Positions 1-45,547 of a DNA stretch of 45,547 bases are shown piece after piece. Position numbers and translations under genes: made by a program. Origin of the DNA: an uncultured Lachnospiraceae bacterium (GTDB taxonomy: Bacteria > Bacillota > Clostridia > Lachnospirales > Lachnospiraceae); NCBI GenBank assembly GCA_902781895.1, contig CACZLA010000032.1:1-45547 (forward strand). The letters run 5' to 3'. The notes under the pieces were generated by a model. The model ran no database searches, was not told where the DNA came from, and worked only from the letters and a program-made list of their open reading frames with translations. Within the stretch, counting starts at the first letter, position 1. Every line of letters starts with the position of its first letter.

Positions 1-13
1 GGTTTAACTGCAT

Positions 14-769
14 ATGCTGCATAACCGTATTCCAGTTGGAGGAGTGATATACGGCCCTTGTATACTGGTTCCCGAATTTGTTCGTGATCAGGTATTTCCG
101 GTTCTGGGACAGGCGGGCTTCAATGAGAGGTATGATTGCATGATGAAGCGGGATGATGCGGTTTTTTCCGGCATGGGACAGGAGATGAAGATTTCCGTTA
201 AAACCCGGATCGGAATGGAGTTTATGTCTGAGTGGGAGGATATCTTATCGGTTTACATAAAGTATCCGATAAACGAACTCATCATCCACCCAAGACTCCG
301 AAACGAGTTCTATAAAGGTGAGGTTCATCTGGATGCATATAAGATGGCGGAGAAGCTGTATAGAGAAAAAGAGAACTGTCAGACAGACTTCTGTTATAAC
401 GGAGATATAGTTGATGAGGAGTCTTTTGATAGGATTATGGGGGAACTGTATCCTGATAGTTCCTTTGGTGATGATTTTCATGTGATGATTGGAAGGGGGC
501 TTCTTATGAATCCAAATCTTCCCAATCAGCTGAAAGGACAAGAAGCTTCTTTTGACAAAAAGCTTTTCAAAGAGTTTATGAGTGAGATTACCGAGAACTA
601 TAAGCAGGAGATGACGAGCGAAAAGCAGGTTGTCATGAAGATGAAGGAGCTTTGGGTATACTTTGCCAAGGGACTAGGCTTGTCAGAGAGGCAGCTGAAG
701 GAAGTGCTCAAGACTTCCAGACTTGCTGATTACAAAGCAGTGGTTCAGATGGTGCTGTCTGATGTATAG
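14..769 (+). pseudogene. tRNA-dihydrouridine synthase, N-terminally truncated
   Basis: The product resembles the C-terminal two thirds of Dus enzymes, flavoproteins that reduce uridine to dihydrouridine in tRNA. Visible hallmarks are KISVKTRIG (about residues 59-67), ELIIHPR, CYNGDI and MIGRGLLMNP, which are the later strands of the TIM barrel. The helical C-terminal domain follows. What is missing is the FMN-binding start of the barrel and the loop carrying the catalytic cysteine (normally in a LNLGCP-type motif): residues 1-50 do not look like Dus. An in-frame TAA at 5-7 prevents extension to the left, so the missing half is not simply outside the window in this frame. Family members are about 310-330 residues; this has 251. 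I read it as a remnant produced by deletion or frameshift. A short divergent but working Dus is less likely. Confidence 0.6.
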
Positions 770-781
770 TAAAAATGGTTT

Positions 782-811
782 TTGCTTTTTTTATAGGTGA
801 TGTTTTATAAT
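782..811 (+). promoter_or_regulatory. Candidate sigma-A promoter of the GH3-CapA-ABC operon
   Basis: TTGCTT at 782-787 and TATAAT at 806-811 are separated by 18 bp. Transcription would begin near 818, downstream of the ATG at 797, which supports the start at 845 for the first GH3 gene. The -10 is perfect and the -35 is only fair. Confidence 0.4.
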
Positions 812-844
812 TATGGAATAAGACCATGGAAAGGAATTAGTTGT

Positions 845-2566
845 ATGGGTTTTAAGTTAATAAAAACAGGTGTTAAAGGTACATTAATGACTACTGCAAT
901 TAATCGTATGATGGTTCATAACGGAAGAAAGTCTGTTCGCGCTTTAGATGATATGAGTAAGGATGCAGTAAAAATATCAGAAGAAACCCTGATGAGACTT
1001 CTTGATGAAAATAAGGATACTGAATACGGGCAGAAATATGGTTTTGCAGATATACACAGCATAGCGGATTATAAGAAAAAAGTTCCTTTATCTGACTATG
1101 ATACTTATGCCCCTTATATAGAACGCATGGTGAAAAAAGATGAGGGTAATCTGTTATCGGTTAGCAGACCGGTTCACTATGCAGTAAGTTCAGGCAGCAT
1201 AGGAGTTCCTAAATACATTCCTGTTTCAGAAGATGAACTTGAAAAATATAAGACTTTCGGAACAGGTATGGTTTTTGGCTCTGTTGATGAATACTACCGT
1301 AATACTACCGGAAAGACGCTTATGACCAAATTTGGTTTCAATATGATTCAGATGAAATTCTCTGAGACAAAATTTGGTATTCCCAAAGGTGCTATATCCG
1401 GAAATATAATGAAACAGGTTAAAGATTTTGCTAAGTACTTTATATCACCTCCGTGGGATGTAATTGTTCCACAGGCTGATATGAATCTCAAATATCTTCG
1501 TGCAAGGTTCGCCCTGGAAAGAAAAGATATATCATTTATTGACGGCGCATTTATGACTGCTGTTGTAGATGAAATGGACTATATATGTAATAATTGGGAA
1601 ATGCTTTGCAGAGACATACACTACGGAAGAATAGATAAAAAGATCGAAATGCCAGAGGTGTGGCGTGAGAAATTTGAAAGTATGTTAAAACCAAACCCCC
1701 AAAGAGCAAGAAAGCTTTATAGGGAATTCAAAAAAGGCAAGGAGGAAATCATTCCGAGAATCTGGCCGGAGATTAAATTTGTAGCAGCTATAGGTACCGG
1801 TGGATTCTTTACCTATTACAAAAAAATGAGAATGTACACTGGAAAAAATGTGCCTTTCGCTAATATGTCTTATGCGGCTTCTGAAGGACTTTTTGCGACA
1901 GCCAGGCATGTAGGTGACACATCATATGTCCTTATTCCTAACGGTGGATTTTATGAGTTTATTCCTGCGGATGCTGAGGATGAAACAGAAACTCTCACTA
2001 TTGATCAGCTGGAAGAGGGTGAAAAATATGAGATCGTGATCACTAATCTTTCTGGATTCTATCGATATAGAATAAAGGACGTTGTCCGTGTTACAGGCTT
2101 CTATAATCAGGCTCCGATGCTTGAATTTGTATACAGAAAGAATCAGGTGGTTTCTATAGCCGGTGAGAAGACAAACGGAGAAGTTGTGGACTGGTCAATA
2201 CAGCAGGCAGAAAAGGAAACCGGATTAGATATTCATGATTTTAGTATTTATGCTGACACATCTACCGAGCCGGGACATTATACATTTATTGTTGAATTAC
2301 CTGATACTATTTCAATGAAAAAACGTGAGCAATTAAGAAATGTGCTCGAACAAAAAATGATGACAGCCAATCCTTCCTTTGGCGAAAAAATCCGTACAGG
2401 TGTGCTTGGAAAGACTGAGCTTGTACTGGTTCAGCAACAGACATATCAATTATATCGAGATATTATGGTGATGAAGGGGACCTCTCCAAATCAGCTGAAA
2501 CCTGTCAGAGTCATAGATACACCGATAAAACATGATTTCTTCTTTGGACTGAAGGAAACGGATTAA
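845..2566 (+). CDS. GH3 superfamily acyl-adenylate-forming enzyme (first copy)
   Basis: GH3 proteins activate a carboxylic acid with ATP and conjugate it to an amino acid or other amine. The three GH3/ANL nucleotide-binding motifs are visible: SSGSIGVPKYIP at about residue 115 (P-loop-like motif), YAASEG at 343-348 with the conserved Glu, and YRYRIKD at 406-412 with the conserved Asp, followed by the GF signature. The usual Gly before that Asp is Lys here. I chose ATG 845 because AAGGA lies nine bases upstream and a candidate promoter overlaps the ATG at 797; the upstream start would add 16 residues. Length 573 fits the family. It is the first gene of a tight operon with a paralogue 33 bp downstream, a CapA-like protein and an ABC exporter. 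The substrate cannot be read from sequence. Family assignment is secure, function is inferred. Confidence 0.85.
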   Translation: MGFKLIKTGVKGTLMTTAINRMMVHNGRKSVRALDDMSKDAVKISEETLMRLLDENKDTEYGQKYGFADIHSIADYKKKVPLSDYDTYAPYIERMVKKDEGNLLSVSRPVHYAVSSGSIGVPKYIPVSEDELEKYKTFGTGMVFGSVDEYYRNTTGKTLMTKFGFNMIQMKFSETKFGIPKGAISGNIMKQVKDFAKYFISPPWDVIVPQADMNLKYLRARFALERKDISFIDGAFMTAVVDEMDYICNNWEMLCRDIHYGRIDKKIEMPEVWREKFESMLKPNPQRARKLYREFKKGKEEIIPRIWPEIKFVAAIGTGGFFTYYKKMRMYTGKNVPFANMSYAASEGLFATARHVGDTSYVLIPNGGFYEFIPADAEDETETLTIDQLEEGEKYEIVITNLSGFYRYRIKDVVRVTGFYNQAPMLEFVYRKNQVVSIAGEKTNGEVVDWSIQQAEKETGLDIHDFSIYADTSTEPGHYTFIVELPDTISMKKREQLRNVLEQKMMTANPSFGEKIRTGVLGKTELVLVQQQTYQLYRDIMVMKGTSPNQLKPVRVIDTPIKHDFFFGLKETD

Positions 2567-2599
2567 AGATCGTTTTATTATTTGTGGAGGAGTAGTTGA

Positions 2600-4336
2600 A
2601 TGGATACAAATAAAATGAAAGCAGCATTAAAAGCTAAAGCTGCAAAGGCTTTGTTCAGAATACCTGTATCAGACAGGAAGTTTTCAGATTTTTTGAAAAG
2701 TGCAAAAAATGAGCAGATGGCATCACTCCTTAATAATATGAGCCAGCCGTCACTTTATCGTATGCAGAGCCGTCTTTTTAAAGACTGCGAGCTCGTTCAG
2801 AAAACTGTGCTGTATGAAATACTCAGAGCCAATGAGAATACTGAGTTTGGAAAGAAACATCATTTCTCGAAAATCAATGGAATAAAGGGGTATCGTAAGT
2901 GCGTTCCTATCTCAGAATGGGATGATTATCATGATGACATGAAAGCACTGGAACAGGGAAAAGAAGATGTGCTTTTTCCAGGGAAAGCCCAGTACTTTTA
3001 TGAAACCACTGGAACAACAAGTGTTGTAAAGCTTGTCCCTGAGAGCTCCCGTGATACAATATGCCGTGAATTGATAGGAAAAGCAAAAAATCTTGAAAAA
3101 GCAGTTGCCTGTGATTTGATGACAGAATTCCTTTCAAAGGATATGAAAGTTTTCGCTCTCACAAGTACACTTTCAAATGAGTATACAGAGGGAGGGATAC
3201 CCTACGGATCAGCTTCAGGGCGGACTGCAACTATAGAAAGTTCGGATAGTTCTGATATTCTTGCACTACCTGCCATTTTACCAAATTATTATGAGGGTGA
3301 TGATTATAATTATATAGTAATGAGAGTTTCCCTTGTATATAAAAATGTAACTGTACTTATGGGTAACAATGCCGCATTTATGACCACTGTCCTTAAATAC
3401 GGAATCGACCATGCTGAGGAACTGATAGAGGATATCCGCACGGGTTCCTGCAAGCTTGAAATACCTGATGAGGTACGTAAGGTTCTTAAGAATGTATTGG
3501 TTCCTGCACCTGAGAGAGCAGCAGAACTTGAAGAGCTTAGAAAGAAGGATCGATTTATACCTAAGTATTACTGGCCTGATATGAAGGCGGCATCCTTCTG
3601 GCTAGGTGGTTCTGTTGGTGTAAATGTCGAAACCCTTCGTCCGATGCTTTCCGATAAGGTGAAATTTATGGATCTGGGTTATGGTTCAAGTGAAGCTAAA
3701 ATAAATATAACACTTGATACAGAAACACCAGCTGGCGCACTGCTTTCATATACATGTTTCTATGAGTTTTTACCATTAGACGAAGGAGAACCTCTGATGG
3801 CTCATGAGGTTAAGGAAGGAGAGGACTATGAGCTTCTTCTTACCACAAACTCAGGACTATACAGATATCGGATTCATGACATAGTGCATATCGATGGGTT
3901 TATAGGAACTACTCCAATGCTTCACTTCCTGACGAAAGCCGGTGATATAGCAAATCTGGCTCAGGAAAAGCTATATGGTGTGAAGCTTCGTTCAATGATA
4001 ACTGAAGCTGTGTCAGAACGTTTTACTGCGAAGTACGTGCAGGTTTATCCTGATCCGGAGCAGTACAAATATATTATATATATAGAACCGGCAGGTGAGA
4101 TAAGTGAAAAGGACAAAGAAGGTTTATCAGAATTAGTTGATTCTTATATGAGAAAAACCCATTCTGAGTATAATATTTATCGTGACTGGGCACTGAAAAT
4201 GCCGGAAGTAAAGATAATGCCCAAGGGCTGGGAGGAAGCTGTTTTCAAGGAGTATTCCAAGGATAAAGCTAACAAAACCCAGGTTAAGGTTCCGGTTTGC
4301 AGAAAGACTCCTTATGTGGAGAAGGAGGAGGCATAA
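2600..4336 (+). CDS. GH3 superfamily acyl-adenylate-forming enzyme (second copy)
   Basis: A second GH3-type enzyme of 578 residues, clearly related to but diverged from its upstream neighbour. Motif 1 reads TTGTTSVVKLVP at about 136-147, less canonical than in the first copy; motif 2 is YGSSEAK at 361-367; motif 3 is YRYRIHD at 421-427 followed by IDGF. The position before the motif 3 Asp is His, where Gly is usual. The ATG at 2600 is preceded by GTGGAGGAG. The stop codon overlaps the next start as TAATG, so translation of the CapA-like protein is probably coupled. Two dissimilar GH3 enzymes in one operon suggest two sequential acylation or amidation steps, or two subunits of one enzyme; this is inference. 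Confidence 0.83.
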   Translation: MDTNKMKAALKAKAAKALFRIPVSDRKFSDFLKSAKNEQMASLLNNMSQPSLYRMQSRLFKDCELVQKTVLYEILRANENTEFGKKHHFSKINGIKGYRKCVPISEWDDYHDDMKALEQGKEDVLFPGKAQYFYETTGTTSVVKLVPESSRDTICRELIGKAKNLEKAVACDLMTEFLSKDMKVFALTSTLSNEYTEGGIPYGSASGRTATIESSDSSDILALPAILPNYYEGDDYNYIVMRVSLVYKNVTVLMGNNAAFMTTVLKYGIDHAEELIEDIRTGSCKLEIPDEVRKVLKNVLVPAPERAAELEELRKKDRFIPKYYWPDMKAASFWLGGSVGVNVETLRPMLSDKVKFMDLGYGSSEAKINITLDTETPAGALLSYTCFYEFLPLDEGEPLMAHEVKEGEDYELLLTTNSGLYRYRIHDIVHIDGFIGTTPMLHFLTKAGDIANLAQEKLYGVKLRSMITEAVSERFTAKYVQVYPDPEQYKYIIYIEPAGEISEKDKEGLSELVDSYMRKTHSEYNIYRDWALKMPEVKIMPKGWEEAVFKEYSKDKANKTQVKVPVCRKTPYVEKEEA

Positions 4337-5454
4337 TGTCAGAATATATAATCCGTATGGTAGGAGATGACCTCATCCACAAGCAGTTAAATGATGCTGC
4401 ATTTGATGGAGAAAACTATAATTTTGACCAGATGTTTGAAGGGGTAAAGGATCTGGTTCAGGAGGCCGATATAGCAATAATAAATCAGGAAACAGTTCTT
4501 GTAAGTGACAGAAAGAAGATAAGCTCATTTCCTTTTTTTGGTAGTCCGGCAGAACTGGCTGATTCCATAGTAAGGGCAGGTTTCAGAGCGGTTCTTCATG
4601 CCTCAAATCATTCACTGGATAAAGGCTACAAGGGAATTGAAGATACACTTTCCATATGGAAAAAGTATCCTAAGACTGCAGTGCTGGGACTTCATACCTC
4701 AGCCGAGGATGCAAGGAAGCTTAAAATACTTCGTGCCGGTGATATAAATGTTGCACTTATCAATCTTACCGGACCTATGAATTATCATCCTATGCCTTTT
4801 GGAAAACCTTATGCAGTTGACCGTATGCGAAAGAAGGATAAAAAGCTTATCCGTTTTCAGATAGCCAGAGCAAAAAAGAAAGCAGATCTTGTGATCGTTC
4901 TTCCGCACTGGGGAGTTGAATATCTCTATGAACCTATTTGTTCACAGAAGGAGTGGGCTGAGTTTTTTGCTGAGTGTGGAGCAGATATGATTATCGGAAC
5001 CCATCCTCATGTTCTACAGTATAAAGAGGATATAACAACTTCCGATGGAAGAGTAGTTCCATGTATGTATTCTCTTGGTAACTTTATATCCTGTCAGGTG
5101 ACTCCGGGAACATTTCTCGGAGGTATGGCGGATATAAGAGTAAAGGACGGAAAAATAATAAAGGCTGATATAATCCCGCTTGTCACTCATACTGATAGCG
5201 AATATTCATATTTTACTACCTATCCGCTTGATAAATACACTGATGAAATGGCGGCGGAGAATAAGATATTTACTGTCATTCAGAAGCAAAATGGCGGCGA
5301 ACGAATGAATACAGAGTCCATCAGAAAGCTTTTTTGTGACATTATGGAGAGAAAAGCAATGGCTTATGCGAAGTATAAGAAGCCATCAGATGTGACCAGA
5401 TCAAATATCAAGGGTGTGTTTGATGCACTGCTTGGAAGAAATACCAAAGATTAA
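4336..5454 (+). CDS. CapA-like (PGA_cap) metallophosphatase-fold protein
   Basis: This 372-residue protein belongs to the CapA/PgsA family, whose best known members take part in poly-gamma-glutamate capsule synthesis and have a calcineurin-like metallophosphoesterase fold. Visible motifs in order: MVGDDLIH near the N-terminus, NQETV, ASNHSLDKGYKG, PHWGVEY, GTHPHVLQ and YSLGNF, the usual metal-ligand pattern. There is no signal peptide or membrane segment, unlike classical CapA, so it is predicted cytosolic. The ATG at 4336 overlaps the stop of the second GH3 gene by one base and has an AAGGAGGAGG site just upstream; a start at 4297 inside the previous gene is rejected. Placement between amide-forming enzymes and an exporter suggests it processes their product. 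A second CapA-like gene lies at 14819. Confidence 0.82.
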   Translation: MSEYIIRMVGDDLIHKQLNDAAFDGENYNFDQMFEGVKDLVQEADIAIINQETVLVSDRKKISSFPFFGSPAELADSIVRAGFRAVLHASNHSLDKGYKGIEDTLSIWKKYPKTAVLGLHTSAEDARKLKILRAGDINVALINLTGPMNYHPMPFGKPYAVDRMRKKDKKLIRFQIARAKKKADLVIVLPHWGVEYLYEPICSQKEWAEFFAECGADMIIGTHPHVLQYKEDITTSDGRVVPCMYSLGNFISCQVTPGTFLGGMADIRVKDGKIIKADIIPLVTHTDSEYSYFTTYPLDKYTDEMAAENKIFTVIQKQNGGERMNTESIRKLFCDIMERKAMAYAKYKKPSDVTRSNIKGVFDALLGRNTKD

Positions 5455-5468
5455 AAAGGAGCAGCAAA

Positions 5469-7223
5469 ATGTTTCGATTACTGGGGAGATATTTAAAACA
5501 TCATATCCCCGAGATTATAATTAATCTCTTATTTGTTGGTCTGCAGGTTTATGTTCAGACATTCATCATAATGAAGGACATGAAAAACATAATAGATCAG
5601 GGTGTTGCAAATGCTGATATGGACTATATAAAAAGTACCAGCATCAGAATGGCTATATTTACCGTGGTAGCAATACTTTGTACTGTTGTCACCTCATATG
5701 TCAGCGCCAGGATAGTTGCCGGCGTTGTCTGCGAAGCAAGACGTGACTGTATACAGAAGGTGTATAGTCTTCTTCCTCAGGATGTCTCAAAGTTCGGAGG
5801 TTCGTCCCTGCTGACAAGAATTATGTCTGATATGATACAGGTTCAGACCCTTGTTATTAATCTGTGCCGAAGCAGCCTTATGGTGCCGTTTATCATTGTA
5901 AGTATGCTTATACTTATATTTATGATGAATCCACTTCTGGCGCTTATTCTTCTGGTTGCATTTGTGATTACTATTGTGATCATGATAATGATGGGAGCAA
6001 AGTCAAAACCGTATTTTGAGCAGGTTCAGGAGAATACTGATCATATAAATCTTCTTGTTAAGGAAAAGCTTACAGGAGCAAGAACCATAAGAGCATATGG
6101 TAATCAGGACTTCGAAGAAGAGAAGATGGAGAAGGCAAATAAGGCAGTCTTCGATACAAACATCGAGGCGAATAAAAGGATAAACTTCCTTTCTCCCATA
6201 TCTCTTATTATCATGAACTGGACTGTGGTCATTATATATCTTATAGGTACTGAACAGATAAAGCAGAAAATCACTTCTGTAAGTGATCTGCTGCTTATTT
6301 TCAGTTACCTGACTTATTTTATTGCCAGCCTTGCAGTTGTACCTGTAATGGTAAATCTCATACCAAAGGTTTCAGTGTCTTCCCAGCGAATTCTTGAAAT
6401 ACTTGATTATGTTTCTGAAGAAGAAAAACAGAGTGAAAATGTAAAGAACAGGATTAAAAAAGACAGCGTAGGAAAGATAAGTCGTGGTGATATTGAGTTC
6501 CAGAATGTCATTTTCGGATATACCGGAGCAGTACAGGTTATAGCTGATCTTACATTTCATGCTGAAGCCGGAAAGACAACTGCCATAATAGGAGCTACCG
6601 GTAGTGGAAAGACCACCTTGCTGAATCTGCTTCAGGGCTTATACAGAATGAACTTCGGAGATATACTTATTGATGGAGTAAGCATCAGGGATATGGATCC
6701 GGATTATCTCAGGAAAAACATTTCCTACGCAACACAGAAGGCTATGATATTCCATGACACGGTCCGTGCAAATGTATCCTGTTATGATGAAACTGTTTCG
6801 GAAGAAAGAATAAGACATGCTCTTGATTTTTCGTGCTTCAGTGAAGTTGTTCAGAATATGCCTGAAGGAATAGATACAAAGATGGCTCAGAATGGTATGA
6901 ATGTATCCGGAGGTCAGAGACAGAGGCTTTCACTTGCCCGTGCATTTGCTAAGGATGCTGCTATCTATCTGTTTGATGATACTCTTTCTGCACTGGATGC
7001 TGAGACGGAACAGAAGGTAAGACATGCAATACAAACAGAGCTTGCGGATAAAACTGTTATTATCGTATCGCAGAAGATCAGTAATGTACGTGATGCAGAT
7101 AAGATAATCGTTCTTGAGAAGGGAAGAGTGGCAGGAGAAGGAACACACAAGGATCTGCTGGAGACATGCCAGGAGTATCAGGAGATATATCGCATTCAGT
7201 GCCATACGGAGGAAGAAAAATGA
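5469..7223 (+). CDS. ABC exporter half-transporter, subunit with degenerate ATPase site
   Basis: A 584-residue type IV ABC exporter half: six membrane helices (about residues 15-310) followed by a nucleotide-binding domain. Walker A is GATGSGKTT at 375-383 and the signature VSGGQ at 479-483 is canonical. Walker B ends LFDD, with Asp504 where the catalytic Glu is expected, and the switch residue is Gln535 (VSQK) instead of His. These are the marks of the non-catalytic half in heterodimeric exporters such as TM287/288, BmrC/BmrD and LmrC/LmrD. The partner follows with a 4-bp ATGA overlap and has the complementary changes. AAAGGAGCAG precedes the ATG and the gene begins 14 bp after the CapA-like gene. 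It probably exports the product made by the GH3 enzymes; the substrate is unknown. Confidence 0.9.
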   Translation: MFRLLGRYLKHHIPEIIINLLFVGLQVYVQTFIIMKDMKNIIDQGVANADMDYIKSTSIRMAIFTVVAILCTVVTSYVSARIVAGVVCEARRDCIQKVYSLLPQDVSKFGGSSLLTRIMSDMIQVQTLVINLCRSSLMVPFIIVSMLILIFMMNPLLALILLVAFVITIVIMIMMGAKSKPYFEQVQENTDHINLLVKEKLTGARTIRAYGNQDFEEEKMEKANKAVFDTNIEANKRINFLSPISLIIMNWTVVIIYLIGTEQIKQKITSVSDLLLIFSYLTYFIASLAVVPVMVNLIPKVSVSSQRILEILDYVSEEEKQSENVKNRIKKDSVGKISRGDIEFQNVIFGYTGAVQVIADLTFHAEAGKTTAIIGATGSGKTTLLNLLQGLYRMNFGDILIDGVSIRDMDPDYLRKNISYATQKAMIFHDTVRANVSCYDETVSEERIRHALDFSCFSEVVQNMPEGIDTKMAQNGMNVSGGQRQRLSLARAFAKDAAIYLFDDTLSALDAETEQKVRHAIQTELADKTVIIVSQKISNVRDADKIIVLEKGRVAGEGTHKDLLETCQEYQEIYRIQCHTEEEK

Positions 7224-8980
7224 GTGAAATGAATAAAAGCAAAAAAAAGCATTCCCTCATAAAAGAAATCCTTTCAAATATTCCTGATAAAAAGAGACTG
7301 CTGATATTCACTTTAATCATTACATCACTGGGGAAGATAGGACTGGCAGCAGCACCAAAGGTATCGGGTAAGATAACGGATGAATTATCTGAGTATGTAT
7401 CAAGCGGTGTACTTAACATGAGCTTGGTTATCACATTATGTGTTATTACTGCAGTGCTTTATTTCTTTGGAAATGGAATTGATGGATTTGTACAGAAGAA
7501 CATGGTTTTTATGTCACAGACCCTTTCTGAAAGGCTGAGAAATAAGGCTGCTAAAAAGTTTAACCGACTGTCACTGGGATATCTTGATACCCATCCGGCA
7601 GGTGATATCCAGGCTGTTGCTTCAACGGATATACTTACGGTGGGAACGGCACTTGAGTCCTCTGTACCTACACTGCTTGGGCAGACTGTTCTTCTTGTGG
7701 GTATATTTGTTATGATGCTGGTCACTAACTGGAAGCTTACACTTATCTATGTGGTGACTCTGCCGCTTACACTTATGCTTATGCTGGCCATAAGCAAGAT
7801 GACAACAAAACTTTTTGCTGCCCAGATGAATACTCAGGGGGATATGAATGCATTTGTCTCTGACACTTGCTCTAATCATATGATAATACGTTCCTTTGAC
7901 TGCGCAGATGAGAAGCAGAAGGAATTTGACCGCCTTAATAAGCAGTATTATAAAGAATATGTAAAGTCCAGATTTGTTGCTGGTTTCATGATACCTATAG
8001 GTTCTCTTTCCAACAATGTTTCATTTATTCTCTTATGTCTCATTGGTGGAAATATGATGATAAAAGGAAACCTTACTATCGGTGAATTTCAGGCTTTTCT
8101 CTTCTATGGAAATATGCTGAATTCTCCAATGACTTCCATTGCATCATCCATCAATTCCATACTTGAAGCATCCGCTGCAATGGGTAGAGTAACCGATTTC
8201 CTTGCTGAGGAAGAGATGCCGGTGGAGGAGAGTACTGAAAAGCTTGATGTTAACAGTCTTGAAGGAAATGTAACATTTGATCATGTAAGATTCGGATATA
8301 TTCCTGAAAAGACACTGATGCAGGATGTTTCATTTGAAACAACAGGCGGTTCAACCATAGCTATAGTAGGACCATCCGGAGCTGGAAAGACCACACTTAT
8401 CAATCTATTACTTCGTTTCTATGATATAAATGATGGTAAGATAAAAATTGATAATAAGAATATAGCAGATATTGATGTTTCCGAGGTTAGAAGTGCCTTC
8501 GGTATGGTTCTTCAGGATTCATGGATATTTGATGGGACTATTGCTGAAAATATAGGCTATGGTAAGTCCGGAGCCGGCATGGATGACATAGTCAGGGCGG
8601 CAAAGATTGCAAACTGCGACGATATAATACGTAAGCTGCCTGATGGTTACGATACTTATATTTCTACTGAGAATTCGGCTCTTAGCGCCGGAGAAATGCA
8701 GCTTATCTCTATTGCAAGATGCGTTCTTTCGGATCCTAAGATCCTGATCCTTGATGAGGCTACCAGTCAGGTGGACAGCCGTACAGAGTACCTTATCGCC
8801 CGTGCTATGGAAAAGCTTATGGAGGGAAGAACATGCTTTATGATTGCCCACAGGCTGTTTACCATCAAGAATGCGGACAAGATTATCTTCATGAAGGACG
8901 GAGATATAAAGGAAGTAGGCTCCCACGATGAGCTTATTACTAAAAATGGTTTATATGCCGAGATGTACAGACAGGCATGA
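7220..8980 (+). CDS. ABC exporter half-transporter, catalytic subunit
   Basis: The second half of the heterodimer, 586 residues, with an N-terminal six-helix membrane domain and a C-terminal ATPase. Walker A is GPSGAGKTT at 384-392, Walker B ends LILDE with the catalytic Glu513, and the switch is His544 (IAHR). The signature is LSAGE at 488-492, departing from LSGGQ. In the dimer this pairs a full catalytic site (this Walker A/B with the partner's VSGGQ) with a degenerate one. The ATG at 7220 overlaps the upstream stop (ATGA) and follows CGGAGGAAG; the longer in-frame start at 7166 would lie deep inside the upstream gene. It is the last gene of the operon, with a candidate terminator 26 bp downstream. 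Confidence 0.9.
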   Translation: MSEMNKSKKKHSLIKEILSNIPDKKRLLIFTLIITSLGKIGLAAAPKVSGKITDELSEYVSSGVLNMSLVITLCVITAVLYFFGNGIDGFVQKNMVFMSQTLSERLRNKAAKKFNRLSLGYLDTHPAGDIQAVASTDILTVGTALESSVPTLLGQTVLLVGIFVMMLVTNWKLTLIYVVTLPLTLMLMLAISKMTTKLFAAQMNTQGDMNAFVSDTCSNHMIIRSFDCADEKQKEFDRLNKQYYKEYVKSRFVAGFMIPIGSLSNNVSFILLCLIGGNMMIKGNLTIGEFQAFLFYGNMLNSPMTSIASSINSILEASAAMGRVTDFLAEEEMPVEESTEKLDVNSLEGNVTFDHVRFGYIPEKTLMQDVSFETTGGSTIAIVGPSGAGKTTLINLLLRFYDINDGKIKIDNKNIADIDVSEVRSAFGMVLQDSWIFDGTIAENIGYGKSGAGMDDIVRAAKIANCDDIIRKLPDGYDTYISTENSALSAGEMQLISIARCVLSDPKILILDEATSQVDSRTEYLIARAMEKLMEGRTCFMIAHRLFTIKNADKIIFMKDGDIKEVGSHDELITKNGLYAEMYRQA

Positions 8981-9005
8981 TGTCGGGATTATTAAGAAAA
9001 AACGC

Positions 9006-9030
9006 AAAGTAAAGTATATGCTTTACTTTT
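9006..9030 (+). terminator. Candidate terminator of the GH3-CapA-ABC operon
   Basis: Perfect 9-bp AT-rich stem (AAAGTAAAG with CTTTACTTT) and a six-base loop. The T run is partly in the stem, so efficiency is uncertain. Confidence 0.45.
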
Positions 9031-9051
9031 CAACACAATATGTGCTAAATT
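9023..9051 (+). promoter_or_regulatory. Possible promoter for the topoisomerase IV genes
   Basis: TTACTT, 17 bp, then TAAATT with an upstream TG (TGTGCTAAATT), a layout close to the clear promoter at 24855. Both boxes deviate from consensus and the -35 overlaps the hairpin at 9006-9030, so this is weak. Confidence 0.25.
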
Positions 9052-9053
9052 AT

Positions 9054-9084
9054 AGAACAGTGGGGTTTTAGGCTTCACTGTTCT
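9054..9084 (+). other. Leader hairpin upstream of parC
   Basis: AGAACAGTG pairs perfectly with CACTGTTCT over 9 bp around a 13-base loop, followed by TTTTGATTT. It could be an intrinsic terminator or an attenuator, since it lies between a possible promoter and the topoisomerase gene. Confidence 0.4.
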
Positions 9085-9112
9085 TTTGATTTGACATTCA
9101 GTGGTTTTGGAA

Positions 9113-9146
9113 TTGTCATTCTGAGGGCGACGCCCGAAGAATCTTA
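9113..9146. repeat. Small interspersed repeat, TTGTCATTCTGAG...AAGAATCTTA type
   Basis: Left arm TTGTCATTCTGAG, right arm AAGAATCTTA, and between them a small GGGC-GAC-GCCC hairpin. ATTCT and AGAAT form an outer stem. The same arms occur at 15913-15951, and the right arm again at 22993-23007. It ends just before the parC ribosome binding site. Confidence 0.6.
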
Positions 9147-9167
9147 TTAATAAAACAGGAGTAAAAC

Positions 9168-11435
9168 ATGGAAACTATCAAAACTATAGATTACGAAGAA
9201 GAGATGGGGCAGGACTATGTGGACTATGCCATGTCCGTCATCACGGAGCGTGCGCTTCCCGATGTCAAGGATGGTCTGAAGCCTGTTCAGAGAAGAGTTC
9301 TTTATTCCCTTTCGGAGCTGACAAAGTCTGACAGCCCGCACCGTAAGTGTGCGCGTATAGTCGGTGATACCATGGGTAAATATCATCCCCACGGTGACAG
9401 CTCCATATATGAGTGTCTTGTAAATATGGCTCAGAGCTGGAAGCTTCCCATACCGCTGGTTGATCCTCACGGAAATTTCGGTGATCTGTCCGGTTCCGGT
9501 GCAGCTGCCATGCGTTACACAGAGGCACGTATTGCCAAGTATTCGGAGGAGGGACTTAAGGACCTTAAGTACTGCGAGTTTATGCCGAACTTCGACGGTA
9601 CGGAGGAAGAGCCGGTTCATATTCCATTTCTTGTACCAAATATGCTGACATCCGGTGCTACGGGAATTGCCGTTGGTATGGCAACAAATATACCTACGCA
9701 TAACCTTAATGAGGTTGCGGATGCTGAGATAGCTTATCTCGAGAACCCGGACATTACCACAGAGGAACTGCTGGAGATAGTTAAAGGTCCGGACCTTGCA
9801 ACGGGCGGAATCATTAATGCAGACCGGGATACACTTCTTCAGATATATGAGACAGGTCTCGGAAGACTGAAGGTCCGCGGGAAGGTTGAGATACGTGATG
9901 CAGGTAGAGGCAGGCGTTCCATTTGCGTGACAGAGATTCCATATACAATGATCGGTTCCACCGAGAAGTTCCTGAACACAGTTGCAGATCTGGTAAGACA
10001 GGGCAAGCTTCCTGCAGTAGTGGATATCGCTGATCGTGGTGATAAGGACGGAGAGTGCCTGGCTATAGATGTGAAGAAGGGCACCACCGATGAAGAGATA
10101 GATAAGATACTGAATCTGTTATATAAGAAGGCTGGCCTTGAAGAGAACTACAGTGTAAACATGAACTGTATTTATAACAAGAAGCCTGAGGTAATGGGAC
10201 TTCGCCGTATACTTGAGACTTATACCGGCTATAAGTGGGAGGTCTATACCGCAAAGTATGAGAGACTTCTTGCTGACCAGCTGGATGTGCGTGAGGTTAA
10301 AGAGGGACTTCTTGAGGCGGTTGATGTGATTGACCTCATTATCGAGATACTCCGTGGTTCTTCCACAACAAAGGAAGCTAAGGAATGTCTCATGTTTGGT
10401 AAGACAGATAATATCAAGTTCAGATATAAGGGCTCCATAGCTGATGCGAAGGAACTCCATTTTACTGAGAAGCAGACAGACGCAATCCTGGCCATGAGAC
10501 TCCAGAAGCTCATTGGTCTGGAAGTGGACATCCTGAAGAAGGAGCTGGAGGAAGCTCAGAAGAAGATTGCAAAGTACGAGAAGCTGCTTAAGTCCAGGAC
10601 TGCCATGAAAAAGCAGATGATCTCAGATATCGAGGAACTGAAGAAAAAGTACGGTGTTCCGCGTATGTCCGTGATCGAGAATCTGGGCGAAGTAACAGTT
10701 GAGAAGGAGAAGGTTGTCGCAACTGAGGAGACAATCCTTCTGGACAGATTCTTCTATATCAAGTCTGCACCGAGAAGTGTATTTGAAAAGAATCCGGACG
10801 TTGTAAGAAAGTTCGATTTAAATGTTATGTCAACCGATAGGATTGCCATTTTCGACAGCGAGGGAATGGTGCATATCATTAAGGTGTCAGACATTTTGAA
10901 GAAGCAGACAAAGAAGGATAAGAAGTTCAGGATCACCGATAAGGGTATCCAGATATTTGAGTTCTGCGGAATGAGCCATACAGCAGATGTGGTGGCGATG
11001 ATGAATGTTTCCGAGATGAATCCTGCAGGCAATCCTGACAGTGAAACTGCAAAGGCAATCATTGAAGCAAATCGAGGAACCGCACCTGAGCCGAACCTCG
11101 TGTTTGTAACAGTAGAGGGTAAGGCAAAGCGTGTAAGTGCAGCACAGTTCGATACCTCCCGTAAGGATTCTCAGGCTATGAAGACCGGCGTTGCTTACGT
11201 AGGTTATGAAGGCGAGTATGTAGTTGCCGAAACAAACAACGGTTACTCCATCAAGGTACGCAGCGATGAGCTTCCGGTTCAGGGTAAAGGCGCCGGTGGT
11301 GTAACACTTATAGCGCTGAGACGCGGTGACTATGTTGTAACAGCAGTTTCAGGCGGAAACGAAACCGAGTTTAACGGAAAGCTTCTTTCCGATATGAAAG
11401 CCGTGAAACGAGGCGGCAAGGGAAATAAGAAATAA
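9168..11435 (+). CDS. parC: DNA topoisomerase IV subunit A (GyrA/ParC family)
   Basis: Type IIA topoisomerase A subunit that cuts and religates DNA with a catalytic tyrosine. The 755-residue protein has the winged-helix core with AAAMRYTEAR and catalytic Tyr117, the HPHGDSSIYE stretch at 73-82 where quinolone resistance maps (Ser78 and Glu82 present, the susceptible-type residues), a coiled-coil region near 430-490, and a C-terminal beta-propeller-like domain. The length is close to E. coli ParC and I see no canonical GyrA box (QRRGGKG), though VKRGGKG at the extreme C-terminus resembles part of it. AGGAG precedes the ATG. The B subunit gene follows after 26 bp, so the order is A then B, opposite to the usual parE-parC. 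A second gyrase-like pair rather than true topoisomerase IV cannot be excluded. Confidence 0.88.
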   Translation: METIKTIDYEEEMGQDYVDYAMSVITERALPDVKDGLKPVQRRVLYSLSELTKSDSPHRKCARIVGDTMGKYHPHGDSSIYECLVNMAQSWKLPIPLVDPHGNFGDLSGSGAAAMRYTEARIAKYSEEGLKDLKYCEFMPNFDGTEEEPVHIPFLVPNMLTSGATGIAVGMATNIPTHNLNEVADAEIAYLENPDITTEELLEIVKGPDLATGGIINADRDTLLQIYETGLGRLKVRGKVEIRDAGRGRRSICVTEIPYTMIGSTEKFLNTVADLVRQGKLPAVVDIADRGDKDGECLAIDVKKGTTDEEIDKILNLLYKKAGLEENYSVNMNCIYNKKPEVMGLRRILETYTGYKWEVYTAKYERLLADQLDVREVKEGLLEAVDVIDLIIEILRGSSTTKEAKECLMFGKTDNIKFRYKGSIADAKELHFTEKQTDAILAMRLQKLIGLEVDILKKELEEAQKKIAKYEKLLKSRTAMKKQMISDIEELKKKYGVPRMSVIENLGEVTVEKEKVVATEETILLDRFFYIKSAPRSVFEKNPDVVRKFDLNVMSTDRIAIFDSEGMVHIIKVSDILKKQTKKDKKFRITDKGIQIFEFCGMSHTADVVAMMNVSEMNPAGNPDSETAKAIIEANRGTAPEPNLVFVTVEGKAKRVSAAQFDTSRKDSQAMKTGVAYVGYEGEYVVAETNNGYSIKVRSDELPVQGKGAGGVTLIALRRGDYVVTAVSGGNETEFNGKLLSDMKAVKRGGKGNKK

Positions 11436-11461
11436 TAGTCCCCATATGAAAGGTTGAGGAA

Positions 11462-13384
11462 ATGGCAAGTAAGAAAAACGACGCATACGATAGCGAATCC
11501 ATAAAGGTCCTGAAGGGACTTGAACCGGTAAGACTGAGACCGGGTATGTATATCGGAAGTACGGGAAGAACCGGACTTAATCATCTGGTGCAGGAGATTA
11601 TAGATAATGCAGTGGATGAGCATCTGGCCGGTTATTGTAAAAATATATATGTTTCACTGAATGAGGACGGCTCGGCCACTATAGAGGATGATGGACGAGG
11701 TATCCCCGTGGATCTGCACCCCACTGAAAAGAAGAGTGCGGAAAGAGTCGTCTTCACAGTGCTTCATTCTGGAGGTAAGTTCAACGACTCCGTATACAAG
11801 ATAAGCGGTGGTCTCCACGGTGTAGGTTCTGCTGTAGTAAACGCGCTTTCAAAGAAGCTCATAGTTGATGTATATCGTGATGGAAATGTATACCACGATA
11901 CCTACGAGTACGGAAAGCCGAAGACAAAGCTTATCGACGGGCTGCTTCCCAGCGAGCCTGCAGTTCCTGCAAAGAAGACAGGTACAAGGGTTACTCTTTA
12001 TCCGGATGACACAATATTCGAGACGGTGAAGTTCAAGTCCAGTGCCATCCGTCAGAGGATTAAGGAGACTTCCTATCTGAACCCTGAGCTTACAATAACA
12101 TTTGAAAATAAAAGGGATGGTTACGAGCCGGAGGTATTCCATGAGCCGGGCGGACTCAGTGCATTTGTTGAGGACATATCCAAGGACCTCACCAAAACTT
12201 CTCCTGTTGTTTCACTGAAGGGTGAGAAAAATGGTATCGAAGCCGATATCGTTTTCGTATGCACAGAGGATGGCGACGAAAATGTCATCGGATTCACAAA
12301 TAACATTACTAACCCCGAGGGTGGTACCCATGTTACGGGATATAAGACTGCATTTGCGAAGATCATCAATAACTATGCCCGTAATGAGATGGGCGTATTG
12401 AAAGAGAAGGATTCAAACCTTTCAGGTGCTGATATCAGAAATGGAATTCAGGCCATAGTTTCCGTCAAGCATCCGGATCCGCAGTTTGAGGGACAGACGA
12501 AGACAAGACTTTCTAACACTGATGTAACTCAGGCTGTTGATGCAATAATGAGAGAGCAGCTCACTGTTTACTTTGACCGTAACTACGAGGTTCTGAAGGA
12601 TATCGTTGACAGAGCTGTTGAGACTGCCAAAGAAAAAGCCAAGAACAAGACCAAGATAAATCTGAACAAGTTCTCCTTTGAAGGAAATGGAAAGCTTGTA
12701 CGTCAGGAGAGCAGCGAGTCAGACAAATGTGAGATATTCATAGTCGAGGGTGATTCCGCCGGCGGTTCAGCCAAGTCTGCACGTAACAGAAAGTATCAGG
12801 CGATACTGCCTCTTCGTGGTAAGATTCTGAACGTAGAAAAGGTTCCCGTTACCAAGGTCCTTGAAAATGCCGAGATAAAGGCTATGATCAATGCCTTCGG
12901 ATGCGGTTTCTCCCAGGGCTTCGGAAATGACTTCGATATCGAGAAGCTGAATTATGACAAAATAATCATAATGACTGATGCGGACGTGGACGGTGCACAT
13001 ATCGCAACGCTTCTGCTCACATTTTTCTATAGATTTTACCCTGAGCTTATAACTGAGGGACATATCTATATAGCCATTCCGCCGCTTTACAGAGTCGGCG
13101 AGGGTAAGAAAGTAAAATATCTTTACTCTGATGATGAGCTTGAGAAGTACAGAAAAGAGCATAAGGGCAAGTTCCTTATCCAGCGTTACAAAGGTCTTGG
13201 TGAAATGGATGCTAGCCAGCTTTTCGAAACCACCATGGATCCTGAGCATCGTGTGCTGAAGCAGGTTATGATCTCAAGCCGTGCCGAAGCTTCCTCCATC
13301 ACCAGTACACTTATGGGTACGGAAGTGGCACCACGTAGAAAATATATTGAAGAAAACTCAAAAGATGCTAAAATAGATTCGTAA
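11462..13384 (+). CDS. parE: DNA topoisomerase IV subunit B (GyrB/ParE family)
   Basis: ATPase subunit of the type IIA topoisomerase, 640 residues. The GHKL ATPase has EIIDNAVDE (Mg/ATP-binding Asn, about 42-50), DDGRGIP and GGLHGVGSAVVNALS. The transducer domain follows, then the TOPRIM domain with EGDSAGGSAK, PLRGKILNVEK and the metal-binding DADVDGAHI, and the C-terminal YKGLGEMDA signature. TGAGGA lies just before the ATG. It is co-transcribed with the A subunit gene and completes the A2B2 enzyme. After the stop there is a T-run without a clear stem, and the next gene starts 30 bp on. Confidence 0.9.
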   Translation: MASKKNDAYDSESIKVLKGLEPVRLRPGMYIGSTGRTGLNHLVQEIIDNAVDEHLAGYCKNIYVSLNEDGSATIEDDGRGIPVDLHPTEKKSAERVVFTVLHSGGKFNDSVYKISGGLHGVGSAVVNALSKKLIVDVYRDGNVYHDTYEYGKPKTKLIDGLLPSEPAVPAKKTGTRVTLYPDDTIFETVKFKSSAIRQRIKETSYLNPELTITFENKRDGYEPEVFHEPGGLSAFVEDISKDLTKTSPVVSLKGEKNGIEADIVFVCTEDGDENVIGFTNNITNPEGGTHVTGYKTAFAKIINNYARNEMGVLKEKDSNLSGADIRNGIQAIVSVKHPDPQFEGQTKTRLSNTDVTQAVDAIMREQLTVYFDRNYEVLKDIVDRAVETAKEKAKNKTKINLNKFSFEGNGKLVRQESSESDKCEIFIVEGDSAGGSAKSARNRKYQAILPLRGKILNVEKVPVTKVLENAEIKAMINAFGCGFSQGFGNDFDIEKLNYDKIIIMTDADVDGAHIATLLLTFFYRFYPELITEGHIYIAIPPLYRVGEGKKVKYLYSDDELEKYRKEHKGKFLIQRYKGLGEMDASQLFETTMDPEHRVLKQVMISSRAEASSITSTLMGTEVAPRRKYIEENSKDAKIDS

Positions 13385-13414
13385 GACTTTTTTTTCATTA
13401 GTGAGGTATGGGTA

Positions 13415-14764
13415 GTGAAGTACTTTAAAGATGAAGATGTTAAGAAAAAGATTTTTACAGGCACTGCACTTATAATCATTTTTATAATTATATTTAATAT
13501 AGATTTTATATGGAATATTCTGGTCAGACTTTTTGAAGTCTTCTTCCCCTTTGTACTGGGACTCGGTATAGCCTTTGTACTTAATGTTCCTATGAGTGCT
13601 ATAGAAAAGCATCTCTTTAAGAATAAGGAAAAGTACGGAGCTCCCAAATGGGATGGTGTCAGAAGAGCTATAGCACTTGTTGTTACAATAGTTTTAACCA
13701 TAGTAGTGGTTACACTTATTTTGTCGATATTTATTCCTCAGATAGTTGAAACATTTACACAGCTTGTTCAGAGTATCCCCAACGGAGTTAAGAATCTGAC
13801 AAAATGGGCTGAAGAAAAGTTTGCCAACCAGCCGAAGATTTTAAATGCAATTAACAATTTTGCCGGTGAATGGCAGAACTTCCTGCAGAAACTCACTGAT
13901 TACCTGAAGGATTATATCAGTGTTATAGTACAGGGCGGAATAAATGCCGTTACAAGTATAGTTTCCGTAGTTGTTACAGCAATCCTGGGATTTGTATTTT
14001 CCATCTATCTCCTTGCTCAGAAGGAAACACTTCTTAAAAACCTTAAGAAGGTTTCATATGCATTTTTCGGAAAGAAGAATGCCGGGGCAGTGGGTAATAT
14101 TGCGAGAGTAACAAGTCAGACATTTGCAAACTTTATAGCAGGTCAGTGTACAGAGGCAATCATTATCTGCGGTATATTCAGCGTGGCAAACACATTACTG
14201 GGAATACCATATGCACTGCTGATAAGTGTTCTTATTGCTATCATGTCTCTTATTCCGATAGTAGGATCCTTTATAGCATGTGTATTCGGAGCACTTCTGA
14301 TCCTTACGGTAGATCCCACAAAAGCACTTGTATTTGTGATCGCATTTATTATACTTATTCAGATAGAGTCAAATCTGATCTACCCGAGAGTTGTCGGAAG
14401 TCAGGTGGGACTTCCCGGAATCTGGGTACTGCTGTCAGTTACAGTAGGTGGTAGCCTTTTCGGAATCATAGGAATGATTATTTTCATCCCTATCGTTTCA
14501 GTAGTATATGCGCTGTTCAGAACCCACATATATACACGACTCAGTCAGGAAGAGCTGTTAGATGAATTTGACCTCACGCCGGACGATGTGCTGGATGAGG
14601 AAACCATAAAGAAAATGGATAAAAAGGCTGAGAAAAAGGCTCAGGAAAGCTTAAAGATGTTTGAGGAAAAGGCAAGTCAGGCGGCTCAGGCAAATCAGGC
14701 AGGCCAGATAATACAGCCGAATCAGACTATAACCACTTCGACTGATATACTTGATAAAAAATAA
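13415..14764 (+). CDS. AI-2E family (UPF0118) transporter-like membrane protein
   Basis: A 449-residue polytopic membrane protein with about seven or eight helices and the signature region near 320-365, YPRVVGSQVGLPGIW followed by a Gly-rich helix, typical of the AI-2E transporter/UPF0118 family (PF01594). Members include TqsA, proposed to export autoinducer-2, and Na+/H+ antiporter-like proteins; the substrate here is unknown. The start is GTG at 13415 preceded by GTGAGG; a nearby ATG at 13408 is out of frame and hits a stop within a few codons. The C-terminal 70 residues are a soluble, charged and Gln/Ala-rich tail beyond the usual family core. An intrinsic terminator follows directly. Confidence 0.85.
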   Translation: MKYFKDEDVKKKIFTGTALIIIFIIIFNIDFIWNILVRLFEVFFPFVLGLGIAFVLNVPMSAIEKHLFKNKEKYGAPKWDGVRRAIALVVTIVLTIVVVTLILSIFIPQIVETFTQLVQSIPNGVKNLTKWAEEKFANQPKILNAINNFAGEWQNFLQKLTDYLKDYISVIVQGGINAVTSIVSVVVTAILGFVFSIYLLAQKETLLKNLKKVSYAFFGKKNAGAVGNIARVTSQTFANFIAGQCTEAIIICGIFSVANTLLGIPYALLISVLIAIMSLIPIVGSFIACVFGALLILTVDPTKALVFVIAFIILIQIESNLIYPRVVGSQVGLPGIWVLLSVTVGGSLFGIIGMIIFIPIVSVVYALFRTHIYTRLSQEELLDEFDLTPDDVLDEETIKKMDKKAEKKAQESLKMFEEKASQAAQANQAGQIIQPNQTITTSTDILDKK

Positions 14765-14768
14765 ATGA

Positions 14769-14806
14769 AATAAGTCAATGGGGCAGTACCTGTTGACTTA
14801 TTTTTT
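14769..14806 (+). terminator. Intrinsic terminator
   Basis: AATAAGTCAA and TTGACTTATT form a perfect 10-bp stem with a 14-base loop, followed by four more T. It lies directly upstream of the ribosome binding site (AAGGAG at 14807) of the next CapA-like gene, leaving no room for a promoter between; the next gene therefore depends on read-through or a promoter inside the upstream gene. Confidence 0.75.
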
Positions 14807-14818
14807 AAGGAGATATTT

Positions 14819-15928
14819 ATGAATAAAAACGATGATATTTCCAAGGCTGTTATAGGGGTTGCCGGTGACATCATACCCCATGTCTCGCTTCTGAACAGAC
14901 ATAGAGATGGAGATAGTTTTGATTTTTCTTACGTTTTTTCGTCTATATCTGAATATTATAAGCAGGCCGATCTGATGTTTGTAAATCTTGAGTTCGCTCT
15001 TGGCGGTCCAGAGTCGGGTGCGTATAGGGGATATCCTTTATTCAACGGTCCGGATGAAATTGTCCTTGCAATGAAGGATGCCGGTGTTAATGGATGTCTC
15101 ATGGCAAACAATCATACAAATGATATGGGTTATTACGGAATGATGAGAACAATGGACGTACTTGATAAGTGTGGGATGGTTCAGCTTGGTACCCGGAGAG
15201 ATGAAAACGAGTCCTTTGTATTTATCAGAGAAATAAACGGCATTCGTTTCGGCATGGTATGTTATACCTATGACACCCGTGAATATAATGACGGAAAGAT
15301 ATCATTAAACTGTGTTGAGCTGAGTGATGAAGCAAAGAATAAAGTTGCGGTTTATAATTATGATTTGCTGGATGAGTTCTATGAAAAGCTGGAGGCTGAT
15401 CTTGAATACATGAATAGTGAAAGTGTTGATGTAAAGATCATTTTCATTCACTGGGGAAATGAGTATGAAGACTATCCGTGTGAGATTCAGAAAAAAATAG
15501 CATGTCAGCTTTCGGAAATGGGTTTCGATGCCATACTTGGCGGACACCCCCATGTGGTTCAGAAGCTTGATATTCTGACAAATTCCAAGGGGCATAAAAC
15601 TATTTGTCTTTACTCAAGTGGAAATCACTTGTCAAACCAGCGTGCCCGACTGCTTTCTTCGGACAAGCATCGCGGATACACTGAAGACGGAGTATTGCTT
15701 CTGTTAACATTTACCAGATCAGCTGACGGAAAGGTTGAAGCAGGCGATATCCATCCTATACCCACGTGGGTAGAACTGGATGACGACGGCTATTGTATCA
15801 TACCACTTCCAAAAGAAGTTCCACCTTCGTCCTGGAAGGCAAATGATAAAGACGCCGCCATGGCTTCCTTTAACAGGACAATGGGGAGATTATATGGTAC
15901 AATTATTAATAATTGTCATTCTGAGTGA
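14819..15928 (+). CDS. CapA-like (PGA_cap) metallophosphatase-fold protein, second copy
   Basis: A 369-residue CapA/PgsA family protein with the metal-site pattern GVAGDIIPH, VNLEFALGG, ANNHTNDMGY, HWGNEYEDYP, GGHPHVVQ and YSSGNH. No signal peptide or membrane segment is visible, so like the copy at 4336 it is predicted cytosolic, but the two differ markedly in sequence. The family is linked to poly-gamma-glutamate synthesis, while soluble members are mostly uncharacterised phosphoesterase-like proteins. The last four codons (CHSE) and the stop lie inside a small interspersed repeat, so the C-terminus was probably replaced when the repeat inserted. RBS AAGGAG lies six bases before the ATG. 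Confidence 0.8.
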   Translation: MNKNDDISKAVIGVAGDIIPHVSLLNRHRDGDSFDFSYVFSSISEYYKQADLMFVNLEFALGGPESGAYRGYPLFNGPDEIVLAMKDAGVNGCLMANNHTNDMGYYGMMRTMDVLDKCGMVQLGTRRDENESFVFIREINGIRFGMVCYTYDTREYNDGKISLNCVELSDEAKNKVAVYNYDLLDEFYEKLEADLEYMNSESVDVKIIFIHWGNEYEDYPCEIQKKIACQLSEMGFDAILGGHPHVVQKLDILTNSKGHKTICLYSSGNHLSNQRARLLSSDKHRGYTEDGVLLLLTFTRSADGKVEAGDIHPIPTWVELDDDGYCIIPLPKEVPPSSWKANDKDAAMASFNRTMGRLYGTIINNCHSE

Positions 15929-15951
15929 AGCGAATCAGCTCAAGAATCTTA
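15913..15951. repeat. Small interspersed repeat, TTGTCATTCTGAG...AAGAATCTTA type
   Basis: Second copy of the repeat at 9113, with identical 13-base left arm and 10-base right arm but a different centre. The left arm supplies the last codons and stop of the upstream CapA-like gene; the right arm ends just before the GAGGAG of the next gene. Confidence 0.6.
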
Positions 15952-15972
15952 AAAAATAGAGGAGAACATTGT

Positions 15973-16959
15973 ATGTCAGAAAAAAGGATTATTTTTAATA
16001 AGAAATATCTTGCAAAGGTTTTTTCATTATCATTACTGTTAATGATATTTGTCACCGGCTGTGGCAGGAAAGCGGATGAAACATCGGATAGAGACAAAAA
16101 AACAACAGAGGCAGTAACTGAGGCTACTACCGGGGAAAATGCAGATGCCGGGGCAGACAGGGTTGATGAGGATTCCAAAATGAACAGCAGTTCTACGGCA
16201 AAAACAGCAAGTGATAAATCCTTTGAACTTGTAGCCGGAAAAACCTTCAAGGTTGTGGGAAGTGTGTTTGCGCTTGAATGGAGCGACGAATTAACAATAA
16301 ATGATGATGGTTCATTTGATGGATATACAGTAAGTGGGGGGGAAACTGAATCCTCTATGAATTATTCGGGAAAGTTTGGACCGCTTGATACAGATAATGA
16401 AGATCTTATATACTCGGCAAAGGTAGAATCCGGGGCGGCTTATTTTGAAAAGGACGGAGAAATAACATTTTATGATAAAGGCTTCCCTATAAATATGCTG
16501 CCGGAAGATGTAAAGCATTATCTTAAGAGTGGCCTGTATGCATCAATACTTGATCTTCATAATCTTCCATGCATGATTTTCTGGAATCATGATGACAGAT
16601 CAGTTTACGCTGATGCATCATATACACCACCGAAAAAATCAGTAACGGAGGCAGCTACCGAAGCAGTAACAGAGGCTGCTGAGGAACCACCAACAAGTTC
16701 CATGAATTCTCCATTTTACGGCGTGTGGGTTTACGGGGCAAAGGATAAAGCCGACGCAGACAACTTTGCGGCAAATGTAAGCGGCATGACTGCACTTGTA
16801 TTCCTAACAACAGACTGGTCAAACCTCAACTCTGAACCATATTACGTAGTATCACTTGGAATGTATACAAATGAATCAGATGCAAACGGTGCTTTGGAAA
16901 CAGCAAAGGGACTTGGCTACACCGATGCATATGTAAAATACTCAGGAGATCACAGGTAA
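15973..16959 (+). CDS. Lipoprotein with Thr/Glu-rich linkers and SPOR-like C-terminus
   Basis: A 328-residue secreted lipoprotein of unknown function. The signal peptide (positive residues to about 16, hydrophobic stretch 17-30) ends in a VTGC lipobox, so the Cys would be lipidated and anchored outside the membrane. A low-complexity Thr/Glu/Ala linker follows, then a compact domain (roughly 80-215) of no family I recognise, a second TEAATEAVTEAA linker near 225, and a C-terminal stretch of about 75 residues. The YYVVSLGMYTNESDA and GLGYTDAYVKYSG segments there resemble a SPOR peptidoglycan-binding domain; that is a weak visual match. I start it at ATG 15973 behind AGAGGAGA; an upstream in-frame start at 15925 overlaps the repeat and has no site. 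The stop is followed immediately by a RAYT-associated element. Confidence 0.75.
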   Translation: MSEKRIIFNKKYLAKVFSLSLLLMIFVTGCGRKADETSDRDKKTTEAVTEATTGENADAGADRVDEDSKMNSSSTAKTASDKSFELVAGKTFKVVGSVFALEWSDELTINDDGSFDGYTVSGGETESSMNYSGKFGPLDTDNEDLIYSAKVESGAAYFEKDGEITFYDKGFPINMLPEDVKHYLKSGLYASILDLHNLPCMIFWNHDDRSVYADASYTPPKKSVTEAATEAVTEAAEEPPTSSMNSPFYGVWVYGAKDKADADNFAANVSGMTALVFLTTDWSNLNSEPYYVVSLGMYTNESDANGALETAKGLGYTDAYVKYSGDHR

Positions 16960-16966
16960 AAGATTC

Positions 16967-17047
16967 AATGTGCCATATGGGGACGGTTCTTCTATGTAAC
17001 GTAGAACTGTCCCTTTTGTAACATAGATGTGTCCCCAATGGCACATT
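16967..17047 (+). repeat. RAYT-associated modular element A (2 units)
   Basis: Head TGTGCCATATGGGGAC plus GGTTCTTCTAT, two 22-bp units (16996-17017 and 17018-17039), then tail TGGCACATTTTTT. Head and tail ends are inverted (TGTGCCAT and ATGGCACA). The unit core reads GTAACRTAGAWNTGTCCC. It lies immediately left of the RAYT gene. Head positions 16972-17000 are an exact reverse complement of 18017-18045 on the other side of that gene. Confidence 0.85.
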
Positions 17048-17157
17048 TTTTGAATGTTACGTGAAATAGGTGCTTTTTGATTAATTATGTGATACGATTT
17101 ATTAGATTAAATTTTTCTTTTTCCTTTCCCACGCTTAAGGATACAGGAAGGAGGAAC

Positions 17158-17901
17158 ATGCCAAGAATCGGAAGAGTAATTGACACAAAGGGGTACGTTC
17201 ATTTAATTGAAAGAGGAATAAGTCAACAGATAATTTTTGAGGATGAGCAGGACTACCAGTATTACCTGAAACTACTCAGAAAATACTCGGATGAATTGGA
17301 TATTAAGATAAATGCTTATTGTCTGATGGATAATCACGTTCATTTGCTGGTTTATTATGAGGACAAATCGGTTTCGTTGTTCATGAAGAAAATTGGGATT
17401 TCATATTCCAATTATTATAATAAGAAATATTCTCGAACCGGACATTTGTTTCAGGATAGATTCAAGTCTGAACAGGTTTTCAATGATCGTTATTATTTGA
17501 CGGTTTTGAGGTATATACTGAATAATCCCGTGAAAGCGGGTATAAGCAGTATTAGTGAGTATCGCTGGAGTAGTTATCATCTTAGTCAAAAGCAAAATGA
17601 GTTTGTTGACGCTTCACTTGCCATTCAGTTGTGCGGAGGTTTTGAGAAGTATTATCATTTTCTTGAGTCTGTTAATGATGATGAATGCATGGAGTACAAT
17701 TCGAGACCGCATGATGATACGTGGGCCAGAAATGTAATGCTAAGTACATTGGAAATAAGTAGTGGTAATGATCTCAAACTTTACGATAAGATCGCACGTG
17801 ATTCGGCACTTAGAAAATTGAATGAATGTGGACTATCCTATAATCAGATAAGTCGACTTACCGGATTAGGAAAAAGTATAGTCCAACGTGCATGTCAATG
17901 A
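17158..17901 (+). CDS. REP-associated tyrosine transposase (RAYT, Y1 HUH family)
   Basis: A 247-residue Y1 transposase-type protein (IS200/REP family) that should nick and rejoin single-stranded DNA at hairpins. The HUH motif is DNHVHLLV with His60 and His62. Candidate catalytic tyrosines cluster at SYSNYYNKKY (83-91), followed by GHLFQDRFKS and RYILNNPVKAG, all typical of PF01797 RAYTs. The C-terminal 35 residues (LSYNQISRLTGLGKSIVQR) look like a helix-turn-helix, an extension shared by one RAYT subgroup. I start it at ATG 17158 after AGGAAGGAGG; the 27 residues upstream of it do not fit the family. The gene is bracketed by inverted repeat elements, with more copies nearby, as expected for a RAYT and its REP targets. 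RAYTs are usually single-copy and domesticated. Confidence 0.92.
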   Translation: MPRIGRVIDTKGYVHLIERGISQQIIFEDEQDYQYYLKLLRKYSDELDIKINAYCLMDNHVHLLVYYEDKSVSLFMKKIGISYSNYYNKKYSRTGHLFQDRFKSEQVFNDRYYLTVLRYILNNPVKAGISSISEYRWSSYHLSQKQNEFVDASLAIQLCGGFEKYYHFLESVNDDECMEYNSRPHDDTWARNVMLSTLEISSGNDLKLYDKIARDSALRKLNECGLSYNQISRLTGLGKSIVQRACQ

Positions 17902-17907
17902 AGTGGT

Positions 17908-17956
17908 ATTAGCGCTAGCTGTAATGGTTTACAGTATAGCGCTAATTTCATTTTTT
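17908..17956 (+). terminator. Intrinsic terminator of the RAYT gene
   Basis: ATTAGCGCTA pairs with TAGCGCTAAT (10 bp) and an inner CTGTAA/TTACAG stem caps it with a four-base loop; a T-rich tract (TTCATTTTTT) follows. Confidence 0.8.
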
Positions 17957-18014
17957 GTGAAAAATATGAGTGGTATCGATTTGTGGAGTACGGGTTGTAT
18001 ATATGAGAGGCAAA

Positions 18015-18046
18015 ATGTTACATAGAAGAACCGTCCCCATATGGCT
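18015..18046 (-). repeat. RAYT-associated element B (head only, reversed)
   Basis: Only the head of the element is present, in opposite orientation to element A: 18017-18045 is an exact 29-base reverse complement of 16972-17000. No 22-bp unit or tail follows. With element A it forms perfect inverted ends around the RAYT gene. Confidence 0.85.
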
Positions 18047-18063
18047 CAATCCCATCGCGACAC

Positions 18064-18092
18064 TTCACAAATCATTATTTTAGTGGTAAAAT
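18064..18092 (+). promoter_or_regulatory. Promoter of the O-acetylhomoserine sulfhydrylase gene
   Basis: TTCACA at 18064-18069, 17 bp, TAAAAT at 18087-18092 with an extended -10 TGG just upstream. ACACTTC (overlapping the -35) and GAAGTGT downstream form a 7-bp inverted repeat that could be an operator. I see no SAM riboswitch or T-box in the short leader. Confidence 0.55.
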
Positions 18093-18150
18093 ATCGAAGT
18101 GTATTTATATTACGAACTAAAGAAATAATTATCAGGAGGATACAATAAAA

Positions 18151-19416
18151 ATGAAAGATGAAACAAAATGTTTGCACTCGGGTTACACACCCGGAAATAC
18201 TGAGCCGAGAGTAGTACCAATCGTACAGAGTACGACCTACAGATTCGATACAACACAGGACATTGCTGATGTATTCGATGACCCTACAAAGGCTCTTATT
18301 TATTCGAGATTTGCAAACCCGACTGTTATGGCGGTTGAAGAGAAAATCAATCAGCTCGAGGGTGGTGTGGGAGCAATGGCTACATCATCAGGTCAGGCTG
18401 CATCACTTCTTTCAATTCTTAATATCGCACAGGCAGGCGACAGCTTTGTTTCTGTTTCTGAGATATACGGTGGAACAATCAATCTTTTCGCTTACACATT
18501 GAAGAAGCTGGGCATCGAGTGTATCTTCGTAAATCAGGAAATGTCTGACGAGGAGATCAAGGCAGCCTTCAAGCCAAACACAAAATGTGTATTCGGTGAG
18601 ACACTTGCCAATCCATCACTTACAGTATTTGATATAGAGAGATTTGCAAATATCGCACATGAGAAGGGAGTACCTCTCATCGTCGACAATACCTTTGCAA
18701 CACCGATATTATGTAAACCATTTGACTTTGGTGCGGATATCGTTGTTCATTCAACAACAAAGTACATGGACGGACACGCAGTACAGGGCGGCGGTATGAT
18801 CGTCGACAGCGGTAAGTTCGACTGGACAAATGGAAACTTCCCGGAACTTGTTGAACCGGATGAGAGCTACCACGGAACACGCTATGTTGCTGATTACGGA
18901 AAAATGGCATACATCCTTAAGGCTCGTATGCAGCTGATGAGAGACTTCGGATGCTATCCGGCAGCACATTCGGCATTCCTTCTCAACCTGGGACTTGAGA
19001 CACTTCCGATCCGTATGGAGAGACATTACCAGAATGCTCTTGAGGTAGCTAAGTTCCTGAAGCAGAGTGAGTATGTTGAGTCAGTTACCTTCCCTGCACT
19101 CGAGGACGACAAGAACCATGAACTTGCAAAGAAATATCTCGGCGGAAAGGCATGCGGTGTTATCTCATTTGTTATCAAGGGCGGAAGAGAGAAAGCCATG
19201 AAGTTCATGGACAGCCTGAAGCTTGCATCAAATGAAGTTCATGTAGCAGATATCAGAACATGCGTACTTCATCCTGCAAGTGAGACCCATCGTCAGCTTA
19301 CAGACGAGCAGCTGGTTGCAGCAGGCATAGAGGGCGGTATGATCAGATTCTCAGTAGGACTTGAGAATATCGAAGATATCATAGCAGATATCAAAACAGG
19401 TTTTGCAGCGATGTAG
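18151..19416 (+). CDS. O-acetylhomoserine sulfhydrylase (PLP-dependent, Cys/Met metabolism)
   Basis: A 421-residue enzyme of the cystathionine gamma-synthase/PLP family, predicted to make homocysteine from O-acetyl-L-homoserine and sulfide. Visible features: SRFANPTVMAVEEKIN near 52-66, the SSGQAA phosphate-binding loop at 79-84, VDNTFATP (PLP Asp) near 178-185, and STTKYMDGHA with the PLP-binding Lys204. The length and the C-terminal HPASETHRQLTDEQ stretch favour the MetY-type enzyme over cystathionine gamma-synthase, but gamma-lyase activity cannot be excluded by eye. AGGAGGA lies 11-12 bases before the ATG. The gene has its own promoter and terminator and is a solitary unit between RAYT elements. 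Confidence 0.87.
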   Translation: MKDETKCLHSGYTPGNTEPRVVPIVQSTTYRFDTTQDIADVFDDPTKALIYSRFANPTVMAVEEKINQLEGGVGAMATSSGQAASLLSILNIAQAGDSFVSVSEIYGGTINLFAYTLKKLGIECIFVNQEMSDEEIKAAFKPNTKCVFGETLANPSLTVFDIERFANIAHEKGVPLIVDNTFATPILCKPFDFGADIVVHSTTKYMDGHAVQGGGMIVDSGKFDWTNGNFPELVEPDESYHGTRYVADYGKMAYILKARMQLMRDFGCYPAAHSAFLLNLGLETLPIRMERHYQNALEVAKFLKQSEYVESVTFPALEDDKNHELAKKYLGGKACGVISFVIKGGREKAMKFMDSLKLASNEVHVADIRTCVLHPASETHRQLTDEQLVAAGIEGGMIRFSVGLENIEDIIADIKTGFAAM

Positions 19417-19423
19417 TTTATCA

Positions 19424-19454
19424 GGGCGCCTTCGCTTACGCGACAGGCGCCTTT
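19424..19454 (+). terminator. Intrinsic terminator after the sulfhydrylase gene
   Basis: GGCGCCT and AGGCGCC form a GC-rich 7-bp stem with an internal TCGC/GCGA pairing in the loop; only three T follow. Confidence 0.6.
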
Positions 19455-19468
19455 CATAAATGTTGCAA

Positions 19469-19618
19469 ATGTTCCATATGGGGACGGTTCTTCTATGTAA
19501 CGTAGAAGTGTTCCCAGTGTAACATAGAAGCGTCCCCAAAGTAACATAGAAGCGTCCCCAAAGTAACATAGAAGCGTCCCCAAAGTAACGTAGAAGTGTC
19601 CCCTAATGGCACATTTTT
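19469..19618 (+). repeat. RAYT-associated modular element C (5 units)
   Basis: Same head as element A (TGTTCCATATGGGGAC then GGTTCTTCTAT), five contiguous 22-bp units at 19497-19518, 19519-19540, 19541-19562, 19563-19584 and 19585-19606, then tail TGGCACATTTTT. The three central units are identical (core GTAACATAGAAGCGTCCCC plus AAA); the outer two are diverged, as in arrays that grow and shrink internally. Confidence 0.9.
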
Positions 19619-19682
19619 GTGACGAGTTCATTAGAAATTGTTTTCCGTAGCCGTATAAGACTTAAGAAGGTGGAATATTGAT

Positions 19683-20435
19683 ATGGATAAAAAGAACATG
19701 ATCATAATTGCATCAGCGATAGTCTTATTAGTGATACTTATCGGGTTGTTTGTGGTGTTAATTAAAGAGGATGAATCAATAACTGAGGGGACAGCAAAGA
19801 CGGATGATCAGATATCAACGGTGGCTGTTGTGACGACGGAAGCGACGATGGATAATAAGACAGAATCCGAGACAGTGATCACAACGGAAGCATCAACTGA
19901 CGAAACTATGGATGAGACTTCTGAGGAGAATCCCGAAGAGACTTCTGAAATGGAAACAACCACCCAGTCTTCCAAGAAGAACAAGAAATCAAAGAAGTCT
20001 AAAAAGAACAATAATAACAAACCAGACAATAACAAACCAGACAATAACAAACCAGACAATAACAAGCCAGACCAAAACAACTCAGACAACAACAAACAGG
20101 ACAACTACCTGAATCCAAGTGACGGTTACGATACTGAAAACTCGACAGGACTCACAAACCCTGATCATGAGTATACGTTCAGGAACAACAAAAAGCTTGA
20201 AGACCATTACGAAAAGCATGGGAAAGAGATGGGCTTTAAGGATGCCGGGGCTTACGAAGAGGCAGCGTCAAATGTAGTTAACAACCCTAACGCGCTTCAC
20301 AAGATAGAAAAAGAAGACGGTGATGATGTTTATTACATCGAATCAACAAATGAATTTGTTATCGTTTCCACTGACGGATATATAAGAACCTATTTCAATC
20401 CCAGTGGTGGAATTGATTACTATAACAGACAGTAA
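19683..20435 (+). CDS. Membrane-anchored surface protein with toxin-like C-terminal domain
   Basis: A 250-residue protein. Residues 5-27 form an uncleaved signal anchor (IIIASAIVLLVILIGLFVV), placing the rest outside. A Thr/Glu-rich stalk (40-95), a Lys/Asn block and four NKPDN repeats encoded by a 15-bp DNA repeat (about 20020-20085) follow. The C-terminal 95 residues form a distinct domain: EYTFRNNKKLEDHYEKHG, GAYEEAASNVVNNP, DDVYYIES, VSTDGYIRTYFNP and a final YYNRQ. From memory this resembles small nuclease-type toxin domains (BECR fold) at the ends of polymorphic toxins; that match is unverified. There is no obvious immunity gene next to it. A weak TATAAG -10 lies upstream, and the stop abuts a RAYT element. 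Confidence 0.7.
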   Translation: MDKKNMIIIASAIVLLVILIGLFVVLIKEDESITEGTAKTDDQISTVAVVTTEATMDNKTESETVITTEASTDETMDETSEENPEETSEMETTTQSSKKNKKSKKSKKNNNNKPDNNKPDNNKPDNNKPDQNNSDNNKQDNYLNPSDGYDTENSTGLTNPDHEYTFRNNKKLEDHYEKHGKEMGFKDAGAYEEAASNVVNNPNALHKIEKEDGDDVYYIESTNEFVIVSTDGYIRTYFNPSGGIDYYNRQ

Positions 20436-20559
20436 ATGTTCTAAAAGGGACAATTCTGTGCTACAGAAGGGACAATTCTGTGCAACAGAAGGGACATATC
20501 TAAGCTACAGAAGGGACAGATATACGTTACATAGAAGAACCGTCCCCATTTGGAACATG
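20435..20559 (-). repeat. RAYT-associated modular element D (4 diverged units, reversed)
   Basis: Read on the minus strand: head ATGTTCCAAATGGGGAC plus GGTTCTTCTAT, four 22-bp units (20509-20530, 20487-20508, 20465-20486, 20443-20464) with core GTAGCACAGAATTGTCCC, then an ATGTTCT-type end. The units are clearly homologous to those in A and C but more diverged, so this is an older copy. It begins at the stop codon of the upstream gene. Confidence 0.85.
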
Positions 20560-20605
20560 GCCCTGGAACATTTAGACCCATAAAATAAAAACAAGGAGTA
20601 ACATC

Positions 20606-22378
20606 ATGGACATTATCAAGAAGATTAGTGAAGAATTAGAGGTGAAAAAGGAACAGGTGCAGGCAGCGGTAGATCTGCTGGACGAAGGCTGTACAGTTCC
20701 ATTTATCGCCCGATACAGAAAAGAGAAGACAGGCGCTCTCAACGATGAGCAGCTGAGAAAGCTTCATGAGAGACTGACTTATCTCAGGAATCTGGAAGAA
20801 AAGAAGCAGACGGTCATCTCCACTATAGAAGAGCAGGAGAAAATGACTCCCGAGCTTATGAAGGAGATAGAAGCTGCCGAGACCATGGTGGCACTCGAGG
20901 ATATTTACAGACCATATAAACCAAAAAGAAGAACCAGAGCAACCATTGCCAAGGAAGCAGGTCTTGAGCCTCTTGCTGAGATCATCATGAAGCAGGAAAC
21001 TTCAAAGACCATGGAAGAAGAGGCGAGTGCATTTATCGACAGCGAAAAAGGTATCGACAGTGTAGATGCTGCCATCAGCGGCGCTTCAGACATTATAGCC
21101 GAGCAGATAAGTGATACAGCTGACTACAGAACCTGGATCAGAGAGAAGACCTTCAAGACAGGAAACATCAAGTCAGTTGCAAAGAACGAGGAAGAAAAGT
21201 CGGTTTACGAGACATACTATGATTTCGAGGAAGCTATCTCGAAAATCACCGGTTACCGTGTTCTTGCCATAAACCGTGGTGAGAAGGAGAAGTTCCTGAC
21301 CATCAAGATTGAAGCTCCTGTTTTTGAGATAACAAACTATCTGGAGAAGCAGCTGATAGCTCCAAAGTACCTTCCCGGAGGTGCAGTATCAGACGATAAA
21401 ACCGATAAGAAAAATGGAACCGACAAAAATAAGGCTGTCGACAAGAACCGTTCCAAGAGCAGTCTCAACAGAAGCGGTATTAATGGTCTGGATGAAATAG
21501 CACTCCTGCTTGAAACACCGAAGAAGGAGAAAAGAAATAATCGTCGGAACGAGAGCGGTGCAAATGCAAAGGCCTCTCAGGGACCTGTGGCAACAGAATA
21601 TCTGATCGATGCAGGAAAGCCGGGAGAAACGGATGTTCCATGGACAGTCCAGGTTATCGTAAATGCTATCATGGATTCCTATGACAGACTTATCCAGCCT
21701 GCCATAGAAAGAGATATCAGAAATGAGCTTACGGAAAAGGCAGAGGACGGCGCTATAGAGGTATTCGGAAAGAACCTTACACAGCTTCTCATGCAGCCGC
21801 CTATCGCAGGCCAGACAGTACTGGGCTGGGACCCGGCCTTCAGAACAGGATGTAAGCTGGCAGTTGTAGATCCAACCGGAAAAGTACTGGACACAACAGT
21901 CATCTATCCCACAGCTCCTACAACCGACGAAAAGATAGCAAAGGCCAAAGCAACACTTAAGAAGCTGATCAAGAAATATAACATTACACTTATTTCCTGT
22001 GGAAATGGAACCGCCTCCCGTGAGTCTGAACAGATCATAGTCGAGCTGTTACACGAAATACCGGAAGATGTAAGCTATGTCATCACAAACGAAGCAGGAG
22101 CATCCGTATACAGCGCAAGTGCACTGGCAACAGAAGAATTCCCTGAGTTCGATGTGGGACAGCGTTCTGCAACATCTATAGCAAGACGTGTCCAGGATCC
22201 ACTTGCAGAGCTGGTAAAGATAGATCCGAAGTCCATCGGAGTCGGTCAGTATCAGCATGATATGAATCAGAAAAAACTCGGTGAGGCTTTAGGAGGAGTA
22301 GTAGAAGCTGCGGTTAACAAGGTAGGAGTTGATCTGAATACAGCATCAGCACCGCTTCTTCAACATAGTTACATATAG
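20606..22378 (+). CDS. tex: Tex-family transcription/RNA-binding protein, N-terminal part of a broken gene
   Basis: Tex is a conserved nucleic-acid-binding factor of about 700-780 residues: an N-terminal helical region, a YqgF-like RNase H fold, helix-hairpin-helix motifs and a C-terminal S1 domain. The first 585 residues match: CTVPFIARYRKEKTGAL at about 29-45, LEDIYRPYKPKRRTRA near 97-112, GWDPAFRTGCKLAVVD for the YqgF-like domain, and VGQYQHDMNQ and NTASAPLL leading into the HhH. Then the frame breaks at about 22360: after PLL it reads QHSYI and stops, whereas the +1 frame resumes with NIVTYREENGSF. About 35 bp encoding the first HhH helix appear deleted. An 80-residue Lys/Asn/Ser-rich insertion (about 260-340) is also unusual for Tex. 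Confidence 0.85.
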   Translation: MDIIKKISEELEVKKEQVQAAVDLLDEGCTVPFIARYRKEKTGALNDEQLRKLHERLTYLRNLEEKKQTVISTIEEQEKMTPELMKEIEAAETMVALEDIYRPYKPKRRTRATIAKEAGLEPLAEIIMKQETSKTMEEEASAFIDSEKGIDSVDAAISGASDIIAEQISDTADYRTWIREKTFKTGNIKSVAKNEEEKSVYETYYDFEEAISKITGYRVLAINRGEKEKFLTIKIEAPVFEITNYLEKQLIAPKYLPGGAVSDDKTDKKNGTDKNKAVDKNRSKSSLNRSGINGLDEIALLLETPKKEKRNNRRNESGANAKASQGPVATEYLIDAGKPGETDVPWTVQVIVNAIMDSYDRLIQPAIERDIRNELTEKAEDGAIEVFGKNLTQLLMQPPIAGQTVLGWDPAFRTGCKLAVVDPTGKVLDTTVIYPTAPTTDEKIAKAKATLKKLIKKYNITLISCGNGTASRESEQIIVELLHEIPEDVSYVITNEAGASVYSASALATEEFPEFDVGQRSATSIARRVQDPLAELVKIDPKSIGVGQYQHDMNQKKLGEALGGVVEAAVNKVGVDLNTASAPLLQHSYI

Positions 22379-22994
22379 AGAAGAAAACGGAAGCTTTAAA
22401 AACAGAAAGGAACTTCTTAACGTTCCGAAGCTTGGTGCAAAAGCATTTGAGCAGTGTGCCGGATTCCTCAGAATTCGCGGTGGTGATAATCCTCTGGATG
22501 CAACAGCAGTACATCCTGAGAGCTACGACGCAACAAAGCAGCTTCTGGAAAAACTGGATTCAGCCGCTGGCACTGAAAATACAAGCGGGCTTACTGAAAA
22601 GCTTAAAAAGCTTACAGCCGATGACAAGAAAAAGCTTGCTGAGGAACTGGGAATCGGAGAGATGACACTTGCTGATATCATCGAAGAGCTGATGCGTCCG
22701 GGAAGAGATCCCCGTGAAGACATGCCGGCTCCGATCCTCAGAAGCGACGTTCTGGATATGAAGGACCTGGAGGTTGGAATGATCCTTAAAGGAACCGTCA
22801 GAAATGTTATCGATTTCGGTGCTTTTGTGGACATCGGAGTACACCAGGACGGTCTGGTTCATATCTCCCAGATCACAAATAAGAAATTCATCAAGCATCC
22901 GCTTGAGGTTGTAAGTGTCGGTGATATTGTAGATGTAAAGGTCATCAGCGTGGATGCTGATAAAAACAGAATCGGCCTTTCAATGATCTTATAG
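22362..22994 (+). pseudogene. tex: Tex, C-terminal part out of frame (HhH remainder and S1 domain)
   Basis: This frame continues the Tex sequence without a start codon: NIVTYREENGSF, NVPKLGAKAFEQCAGF (second HhH region), LEEAD-type helices, and an intact S1 RNA-binding domain starting at LEVGMILKGTVRNVIDFGAFVDIG and ending IGLSMIL. The first in-frame ATG is at 22662, which would give a 110-residue S1-only protein (22662-22994), but I see no good ribosome binding site there. The N-terminal part (20606-22378) is in another frame. Either the gene is inactivated in this strain or there is a sequencing or assembly error at 22358-22362. Confidence 0.8.
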
Positions 22995-23007
22995 CTCAAG
23001 AATCTTA
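22993..23007. repeat. Right-arm fragment of the AAGAATCTTA interspersed repeat
   Basis: AGCTCAAGAATCTTA, identical over 15 bases to 15937-15951. It starts at the tex stop codon and ends just before the ribosome binding site of the next gene, as the other copies do. Confidence 0.45.
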
Positions 23008-23030
23008 TAAAAGCATAGGGGGTAAAAGCT

Positions 23031-24794
23031 ATGGCAAGTTGGGTAATGATAGTTGATGATGAAGAAATGAACCTGCAGATGGCAGGAAAACTCCTCAGCG
23101 ACTACAACATGAGGGTTACGGCAGTTAAATCAGGCAGGGCAATGCTGAATTATATCAAGGAGAAGGGAACCCCTGATCTGATACTGCTGGATATAAATAT
23201 GCCGGAAATGGATGGCTTTGAGACACTTGCCATCCTCAGAAAGTACGAAAAGGAACTGGGACTTGTGGAAACACCGGTCATCTTCCTTACTGCAAATGAG
23301 AACCCGGATGCACAGGTTCAGGGCTTTAAGGAAGGTGTGGCAGACTATATCTGCAAGCCATTTGATCCTGATATTTTCGTAATGCGTGTATGCAATGCCA
23401 TTACCATTCAGTCCGCCCTTGTGGGACTTAAGGAAGAGGCCACCATCGATAAGCTGACAGGCGTTCTGAACAGGGAAGCCGCAAATGTGGAGTTCTCTCA
23501 GTTCTGTATTGAGAAGAGAGGCTGTCTCATGGTTCTTGATATAGACAGCTTCATGACCATAAATGATACCTATAACAGGGAAATGGGAGACAAGGTTCTG
23601 GCAGCATTTGCCGAGATCATAAAGAGTACATTTCCTATGGGCAGCAGATTCGGAAGGATCGGCGGCGATAAGTTCGTAGTATTCGCAAGAGGCATCGTTG
23701 AAGAGCAGGAGGTAGAGGCACTATCCAAGACACTTAATGAGCAGCTTGTTGCGAAGGCAAAGGAAATACTGGGACCTGACGAGAAGATTCCATTGGGCGT
23801 ATCCATCGGTGCCATCATGGTTCCGAAGCTTGGAAATGATTATCAGTCACTTTTCAGGCTGGCAGACAAGACTCTGAGAAATGTAAAGAAAAACTGCAAG
23901 CATGGTTATAAGATTTATTCATCAGCAACAATGCTTGAGGATGAGAAGGACTCCATAGTTCCGGATATGCAGGAGATAACCGAGATCATCGGTGAGAATA
24001 ATGTATCCAATGTGGCTATGCAGCTTGATATGGAATCATTTTCCTATGCGTACCGCTATGCCACCAGATATTTCATAAGAAACAGCCAGAACTTCTGTAA
24101 GGTTCTTTTCAACCTTGAGAAGACTGACAGGATAGATGATGTACAGTTTAAGAACCTTACGGACGACTTTGGATATTACCTCAGAGAATCGCTCAGAAAA
24201 TCGGACATGCTTACAAGAAGCAGATTTAACCAGTATTTTGTTCTGCTTACTGATATAGAAGAGGAAAATGTAGCCGGAGTTCTGGATCAGATTCTGGGGG
24301 GCTGGGATGACAAATACGATTTCAGCCTGAATATTAATTACGTTATAGACTACGTGAGAAATGACGGAAGTTTTGAAGAGGAAGGTTCGGGAGCAAATAT
24401 CGTCATCGTCGATGATGATATGCTCAGCCTCAGAGTTTCCGGTGAGGTATTAAGACCGATCTGCGGAACCCTTACTGAGTTCCATTCCGGAGCTGAGTTC
24501 CTTAACTTTGTACAGACAGAAGAGATGCTTCCTGATCTTATACTTCTTGATATCAAGCTTCCGGGAGTTTCGGGATTTGATGTAATGAATCAGCTTCATG
24601 ATATGGGCGGAGAGATCAGCAATGTACCTATCATCCTCATGACTGCCGCAGACGACGGTGAGGAGCTGGAGGCGGAGGGACTTTCCCTTGGTGCCATCGA
24701 TTACATCAGAAAGCCTTTACTTCCTGAGATCATGAAGGCAAGAGTGCAGCGTGTCCTTGAACTCATGAGACTTAAAAAGAAATATGAGAAATGA
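23031..24794 (+). CDS. Double-receiver signalling protein with degenerate GGDEF domain (REC-GGDEF-like-REC)
   Basis: A 587-residue cytosolic signalling protein. The N-terminal receiver (1-125) has the acidic pair DD9-10, phospho-acceptor Asp54 in LILLDINMP, and KP109-110. A GGDEF-like domain (138-305) starts with IDKLTGVLNR; its active-site motif is GGDKF (211-215) where GG(D/E)EF is required for cyclic-di-GMP synthesis, so it is probably inactive or binds nucleotide only. I see no RxxD I-site. A middle region (325-445, with RKSDMLTRSRFNQYFVLL) looks like a second, further decayed GGDEF fold. The C-terminal receiver (about 455-580) again has VDDD, LILLDIKLPG and KP. There is no DNA-binding output domain. 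A weak AGGGGGT precedes the ATG. Confidence 0.85.
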   Translation: MASWVMIVDDEEMNLQMAGKLLSDYNMRVTAVKSGRAMLNYIKEKGTPDLILLDINMPEMDGFETLAILRKYEKELGLVETPVIFLTANENPDAQVQGFKEGVADYICKPFDPDIFVMRVCNAITIQSALVGLKEEATIDKLTGVLNREAANVEFSQFCIEKRGCLMVLDIDSFMTINDTYNREMGDKVLAAFAEIIKSTFPMGSRFGRIGGDKFVVFARGIVEEQEVEALSKTLNEQLVAKAKEILGPDEKIPLGVSIGAIMVPKLGNDYQSLFRLADKTLRNVKKNCKHGYKIYSSATMLEDEKDSIVPDMQEITEIIGENNVSNVAMQLDMESFSYAYRYATRYFIRNSQNFCKVLFNLEKTDRIDDVQFKNLTDDFGYYLRESLRKSDMLTRSRFNQYFVLLTDIEEENVAGVLDQILGGWDDKYDFSLNINYVIDYVRNDGSFEEEGSGANIVIVDDDMLSLRVSGEVLRPICGTLTEFHSGAEFLNFVQTEEMLPDLILLDIKLPGVSGFDVMNQLHDMGGEISNVPIILMTAADDGEELEAEGLSLGAIDYIRKPLLPEIMKARVQRVLELMRLKKKYEK

Positions 24795-24854
24795 TAATTC
24801 TTAAATTAATATTTCATATAATCTTATAAGAAGTAGGGAAATTTAAATTTCTTC

Positions 24855-24882
24855 TTGCATTATATTTATATTGTGCTACAAT
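24855..24882 (+). promoter_or_regulatory. Promoter of the rimP-nusA-infB operon
   Basis: TTGCAT at 24855-24860, 16 bp, TACAAT at 24877-24882 with an extended TGC before the -10. Upstream, 24829-24856 can fold into an AT-rich hairpin (GAAATTTAAATTTC centre), possibly the end signal of the regulator gene before it. Confidence 0.65.
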
Positions 24883-24908
24883 AGTTGCAACTTAATATTT
24901 ATAACTAG

Positions 24909-24943
24909 AGTGGGTTCGGGAGATTCGAATCCACTTTTGTTTT
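24909..24943 (+). promoter_or_regulatory. Leader hairpin (attenuator-like) before rimP
   Basis: AGTGGGTTCG pairs with CGAATCCACT (10 bp, one G-U) around a seven-base loop and is followed by TTTGTTTTG, the shape of an intrinsic terminator. It starts about 20 bases after the expected transcription start and 34 bases before the rimP start codon, so it may attenuate the operon. Confidence 0.55.
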
Positions 24944-24976
24944 GTAAGTGCACCAAGTACACCAAGGAGGGATGAT

Positions 24977-25462
24977 TTGAAGAAAGCTGATATAGAGCAG
25001 AGGACTGAGGAACTGGTGATGTCAGTCATCAAGGACAAAGACTACGAGCTCTGGGACACAGAGTATGTCAAGGAAGGTTCTGAGTATTATCTGAGAGTAT
25101 ATCTGGATAAACCCGGAGGCATAACCATAGACGACTGTGTTGAAGTGACCAGGGCACTGGATCCTATGCTGGATGCAGAGGATTTTGTGGAAGAGGCCTA
25201 TATACTCGAGGTCAGTTCGCCGGGGCTTACACGAAAGCTGAGGAAGGACAGGGACTTTGAAAAGAGTATAGGAAGGCTGGTATATGTAAAGCTTTATAAG
25301 CCGGTTGACGGCAGTAAAGAATATATCGGACGACTCAGATCATTCGATGCAAATGAAATAACTATAGAAGAGGAAGGCTCTTCAAAGGAAAATGAAACCA
25401 ATGCTTCCATTAAACTGGAGCGTGACAACATCGCAACAGTGAGATTGGAATTTGAAGAATAA
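24977..25462 (+). CDS. rimP: Ribosome maturation factor RimP
   Basis: RimP binds the 30S subunit and helps its maturation. The 161-residue protein shows the family pattern: ELWDTEYVKEGSEYYLRVYLDKPGG, TIDDCVEVTRALDPMLDAED, the signature LEVSSPGLTRKLRKDRDFE, and a C-terminal SH3-like domain beginning RLVYVKLYKP. The start is TTG at 24977, five bases after AAGGAGGG; the ATG at 24972 is out of frame. It is the first gene of the translation operon, and nusA follows after 12 bp. Position next to nusA is the near-universal arrangement and supports the call. Confidence 0.93.
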   Translation: MKKADIEQRTEELVMSVIKDKDYELWDTEYVKEGSEYYLRVYLDKPGGITIDDCVEVTRALDPMLDAEDFVEEAYILEVSSPGLTRKLRKDRDFEKSIGRLVYVKLYKPVDGSKEYIGRLRSFDANEITIEEEGSSKENETNASIKLERDNIATVRLEFEE

Positions 25463-25474
25463 GAGGAGGATAAA

Positions 25475-26716
25475 ATGACAGAGATAATTGAAGCATTAAA
25501 TATGCTTGAGAAAGAAAAGAGTATTGATAAGGCGGTTATGATCGATTCCATCGAGAAGGCTATAGTTTCCGCATGTGAGAGAGATTTCGGAAAGGACGCT
25601 GTTATCGCAAAAATGGATCCTGATACAGGAGAGATAACAGTAACAGCTCCTAAGCAGGTTGTTGATGAGATAAATGATCCAAATACAGATATACTTATTG
25701 AAGATGCAAGACATATCGATCCGGACTGTGAGATAAATGATTTCATTCAGTGTGAGATCAAGACACTTGACTTCGGACGTATCGCAGCTCAGAAGGCACG
25801 TGGTATCATCCTTCAGAATATCAAGGAAGGCGAGAGACGTGCAGTTTACGATTATTTCAAGGAGAGAGAGAAGACCATCATGACAGGTGTTGTTCAGCGT
25901 TATGTTGGTTATAACCTCAGTGTTAATCTTGACGGAAAGACAGATACTATTCTCAGCTCCAGAGAAATGATACCGGGTGAGAAATATCGTCCGGGCGATC
26001 GTATCAAGCTTTATATCGTAGGCGTTAAGGAAAATCAGAAGGGTGGTTTCCGTATCGTAACATCAAGAACACATCCTGAATTCGTTAAAAAGCTTTTCGA
26101 GAGAGAAGTTGCTGAAATGGCTGACGGCACAGTTGAGATCATGAGCATTTCCAGAGAGGCAGGCTCACGTTCAAAGCTTGCGGTATGGTCAAATGATCCC
26201 GATGTAGATGCAGTTGGTGCATGTGTCGGTGTAAACAGCATAAGAATAAACAACATCGTAGATGACCTTTGCGGTGAGAAGATCGACGTTATCGAGTGGG
26301 ATGAGGATCCTGCAGTATTTATCGAAAATGCACTTCGTCCATCACCTGTTATATCAGTTGTTGTAGACGAGGATGAAAGAATGGCAAGAGTTGTTGTTCC
26401 TGATGAGAAGCTTTCGCTTGCCATCGGTAAGGAAGGACAGAATGCCCGTCTTGCAGCAAGACTTACTGACTACAAGATCGATATCAAGAGTGAGAGTCAG
26501 GCAGAGGCTGAGGGCGATGAGTATGATGACGAGTACTACGATGATGAGTACGATGAGGAAGAATACGACGACGCTGATGCAGAGGATGATGTAGAAGATA
26601 CAGCAGAAGATGTAGCAGAGGATGCAGCAGAGGACGTTGCAGAGGATGCAACTGAGGATGACACAGAAGAAGCTGCTGCAGAAGATACATCAGATGATGA
26701 AGCATCAGAGGAGTAA
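25475..26716 (+). CDS. nusA: Transcription elongation/termination factor NusA
   Basis: NusA binds RNA polymerase and nascent RNA and modulates pausing, termination and antitermination. The 413-residue protein has the NusA N-terminal domain (1-125), S1 (about 133-200, GVVQRYVGYNLSVNLDGKTD), and two KH domains (SRTHPEFVKKLFEREVPE-like start, DPVGACVG-type motif written as DAVGACVG, and LAIGKEGQNARLAARLTDYKID). After about residue 345 comes a 65-residue, extremely acidic Asp/Glu/Tyr/Ala tail that other Firmicutes NusA proteins lack or have much shorter. GAGGA precedes the ATG. A 105-bp gap with a perfect palindrome separates it from the next gene. Confidence 0.95.
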   Translation: MTEIIEALNMLEKEKSIDKAVMIDSIEKAIVSACERDFGKDAVIAKMDPDTGEITVTAPKQVVDEINDPNTDILIEDARHIDPDCEINDFIQCEIKTLDFGRIAAQKARGIILQNIKEGERRAVYDYFKEREKTIMTGVVQRYVGYNLSVNLDGKTDTILSSREMIPGEKYRPGDRIKLYIVGVKENQKGGFRIVTSRTHPEFVKKLFEREVAEMADGTVEIMSISREAGSRSKLAVWSNDPDVDAVGACVGVNSIRINNIVDDLCGEKIDVIEWDEDPAVFIENALRPSPVISVVVDEDERMARVVVPDEKLSLAIGKEGQNARLAARLTDYKIDIKSESQAEAEGDEYDDEYYDDEYDEEEYDDADAEDDVEDTAEDVAEDAAEDVAEDATEDDTEEAAAEDTSDDEASEE

Positions 26717-26770
26717 GAAGTTACCTACAAAGGAGATAAAGTAAAAAACAACAGAGGGACAGAAAAACGA

Positions 26771-26790
26771 ACTGATTTTTAAAAATCAGT
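26771..26790. other. Perfect 20-bp palindrome between nusA and rnpM/ylxQ
   Basis: ACTGATTTTTAAAAATCAGT is its own reverse complement, followed by CAGTCGTAGTTTT. It could be a weak bidirectional terminator, an mRNA processing hairpin or a protein site in the middle of the operon. Confidence 0.5.
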
Positions 26791-26821
26791 CAGTCGTAGT
26801 TTTAGAAAATAAGGAGCCGAT

Positions 26822-27385
26822 TTGAGCACTAAAAAGAAAAATGTCGGAAAAAAACCAATGAGACTCTGTGTGTGTTGCGGCTCGGCGAAGCCAAAGGGCG
26901 AAATGCTTCGAATAGTCATTTCCGGAAGGAAGACCGAGGTAGACAGTCCCCAGGTGGACGAAACCGGGAAACAGCATGGCAGGGGCGCATACATTTGTAA
27001 GAATAACGAATGTATTGAACAGGCATACGAGCAGTCACTTATTGATGACAGCGTAAAAGAGGAATGTCTCATACAGACCCGCCGCTTCAAAACACAGCTG
27101 ATATCACTTGCAATGAAGGCCGGGCAGCTGGCCGCAGGAGAATATCAATGTGAAGAGGCCATCAAAAACGGGGAAGCATGCTTTGTGATCATAGCCGAAG
27201 ATGCATCTGACAATACCAGGAAAAAGTTTGAAGACAAATGTAATTACAGAGATATCCCATATGAGATATTCGGAGGAAAAGAAGAGATAGGCGCACTTAT
27301 CGGAAAGGCCGAGAGATCGGTCATAGCGATAAAGGATGAACAGTTTGGTGCTCAGTTAATAAGACGATTTGGAGGTAACGAATGA
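26822..27385 (+). CDS. YlxR (RnpM) - YlxQ (L7Ae-like) fusion protein
   Basis: One 187-residue protein carrying what are two adjacent genes in Bacillus. Residues 10-85 are a YlxR/DUF448 domain with RLCVCCGSAKPKGEMLRIV, the GRGAYICKN signature and a Cys set; YlxR (RnpM) binds RNA and modulates RNase P. Residues about 93-187 (LISLAMKAGQLAAGE, CFVIIAEDASDNTRKKF, IPYEIFGGKEEIGALIGK, IAIKDEQFGAQLI) are an L7Ae/YlxQ-type kink-turn-binding domain. The start is TTG at 26822, five bases after AAGGAG. The stop overlaps infB as ATGA. The gene order nusA-ylxR-ylxQ-infB is kept. Confidence 0.85.
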   Translation: MSTKKKNVGKKPMRLCVCCGSAKPKGEMLRIVISGRKTEVDSPQVDETGKQHGRGAYICKNNECIEQAYEQSLIDDSVKEECLIQTRRFKTQLISLAMKAGQLAAGEYQCEEAIKNGEACFVIIAEDASDNTRKKFEDKCNYRDIPYEIFGGKEEIGALIGKAERSVIAIKDEQFGAQLIRRFGGNE

Positions 27386-30282
27386 GAATATACGATTATG
27401 CAAAAGAATTAACTAAGATAGCAGGAAAACAGGTTACTGCAAACGAGATCATCAGAATTCTCAGTAAGAAGAGAGACGGGCTCAGAATGACCAGTGAGAT
27501 CGATGATGAGCTTATGGAATATGCCAAGATGATGATAACCGGAAAGGTTACGGTTAAGGTGGCAAAGAAGGCACCTGCTCCTGCAAAAGCAGCTACGCCT
27601 GCACGTAAGCCGGCAAGAAAGGCTGCTCCGAAAAATGACGGAGACAAGGATAAGGAAAAAGAGAAGGATAAGCCCGTAAAGAAGCATGCAACTCTGAAGC
27701 CAAGGGTTTCCGCGGCAGAGAAGGCAGCTAAGGCAGCTGCAAAAGCTGCAGGAAAGGGAGTTGTATTCGGAGAAGACGGAAAGCCTATTCCTGTAAGAGA
27801 ATCAAAGGTACTGAAGGCTTCTCAGGAGGCTGATGCCAGAGCAAAGGCAGAGGCAGAAGCTGAGGCTGCAGCAAAGGCAGAGGCTGAGGCAAAGGCTGCG
27901 GAAGAAGCAGCAAAGGCTGAGGCTGAGGCAGCAAAGGCAGCAGAGGAAGCAGCAAAGGCAGAGGCAGAAGCGGCGAAGGCTGCAGAGGAAACTGCAAAGG
28001 CTGAGGATACAGCAAAGACAGAGGCACCTGCTGAGAATAAAGAAACAGTTAAAGCAGATGATACAAAGGCAGAAGCTGCAAAAGCTGATGCTCCGAAAAC
28101 TGAAAAAACAGCTAAGCCGGAAGGTTCCCAGAAGCCTGCTAAAAACAGAAATGACAGAGATGCAAAGGCAGGAAGTGACAGACCTCAGAGAAATGACAGA
28201 CCTGCGAAGGGTGACAGACCTGCCAGGGGAGAAAAGTCAGACAGAGGCGACAGATCAGACAGACCGAGAACAGACAGGAAGGGTGCACGTCCATCCAAGT
28301 CCGATGCCGGTGATTCTCCGATGGAGAACCAGAAGAGAAGCTCCGGTCGTAAGGGTGATAAGACCAAGGACAAGGAGAAAGAGGCAAGAAGAGAAAACAG
28401 AGAGACACGTTCATCAAAACGTGATGATAAGAGAAGAAACAAGAATGACTTCAGAGACATGGATGACATGACTCCGGAGAGAAAGAAGAAACAGCAGAAG
28501 AAGCAGGAGAAGAAGGAAGAAGAGACAATCAAGACAATCACACTTCCTGAAACTCTTACACTCAGCGAGTTTGCTTCAAAGATAAAGCAGCCGGTTAATG
28601 CACTCATCAAGAAGCTCTTCCTTGAAGGAAAAATGTATACAGTAAATACAGAGCTTACATATGAAGAGGCTGAGCTGATAGCCCTTGAGTATAACATTAT
28701 CTGCGAGCAGGAGGTTAAGATCGACCTTGTTGAGGAAGCCCTCAGAGATTCAGAGGATCCGGAGGATTCACTTGTTGAGAGACCACCTGTAGTCTGTGTA
28801 ATGGGTCACGTTGACCATGGTAAGACATCACTCCTGGATGCTATAAGAAAGACAAGCGTAACAGAGGGTGAGGCCGGTGGAATCACACAGCATATCGGTG
28901 CTTATACCGTTAAGGTAGGAGAGAAGAAGATTACATTCCTCGATACTCCCGGACACGAAGCATTTACGGCAATGCGACTTCGTGGTGCCATGGCAACAGA
29001 TATTGCAATCCTCGTTGTAGCAGCTGACGATGGTGTTATGCCTCAGACAGTAGAAGCTATCAACCATGCAAAGGCTGCCGGAATTGAAATAATAGTAGCA
29101 GTTAACAAGATAGATAAGCCAAGCGCAAATATCGAAAGAGTTAAGCAGGAGCTTGTTGAGTACGGACTCATTGCAGAGGACTGGGGCGGAAGCACAGTAT
29201 TTGCACCTGTTTCTGCAAAGAGTCATGAGGGTATCGATAACCTGCTTGAGATGATCCTTCTTACAAGTGATATTCTTGAGCTTAAGGCAAATCCTAAGCG
29301 TAAGGCTCGTGGTATCGTTATCGAGGCTAAGCTTGACAAGGGACGTGGTGCAGTTGCAACACTTCTTGTTCAGAAGGGTACACTTAAGGTTGGAGACTTC
29401 ATCGCCATCGGTGAATCACACGGTCGTGTCAGAGCCATGACAGATGACAAGCAGAGAAGCCTGAAAGAGGCAACACCTTCAATGCCTGTTGAGATCATCG
29501 GTCTGGATAATGTACCTAACACCGGTGAGATATTCGTTGCAACCGACACAGAGAAGGAAGCAAGAAACATAAGCAATGCATTTATCACAAGAGGCAAGGA
29601 GAACCTGATTGCCGAAACAAAGGCAAAGATGTCACTGGACGATATCTTCAACCAGATGCAGGAAGGAACACTCAAAGAGCTGAATATAATTATCAAGGCC
29701 GATGTTCAGGGATCTGTAGAGGCTCTGAAGCAGAGTCTGCTTAAGCTTTCAAATAATGAAATAGTTATCAAATGTATCCATTCGGGAGTTGGTGCCATCA
29801 ACGAGTCCGACGTCAGCCTTGCTGCTGCATCAGACGCTATAATCATCGGCTTCAACGTAAGACCGGAGCCAATGGCTAAGCAGCTTGCGGATACAGAAAA
29901 AGTAGATGTAAGACTTTACAGAGTTATTTATAACGCTATCGATGATATCGAGTCAGCCATGAAGGGAATGCTTGATCCTATCTACGAGGAGAGAATTATC
30001 GGACACGCTGTTGTACGTCAGACCTTTAAGGCTTCAGGCGTAGGAACTATAGCCGGTACATTTGTGGAAGACGGTGTAGTTGAGAGAAATGCATCAGTAA
30101 GACTTTCACGTGGTAAAGACATGATCTGGGAAGGCAAGATCGCATCCCTCAAGCGTTTCAACGATGATGCTAAGGAAGTTAAAGCCGGTTATGAGTGTGG
30201 TATCGTACTCGAAGAGAACAGCGATATCCAGGAAGGCGATACACTCGAAGTCTACAAGATGGTAGAAGTCCCAAGAGACTAA
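27382..30282 (+). CDS. infB: Translation initiation factor IF-2
   Basis: IF-2 is the GTPase that delivers initiator tRNA and joins the ribosomal subunits. The 966-residue protein starts with an IF2_N domain (1-50), followed by a very long low-complexity linker (about 60-390), first Ala/Glu/Lys helical repeats and then an Arg/Asp/Lys-rich part. A second IF2_N domain ([25 protein letters not shown], about 392-445) precedes the GTPase: G1 GHVDHGKT at 475-482, G2 [11 protein letters not shown]3 DTPGHEAF, G4 NKID and G5 SAK. The remaining domains end in the initiator-tRNA-binding C2 domain. The ATG overlaps the previous stop by four bases and follows TTGGAGGTAACGA. Confidence 0.96.
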
Positions 30283-30284
30283 AG

Positions 30285-30487
30285 GCTTCCCCTTGAGGGG
30301 AAGCTGTCAGATTCGCTGTCAGCGAAGCTGACTGATGAGGTGTCATAGCGCCGAAAGGCCAAGCTGTCAGCGAATCTGACTGATGAGGTGTCATAGCGCC
30401 GAAAGGCCAAGCTGTCAGCGAATCTGACTGATGAGGTGTCATAGCACCGAAAGGCCAAGCTGTCAGCGAATCTGACTGATGAGGTGT
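30285..30487. repeat. 48-bp tandem repeat of the CTGTCAGCGAA...TGACTGATGAGG type
   Basis: After a GCTTCCCC-TTGA-GGGGAAGC hairpin (30286-30303), a 60-bp divergent unit (30301-30360), two almost identical 48-bp units (30361-30408, 30409-30456) and a 31-base partial unit (30457-30487). Each unit starts AAGCTGTCAGCGAATCTGAC and ends GCGCCGAAAGGCC; only one base differs between the two full units. GTCAGC-GAA-GCTGAC in the first unit is a perfect triloop hairpin. The array fills the infB-rbfA gap and its last copy reaches the rbfA ribosome binding site. No spacers, so not CRISPR. Confidence 0.85.
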
Positions 30488-30508
30488 ATAAAAAGAAAAG
30501 AGGATAGA

Positions 30509-30895
30509 ATGAGAAAAAACAATAAGGGTGGTGGCCGCATAAACAGTGATGTTCAGCGTGTCATCAGTCATGTGATCGAGTTTGAGATAAAGGACCCGAG
30601 AGTAAACTCCCTGGTTTCCGTCACCAGAGTTGATGTAACAAATGACCTCAAGGAGTGCAAATGTTACATCTCGGTGCTCAGCACCACAGGTGATGCAGAG
30701 AGTACCATAGAGGGACTTAACAGTGCCAGAGGCTTTGTGAGGAAAAGACTTGCGGAGTCCCTTAATCTCAGAAACACACCGGAGATAGAGTTTATTCATG
30801 ATAAATCCATCGAGTATGGTGTGGAAATGTCAAAGAAGATAGATGATGTGATGAGTCGTGAAAACTCAGAACCAAACACGGATGTGGAAGAATAG
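30509..30895 (+). CDS. rbfA: Ribosome-binding factor A
   Basis: RbfA binds the 30S subunit and helps late 16S rRNA maturation. The 128-residue protein has the family layout: Gly/Arg-rich start (RKNNKGGGRINSDVQRVISHV), IKDPRVNSLVSVTRVDVTNDLKECKCYISVL, and LRNTPEIEFIHDKSIEYG near the end. I place the start at ATG 30509 just after AGAGGA; an in-frame ATG at 30479 lies inside the upstream tandem repeat and would add ten unrelated residues. It lies between infB and nrnA, as usual in Bacillota. Confidence 0.93.
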   Translation: MRKNNKGGGRINSDVQRVISHVIEFEIKDPRVNSLVSVTRVDVTNDLKECKCYISVLSTTGDAESTIEGLNSARGFVRKRLAESLNLRNTPEIEFIHDKSIEYGVEMSKKIDDVMSRENSEPNTDVEE

Positions 30896-30910
30896 GAACA
30901 GGTATAAGAT

Positions 30911-31906
30911 ATGGAAGGTGATGTTATAAAAAAACAGAAAATGCTGTTTCAGATGATATCATCAGCAGACAGTATTGCGATTATAGGACATAGACATCCC
31001 GATGGGGATTGTGTAGGTTCTACACTCGGTCTGTACAATTATATAAATGAAAATTATAAAGGGAAAAATGTTCAGGTATATCTTGAACAATTTTCGTCAT
31101 GCTTCAGATTTCTCAGTGGCACGAGAAAGGTAAAGCATGAACCTCTTGACGAGCATTATGATCTGGCCGTTTCCATCGACGTATCGTCTAAGGACAGACT
31201 TGGTGGATTTGAAGAGATATATAACAAATCTATCTCCACGGTCTGCATAGATCATCATGTGAGCAATAAGGGCTTTGGCGATCTGTGCATCATAGATCCG
31301 AATGCATCAAGCGCATGCGAGGTTTTGTGCCGTATGCTGGAAGAGGATAAGATAAGCGATAAGACAGCCAGCTGCCTTTACCTTGGAATAGTGCATGATA
31401 CAGGAGTATTTAAATACTCATGCACCGGACGTCGTACTATGGAAATTGCAGGAATGCTGATAGAAAAGGGAGCTCATCCTGAACTAATCATTGATGATAC
31501 ATTTTACAAGAAGACTTATAAGCAGAATCAGCTTATGTCGAGAACCGTGCTTGATTCCACTCTTTATGAAGATGGCAAGGTGATAGTCGGAATCATTCCG
31601 AAAGAAATATTTAAAGAGTATAAATGTACCAACATGGATACCGAGGGTATAGTCGAGCAGCTTCGTCTGACTGATGGAGTTGAAGTGGCTGTACTTGCAT
31701 ATCAGCTTACAAAGAAAAGCTACAAGTTCAGTCTTCGCTCAAAGTTTTTAGTTGATGTCAGCGAGATAGCTACATCAATGGGTGGCGGCGGACATGTCAG
31801 AGCAGCCGGTTTTGAGACGGAAATGGATGTAAATGAGGCTATCGAAACGGTAATCAGTGCAGTGAAGGCTCAGCTGGAAAAGAATCAGGTAGATAAGAAT
31901 AAGTAA
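30911..31906 (+). CDS. nrnA: DHH/DHHA1 phosphoesterase, NrnA-type oligoribonuclease/pAp phosphatase
   Basis: NrnA-type enzymes degrade short RNA oligonucleotides and dephosphorylate 3'-phosphoadenosine 5'-phosphate. The 331-residue protein shows the DHH metal motifs: IIGHRHPDGDCVGS near 24-37, the SIDVSS segment near 90, IDHHVSNKGFGD (the DHH) near 114-125, SSACEV and GIVHDTGVFKYS. The DHHA1 domain ends with GGGGHVRAAGFE. Location between rbfA and truB is the standard arrangement for the Bacillota homologue. A GdpP-like role in c-di-AMP/pApA breakdown is possible but that family has extra domains absent here. RBS is a modest AGGAACAGG. Confidence 0.88.
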   Translation: MEGDVIKKQKMLFQMISSADSIAIIGHRHPDGDCVGSTLGLYNYINENYKGKNVQVYLEQFSSCFRFLSGTRKVKHEPLDEHYDLAVSIDVSSKDRLGGFEEIYNKSISTVCIDHHVSNKGFGDLCIIDPNASSACEVLCRMLEEDKISDKTASCLYLGIVHDTGVFKYSCTGRRTMEIAGMLIEKGAHPELIIDDTFYKKTYKQNQLMSRTVLDSTLYEDGKVIVGIIPKEIFKEYKCTNMDTEGIVEQLRLTDGVEVAVLAYQLTKKSYKFSLRSKFLVDVSEIATSMGGGGHVRAAGFETEMDVNEAIETVISAVKAQLEKNQVDKNK

Positions 31907-31907
31907 A

Positions 31908-32906
31908 ATGTACGACGGAATAGTAAATGTATATAAGGAACAGGGCTTCACATCACATGATGTGGTGGCGAAGCTTCGCTCTGTTTTCGGTCAGAAAAAG
32001 ATAGGCCACACCGGAACTCTGGATCCCATGGCAGAGGGCGTTCTGATAATAGTACTGGGACGCGCCACAAAGCTTGCGGATATGATACTTTCAAAAAAGA
32101 AGCAGTATATCGCAACCATGAAAATGGGACTTACTTCGGAGACAGATGATATAACCGGTGAAAGGCTGGTTCCGGGGGATGAGACAAAGTTAAGTGAACT
32201 TTTCTCGGATGAAACCGAACTCAGAAAAAAAATATCTGAGACATTTGATACATTTCTCGGAAAAAGTATGCAGACACCGCCGATGTACAGTGCCATAAAA
32301 GTAAATGGCAGAAAACTCTATGAATATGCCAGAGCAGGTGAGCAGGTAGAGAGAACTCCCCGTGAGATAGAGATATACAGTCTTGAACTTTTGGACATAG
32401 ACATCAGCACCAAAGAAATAAAGTTCAGTGTTGAGTGCTCAAAGGGAACCTATATAAGAAGTCTTATAAGGGATATGGGTGAAAAGCTGGGTGTAGGTGC
32501 TGTTATGTCAGGTCTTCTGAGAGATGAGATAAATGGAATCAAAGCCGAAAACGCTTATAAAATATCCGACCTCATAGCCCTGAAGGAAGAAGGAAGACTG
32601 GAGGAAGCAGTACTCCCCATGGATGAACTTTTGAGGAGTGTGCCTGCTGTCTCAGTAAATGAGAGCGGTGCAAAATACCTTTCAAACGGTAACCGGCTGA
32701 GGAGAGAGAACCTCAGTAACATACCTGAAAACACAGGTTCATCGGATAAGAGTTATATAAATACCGGTTCGGCGGATGACAAAAGCGAGATATATACAGT
32801 GATCGAAAACGCACAGTTCTTCCGTGTATATAGTGAGGGCGAGTTAAAAGCTCTCTACACATATGATAAAACGAAAAAAGATTTTAAGGTTTATAAGATG
32901 CTATGA
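31908..32906 (+). CDS. truB: tRNA pseudouridine(55) synthase
   Basis: TruB converts U55 in the T loop of tRNAs to pseudouridine. The 332-residue protein has GIVNVYKEQGFTSHDVV, the catalytic motif GHTGTLDPMAEGVL with nucleophile Asp39, RATKL, TPPMYSAIKVNGRKLYEYAR, and VECSKGTYIRSLIRDMG. The C-terminal PUA-like region contains an extra polar stretch (about 270-300, Asn/Ser/Asp-rich) not typical of the family. The ATG lies one base after the nrnA stop with only a weak ribosome binding site, so translational coupling is likely. ribF overlaps its end as ATGA. Confidence 0.94.
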   Translation: MYDGIVNVYKEQGFTSHDVVAKLRSVFGQKKIGHTGTLDPMAEGVLIIVLGRATKLADMILSKKKQYIATMKMGLTSETDDITGERLVPGDETKLSELFSDETELRKKISETFDTFLGKSMQTPPMYSAIKVNGRKLYEYARAGEQVERTPREIEIYSLELLDIDISTKEIKFSVECSKGTYIRSLIRDMGEKLGVGAVMSGLLRDEINGIKAENAYKISDLIALKEEGRLEEAVLPMDELLRSVPAVSVNESGAKYLSNGNRLRRENLSNIPENTGSSDKSYINTGSADDKSEIYTVIENAQFFRVYSEGELKALYTYDKTKKDFKVYKML

Positions 32907-33787
32907 CAGGCGCAGCGATAACAATCGGAAAATTTGACAGCGTACATAAGGGACATCAGCAGCTGCTGGAAGATATAATCAGAGTTTCAAAAGAAAACGG
33001 ATACGAAAGTATCTGCTTCAAACTGGATTTCGGAGAACCCGGGATACTTACCGGACCGGAGTGCGAAAGCCTGATGCGGGAAATGGGAATCGATAAGATA
33101 CTATTTGAGCGATTTACTCCTGAATTTGCAGGTATGGGACATGAGGAGTTTGTGAAAGAAATCCTTGTGGACAGGCTGGGAGCAAAATATATCGCAGTGG
33201 GAAAAGACTTCAGATATGGTAAAGATCGTATCGGGACTGCCGAACTGCTGAAGGAAGCCGGCAGGAAATACGGTTTTGAAGTAAATATCATAGATAAGCT
33301 TGTTATGGAGGGTGAGACAGTCAGCTCAACCAGAGTCAGAGGGGCGCTGGAAGTCGGCGATATGAAAGAGGCAGATAAGCTGATGGGGCATCCCTACAGT
33401 CTGACAGGCGATGTTATGGCAGGCAAACAGCTGGGCAGAACCCTTGGATATCCCACCATAAATCTGGGGTATGATGAAAAAAAACTCCTTCCGAAATATG
33501 GGGTTTATTCAAGCAGGATTATCGTATATAATGATATGAGCTGTGACGAAAAATCTTCGTCGGATGTTCAGACATTTTCCGGAATAACCAACATAGGCGT
33601 TCGTCCATCGGTTGATGACGGAGACTCCGTGACAGTGGAAACATTTATCTATGATTTCGATGATGATATCTACGGATGTAAAGTTGAAATCATTTTGGAA
33701 AACTATCTGAGGCAGGAGCAGAAGTTTGACAGCCTTGAGGCGCTCACAGCTCAGATAACCCAGGATATCAAAGCTGCCAAAGGATAG
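32903..33787 (+). CDS. ribF: Bifunctional riboflavin kinase/FAD synthetase RibF
   Basis: RibF phosphorylates riboflavin to FMN and adenylates FMN to FAD. The 294-residue protein has an N-terminal nucleotidyltransferase domain with GKFDSVHKGHQ (HxGH at 15-18) and VSSTRVRGALEVGD, and a C-terminal riboflavin kinase domain with LGRTLGYPTINLGY, PKYGVYSSRI, GITNIGVRPSV and VETFIYDFDDDIYG. The N-terminus is short but intact. The start ATG overlaps the truB stop by four bases. It is the last gene of the translation operon before tRNA-Arg. No FMN riboswitch is present upstream. Confidence 0.93.
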   Translation: MTGAAITIGKFDSVHKGHQQLLEDIIRVSKENGYESICFKLDFGEPGILTGPECESLMREMGIDKILFERFTPEFAGMGHEEFVKEILVDRLGAKYIAVGKDFRYGKDRIGTAELLKEAGRKYGFEVNIIDKLVMEGETVSSTRVRGALEVGDMKEADKLMGHPYSLTGDVMAGKQLGRTLGYPTINLGYDEKKLLPKYGVYSSRIIVYNDMSCDEKSSSDVQTFSGITNIGVRPSVDDGDSVTVETFIYDFDDDIYGCKVEIILENYLRQEQKFDSLEALTAQITQDIKAAKG

Positions 33788-33806
33788 GCAGTTGATAAAT
33801 AACTAC

Positions 33807-33878
33807 GCACCAGTAGCTCAGTGGATAGAGCAATGGCCTCCGGAGCCATGTGCGTGGGTTCGATTCCCGTCTGGTGCA
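33807..33878 (+). tRNA. tRNA-Arg (anticodon CCG)
   Basis: A complete cloverleaf: acceptor GCACCAG/CTGGTGC (7 bp), D arm GCTC/GAGC, anticodon stem ATGGC/GCCAT with loop CTCCGGA giving anticodon CCG at 33840-33842, T arm with GTTCGATTC loop sequence, and discriminator A at 33878. The 3' CCA is not encoded. It decodes CGG. It lies 19 bp after ribF and may be co-transcribed. Confidence 0.95.
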
Positions 33879-33923
33879 AATAAAGTAAATAATTTGACAG
33901 TCAGGGAATCGAACGGCAAGACC

Positions 33924-34085
33924 AAAGTGCGTAGCACTTTGAGAAAGCCCCGGTGGGGCTTTCGAGTCGAAGCCCGGCCTGAATAAGCTCACGATTCGAA
34001 GAATCGTGGGTCTGCCGAAGGCAGATACGTTCCACGAAGTGGAACCAAGACTTGCTTTGCAAGGCTTGCAAGCTTGCGAAGCAAG
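33924..34085. repeat. Array of six short hairpins downstream of tRNA-Arg
   Basis: Consecutive perfect inverted repeats: 33924-33940 (7-bp stem, GTA loop), 33943-33963 (9-bp stem, GGT loop; possible end signal for the tRNA), 33990-34008 (8 bp, GAA loop), 34011-34025 (6 bp, GAA), 34029-34045 (7 bp, GAA) and 34051-34085, which holds CTTGC-TTT-GCAAG and CTTGC-GAA-GCAAG. The stems differ in sequence but the GAA triloop recurs. No gene is evident between 33879 and 34162; this array is what the gap contains. Confidence 0.8.
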
Positions 34086-34162
34086 ATTGGTACAAGGCGG
34101 CTGTGTTTTTTAGAGAAAATAGTAACTTAATTAGTATATAAGATATATAAGAGGTGACGATA

Positions 34163-34786
34163 ATGGCACGAAACAGAAAAAAAGAAGTAAAGATGAAGAA
34201 GCTGCTGCTTGCGATATGGTTCATTTTCCTTATCGCACTTGCAACCTTCGGTGTAGTCTTATACAAGAAGAGAAAGAGTATCAGTGATGACTTTACATTC
34301 ACCACACGATTCTCTTATCAGACAAACGCAAATCAGGATATCAATGCGCTCATAATCACATATCTGAATGCATATGCATCCTGTGATCAGACTCTTCTGA
34401 AGCAGTGCGTGGTTGATCCTTCAGAGTTTGACGACATGTCAAAGGTTCAGGATCAGTCAAGGATCATCACTTCATATACAAGCATCAACTGCTATACAGT
34501 AACAGGTCTTGATGACAACTCCACCTTAGTTTATCCTGTTGCGAGAATTTCCATAGTCGGTGTTACATCCACACCGCTGGATATTCCCGGACCGTATTAT
34601 GTGGTTAAGAAGGACGGACAGTATCTGATCGATAACACAGAGTGGAGCGAAGATCTGAAGACTTACGTGGAGAAGTCAAATCAGTCCGATGATATTCAGG
34701 ATCTTTACAAGACCGTCAGAGATGATGAAGAGAAATGTAAGGAAAACGATCCTTCATTCAGAGACTTTATGAACAGACTTAACTAA
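34163..34786 (+). CDS. Single-pass membrane protein, unknown function
   Basis: I do not recognise this 207-residue protein. A basic N-terminus (MARNRKKEVKMKK) precedes one membrane helix (about 14-33, LLLAIWFIFLIALATFGVVL), then KKRK, so the rest is probably outside the cell. The soluble part (about 45-175) begins DINALIITYLNAYASCDQTLLKQCV and contains GPYYVVKKDGQYLIDN, a pattern reminiscent of NTF2-like extracytoplasmic domains; that is a loose impression. Start ATG 34163 has GAGGTG upstream; GTG 34154 is a less likely start. It leads a group of three exported proteins with gaps of 49 and 15 bp. Confidence 0.75.
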   Translation: MARNRKKEVKMKKLLLAIWFIFLIALATFGVVLYKKRKSISDDFTFTTRFSYQTNANQDINALIITYLNAYASCDQTLLKQCVVDPSEFDDMSKVQDQSRIITSYTSINCYTVTGLDDNSTLVYPVARISIVGVTSTPLDIPGPYYVVKKDGQYLIDNTEWSEDLKTYVEKSNQSDDIQDLYKTVRDDEEKCKENDPSFRDFMNRLN

Positions 34787-34835
34787 TGTTACCCCACATT
34801 AGATTAAAATAATATCAAGAGGAGATTATGATATC

Positions 34836-35552
34836 ATGAGAAAGAAACTGTTTGCGTTGACTGCAGCTATGTGTCTTGCACTTTCACTTACTGCATGTGG
34901 AGACAAGTCAGATGAGGGAAGCCTTCCTGATACTAAAAAGATAGAACTTTCAAAACCTGATCTCAGTGTGATAACTGAATATGAGGTAGTAACCACAGAA
35001 TCAGATAGAGAATCAGATAGGGACTCAGATGATTCAGGCAAGTCATCAGATTCTGGTGAATTCAAGTATGAGACAGGAAAGCCTGAGAAAAATGGATTCA
35101 ACAGTTCAACAAACAGAACTGAGTCAGCATTTGGTTACACATTTGAACTTCCTGACTACATGGGGGATAAGGCTTCCAATTCAACAGATGACACATACTA
35201 TTACTATGCAGAGGTAGAGGGAAAGGTTGCATTTTTAATGCTTCAGGAGTTCCCGATTCCAAATGCAAAAGAATCTGATATAGAAGAAAATTCCAAAAAC
35301 TATATGAGTGGTGTTAAGAGTTCGCTTTCAGGCTATAACAACCAACAGGAGGACTATGTAACAGTTGCAGGACATAAGGCTTACAGAAACTATTTTGACT
35401 GTAGCATGAGCGGCCTTGATTGTAACGATGTTCTCTATATGTTCTATGATGAGAATACGGGAAAAGGTCTTTCCATATTCTGGTGTGAGTCAACAAATAC
35501 AGAGTTTTCATATTTTGAGGATGTTGAAAAGATAGTAGATTCGTTTAAATAA
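34836..35552 (+). CDS. Lipoprotein, unknown function
   Basis: A 238-residue secreted lipoprotein: signal peptide MRKKLFALTAAMCLALS with lipobox LTAC (Cys at 21), then a Ser/Asp-rich linker (about 45-75, SDRESDRDSDDSGKSSDSG) and a globular domain (95-238) beginning AFGYTFELPDYMGDKAS. That domain, with VEGKVAFLMLQEFP and VAGHKAYRNYFD, resembles small surface lipoprotein domains found singly in Lachnospiraceae, but I cannot name it. GGAG lies 11 bases before the ATG. It is probably co-transcribed with the genes at 34163 and 35568. Confidence 0.75.
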   Translation: MRKKLFALTAAMCLALSLTACGDKSDEGSLPDTKKIELSKPDLSVITEYEVVTTESDRESDRDSDDSGKSSDSGEFKYETGKPEKNGFNSSTNRTESAFGYTFELPDYMGDKASNSTDDTYYYYAEVEGKVAFLMLQEFPIPNAKESDIEENSKNYMSGVKSSLSGYNNQQEDYVTVAGHKAYRNYFDCSMSGLDCNDVLYMFYDENTGKGLSIFWCESTNTEFSYFEDVEKIVDSFK

Positions 35553-35567
35553 ACGGAGGACTGAGAT

Positions 35568-36506
35568 TTGAAACGTTTTCTGAAATTCTTTGCTATAATA
35601 CTTGGAATGCTATCGTCGGTGATAGCATTTTCCTTATTATCAGAAAGATGTGAAGAAGGAAGAGCTGCTGTTGTTTATGCAGAGTCGGATAAGATATACG
35701 ATCAGCAGCGGATGAATATATTTCTCAGCAACATGGCTGAGTCACATTTTGATACATACGATCCGGACAATGTAGATGTTCAGAGTATGGTGGAATATGC
35801 CTTACTTTGGTCGAAAATAAATCATGATGATTATATTGAGAGGAAAACCGAAGACGGCACAGCATACGAAACCATTTCAATGACGAATATAAATATCGTC
35901 CTTGACAGATACTTCGGTTTGAAGCTGACGGATGAACAGCTGACCTACGGCGTAACCAACAGATATGGGGAAATGTATAAGGACGGTTATTATTACAGTC
36001 CGGCTTCGGATGGTGAGTCTTATAACTGTCTTGCCATAGTTGATAGTGCTGAGTATACGGATGAAGGCTATTATCATGTGTATTTTTCTATCTATCAGCT
36101 TGATCTGGACACATATTATGATAACGGTGAAACCATAGCAGATAAGTATTATACCATGGATGCAGAGACGGCAAAGAATACTTCTGAGCTTGAATATCTG
36201 TCTTCTAAAGAGGCGATACTTAAGGACAATACATACAACGGAAAGCCTACTTATCAGGCTGTGTCCTACAATCTGAATTATGGTAATCAGGTTACAACGA
36301 CTGAGGCTACAACAATAGAAGAAACAACCACTGAGATAGAAAAAGGTAATGAAAAAACTTATTCGACTGAATCTCAAGATGACGATGATGATGAAGACGA
36401 GGGTGGTACAGATACAAAAAAAATAATGATCATCATACTCATCATTATCATCTCGGTGGCACTTATAACCATGGTGGTATTTCTTGTTTTATATTTGAGG
36501 AAGTGA
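35568..36506 (+). CDS. Exported protein with C-terminal membrane anchor, unknown function
   Basis: A 312-residue protein of unknown function with an N-terminal signal sequence (about 1-22, with AIILGMLSSVIAFSLL), a Tyr/Asp-rich extracellular region (40-245), a Thr/Glu stalk (246-262, TTTEATTIEETTTEIE), an acidic stretch DDDDDEDEGG, and a C-terminal membrane helix (about 284-308) ending LYLRK. This is a type I membrane topology. The start is TTG at 35568, after CGGAGGA. The central region contains a recurring MYKDGYYYSPASDGES-like pattern common in small Lachnospiraceae exported proteins, but no family I can name. An intrinsic terminator follows. Confidence 0.75.
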   Translation: MKRFLKFFAIILGMLSSVIAFSLLSERCEEGRAAVVYAESDKIYDQQRMNIFLSNMAESHFDTYDPDNVDVQSMVEYALLWSKINHDDYIERKTEDGTAYETISMTNINIVLDRYFGLKLTDEQLTYGVTNRYGEMYKDGYYYSPASDGESYNCLAIVDSAEYTDEGYYHVYFSIYQLDLDTYYDNGETIADKYYTMDAETAKNTSELEYLSSKEAILKDNTYNGKPTYQAVSYNLNYGNQVTTTEATTIEETTTEIEKGNEKTYSTESQDDDDDEDEGGTDTKKIMIIILIIIISVALITMVVFLVLYLRK

Positions 36507-36519
36507 TATTACTTAGATG

Positions 36520-36547
36520 GCGGGATTTATCCCGCTATTTATTTTAT
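36520..36547 (+). terminator. Intrinsic terminator of the exported-protein group
   Basis: GCGGGA-TTTA-TCCCGC (6-bp GC-rich stem, four-base loop) followed by TATTTATTTTATT, 14 bp after the stop codon. Confidence 0.75.
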
Positions 36548-36553
36548 TCTACA

Positions 36554-36573
36554 ATTTAAAATTTTTTTTAAAT
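36554..36573. promoter_or_regulatory. Operator-like inverted repeat 1 (ATTTAAA-N6-TTTAAAT)
   Basis: A 7-6-7 inverted repeat just upstream of the -35 box of the sdpR-like promoter. Identical arms and spacing occur at 36606-36625. It is the expected kind of site for the ArsR-type regulator encoded downstream. Confidence 0.65.
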
Positions 36574-36578
36574 AGTTC

Positions 36579-36607
36579 TTGACAAGTGATATACCCGGAT
36601 ATATAAT
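36579..36607 (+). promoter_or_regulatory. Consensus sigma-A promoter of the sdpR-sdpI operon
   Basis: TTGACA at 36579-36584, 17 bp, TATAAT at 36602-36607: both boxes perfect. Such a strong promoter would need repression, and it is bracketed by two identical inverted repeats. Confidence 0.9.
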
Positions 36608-36625
36608 TTAAAAAAAAATTTAAAT
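36606..36625. promoter_or_regulatory. Operator-like inverted repeat 2 (ATTTAAA-N6-TTTAAAT)
   Basis: Same 7-6-7 format as the site at 36554; it overlaps the end of the -10 box and the transcription start. The two centres are 52 bp apart, about five helical turns. Confidence 0.65.
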
Positions 36626-36672
36626 AGGTTTTACATCAGTTACTAAACTAACTGAAAAAGAGGGTGATGTAT

Positions 36673-36939
36673 ATGGCAGGCACTAACATATTCAAGGTCC
36701 TCTCGGATAAGCAGCGACGGGATATCCTGACAATGCTGAAGGATGGAAGGATGAATGCAGGAGAGATAGCCGAGCAGCTGGGAGTCACGCCGGCGGCACT
36801 TTCCTACCATCTGAAAATGCTTAAAGAAGCGGACCTGGTGATGGAATACAAAGAAAAGAACTTTATATATTATGAGATAAATACCTCGGTACTGGATGAA
36901 CTTATCATGTGGGTAAGCCAGTTCGGAGGTAACAAATGA
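36673..36939 (+). CDS. ArsR-family transcriptional regulator, SdpR-like
   Basis: An 88-residue winged-helix repressor. FKVLSDKQRRDILTMLKDGRMNAGEIAEQLGVTPAALSYHLKMLKEADLV is the ArsR/SmtB DNA-binding core, and IYYEINTSVLDEL matches SdpR of Bacillus subtilis, the autorepressor of the sdpRI immunity operon. No metal-binding CxC motif is present. I prefer ATG 36673 (AGAGGGTG eight bases upstream); ATG 36667 would add two residues. It is first in the operon, downstream of a consensus promoter with paired operators, and the SdpI-like gene starts 16 bp later. Confidence 0.88.
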   Translation: MAGTNIFKVLSDKQRRDILTMLKDGRMNAGEIAEQLGVTPAALSYHLKMLKEADLVMEYKEKNFIYYEINTSVLDELIMWVSQFGGNK

Positions 36940-36955
36940 AAGGATGTGTATTTTT

Positions 36956-37651
36956 ATGAAGAAAATACCTTGGATTATAACAATATTACTTCTGGCAGGT
37001 ACGGCAATTATTATTCCTTACCTTCCGGATCAGATAGCAACACATTTTGATCTTTCGGGCACTGTTGATGACAGAGGATCGAAATATATACTATTTCTCT
37101 TCCCTGCAATTCAGCTTCTGATGACCATTATTATGACGGTGTTTATCATTTATCTTGAGAAGAAAAGAACTGAAGGAGTAGATGATAAGAAAGCAGCAAA
37201 TGCACATGCAAATGCCAAAGTTATGGAGATTCTCACTATAGTAATGTCACTTCTGTTTGTAACAATAGAAGCAATCGTGATAGGCATTTCCTTTAAGGGT
37301 GAAAAGGTTGAGAATATGGGAATGGCAGCGACAAGGCTTTCAATGCTATCCATGGGCCTGATCCTTATAGTAGTCGGAAACCTGATGCCGAAAACAAGAA
37401 AAAACTGGATAGTGGGAATAAGACTTCCATGGTCTATATATAATGATACAACCTGGAGCAAGACACATCGCTTCGGTGGAGCCGCACTTATGGTAGGCGG
37501 AGCTATAACAATTCTCGGAGCGGCTATTCTGCCAAACGAAGCACTTATACTTACAACAATGTTTGTAGCACTGATGTTGTCAGTCATCGTTACGATGGTT
37601 TATTCATACAAGGTTTACAAAGAAGAGAAGAATAAGGCAGTAAGTGAGTAA
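36956..37651 (+). CDS. SdpI-like membrane protein (DUF1648 + SdpI domain)
   Basis: A 231-residue membrane protein with about six helices. The N-terminal DUF1648 stretch (about 10-60) has LPDQIATHFDLSGTVDDRGSK, and the C-terminal SdpI domain has VGNLMPKTRKNWIVGIRLPW and TWSKTHRFGG. In Bacillus subtilis SdpI protects against the SdpC toxin and, when toxin is bound, holds SdpR at the membrane. The SdpR-SdpI pairing here supports the same circuit, but no toxin gene is visible nearby. The start at ATG 36956 is a choice over 36944, which sits directly on the AAAGG site. Confidence 0.88.
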   Translation: MKKIPWIITILLLAGTAIIIPYLPDQIATHFDLSGTVDDRGSKYILFLFPAIQLLMTIIMTVFIIYLEKKRTEGVDDKKAANAHANAKVMEILTIVMSLLFVTIEAIVIGISFKGEKVENMGMAATRLSMLSMGLILIVVGNLMPKTRKNWIVGIRLPWSIYNDTTWSKTHRFGGAALMVGGAITILGAAILPNEALILTTMFVALMLSVIVTMVYSYKVYKEEKNKAVSE

Positions 37652-37723
37652 ATAGATTAAGAAAATAAACAAGAAAATAAACAAGAAAACAAGTAAGTGA
37701 GAAAAGAAAAAAGGAGTTACATC

Positions 37724-37927
37724 ATGGAAAATTTAAAAGAATGGTTACCGTTAATAATACCTCTGGTGATAGTTGAACTTGTGCTGCTTGTAGTCACACT
37801 GCATCACATTCTCACACATGAAAACTACAAGCGCGGAAACAGAGTTCTGTGGGTGCTTGTTACGATCATCGGAATGGAGTTTATTGGTCCGATACTTTAC
37901 TTCGTATTAGGTAAGGAGGATTCGTAA
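37724..37927 (+). CDS. PLDc_N-domain small membrane protein (YxlE-like)
   Basis: A 67-residue protein with two membrane helices: WLPLIIPLVIVELVLLVVTLHHI and VLWVLVTIIGMEFIGPILYFVLG. This is the PLDc_N (cardiolipin synthase N-terminal-like) family, which includes YxlE of the Bacillus subtilis sigY operon. It is followed by an ATPase and permease corresponding to YxlF and YxlG, the same order. AAGGAG precedes ATG 37724. The gap before it holds a short tandem AAGAAAATAAAC repeat. The stop overlaps the next start as TAATG. Confidence 0.82.
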   Translation: MENLKEWLPLIIPLVIVELVLLVVTLHHILTHENYKRGNRVLWVLVTIIGMEFIGPILYFVLGKEDS

Positions 37928-38871
37928 TGGAGATTCTCAGTATCAAAAATCTTCATAAACGATTTGCTGATAAAGAGGTTCTTCGTGGTCTGAATATGAC
38001 GGTTCCGGAAAATAGTATCTTTGGATTTGTAGGTAAGAACGGAGCCGGAAAGACAACCACCATGAAAACAGTTCTCGGACTGCTAAGGCCTGACGAGGGC
38101 GAGATTACAGTAGCCGGTGAAAAGGTTAATTACGGTGAGACTGCAACAAACAAATACATCGGCTACCTGCCTGATGTTCCGGAGTTTTACGGTTTTATGA
38201 CAGCCAGAGAATACCTTCGTTTTTGCGGAGAGATAACCGGGATGGAAAAATCGGATATCAAGGACAGAAGTAAAATGTTACTGGATATGGTAGGCCTTTC
38301 AAATGAGAAGCATCGCATCAAGGGATACTCCCGTGGAATGAAGCAGCGACTCGGAATCGTTCAGGCTCTTCTGAATCGCCCGATGCTTCTCATATGCGAT
38401 GAACCGACTTCTGCACTTGATCCGGTGGGACGTAAGGAGATACTTGATATATTAATGACAGTTCGGGAAGAAACCACAGTTCTGTTTTCAACCCATATTC
38501 TGTCGGACGTTGAACGAATCTGCACAGACGTTGCATTTCTGAAGGACGGCGTGATCACCATGCACGGAAAGCCGGATGAACTGCGTTTCAGCAACAGGAC
38601 AGAAGAGTACAGCATAGAATTCGTAAAGCCTTCAGGACTTGAAAAAATGAAGAAAGCATTTCCTAAAATGGAACCTCAAAGTACGGTTGCCCTGCGTTTC
38701 TATAAAACAGACTATGACTTTTATAAGGTGCTTGGTTTCATATCGGAAAATAAGATTCCCATCATATGTGCCGAGAGAGTTGAACCGACACTGGAATCCC
38801 TGTTTATAAAAGAAGTGGGACAGGGAGATGACAGCAGCACTGATTCAAAAAATGAGGAGGTGCAGGCATGA
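37927..38871 (+). CDS. ABC transporter ATP-binding protein (YxlF-like, bacteriocin-immunity type)
   Basis: A 314-residue ABC ATPase: Walker A GKNGAGKTT at about 37-45, signature YSRGMKQRLG near 138 (SRGMKQ, the common variant in this subfamily), Walker B LLICDEP, and STHILSDVERI with the switch His. The C-terminal 80 residues beyond the ATPase core are typical of drug/bacteriocin-type efflux ATPases. TAATG overlap with the gene before and ATGA overlap with the permease after show a tightly coupled module. A role in immunity to or export of an antimicrobial peptide is inferred from the SdpI/PLDc_N context. Confidence 0.9.
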   Translation: MEILSIKNLHKRFADKEVLRGLNMTVPENSIFGFVGKNGAGKTTTMKTVLGLLRPDEGEITVAGEKVNYGETATNKYIGYLPDVPEFYGFMTAREYLRFCGEITGMEKSDIKDRSKMLLDMVGLSNEKHRIKGYSRGMKQRLGIVQALLNRPMLLICDEPTSALDPVGRKEILDILMTVREETTVLFSTHILSDVERICTDVAFLKDGVITMHGKPDELRFSNRTEEYSIEFVKPSGLEKMKKAFPKMEPQSTVALRFYKTDYDFYKVLGFISENKIPIICAERVEPTLESLFIKEVGQGDDSSTDSKNEEVQA

Positions 38872-39629
38872 TAGCATTTATCAAAAAAGAAATAATGGAA
38901 CATACCCGTACCGGAAAGCTGATCATCCTCGGATCTATATTCCTGTTTATCGGAATCCTGAATCCTCTGACGGCAAAGCTTACACCAAAGCTGTTTGAGA
39001 TGATGGCTGACGAACTTAAGGAAAGTGGTATAGTTGCAACTGCAGTTGATCCCACAGCACTGGATTCATGGACGCAGTTTTATAAGAATATTGCCATGGC
39101 ACTGATAGCATTTGTCATGGTTGAAGCCGGGATATTTACAAAGGAATATTCCTCGGGAACCCTTGTGATCACACTGACCAAGGGCCTCAGCAGAACCAAG
39201 GTTTATATCTCAAAAGCCCTGATGCTGATAGGTCTTTGGACACTTTGCTTCTGGATGTGTTTTGGAGTAACCTATGGCTACTCGGCTTATTACTGGGATA
39301 ATTCCATCGTTCATCACATTTTCGGTGCAGCCTTGCTCTGGTGGATCTTCGGTCTGTGGATCATGGCGATGATGCTGCTTTTCTCAGCCATGAGTTCTAG
39401 CATTTCGGGCGTGCTTCTTGGAACAGGAGGACTGGTCATCGTAACCATCATCCTTAGTGCATTACCCAAAATAAAGGACTACGCTCCGTCGGTTCTAATG
39501 TCTGGAGCTGAGATGATAAAGGGAAATGGATCCCCTGCGGATCACGCCACGGTGTTGGTATACGTGATAATAATGTCGATAGCATTTGTCATCGGCGGAA
39601 TCGTGATTTTCAGAAAGAGGGCGTTGTAA
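38868..39629 (+). CDS. ABC transporter permease (ABC-2 type, YxlG-like)
   Basis: A 253-residue ABC-2 permease with about six helices: an N-terminal helix (LIILGSIFLFIGILNPLTAKL), FTKEYSSGTLVITLTKGLSRTKVYISK between helices 2 and 3 (the characteristic coupling segment), and a C-terminal helix ending RKRAL. It pairs with the ATPase upstream (ATGA overlap). The terminator stem begins inside the last codons. Confidence 0.88.
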   Translation: MIAFIKKEIMEHTRTGKLIILGSIFLFIGILNPLTAKLTPKLFEMMADELKESGIVATAVDPTALDSWTQFYKNIAMALIAFVMVEAGIFTKEYSSGTLVITLTKGLSRTKVYISKALMLIGLWTLCFWMCFGVTYGYSAYYWDNSIVHHIFGAALLWWIFGLWIMAMMLLFSAMSSSISGVLLGTGGLVIVTIILSALPKIKDYAPSVLMSGAEMIKGNGSPADHATVLVYVIIMSIAFVIGGIVIFRKRAL

Positions 39630-39643
39630 AACGTCCTTTTTTT
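39618..39643 (+). terminator. Intrinsic terminator of the SdpRI/ABC operon
   Basis: AGGGCGTT-GTAA-AACGTCCT stem (8 bp, one G-U) followed by TTTTTT. The stop codon of the permease lies in the loop. Confidence 0.85.
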
Positions 39644-39667
39644 CTATATACTGAAAAAATAATAATT

Positions 39668-39729
39668 GTGTCGAAAATTGACACCAAACAAAAAAACTCT
39701 TTTGATAAAATAACCAAGAGAGTTTTTTT
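39668..39729 (+). promoter_or_regulatory. 62-bp promoter/operator/hairpin element 1, upstream of the XRE gene
   Basis: GTGTC-N7-GACAC palindrome (39668-39684), overlapping TTGACA; an extended -10-like TGATAAAAT; and A7-CTCTTTTG pairing with CCAAGAGAG-T7, a hairpin of about 15 bp with T-tail. A homologue of exactly the same length lies at 40201-40262. Shared landmarks: GTGTC, TTGACACC, the A7 block, TGATAAAATA and T7, all at matching offsets. Confidence 0.75.
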
Positions 39730-39746
39730 GGCGGGAGGAAATCAAC

Positions 39747-40196
39747 TTGAAAACAACAGATGACTTAATGGATGAACTTAGTCTGGATGTTTCGGATGAG
39801 AGTGCACTTGATAAATATCTGGAAAAGGTATCAGGATACGGAGACGTATCGAAAACAACATTTGCCGAATACTACGGAAAGCTGTTGAAAGAAAGAGGCC
39901 TTTCCAGCGGAGATATAGAAAAGCAGACAGGCCTGGAGCATTCATTCTGTAATAAAATGATAAATGGTAAAACCAGTGTTTCGCGCAACAACATGCTGGC
40001 ACTCTCCATAGCTGCAGGACTTACCCTTGACGAAGTCGAGGAATGCCTGATGCTGACAAACAACGGAGCCCTCTATCCGAAGGATTCAAGAGACTCTGTG
40101 ATCATATACAGCATAAACAGAAAACTGACTCTGACAGAGACAAATGATCTCCTTTTTTCAAAGAATATGGAGCTCCTGGGACAGGTCAAAAAATAG
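39747..40196 (+). CDS. XRE-type helix-turn-helix regulator
   Basis: A 149-residue protein. Residues about 42-100 form an XRE-like DNA-binding domain: YYGKLLKERGLSSGDIEKQTGLEHSFCNKMINGKTSVSRNNMLALSIAAGLTLDEVEE in pieces, with the two HTH helices at about 51-70. The C-terminal part (LYPKDSRDSVIIYSINRKLTLTETNDLL) is a conserved extension I associate with Clostridia regulators. The start is TTG 39747, seven bases after GGGAGGA. Upstream and downstream of the gene lie two homologous 62-bp regulatory elements, so autoregulation plus control of the next gene is the simplest reading. Confidence 0.78.
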   Translation: MKTTDDLMDELSLDVSDESALDKYLEKVSGYGDVSKTTFAEYYGKLLKERGLSSGDIEKQTGLEHSFCNKMINGKTSVSRNNMLALSIAAGLTLDEVEECLMLTNNGALYPKDSRDSVIIYSINRKLTLTETNDLLFSKNMELLGQVKK

Positions 40197-40200
40197 CGTT

Positions 40201-40262
40201 GTGTCAGTTTTTGACACCTATAAAAAAACCTTTACTGATAAAATATCGGTAGAGGTTTTTTT
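40201..40262 (+). promoter_or_regulatory. 62-bp promoter/operator/hairpin element 2, upstream of the Ltp lipoprotein gene
   Basis: GTGTC-N7-GACAC at 40201-40217, TTGACACC, TGATAAAATA and an 18-bp hairpin (A7-CCTTTACTGAT with ATCGGTAGAGG-T7, two G-U pairs, loop AAAAT). Same length and landmark offsets as element 1, with base changes on both sides of the stem that keep pairing. It ends 37 bp before the lipoprotein ATG. Confidence 0.75.
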
Positions 40263-40299
40263 GTTTTTGAAACTATGATGATATGAAAGGGGCAATTAA

Positions 40300-41382
40300 A
40301 TGAAAAAGAATAGAGTTTTAACTATTTTATTAAATGTAATTATGGTATTAGTTCTATTTACCGCTTGTGGAAAAGAAGAAAATAGAGAGGGGCAATTGCA
40401 GATTCCTATTGGAAGCAGTGCAGCTGATGGTAAATATTATGAGGACATTGTTAAGCAGTTTCAGACTGCTGGTTTTACAGATGTAACAACCAGAGAGGTC
40501 CCTGACTTAATTAATGGATGGATTAATAAAGAAGGGGATGTTGAGTCTGTTTCAGTTAACGGTGATACTTCATTCAGTAAGGATGATTGGGTAGCTCAAG
40601 ATGCAAGCATCGTTGTTGCATATCATACATTTCCTGATAAGGGAGAAAAAACGAGCGAAGATAAAACAGAAGAAAAGAGTGAAGAAAAAACTACAGAAGC
40701 AAATCATGATGGTCAGATTCAAGTACCGGTTGATAGCAGCGGTGCATCTGGATCGAATTATGAAGATATTGTAACAAGATTTGAAAAAGCAGGATTCACT
40801 AATGTAACTACCAGAGAAGTGCCTGATTTGATTACTGGATGGGTTAATAAAGAAGGTGACGTTGATTCGGTTTCCATAGATGGGGATACAGGTTTTTCAG
40901 CGGATGCATGGTTTGCGCCAGATGTAACTGTAGTAGTGTCATATCATGTATTTAAAGATGATAGTGATAAGGGTACGGAGAAGGGCTCAGATGATGGTGC
41001 AGACAAAAAAGAAAGTAAAAAGTCCTCGTCAAAATATGGAGCAGCTTATGATGGATTAGATACAACAACTCAAAATGCATATAAGTCAGGAATGTCATAT
41101 TTAGAGGGATTAGGTGGTTTTTCAAGACAGGGACTTATAGATCAGCTGTCATCAGAATATGGTGAGCAATTTACACTTGAACAGGCACAAAATGCTGTTG
41201 CGGCAATAGAGGCTGATGGTAACGTTGATTGGAAAGAACAGGCGGTTATTTCAGCTAAGTCTTATTTGGAATTTCAATCATTTTCAAGAGAGGGACTTAT
41301 AGATCAGCTTACATCAGAATATGGTGAGCAATTTACAAGAGAGGAAGCAGAGTATGCAGCTGATCAGGTTGGTTTAAAATAG
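40300..41382 (+). CDS. Surface lipoprotein with two PASTA-like domains and two Ltp repeats
   Basis: A 360-residue lipoprotein. Signal peptide with lipobox FTAC (Cys23). Two tandem PASTA-like domains (about 33-110 and 139-214), each with YEDIV, AGFT(D/N)VTTREVPDLI and a YHTF/YHVF end, are separated by a Lys/Glu linker. The last 100 residues hold two copies of the host cell surface-exposed lipoprotein (Ltp, PF07553) repeat: SGMSYLEGLGGFSRQGLIDQL and AKSYLEFQSFSREGLIDQL, each followed by SEYGEQFT. Ltp of Streptococcus thermophilus prophage TP-J34 blocks superinfecting phage DNA entry. The DNA of the two repeats is nearly identical, so the duplication is recent. GAAAGGGG precedes the ATG. Confidence 0.85.
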   Translation: MKKNRVLTILLNVIMVLVLFTACGKEENREGQLQIPIGSSAADGKYYEDIVKQFQTAGFTDVTTREVPDLINGWINKEGDVESVSVNGDTSFSKDDWVAQDASIVVAYHTFPDKGEKTSEDKTEEKSEEKTTEANHDGQIQVPVDSSGASGSNYEDIVTRFEKAGFTNVTTREVPDLITGWVNKEGDVDSVSIDGDTGFSADAWFAPDVTVVVSYHVFKDDSDKGTEKGSDDGADKKESKKSSSKYGAAYDGLDTTTQNAYKSGMSYLEGLGGFSRQGLIDQLSSEYGEQFTLEQAQNAVAAIEADGNVDWKEQAVISAKSYLEFQSFSREGLIDQLTSEYGEQFTREEAEYAADQVGLK

Positions 41383-41397
41383 TAGGGGGCTATAATT

Positions 41398-41802
41398 ATG
41401 ATAGGAATAACTTCATTAAAATGTCCTGAGTGTGGTGATACAATAATATCAGAAGAGGGAAAGTCTGTTGCATTTTGTTCGAGTTGTGGCGCAAAACTGA
41501 TGCTGAGTAATGAAAATGAACGTGTGATAAGACATATAGATGAAAGTAAGATAAAAAGTATTGAAAATAGTACATTGCTTGAACTGAAAAAAATGGAAAT
41601 TAAACAAAAGAATAAGATGCTGAAAATTAAAATTTGTCTTATTATTTTTGGACTTGGAGCATTGCTTACGATTTTAGGATTTGCACTTTCAGAAGAAGAG
41701 GGTGATGGATGGCAGATGCTTGGTATATTAGGAATAGCCTTAATGATGAGCCCTGCATATATAGCGATTTTTTCTGATATGGCTAATAAAGATAATAAGT
41801 AA
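41398..41802 (+). CDS. Zinc-ribbon membrane protein, unknown function
   Basis: A 134-residue protein. The N-terminal zinc ribbon has CPECGD (about 9-14) and CSSCGAKLML (about 27-36), four Cys in two CxxC pairs. A charged helical linker (40-75, KKMEIKQKNKMLK) follows, then two membrane helices (about 77-96 and 106-124, with a short EEEGDG turn). It starts 16 bp after the lipoprotein stop, behind AGGGGGC, so it belongs to the same transcription unit. Function unknown; zinc ribbons with membrane helices are common in Lachnospiraceae stress or envelope loci. Confidence 0.75.
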   Translation: MIGITSLKCPECGDTIISEEGKSVAFCSSCGAKLMLSNENERVIRHIDESKIKSIENSTLLELKKMEIKQKNKMLKIKICLIIFGLGALLTILGFALSEEEGDGWQMLGILGIALMMSPAYIAIFSDMANKDNK

Positions 41803-41808
41803 CATTAA

Positions 41809-41839
41809 AAGGCGATTCCTTTTCGGGAGTCGCTTTTTT
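41809..41839 (+). terminator. Intrinsic terminator
   Basis: AAGGCGATTCC pairs with GGGAGTCGCTT (about 11 bp with two G-U) around a short TTTTC loop, followed by TTTTTT. Ends the XRE/lipoprotein/zinc-ribbon unit. Confidence 0.8.
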
Positions 41840-41891
41840 ACGTGTGAGCCTAATGAAGGGAAAATCGTAGAAAACAAGGAAAAAAGCAAGA

Positions 41892-41927
41892 TTGTCAACA
41901 CTTTTTCCGGCGAAAAAATGTTGACAA
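41892..41927. promoter_or_regulatory. Inverted repeat overlapping the -35 of the AAA ATPase promoter
   Basis: TTGTCAACA at 41892-41900 and TGTTGACAA at 41919-41927, with complementary CTTTTT/AAAAA inside. The right arm contains the -35 TTGACA, so a bound protein or DNA hairpin here would block the promoter. Confidence 0.6.
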
Positions 41928-41949
41928 CTATACTTTTTTCTAATATAAT
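41921..41949 (+). promoter_or_regulatory. Consensus sigma-A promoter of the AAA ATPase gene
   Basis: TTGACA at 41921-41926, 17 bp, TATAAT at 41944-41949, both perfect. Transcription should start near 41956, ruling out coding starts before that point. Confidence 0.88.
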
Positions 41950-41980
41950 TCATGCGAATAATAAAATGGCGGGTGGTATT

Positions 41981-43270
41981 ATGAAACGACTTCTTTTAGA
42001 AAAACTTATAGAGTGGAAAGAAAAAAAACATCGGAAACCATTAATACTTTGGGGGGCGAGACAGGTTGGAAAAACTTGGATAATGAAGGAATTCGGATCC
42101 GCGTATTATAATAATTTTGTTTATATATCTTTTTACAATAATTCTCGTATGAGTTCAATTTTTGAAGAAGATTATGATGTAAAAAGAATCATAAATGCTA
42201 TTGAAGTGAATCAGCATGTAAAAATAATACCGAGGGAAACTCTTTTGATTTTCGATGAGGTTCAAACGGCTCCTAAAGTAGTAGAGTCTCTTAAATATTT
42301 CTGTGAGGATGCACCTGAATATCACATTATAGCTGCAGGGTCTTTACTGGGGGTTTCTATTCATGAAGGGGTTTCTTTTCCTGTAGGGAAAGTTGATGAA
42401 ATTCGTCTTTATCCCATGAATTTTCGAGAATTTTTGTTGGCGATGGGCGAAGATAAGCTTTTTGAATATATATCAAATTCTGATTATGAAAAAATAAATG
42501 AGTTTTCCGACATATATAAGGAATTGATGAAAAAATATATATGTGTAGGAGGAATGCCGGAAGTTGTTGGCAGATTCATTGAGAATAAAGATTTTGCTGA
42601 GGTAAGAGAGATACAGCTATCCATTTTGAGCCAGTATGAAGGTGACTTTGGGAAACACGTATCGCCGAACGATATGCCTCGAATTCGTATGACTTGGCAA
42701 TCGCTTCCAATGCAGTTAGCTAAAGAAAATAAAAAGTTCTTTTTTGGGCAAGTAAAAAAAGGTGCAAGACAAAAAGATTTTGAGAAAGCTATACAGTGGC
42801 TTGTTGATGCAGGTATTGTATATAAGGTAAATAAGGTGCAAAAGCCGGCGATGCCGTTAAAATCCTATGTTGATTTCTCCGCGTTCAAATTGTTTCTAAT
42901 AGATGTTGGATTGTTGTGTGCTATGAGTGAATTGGATATAGAGAGTGTAATTCAAGGAAATGATATTTTTGTTGAATTCAAAGGAGCATTGATTGAGCAA
43001 TATGCACTTGAACAGTTAGTGTCAGATACGAAATACACTCCATATTATTATTCCGGTGAGAAATCAACGTATGAGACTGATTTTCTAATTCAAAAAAATA
43101 AAGATGTCATACCAATAGAAGTAAAGGCAGAAACAAACCTTAAATCAAAATCTTTACGAGCATATCACGATAAGTTTTCGCCGGCATTGGCTTTGAGAAT
43201 ATCTTCGTCAGATTATATAGATCAAGGTTGGATGAAAAACATTCCTTTATGGTGTGTTTCAACAATTTAA
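41981..43270 (+). CDS. AAA-type ATPase with DUF4143 C-terminal domain
   Basis: A 429-residue protein of the widespread ATPase/DUF4143 family. Walker A is WGARQVGKTW (Lys31), Walker B LLIFDEVQ (Asp91, Glu92), and AAGSLLG is the sensor region. The C-terminal DUF4143 half ends with YETDFLIQ and IPIEVKAE, a PD-(D/E)xK nuclease-like pattern. The role of the family is unproven; it is frequent in variable genome regions. ATG 41981 has GGGTGG five bases upstream; ATG 41966 is an alternative, and a start at 41918 is impossible because the promoter lies downstream of it. Base composition is more AT-rich than its neighbours and it is bounded by its own promoter, so recent acquisition is plausible. Confidence 0.87.
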   Translation: MKRLLLEKLIEWKEKKHRKPLILWGARQVGKTWIMKEFGSAYYNNFVYISFYNNSRMSSIFEEDYDVKRIINAIEVNQHVKIIPRETLLIFDEVQTAPKVVESLKYFCEDAPEYHIIAAGSLLGVSIHEGVSFPVGKVDEIRLYPMNFREFLLAMGEDKLFEYISNSDYEKINEFSDIYKELMKKYICVGGMPEVVGRFIENKDFAEVREIQLSILSQYEGDFGKHVSPNDMPRIRMTWQSLPMQLAKENKKFFFGQVKKGARQKDFEKAIQWLVDAGIVYKVNKVQKPAMPLKSYVDFSAFKLFLIDVGLLCAMSELDIESVIQGNDIFVEFKGALIEQYALEQLVSDTKYTPYYYSGEKSTYETDFLIQKNKDVIPIEVKAETNLKSKSLRAYHDKFSPALALRISSSDYIDQGWMKNIPLWCVSTI

Positions 43271-43333
43271 TATCAAATGAAATTAGAATGTATTTTTCGC
43301 CTCTTTTTTGGTATAGTAGTAATGTTGTAAAAA

Positions 43334-43363
43334 AAAGGGACAACGGAATTTAATATCCCTTTG
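43334..43363. other. Hairpin upstream of the acidic membrane protein gene
   Basis: AAAGGGA and TCCCTTT (7 bp) separated by a 16-base loop, preceded by an A-run. It could be a terminator for the AAA gene in either direction; no good T-tail follows. The 122-bp gap also has a weak TATAGT -10 near 43312. Confidence 0.35.
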
Positions 43364-43392
43364 CCCCAAAATATACAGGAGATAATAAAGTA

Positions 43393-44025
43393 ATGTTAGA
43401 AACAGATACAAACAGAGATGACTTTAAAGATGACATGATGGAAGTCAAGGAAGATTACGTCGCTGAAAAGGTGAGCGGTGATGGTCCTGATGACGATGAT
43501 CAGGATGATGTAAAAGCCGTAGAAGGAGCTGATTCAGAAGGCGATGAGCCAGAAAGCAAGTTTAAGCAGAACTCACCTGCAGATAAGGAAGATCCTTCGG
43601 AAGAATTCCAGGAAGAAATAAAAGACGCTGTCGAGAACCAGAGTAAAGCTTTTTCAAAAGCCGTTCTCGCTTTTGTTATTCTGCTGGTTATCGGAATAGG
43701 AGTATTTCTTGTAACCCATTTTATGGATAACTCAATTGTCGGAACCTGGGAATTTACAGTAGAGGATTCTGATAATGCTACTCTGCAGAATGCCAAGATG
43801 GTATTCACATTCGACGATGATGGAAAATGTGAAGCAGACTCATATTTAGGTGATGTAATATTCTACAGTGAAAAAGGAACCTACAGCACAAAGAGCGGAT
43901 ATCTGTCACTTGAATGGGAGAAGCAGGGCAAGGTTGATGATGTTAAGTACTCCGTCAGCGGAGATGAACTTACATTCTTTAATAAAAACGACACAAAGCA
44001 GATATTCAAGAAGGTAAAGGAATAG
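43393..44025 (+). CDS. Acidic single-pass membrane protein with lipocalin-like extracellular domain
   Basis: A 210-residue protein. The first 85 residues are very acidic and probably cytoplasmic and disordered (many Asp/Glu, KVSGDGPDDDDQDD). One membrane helix (about 91-112, AVLAFVILLVIGIGVFLVTHF) follows, then a domain of about 95 residues with IVGTWEFTVEDS, KMVFTFDDDGKCEAD, KGTYSTKSGYLSLEWE and VSGDELTFFNK, the repeating beta pattern of lipocalin-like domains that recur in Lachnospiraceae lipoproteins. AGGAGAT lies nine bases before the ATG. Its stop at 44023-44025 sits next to the recombination point where a LytTR regulator lost its front. Confidence 0.75.
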   Translation: MLETDTNRDDFKDDMMEVKEDYVAEKVSGDGPDDDDQDDVKAVEGADSEGDEPESKFKQNSPADKEDPSEEFQEEIKDAVENQSKAFSKAVLAFVILLVIGIGVFLVTHFMDNSIVGTWEFTVEDSDNATLQNAKMVFTFDDDGKCEADSYLGDVIFYSEKGTYSTKSGYLSLEWEKQGKVDDVKYSVSGDELTFFNKNDTKQIFKKVKE

Positions 44026-44159
44026 CAAGTGAAAATGTATATATCTTATTTCTTACGGGGCATGTTGAGTATGCACTGGAGGGTTATGAGGTAAATGCCC
44101 TCAGATATCTGACAAAACCCGTACAGGAAGATAAGCTTCGTGAGGTCCTTAGATTCGTT

Positions 44160-44519
44160 ATGGATAAGAGCAGTAGTAAGCGTCAGCTTCTGATTAAGGT
44201 AGAGGGCGAAGAGACTCTGATAAATGTTTCAGACATCATTTATCTGGAAGCTCAGAATCAGTATGTGATGATATATACGGTATCTGGAGAATTCCTAGTT
44301 AGATACAATATTGGTGATTTTGAGGAACAACTCAAAAATGACGGATTCTTCAGAGTACATAGAGGATATCTTATTTCACTTGCGAGAGTTAAGAAAATGG
44401 TTAAAGGTGATGTTCTCCTAGATTGTAGTGGTGGGGAGGTAAGTGTACCGGTTAGTAGATCAAATATAAAACCATTAAAAGAAGCACTATATTCATATGT
44501 TGAGAGTTCGGCTTTCTGA
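44160..44519 (+). CDS. LytTR-family response regulator remnant (receiver domain lost)
   Basis: A LytTR DNA-binding domain with little else: IKVEGEETLINVSDIIYLEAQNQYVMIYT and FFRVHRGYLISLARVKKM are the family core. Upstream in the same frame (44037-44159) but without a start codon, the DNA still encodes the end of a receiver domain: ILFLTGHVEYALEGYEVNALRYLTKPVQ, with the conserved Thr and the Lys-Pro pair. The first 75 or so receiver residues, including the phospho-acceptor Asp, are absent; instead the upstream gene ends at 44025. Translation from ATG 44160 would give a 119-residue constitutive DNA-binding protein; there is no strong ribosome binding site. The histidine kinase partner follows. 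Confidence 0.75.
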   Translation: MDKSSSKRQLLIKVEGEETLINVSDIIYLEAQNQYVMIYTVSGEFLVRYNIGDFEEQLKNDGFFRVHRGYLISLARVKKMVKGDVLLDCSGGEVSVPVSRSNIKPLKEALYSYVESSAF

Positions 44520-44561
44520 TAAGATAGAGACTTAATGTAATAATATACTAGAGAGATGATT

Positions 44562-45547
44562 ATGGAAATTATAATAAACTATGCATTATCGATTCTGTCC
44601 GATATCAACTTTATGATGGCGATGCTTATAATAGTTTTAGTTTCGGCATGCTTTCTCGGACGCTATATAGTAATAACAAGAAAGATGGTTATCGCAACAC
44701 TTGGAGTGTTAGGCTTTAGGGTTATATTTATAATAGCTGGTGATATCCTTCTTAAGGTTTTTAATCCAGAACTATATAAGTTCATGGAGGGGTTATCAGT
44801 ACTTGATACAGTACAGCCTGATAATCCGTATTATGAAGCTATGATGACGTATACTTTTTTATCAAGTATTATTCTTAATTCGGTCTGGTTTCTGTATGCA
44901 TTTATTTTTTATCTTGTAGCTAATAAGGAAAAACGTGTACTACGAGCGTTAGAATCAACGATTGTTCTATACTTGCTTTATTACTATATAAACACTGCGG
45001 TTCAGTATTCATTTATGTATTTTAATGGAGCGGATATTGAGGCGTTATCTGCCGCGGTTTCAGCTGCTACGGGTAAAGATACATTTATATATACTATTTC
45101 AGCTGTTGTAACGGACTTCGTCATATATTTAATCCTCATTTTAGTTTTATACTTTAGATATTTTAAGAAAAAGAAGTTCTATGTTGTTCGGATGGGTAGC
45201 CGTGTTCTTTTTATAGTTTGGCTTATTATATTTAGCATTTTTCCTGCTATACCAGTCGGCACTGTGGATATAAATCAAAAGTTCCAGATGTTATCTATCC
45301 TTATGGGATTCATGATTCCTGTTCTTGGAATCATAGCTCCAATCATGCTGGTAATGAGTATGGCAGAGAAGAATCTAAGAGAGAAGAATGAGTATCAGGA
45401 AACTTATCTAAAGGCAGAGCTTGAATATATAGAGCGTTATAAGCGTAATCAGGAAGAGACCAGAGCTTTTCGTCACGATATAATAAATAATCTTTCGCTT
45501 ACCAATATGATGCTGGAGGAAGGCAAGGCCGAAGAAGCAAGCGAACA
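44562..45547 (+). CDS. GHKL sensor histidine kinase, 3' end outside the window
   Basis: An open frame from ATG 44562 to the window edge (328 complete codons, no stop). Six or more membrane helices occupy residues about 5-270: ILSDINFMMAMLIIVLVSACFLG first and a last one around GFMIPVLGIIAPIMLVMSMA. A coiled-coil (EKNLREKNEYQETYLKAELEYIERYKRN) and the H-box TRAFRHDIINNLSLTNMML follow, with His305 as predicted phosphorylation site. This is the AgrC/GHKL-type layout; the ATPase part lies beyond 45547. It belongs with the LytTR regulator 42 bp upstream as a two-component pair, whose regulator is truncated here. Confidence 0.85.
   Translation, partial: MEIIINYALSILSDINFMMAMLIIVLVSACFLGRYIVITRKMVIATLGVLGFRVIFIIAGDILLKVFNPELYKFMEGLSVLDTVQPDNPYYEAMMTYTFLSSIILNSVWFLYAFIFYLVANKEKRVLRALESTIVLYLLYYYINTAVQYSFMYFNGADIEALSAAVSAATGKDTFIYTISAVVTDFVIYLILILVLYFRYFKKKKFYVVRMGSRVLFIVWLIIFSIFPAIPVGTVDINQKFQMLSILMGFMIPVLGIIAPIMLVMSMAEKNLREKNEYQETYLKAELEYIERYKRNQEETRAFRHDIINNLSLTNMMLEEGKAEEASE

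Follow-up and report, generated by a model that had tools for sequence, protein, structure and literature searches.

Hairpin and tandem-unit elements as probable ends of a RAYT transposon in an uncultured Lachnospiraceae bacterium

The closest described relatives of the elements reported here are those named TIRYT and TIRtron, in which Y1 genes are flanked by inverted repeats; excerpts of the original account give many of these repeats, not all, a GGGG[AT][CG]A[CG] core (Di Nocera et al. 2013, PMC3733652). RAYT subclass 2.1 probably corresponds to the TIRYT proteins of that study, and the neighbourhood of subclass 2.1 genes yielded no REP-like sequences, according to excerpts of PMC6006769. 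A second precedent, one of architecture, is BOX of Streptococcus pneumoniae (boxA-boxBn-boxC), whose module number varies between strains as reported in excerpts of PMC3049150.

The window, the whole stretch of 45,547 nucleotides that was analysed, is contig 32 of the genome of an uncultured Lachnospiraceae bacterium (G000; 2.35 Mb in 87 contigs). It holds a Y1/HUH transposase gene and four copies, A to D, of a modular repeat. We consider it likely that each such element forms one end of a small transposon, in place or dispersed as a solo end, whose HUH Y1 transposase fits RAYT subclass 2.1 (TIRYT), and that it is composed of a hairpin and phased half-sites.

The transposase gene and its flanking elements

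The transposase gene lies at 17158-17901 on the forward strand, and its product matches PF01797 (E 1.7e-14) and, under the model's cut-off, the REP-associated NCBIfam model NF047646 (E 7e-18). The protein carries HVH and YILNNP motifs, and H60, H62, Y119 and P124 are invariant across 18 aligned rows (alignment A1). HTH_23 is found in 8 and HTH_28 in 4 of the 18 aligned relatives (E up to 0.1). At E 0.1 the window protein itself had no HTH match; its C-terminal extension aligns with the HTH-bearing relatives and is predicted to be helical. The predicted structure (mean pLDDT 76) has as its nearest fold 4er8 (E 2e-7), a REP-associated transposase (RAYT) bound to a REP hairpin. By its motifs, the alignment of its C-terminus with HTH-bearing relatives and the repeats that flank its gene, the window transposase fits RAYT subclass 2.1 (TIRYT).

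Element C, at 19468-19618 on the forward strand, consists of one inverted head (ATGTTCCATATGGGGACGGTTCTTCTAT), five 22-bp units starting at 19497, 19519, 19541, 19563 and 19585, and a tail (ATGGCACAT). Element A (16968-17047, forward strand) has its head at 16968-16995, two units at 16996-17017 and 17018-17039, and a tail that ends at 17047. Element D, on the reverse strand at 20436-20558, begins with a head at 20531-20558, continues through four diverged units down to 20443 and closes with a tail to 20436, while element B (18017-18050, reverse strand) is a head only. A sequence-only reading of this DNA had proposed just such a modular architecture of head, units and tail, with unit counts of two, none, five and four for A to D, and parsing bears out both layout and counts. 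The three inner units of C are identical, as that reading noted, and the matching inverted ends it described on head and tail are seen in elements A (TGTGCCAT/ATGGCACA) and C (TGTTCCAT/ATGGCACA).

A head pattern matches the window four times (16980 and 19481 on the forward strand, 18020 and 20529 on the reverse), against 0.01 expected from shuffles. A unit pattern matches seven times, again against 0.01, a count without the units of D, which are too diverged for the pattern. TRF reports a 22-bp array at 19497-19603 (4.9 copies, 91% matches) and a second 22-bp array at 20445-20518. Folding each element as single-stranded DNA, a check proposed along with the architecture, gave a divided answer: A, C and D beat their shuffles (z -6.8, -3.8 and -3.4), and B on its own has no stable fold (z +1.0). 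A CRISPR array was judged unlikely on anatomy alone.

The head of A and element B are 32-nt inverted repeats, 97% identical, on either side of the RAYT gene. Because inverted repeats surround a Y1 gene in this way, A and B look like the left and right ends of one small transposon, lopsided in that B is without an array; C and D look like solo ends of it. Reversed, unit 2 of A and unit 5 of C read GGGGACAC, which agrees with the GGGG[AT][CG]A[CG] core; the head, that is, the repeat common to A and B, reads GGGGACGG and is one position off that core, as are units 2-4 of C. The suggested connection between elements and RAYT is supported, and it appears closer than was suggested, with the elements resembling ends of the RAYT transposon itself.

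Relatives within the genus were compared at this locus and genome-wide. A RAYT match at E 0.001 is present in 21 of 61 genus genomes, the closest after the window's own being only 57% identical. The exact head occurs in three of these genomes, the window's own, G064 (two exact, three near) and G016 (one exact, one near); four further genomes have a single two-mismatch head match each, which may be chance. For the RAYT itself, G064 gave a 35% partial match only and G016 no match in the genus search at E 0.001. The sequence-only reading had named the occurrence of elements in genomes lacking this RAYT as something that would refute it, and on its face G016 and G064 provide such a case; elements in G016, G064 and G314 (below), for which no close RAYT was found, are counted against the transposon-end model. 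In four congeners (G005, G012, G066 and G070) a RAYT lies within 3 kb of the O-acetylhomoserine sulfhydrylase gene that also neighbours it in the window, so presence of the RAYT looks ancestral and its absence looks like loss. For the incomplete assemblies G016 and G064, loss of the gene looks like the simpler reading.

In G064, the nearest relative found, the syntenic region joins the equivalents of window positions 16954 and 18151 with 124 bp between them, and no RAYT and none of A, B, C or D is present at this locus. The empty-site comparison with G064, G016 and G076 met intergenic flanks too diverged to fix the target site. Window positions 15560-16954 are 95.5% identical to positions 364-1756 of L103 in G064, and the next gene is 88% identical, a difference that suggests recent exchange of the upstream gene. 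A cargo cassette, in which C and D bracket gene 19683-20435 in the way that the RAYT is bracketed by A and B, was considered and rejected; the gene looks resident, since in G064 it adjoins the same next gene without C or D. Inside this 250-aa ORF, a 15-bp tandem repeat at 20013-20097 encodes repeated asparagine, lysine, proline and aspartate.

The element family in its own and other genomes

The genome-wide head search that the sequence-only reading had recommended returned 31 matches when up to 3 mismatches were allowed; 20 are exact, and a reversed-pattern control gave 2. Family rows were parsed from 24 of the 31; the seven left out are L025, the partner arm of L019, and six matches that all have 3 mismatches (L026-L030 and C69:593). 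Unit number proved variable, as had been claimed, ranging from zero to five per element: 13 rows have one unit, six have two, two have none, and three, four and five units occur once each. The one-unit rows include L019, although its "unit" is actually a head in inverted orientation. Three composites are each represented twice among the 24 rows. Nearly all of the own loci (20 of 21) are outside ORFs of at least 110 aa, with an overlap of up to 20 bp allowed; the remaining one overlaps an antisense ORF only, and many lie within about 65 bp downstream of a stop codon.

The composites are 152-bp, two-ended structures in which a left end with one unit, a short spacer and a right end with two units follow one another. 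Their three copies are identical pairwise at 147, 138 and 135 of 152 positions and have unalignable flanks (9-13 of 45 and 16-22 of 59 positions identical); the copies set the limits of the element near ATG.../...CAT. Judged by these alignments, three near-identical composites in unrelated surroundings show past mobility.

The same genome contains another, related family of repeats, with the head GGGACGGTTCTTCAGTGG (G000:C2:21878, C11:35996 and C69:593-655; L028, L029). Positions C69:605-655 are a tandem of CGTCCCCTTC-type units; one RAYT only was found in this genome. At L020 (G000:C69:296) the head stands about 110 bp from its likely unit, the gap is rich in other small palindromes, and the layout resembles an insertion of one repeat within a second.

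Among 397 genomes of the family, a tandem pattern of three GTCCC at periods of 19-27 bp matched 39 genomes (about 169 matches), and its reversed control matched 50 (about 97 matches). The control stands as high in genome counts because coding repeats match too, and since matching genomes are no more numerous than control genomes (39 vs 50), genome counts alone are no evidence. The signal is in a few concentrated genomes, in the link to the RAYT and in the spacing. RAYT presence, defined by the A1 profile at E 1e-15 (111 matches in 82 of the 397 genomes), holds for 22 of the 39 tandem-pattern genomes vs 60 of the 358 others (Fisher p 2e-7, from a cross-table counted by hand). Among control-pattern genomes the link is absent (8 of 50, p 0.46). 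The most matches per genome are found in G314 (42), followed by G169 and G467 with 13 each. G314, a genome 82% complete in which no RAYT was found at E 1e-15, also contains repeated head-plus-three-unit elements.

Inspection covered 27 of the 30 loci L111-L140, with L118, L120 and L129 outside. One or more inverted GGGAC heads with tandem GTCCC units were found at 12 of the 27, including the own-genome locus L122; L112 and L115 have several heads. Another eight resemble, by eye, coding or unrelated repeats (L111, L113, L116, L121, L126, L131, L138, L139), and in seven the motifs stand in tandem but a head of this kind is missing (L119, L124, L125, L132, L135, L137, L140). A frequent type at array loci is GGGAC with a GTCCC 26-28 bp on and further GTCCC every 21-22 bp. 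The longest array seen, L179 (G433:C80, 29489 onward), has nine GTCCC at exactly 21 bp and no GGGAC head within the cluster. At the level of the class, a stricter pattern (GGGACG, CGTCCC and one more GTCCC) was present in 4 of 245 genomes, the window's own among them, and its control in none; G639, from another family of the class, has 27 such matches. The layout recurs in other genera, and so extends further than the sequence-only reading knew.

A complementary survey began from the protein. From the 111 RAYT matches, 87 loci were picked on E-value and length, without regard to the flanking sequence, a sample that includes some partial or distant members and some congeners. Sufficient flanking sequence was available for 81 loci, of which 60 carry the GGGAC/GTCCC motif within 400 bp on each side, vs 30 of 81 for a control motif; the other 21 lack it on one or both sides. 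Same-direction spacings of up to 60 bp fall at 21-22 bp in 54 of 92 cases (36 at 21, 18 at 22), while a reversed-motif control yielded nine spacings, none of them at 21-22 bp. Tandem sites (20-23 bp) are present at one end or more in 19 of the 87 loci and at both ends in 14; the corresponding numbers are 26 and 20 for the head-unit hairpin spacing, and 15 and 11 for a head with at least two units. At the ends of the remaining 68 loci, tandem sites of 20-23 bp are absent, and RAYTs of this group can therefore do without the array.

The two ends are often mirror images in unit number, for instance in G169 and G375 (three on each side) and in G150 (four). Among the 11 loci with at least two units at both ends, counts are equal in six (L164, L199, L213, L217, L224, L232) and unequal in five; the count misses sites before the stop codon, and a wider reading equalises three of the five (G150 4/4, G389 3/3, G239 3/3). 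On a tree of 86 RAYT proteins, the tandem label is clustered, taking 11 changes vs a shuffled mean of 17.4, with none of 500 shuffles as low; it sits on both sides of the midpoint root and needs at least 9 forced changes. By these counts of changes the tree leaves a single origin of tandem ends unsupported, and gains are indistinguishable from losses. The nearest relatives of the window protein on the tree (G173, G157, G460) differ in spacing, their motifs lying 30-41 bp apart.

Head-unit pairing, unit number and the reading of the ends

The sequence-only reading held that the head can pair with any one of the units, giving alternative hairpins. This stands for C and is weak for D; as a general rule it finds no support, the partner across genomes being unit 1 and not unit 2. 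Units 2-4 of C pair equally with the head (-18.8 kcal/mol, DNA parameters), which makes alternative hairpins possible there; units 1 and 5 pair less well (-11.5 and -13.8). All four units of D pair poorly with its head (-7.6 to -9.8), and in A the last unit is the better partner (-14.2 vs -12.3). For 61 distinct multi-unit elements from several genomes, partly from loci selected for their arrays, the inner seven bases of the head are matched at 5.16 of 7 positions by unit 1, 3.11 by unit 2 and 3.26 by shuffled partners, with 0 of 5000 shuffles as high as unit 1. Restriction to one element per locus (n=36) gives 5.00, 3.22 and 3.02, again with 0 of 5000. By complementarity, the head is a partner of unit 1, not unit 2, across genomes. 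Matching of the outer arms in the window's own genome shows a modest excess as measured on 15 of the 24 rows (8.73 vs 7.94 shuffled, 58 of 5000). Between orthologues in G119 and G435 the head varies between GGGAC and GGGCC and its partner, in step, between GTCCC and GGCCC, at both ends; exchange between ends may make the two paired changes one event.

Gain and loss of units, also proposed earlier, is supported both by the likeness of units within an element and by three of ten orthologous arrays in other genera. Mean unit distance is 3.22 of 19 positions within elements vs 4.57 between them, and 17 of 20,000 permutations were as extreme (20 units from 7 elements, with L022 and L024 excluded as near copies of L021). 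The ten orthologous arrays come from four congener pairs, and unit number differs in three. Four arrays shared by G169 and G467 keep three units each at 82% identity, and the two of G119 and G435 are the same in number. In G099 and G423, whose arrays have no separate head, the right array has four vs five 21-bp units, one exact unit apart, and the left is the same apart from a 9-nt partial copy. G150 and G455 have four vs three units on both sides, with the head remodelled and only about 70% identity. A further pair, G157 and G460, has repeated whole hairpins with a 7-bp gap difference and was left out of the ten-array count.

The anatomy, the position of the terminal repeats, the dispersal, the pairing of head with unit 1, the 21-22 bp spacing and the change of unit number are established at the level of sequence. 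Under the transposon-end model, the outermost head (GGGAC) of a full end would pair with the nearest unit on its inner side to form a single-strand hairpin, recognised by the HUH domain. Inward of the hairpin would come zero to several more GTCCC half-sites in direct tandem at 21-22 bp, which is two helical turns and would set them on the same face of duplex DNA. Bound by the C-terminal HTH domain, these phased half-sites would load several transposases near the cleavage site, and slippage or unequal exchange in the tandem array would make the number of half-sites drift. As a broader and more tentative proposal, to which we give somewhat less than even credence, this HUH branch may read its ends doubly, as a folded hairpin and, through the HTH, as phased duplex half-sites whose number tunes the ends, while solo ends spread.

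Another account takes the extra units for a slippage by-product of hairpin ends, read by no protein, with only the head and unit 1 mattering. Base pairing is indeed kept only by head and unit 1, one genome contains elements with anything from no unit to five, the identical inner units of C are what slippage yields, 68 RAYT loci manage without an array, and five of 11 two-sided arrays have unequal counts. Yet the extra units retain GTCCC and the 21-22 bp spacing while the remainder diverges, six of those 11 loci are equal at both ends and three more become so on the wider reading, four arrays have held three units between G169 and G467, and the tandem label, with its nine or more changes, occurs to either side of the midpoint root in the RAYT tree. 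We regard this account as unlikely, though it is the strongest of the alternatives.

An RNA-level role in termination or mRNA stabilisation has been proposed for REPs, and the elements could likewise be retained between genes for what they do as RNA, forming 3'-end hairpins that stop transcription or protect the mRNA. Their placement outside ORFs and often within about 65 bp after a stop codon, the conserved head-unit pairing, and the folding of element C as RNA (z -3.6) are in keeping with such a role, as are three of the four terminator-like sites in 16800-20700, which fall in C or D (2.3 expected over the entire scanned interval). A terminator, however, requires neither direct tandem half-sites nor 21-22 bp phasing, the elements flank a transposase gene as inverted repeats with the core of such repeats, and Rfam covariance models found no match in 16500-21200 at E up to 1; we hold this role to be improbable. 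A promoter scan (17 sites vs 10.7 expected) was set aside. It is very improbable that the elements serve a host protein as a binding array and have nothing to do with transposition: phased direct repeats are typical of cooperative binding and REP/BIME elements bind host proteins, but array genomes are enriched for the RAYT, arrays are located at RAYT gene ends, and unit sequence outside GTCCC varies between genera, more like a transposase's site than that of a conserved host protein.

If the elements are transposon ends, a hairpin followed by phased tandem half-sites offers subclass 2.1 RAYTs a concrete, testable end structure, and the layout would account for repeats in many Lachnospiraceae genomes and, outside that family but within the class, in G639 at least. 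Unit number could set the transposition rate. Should the double reading also be true, solo ends would have spread as a modular repeat family.

Comparison with described systems

With the REP, BIME and REPIN sequences of GTAG-type RAYTs the elements share short palindromes dispersed between genes and a tie to a Y1 transposase, and the 152-bp composite resembles a REPIN-like pair. They differ in lacking a GTAG end tag, in their GGGAC core, and in units that run in the same direction instead of alternating. By eye, none of the 24 parsed rows has GTAG at the element ends; it is present inside some units of D and of the composites. The ends of Tn7 contain repeated 22-bp TnsB sites and resemble the present elements in that more than one transposase site is directly repeated within each end, whereas the Tn7 enzyme is a DDE transposase, an unrelated protein.

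The likeness to TIRtrons is closer, extending to a Y1 transposase flanked by inverted repeats and to the presence of the same repeats as dispersed families, some in dimers or clusters (excerpts of PMC3733652). TIRtron transposases have a C-terminal HTH and the repeats a GGGGWSAS-type core (PMC3733652, PMC6006769, in excerpts); here the C-terminus aligns with those of HTH-bearing relatives, and the core of the head is one position off. The excerpts of the TIRtron texts describe dimers, clusters and partly self-complementary TIRs, and mention no 21-22 bp tandem of half-sites or variable unit number. A literature search with narrow terms, confined to running text, likewise found nothing on phased tandem half-sites at RAYT ends. 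The sequence-only reading knew of no description of this architecture, a statement that calls for two provisos, TIR-flanked RAYTs being described in the excerpts of PMC3733652 and PMC6006769 and a layout of fixed ends with a variable middle being that of BOX (PMC3049150, in excerpts). Both of these were already known; the phased array may be new.

By architecture, the only basis on which the two were compared, BOX in the excerpts of PMC3049150 has fixed ends and variable tandem middle modules, as here. The link proposed for BOX is to ISSpn2, whereas the elements of this study are linked to a RAYT. Finally, boxB pairs little with boxA or boxC (excerpts of PMC3049150), while in the elements described here the first unit of the array is itself half of the hairpin.
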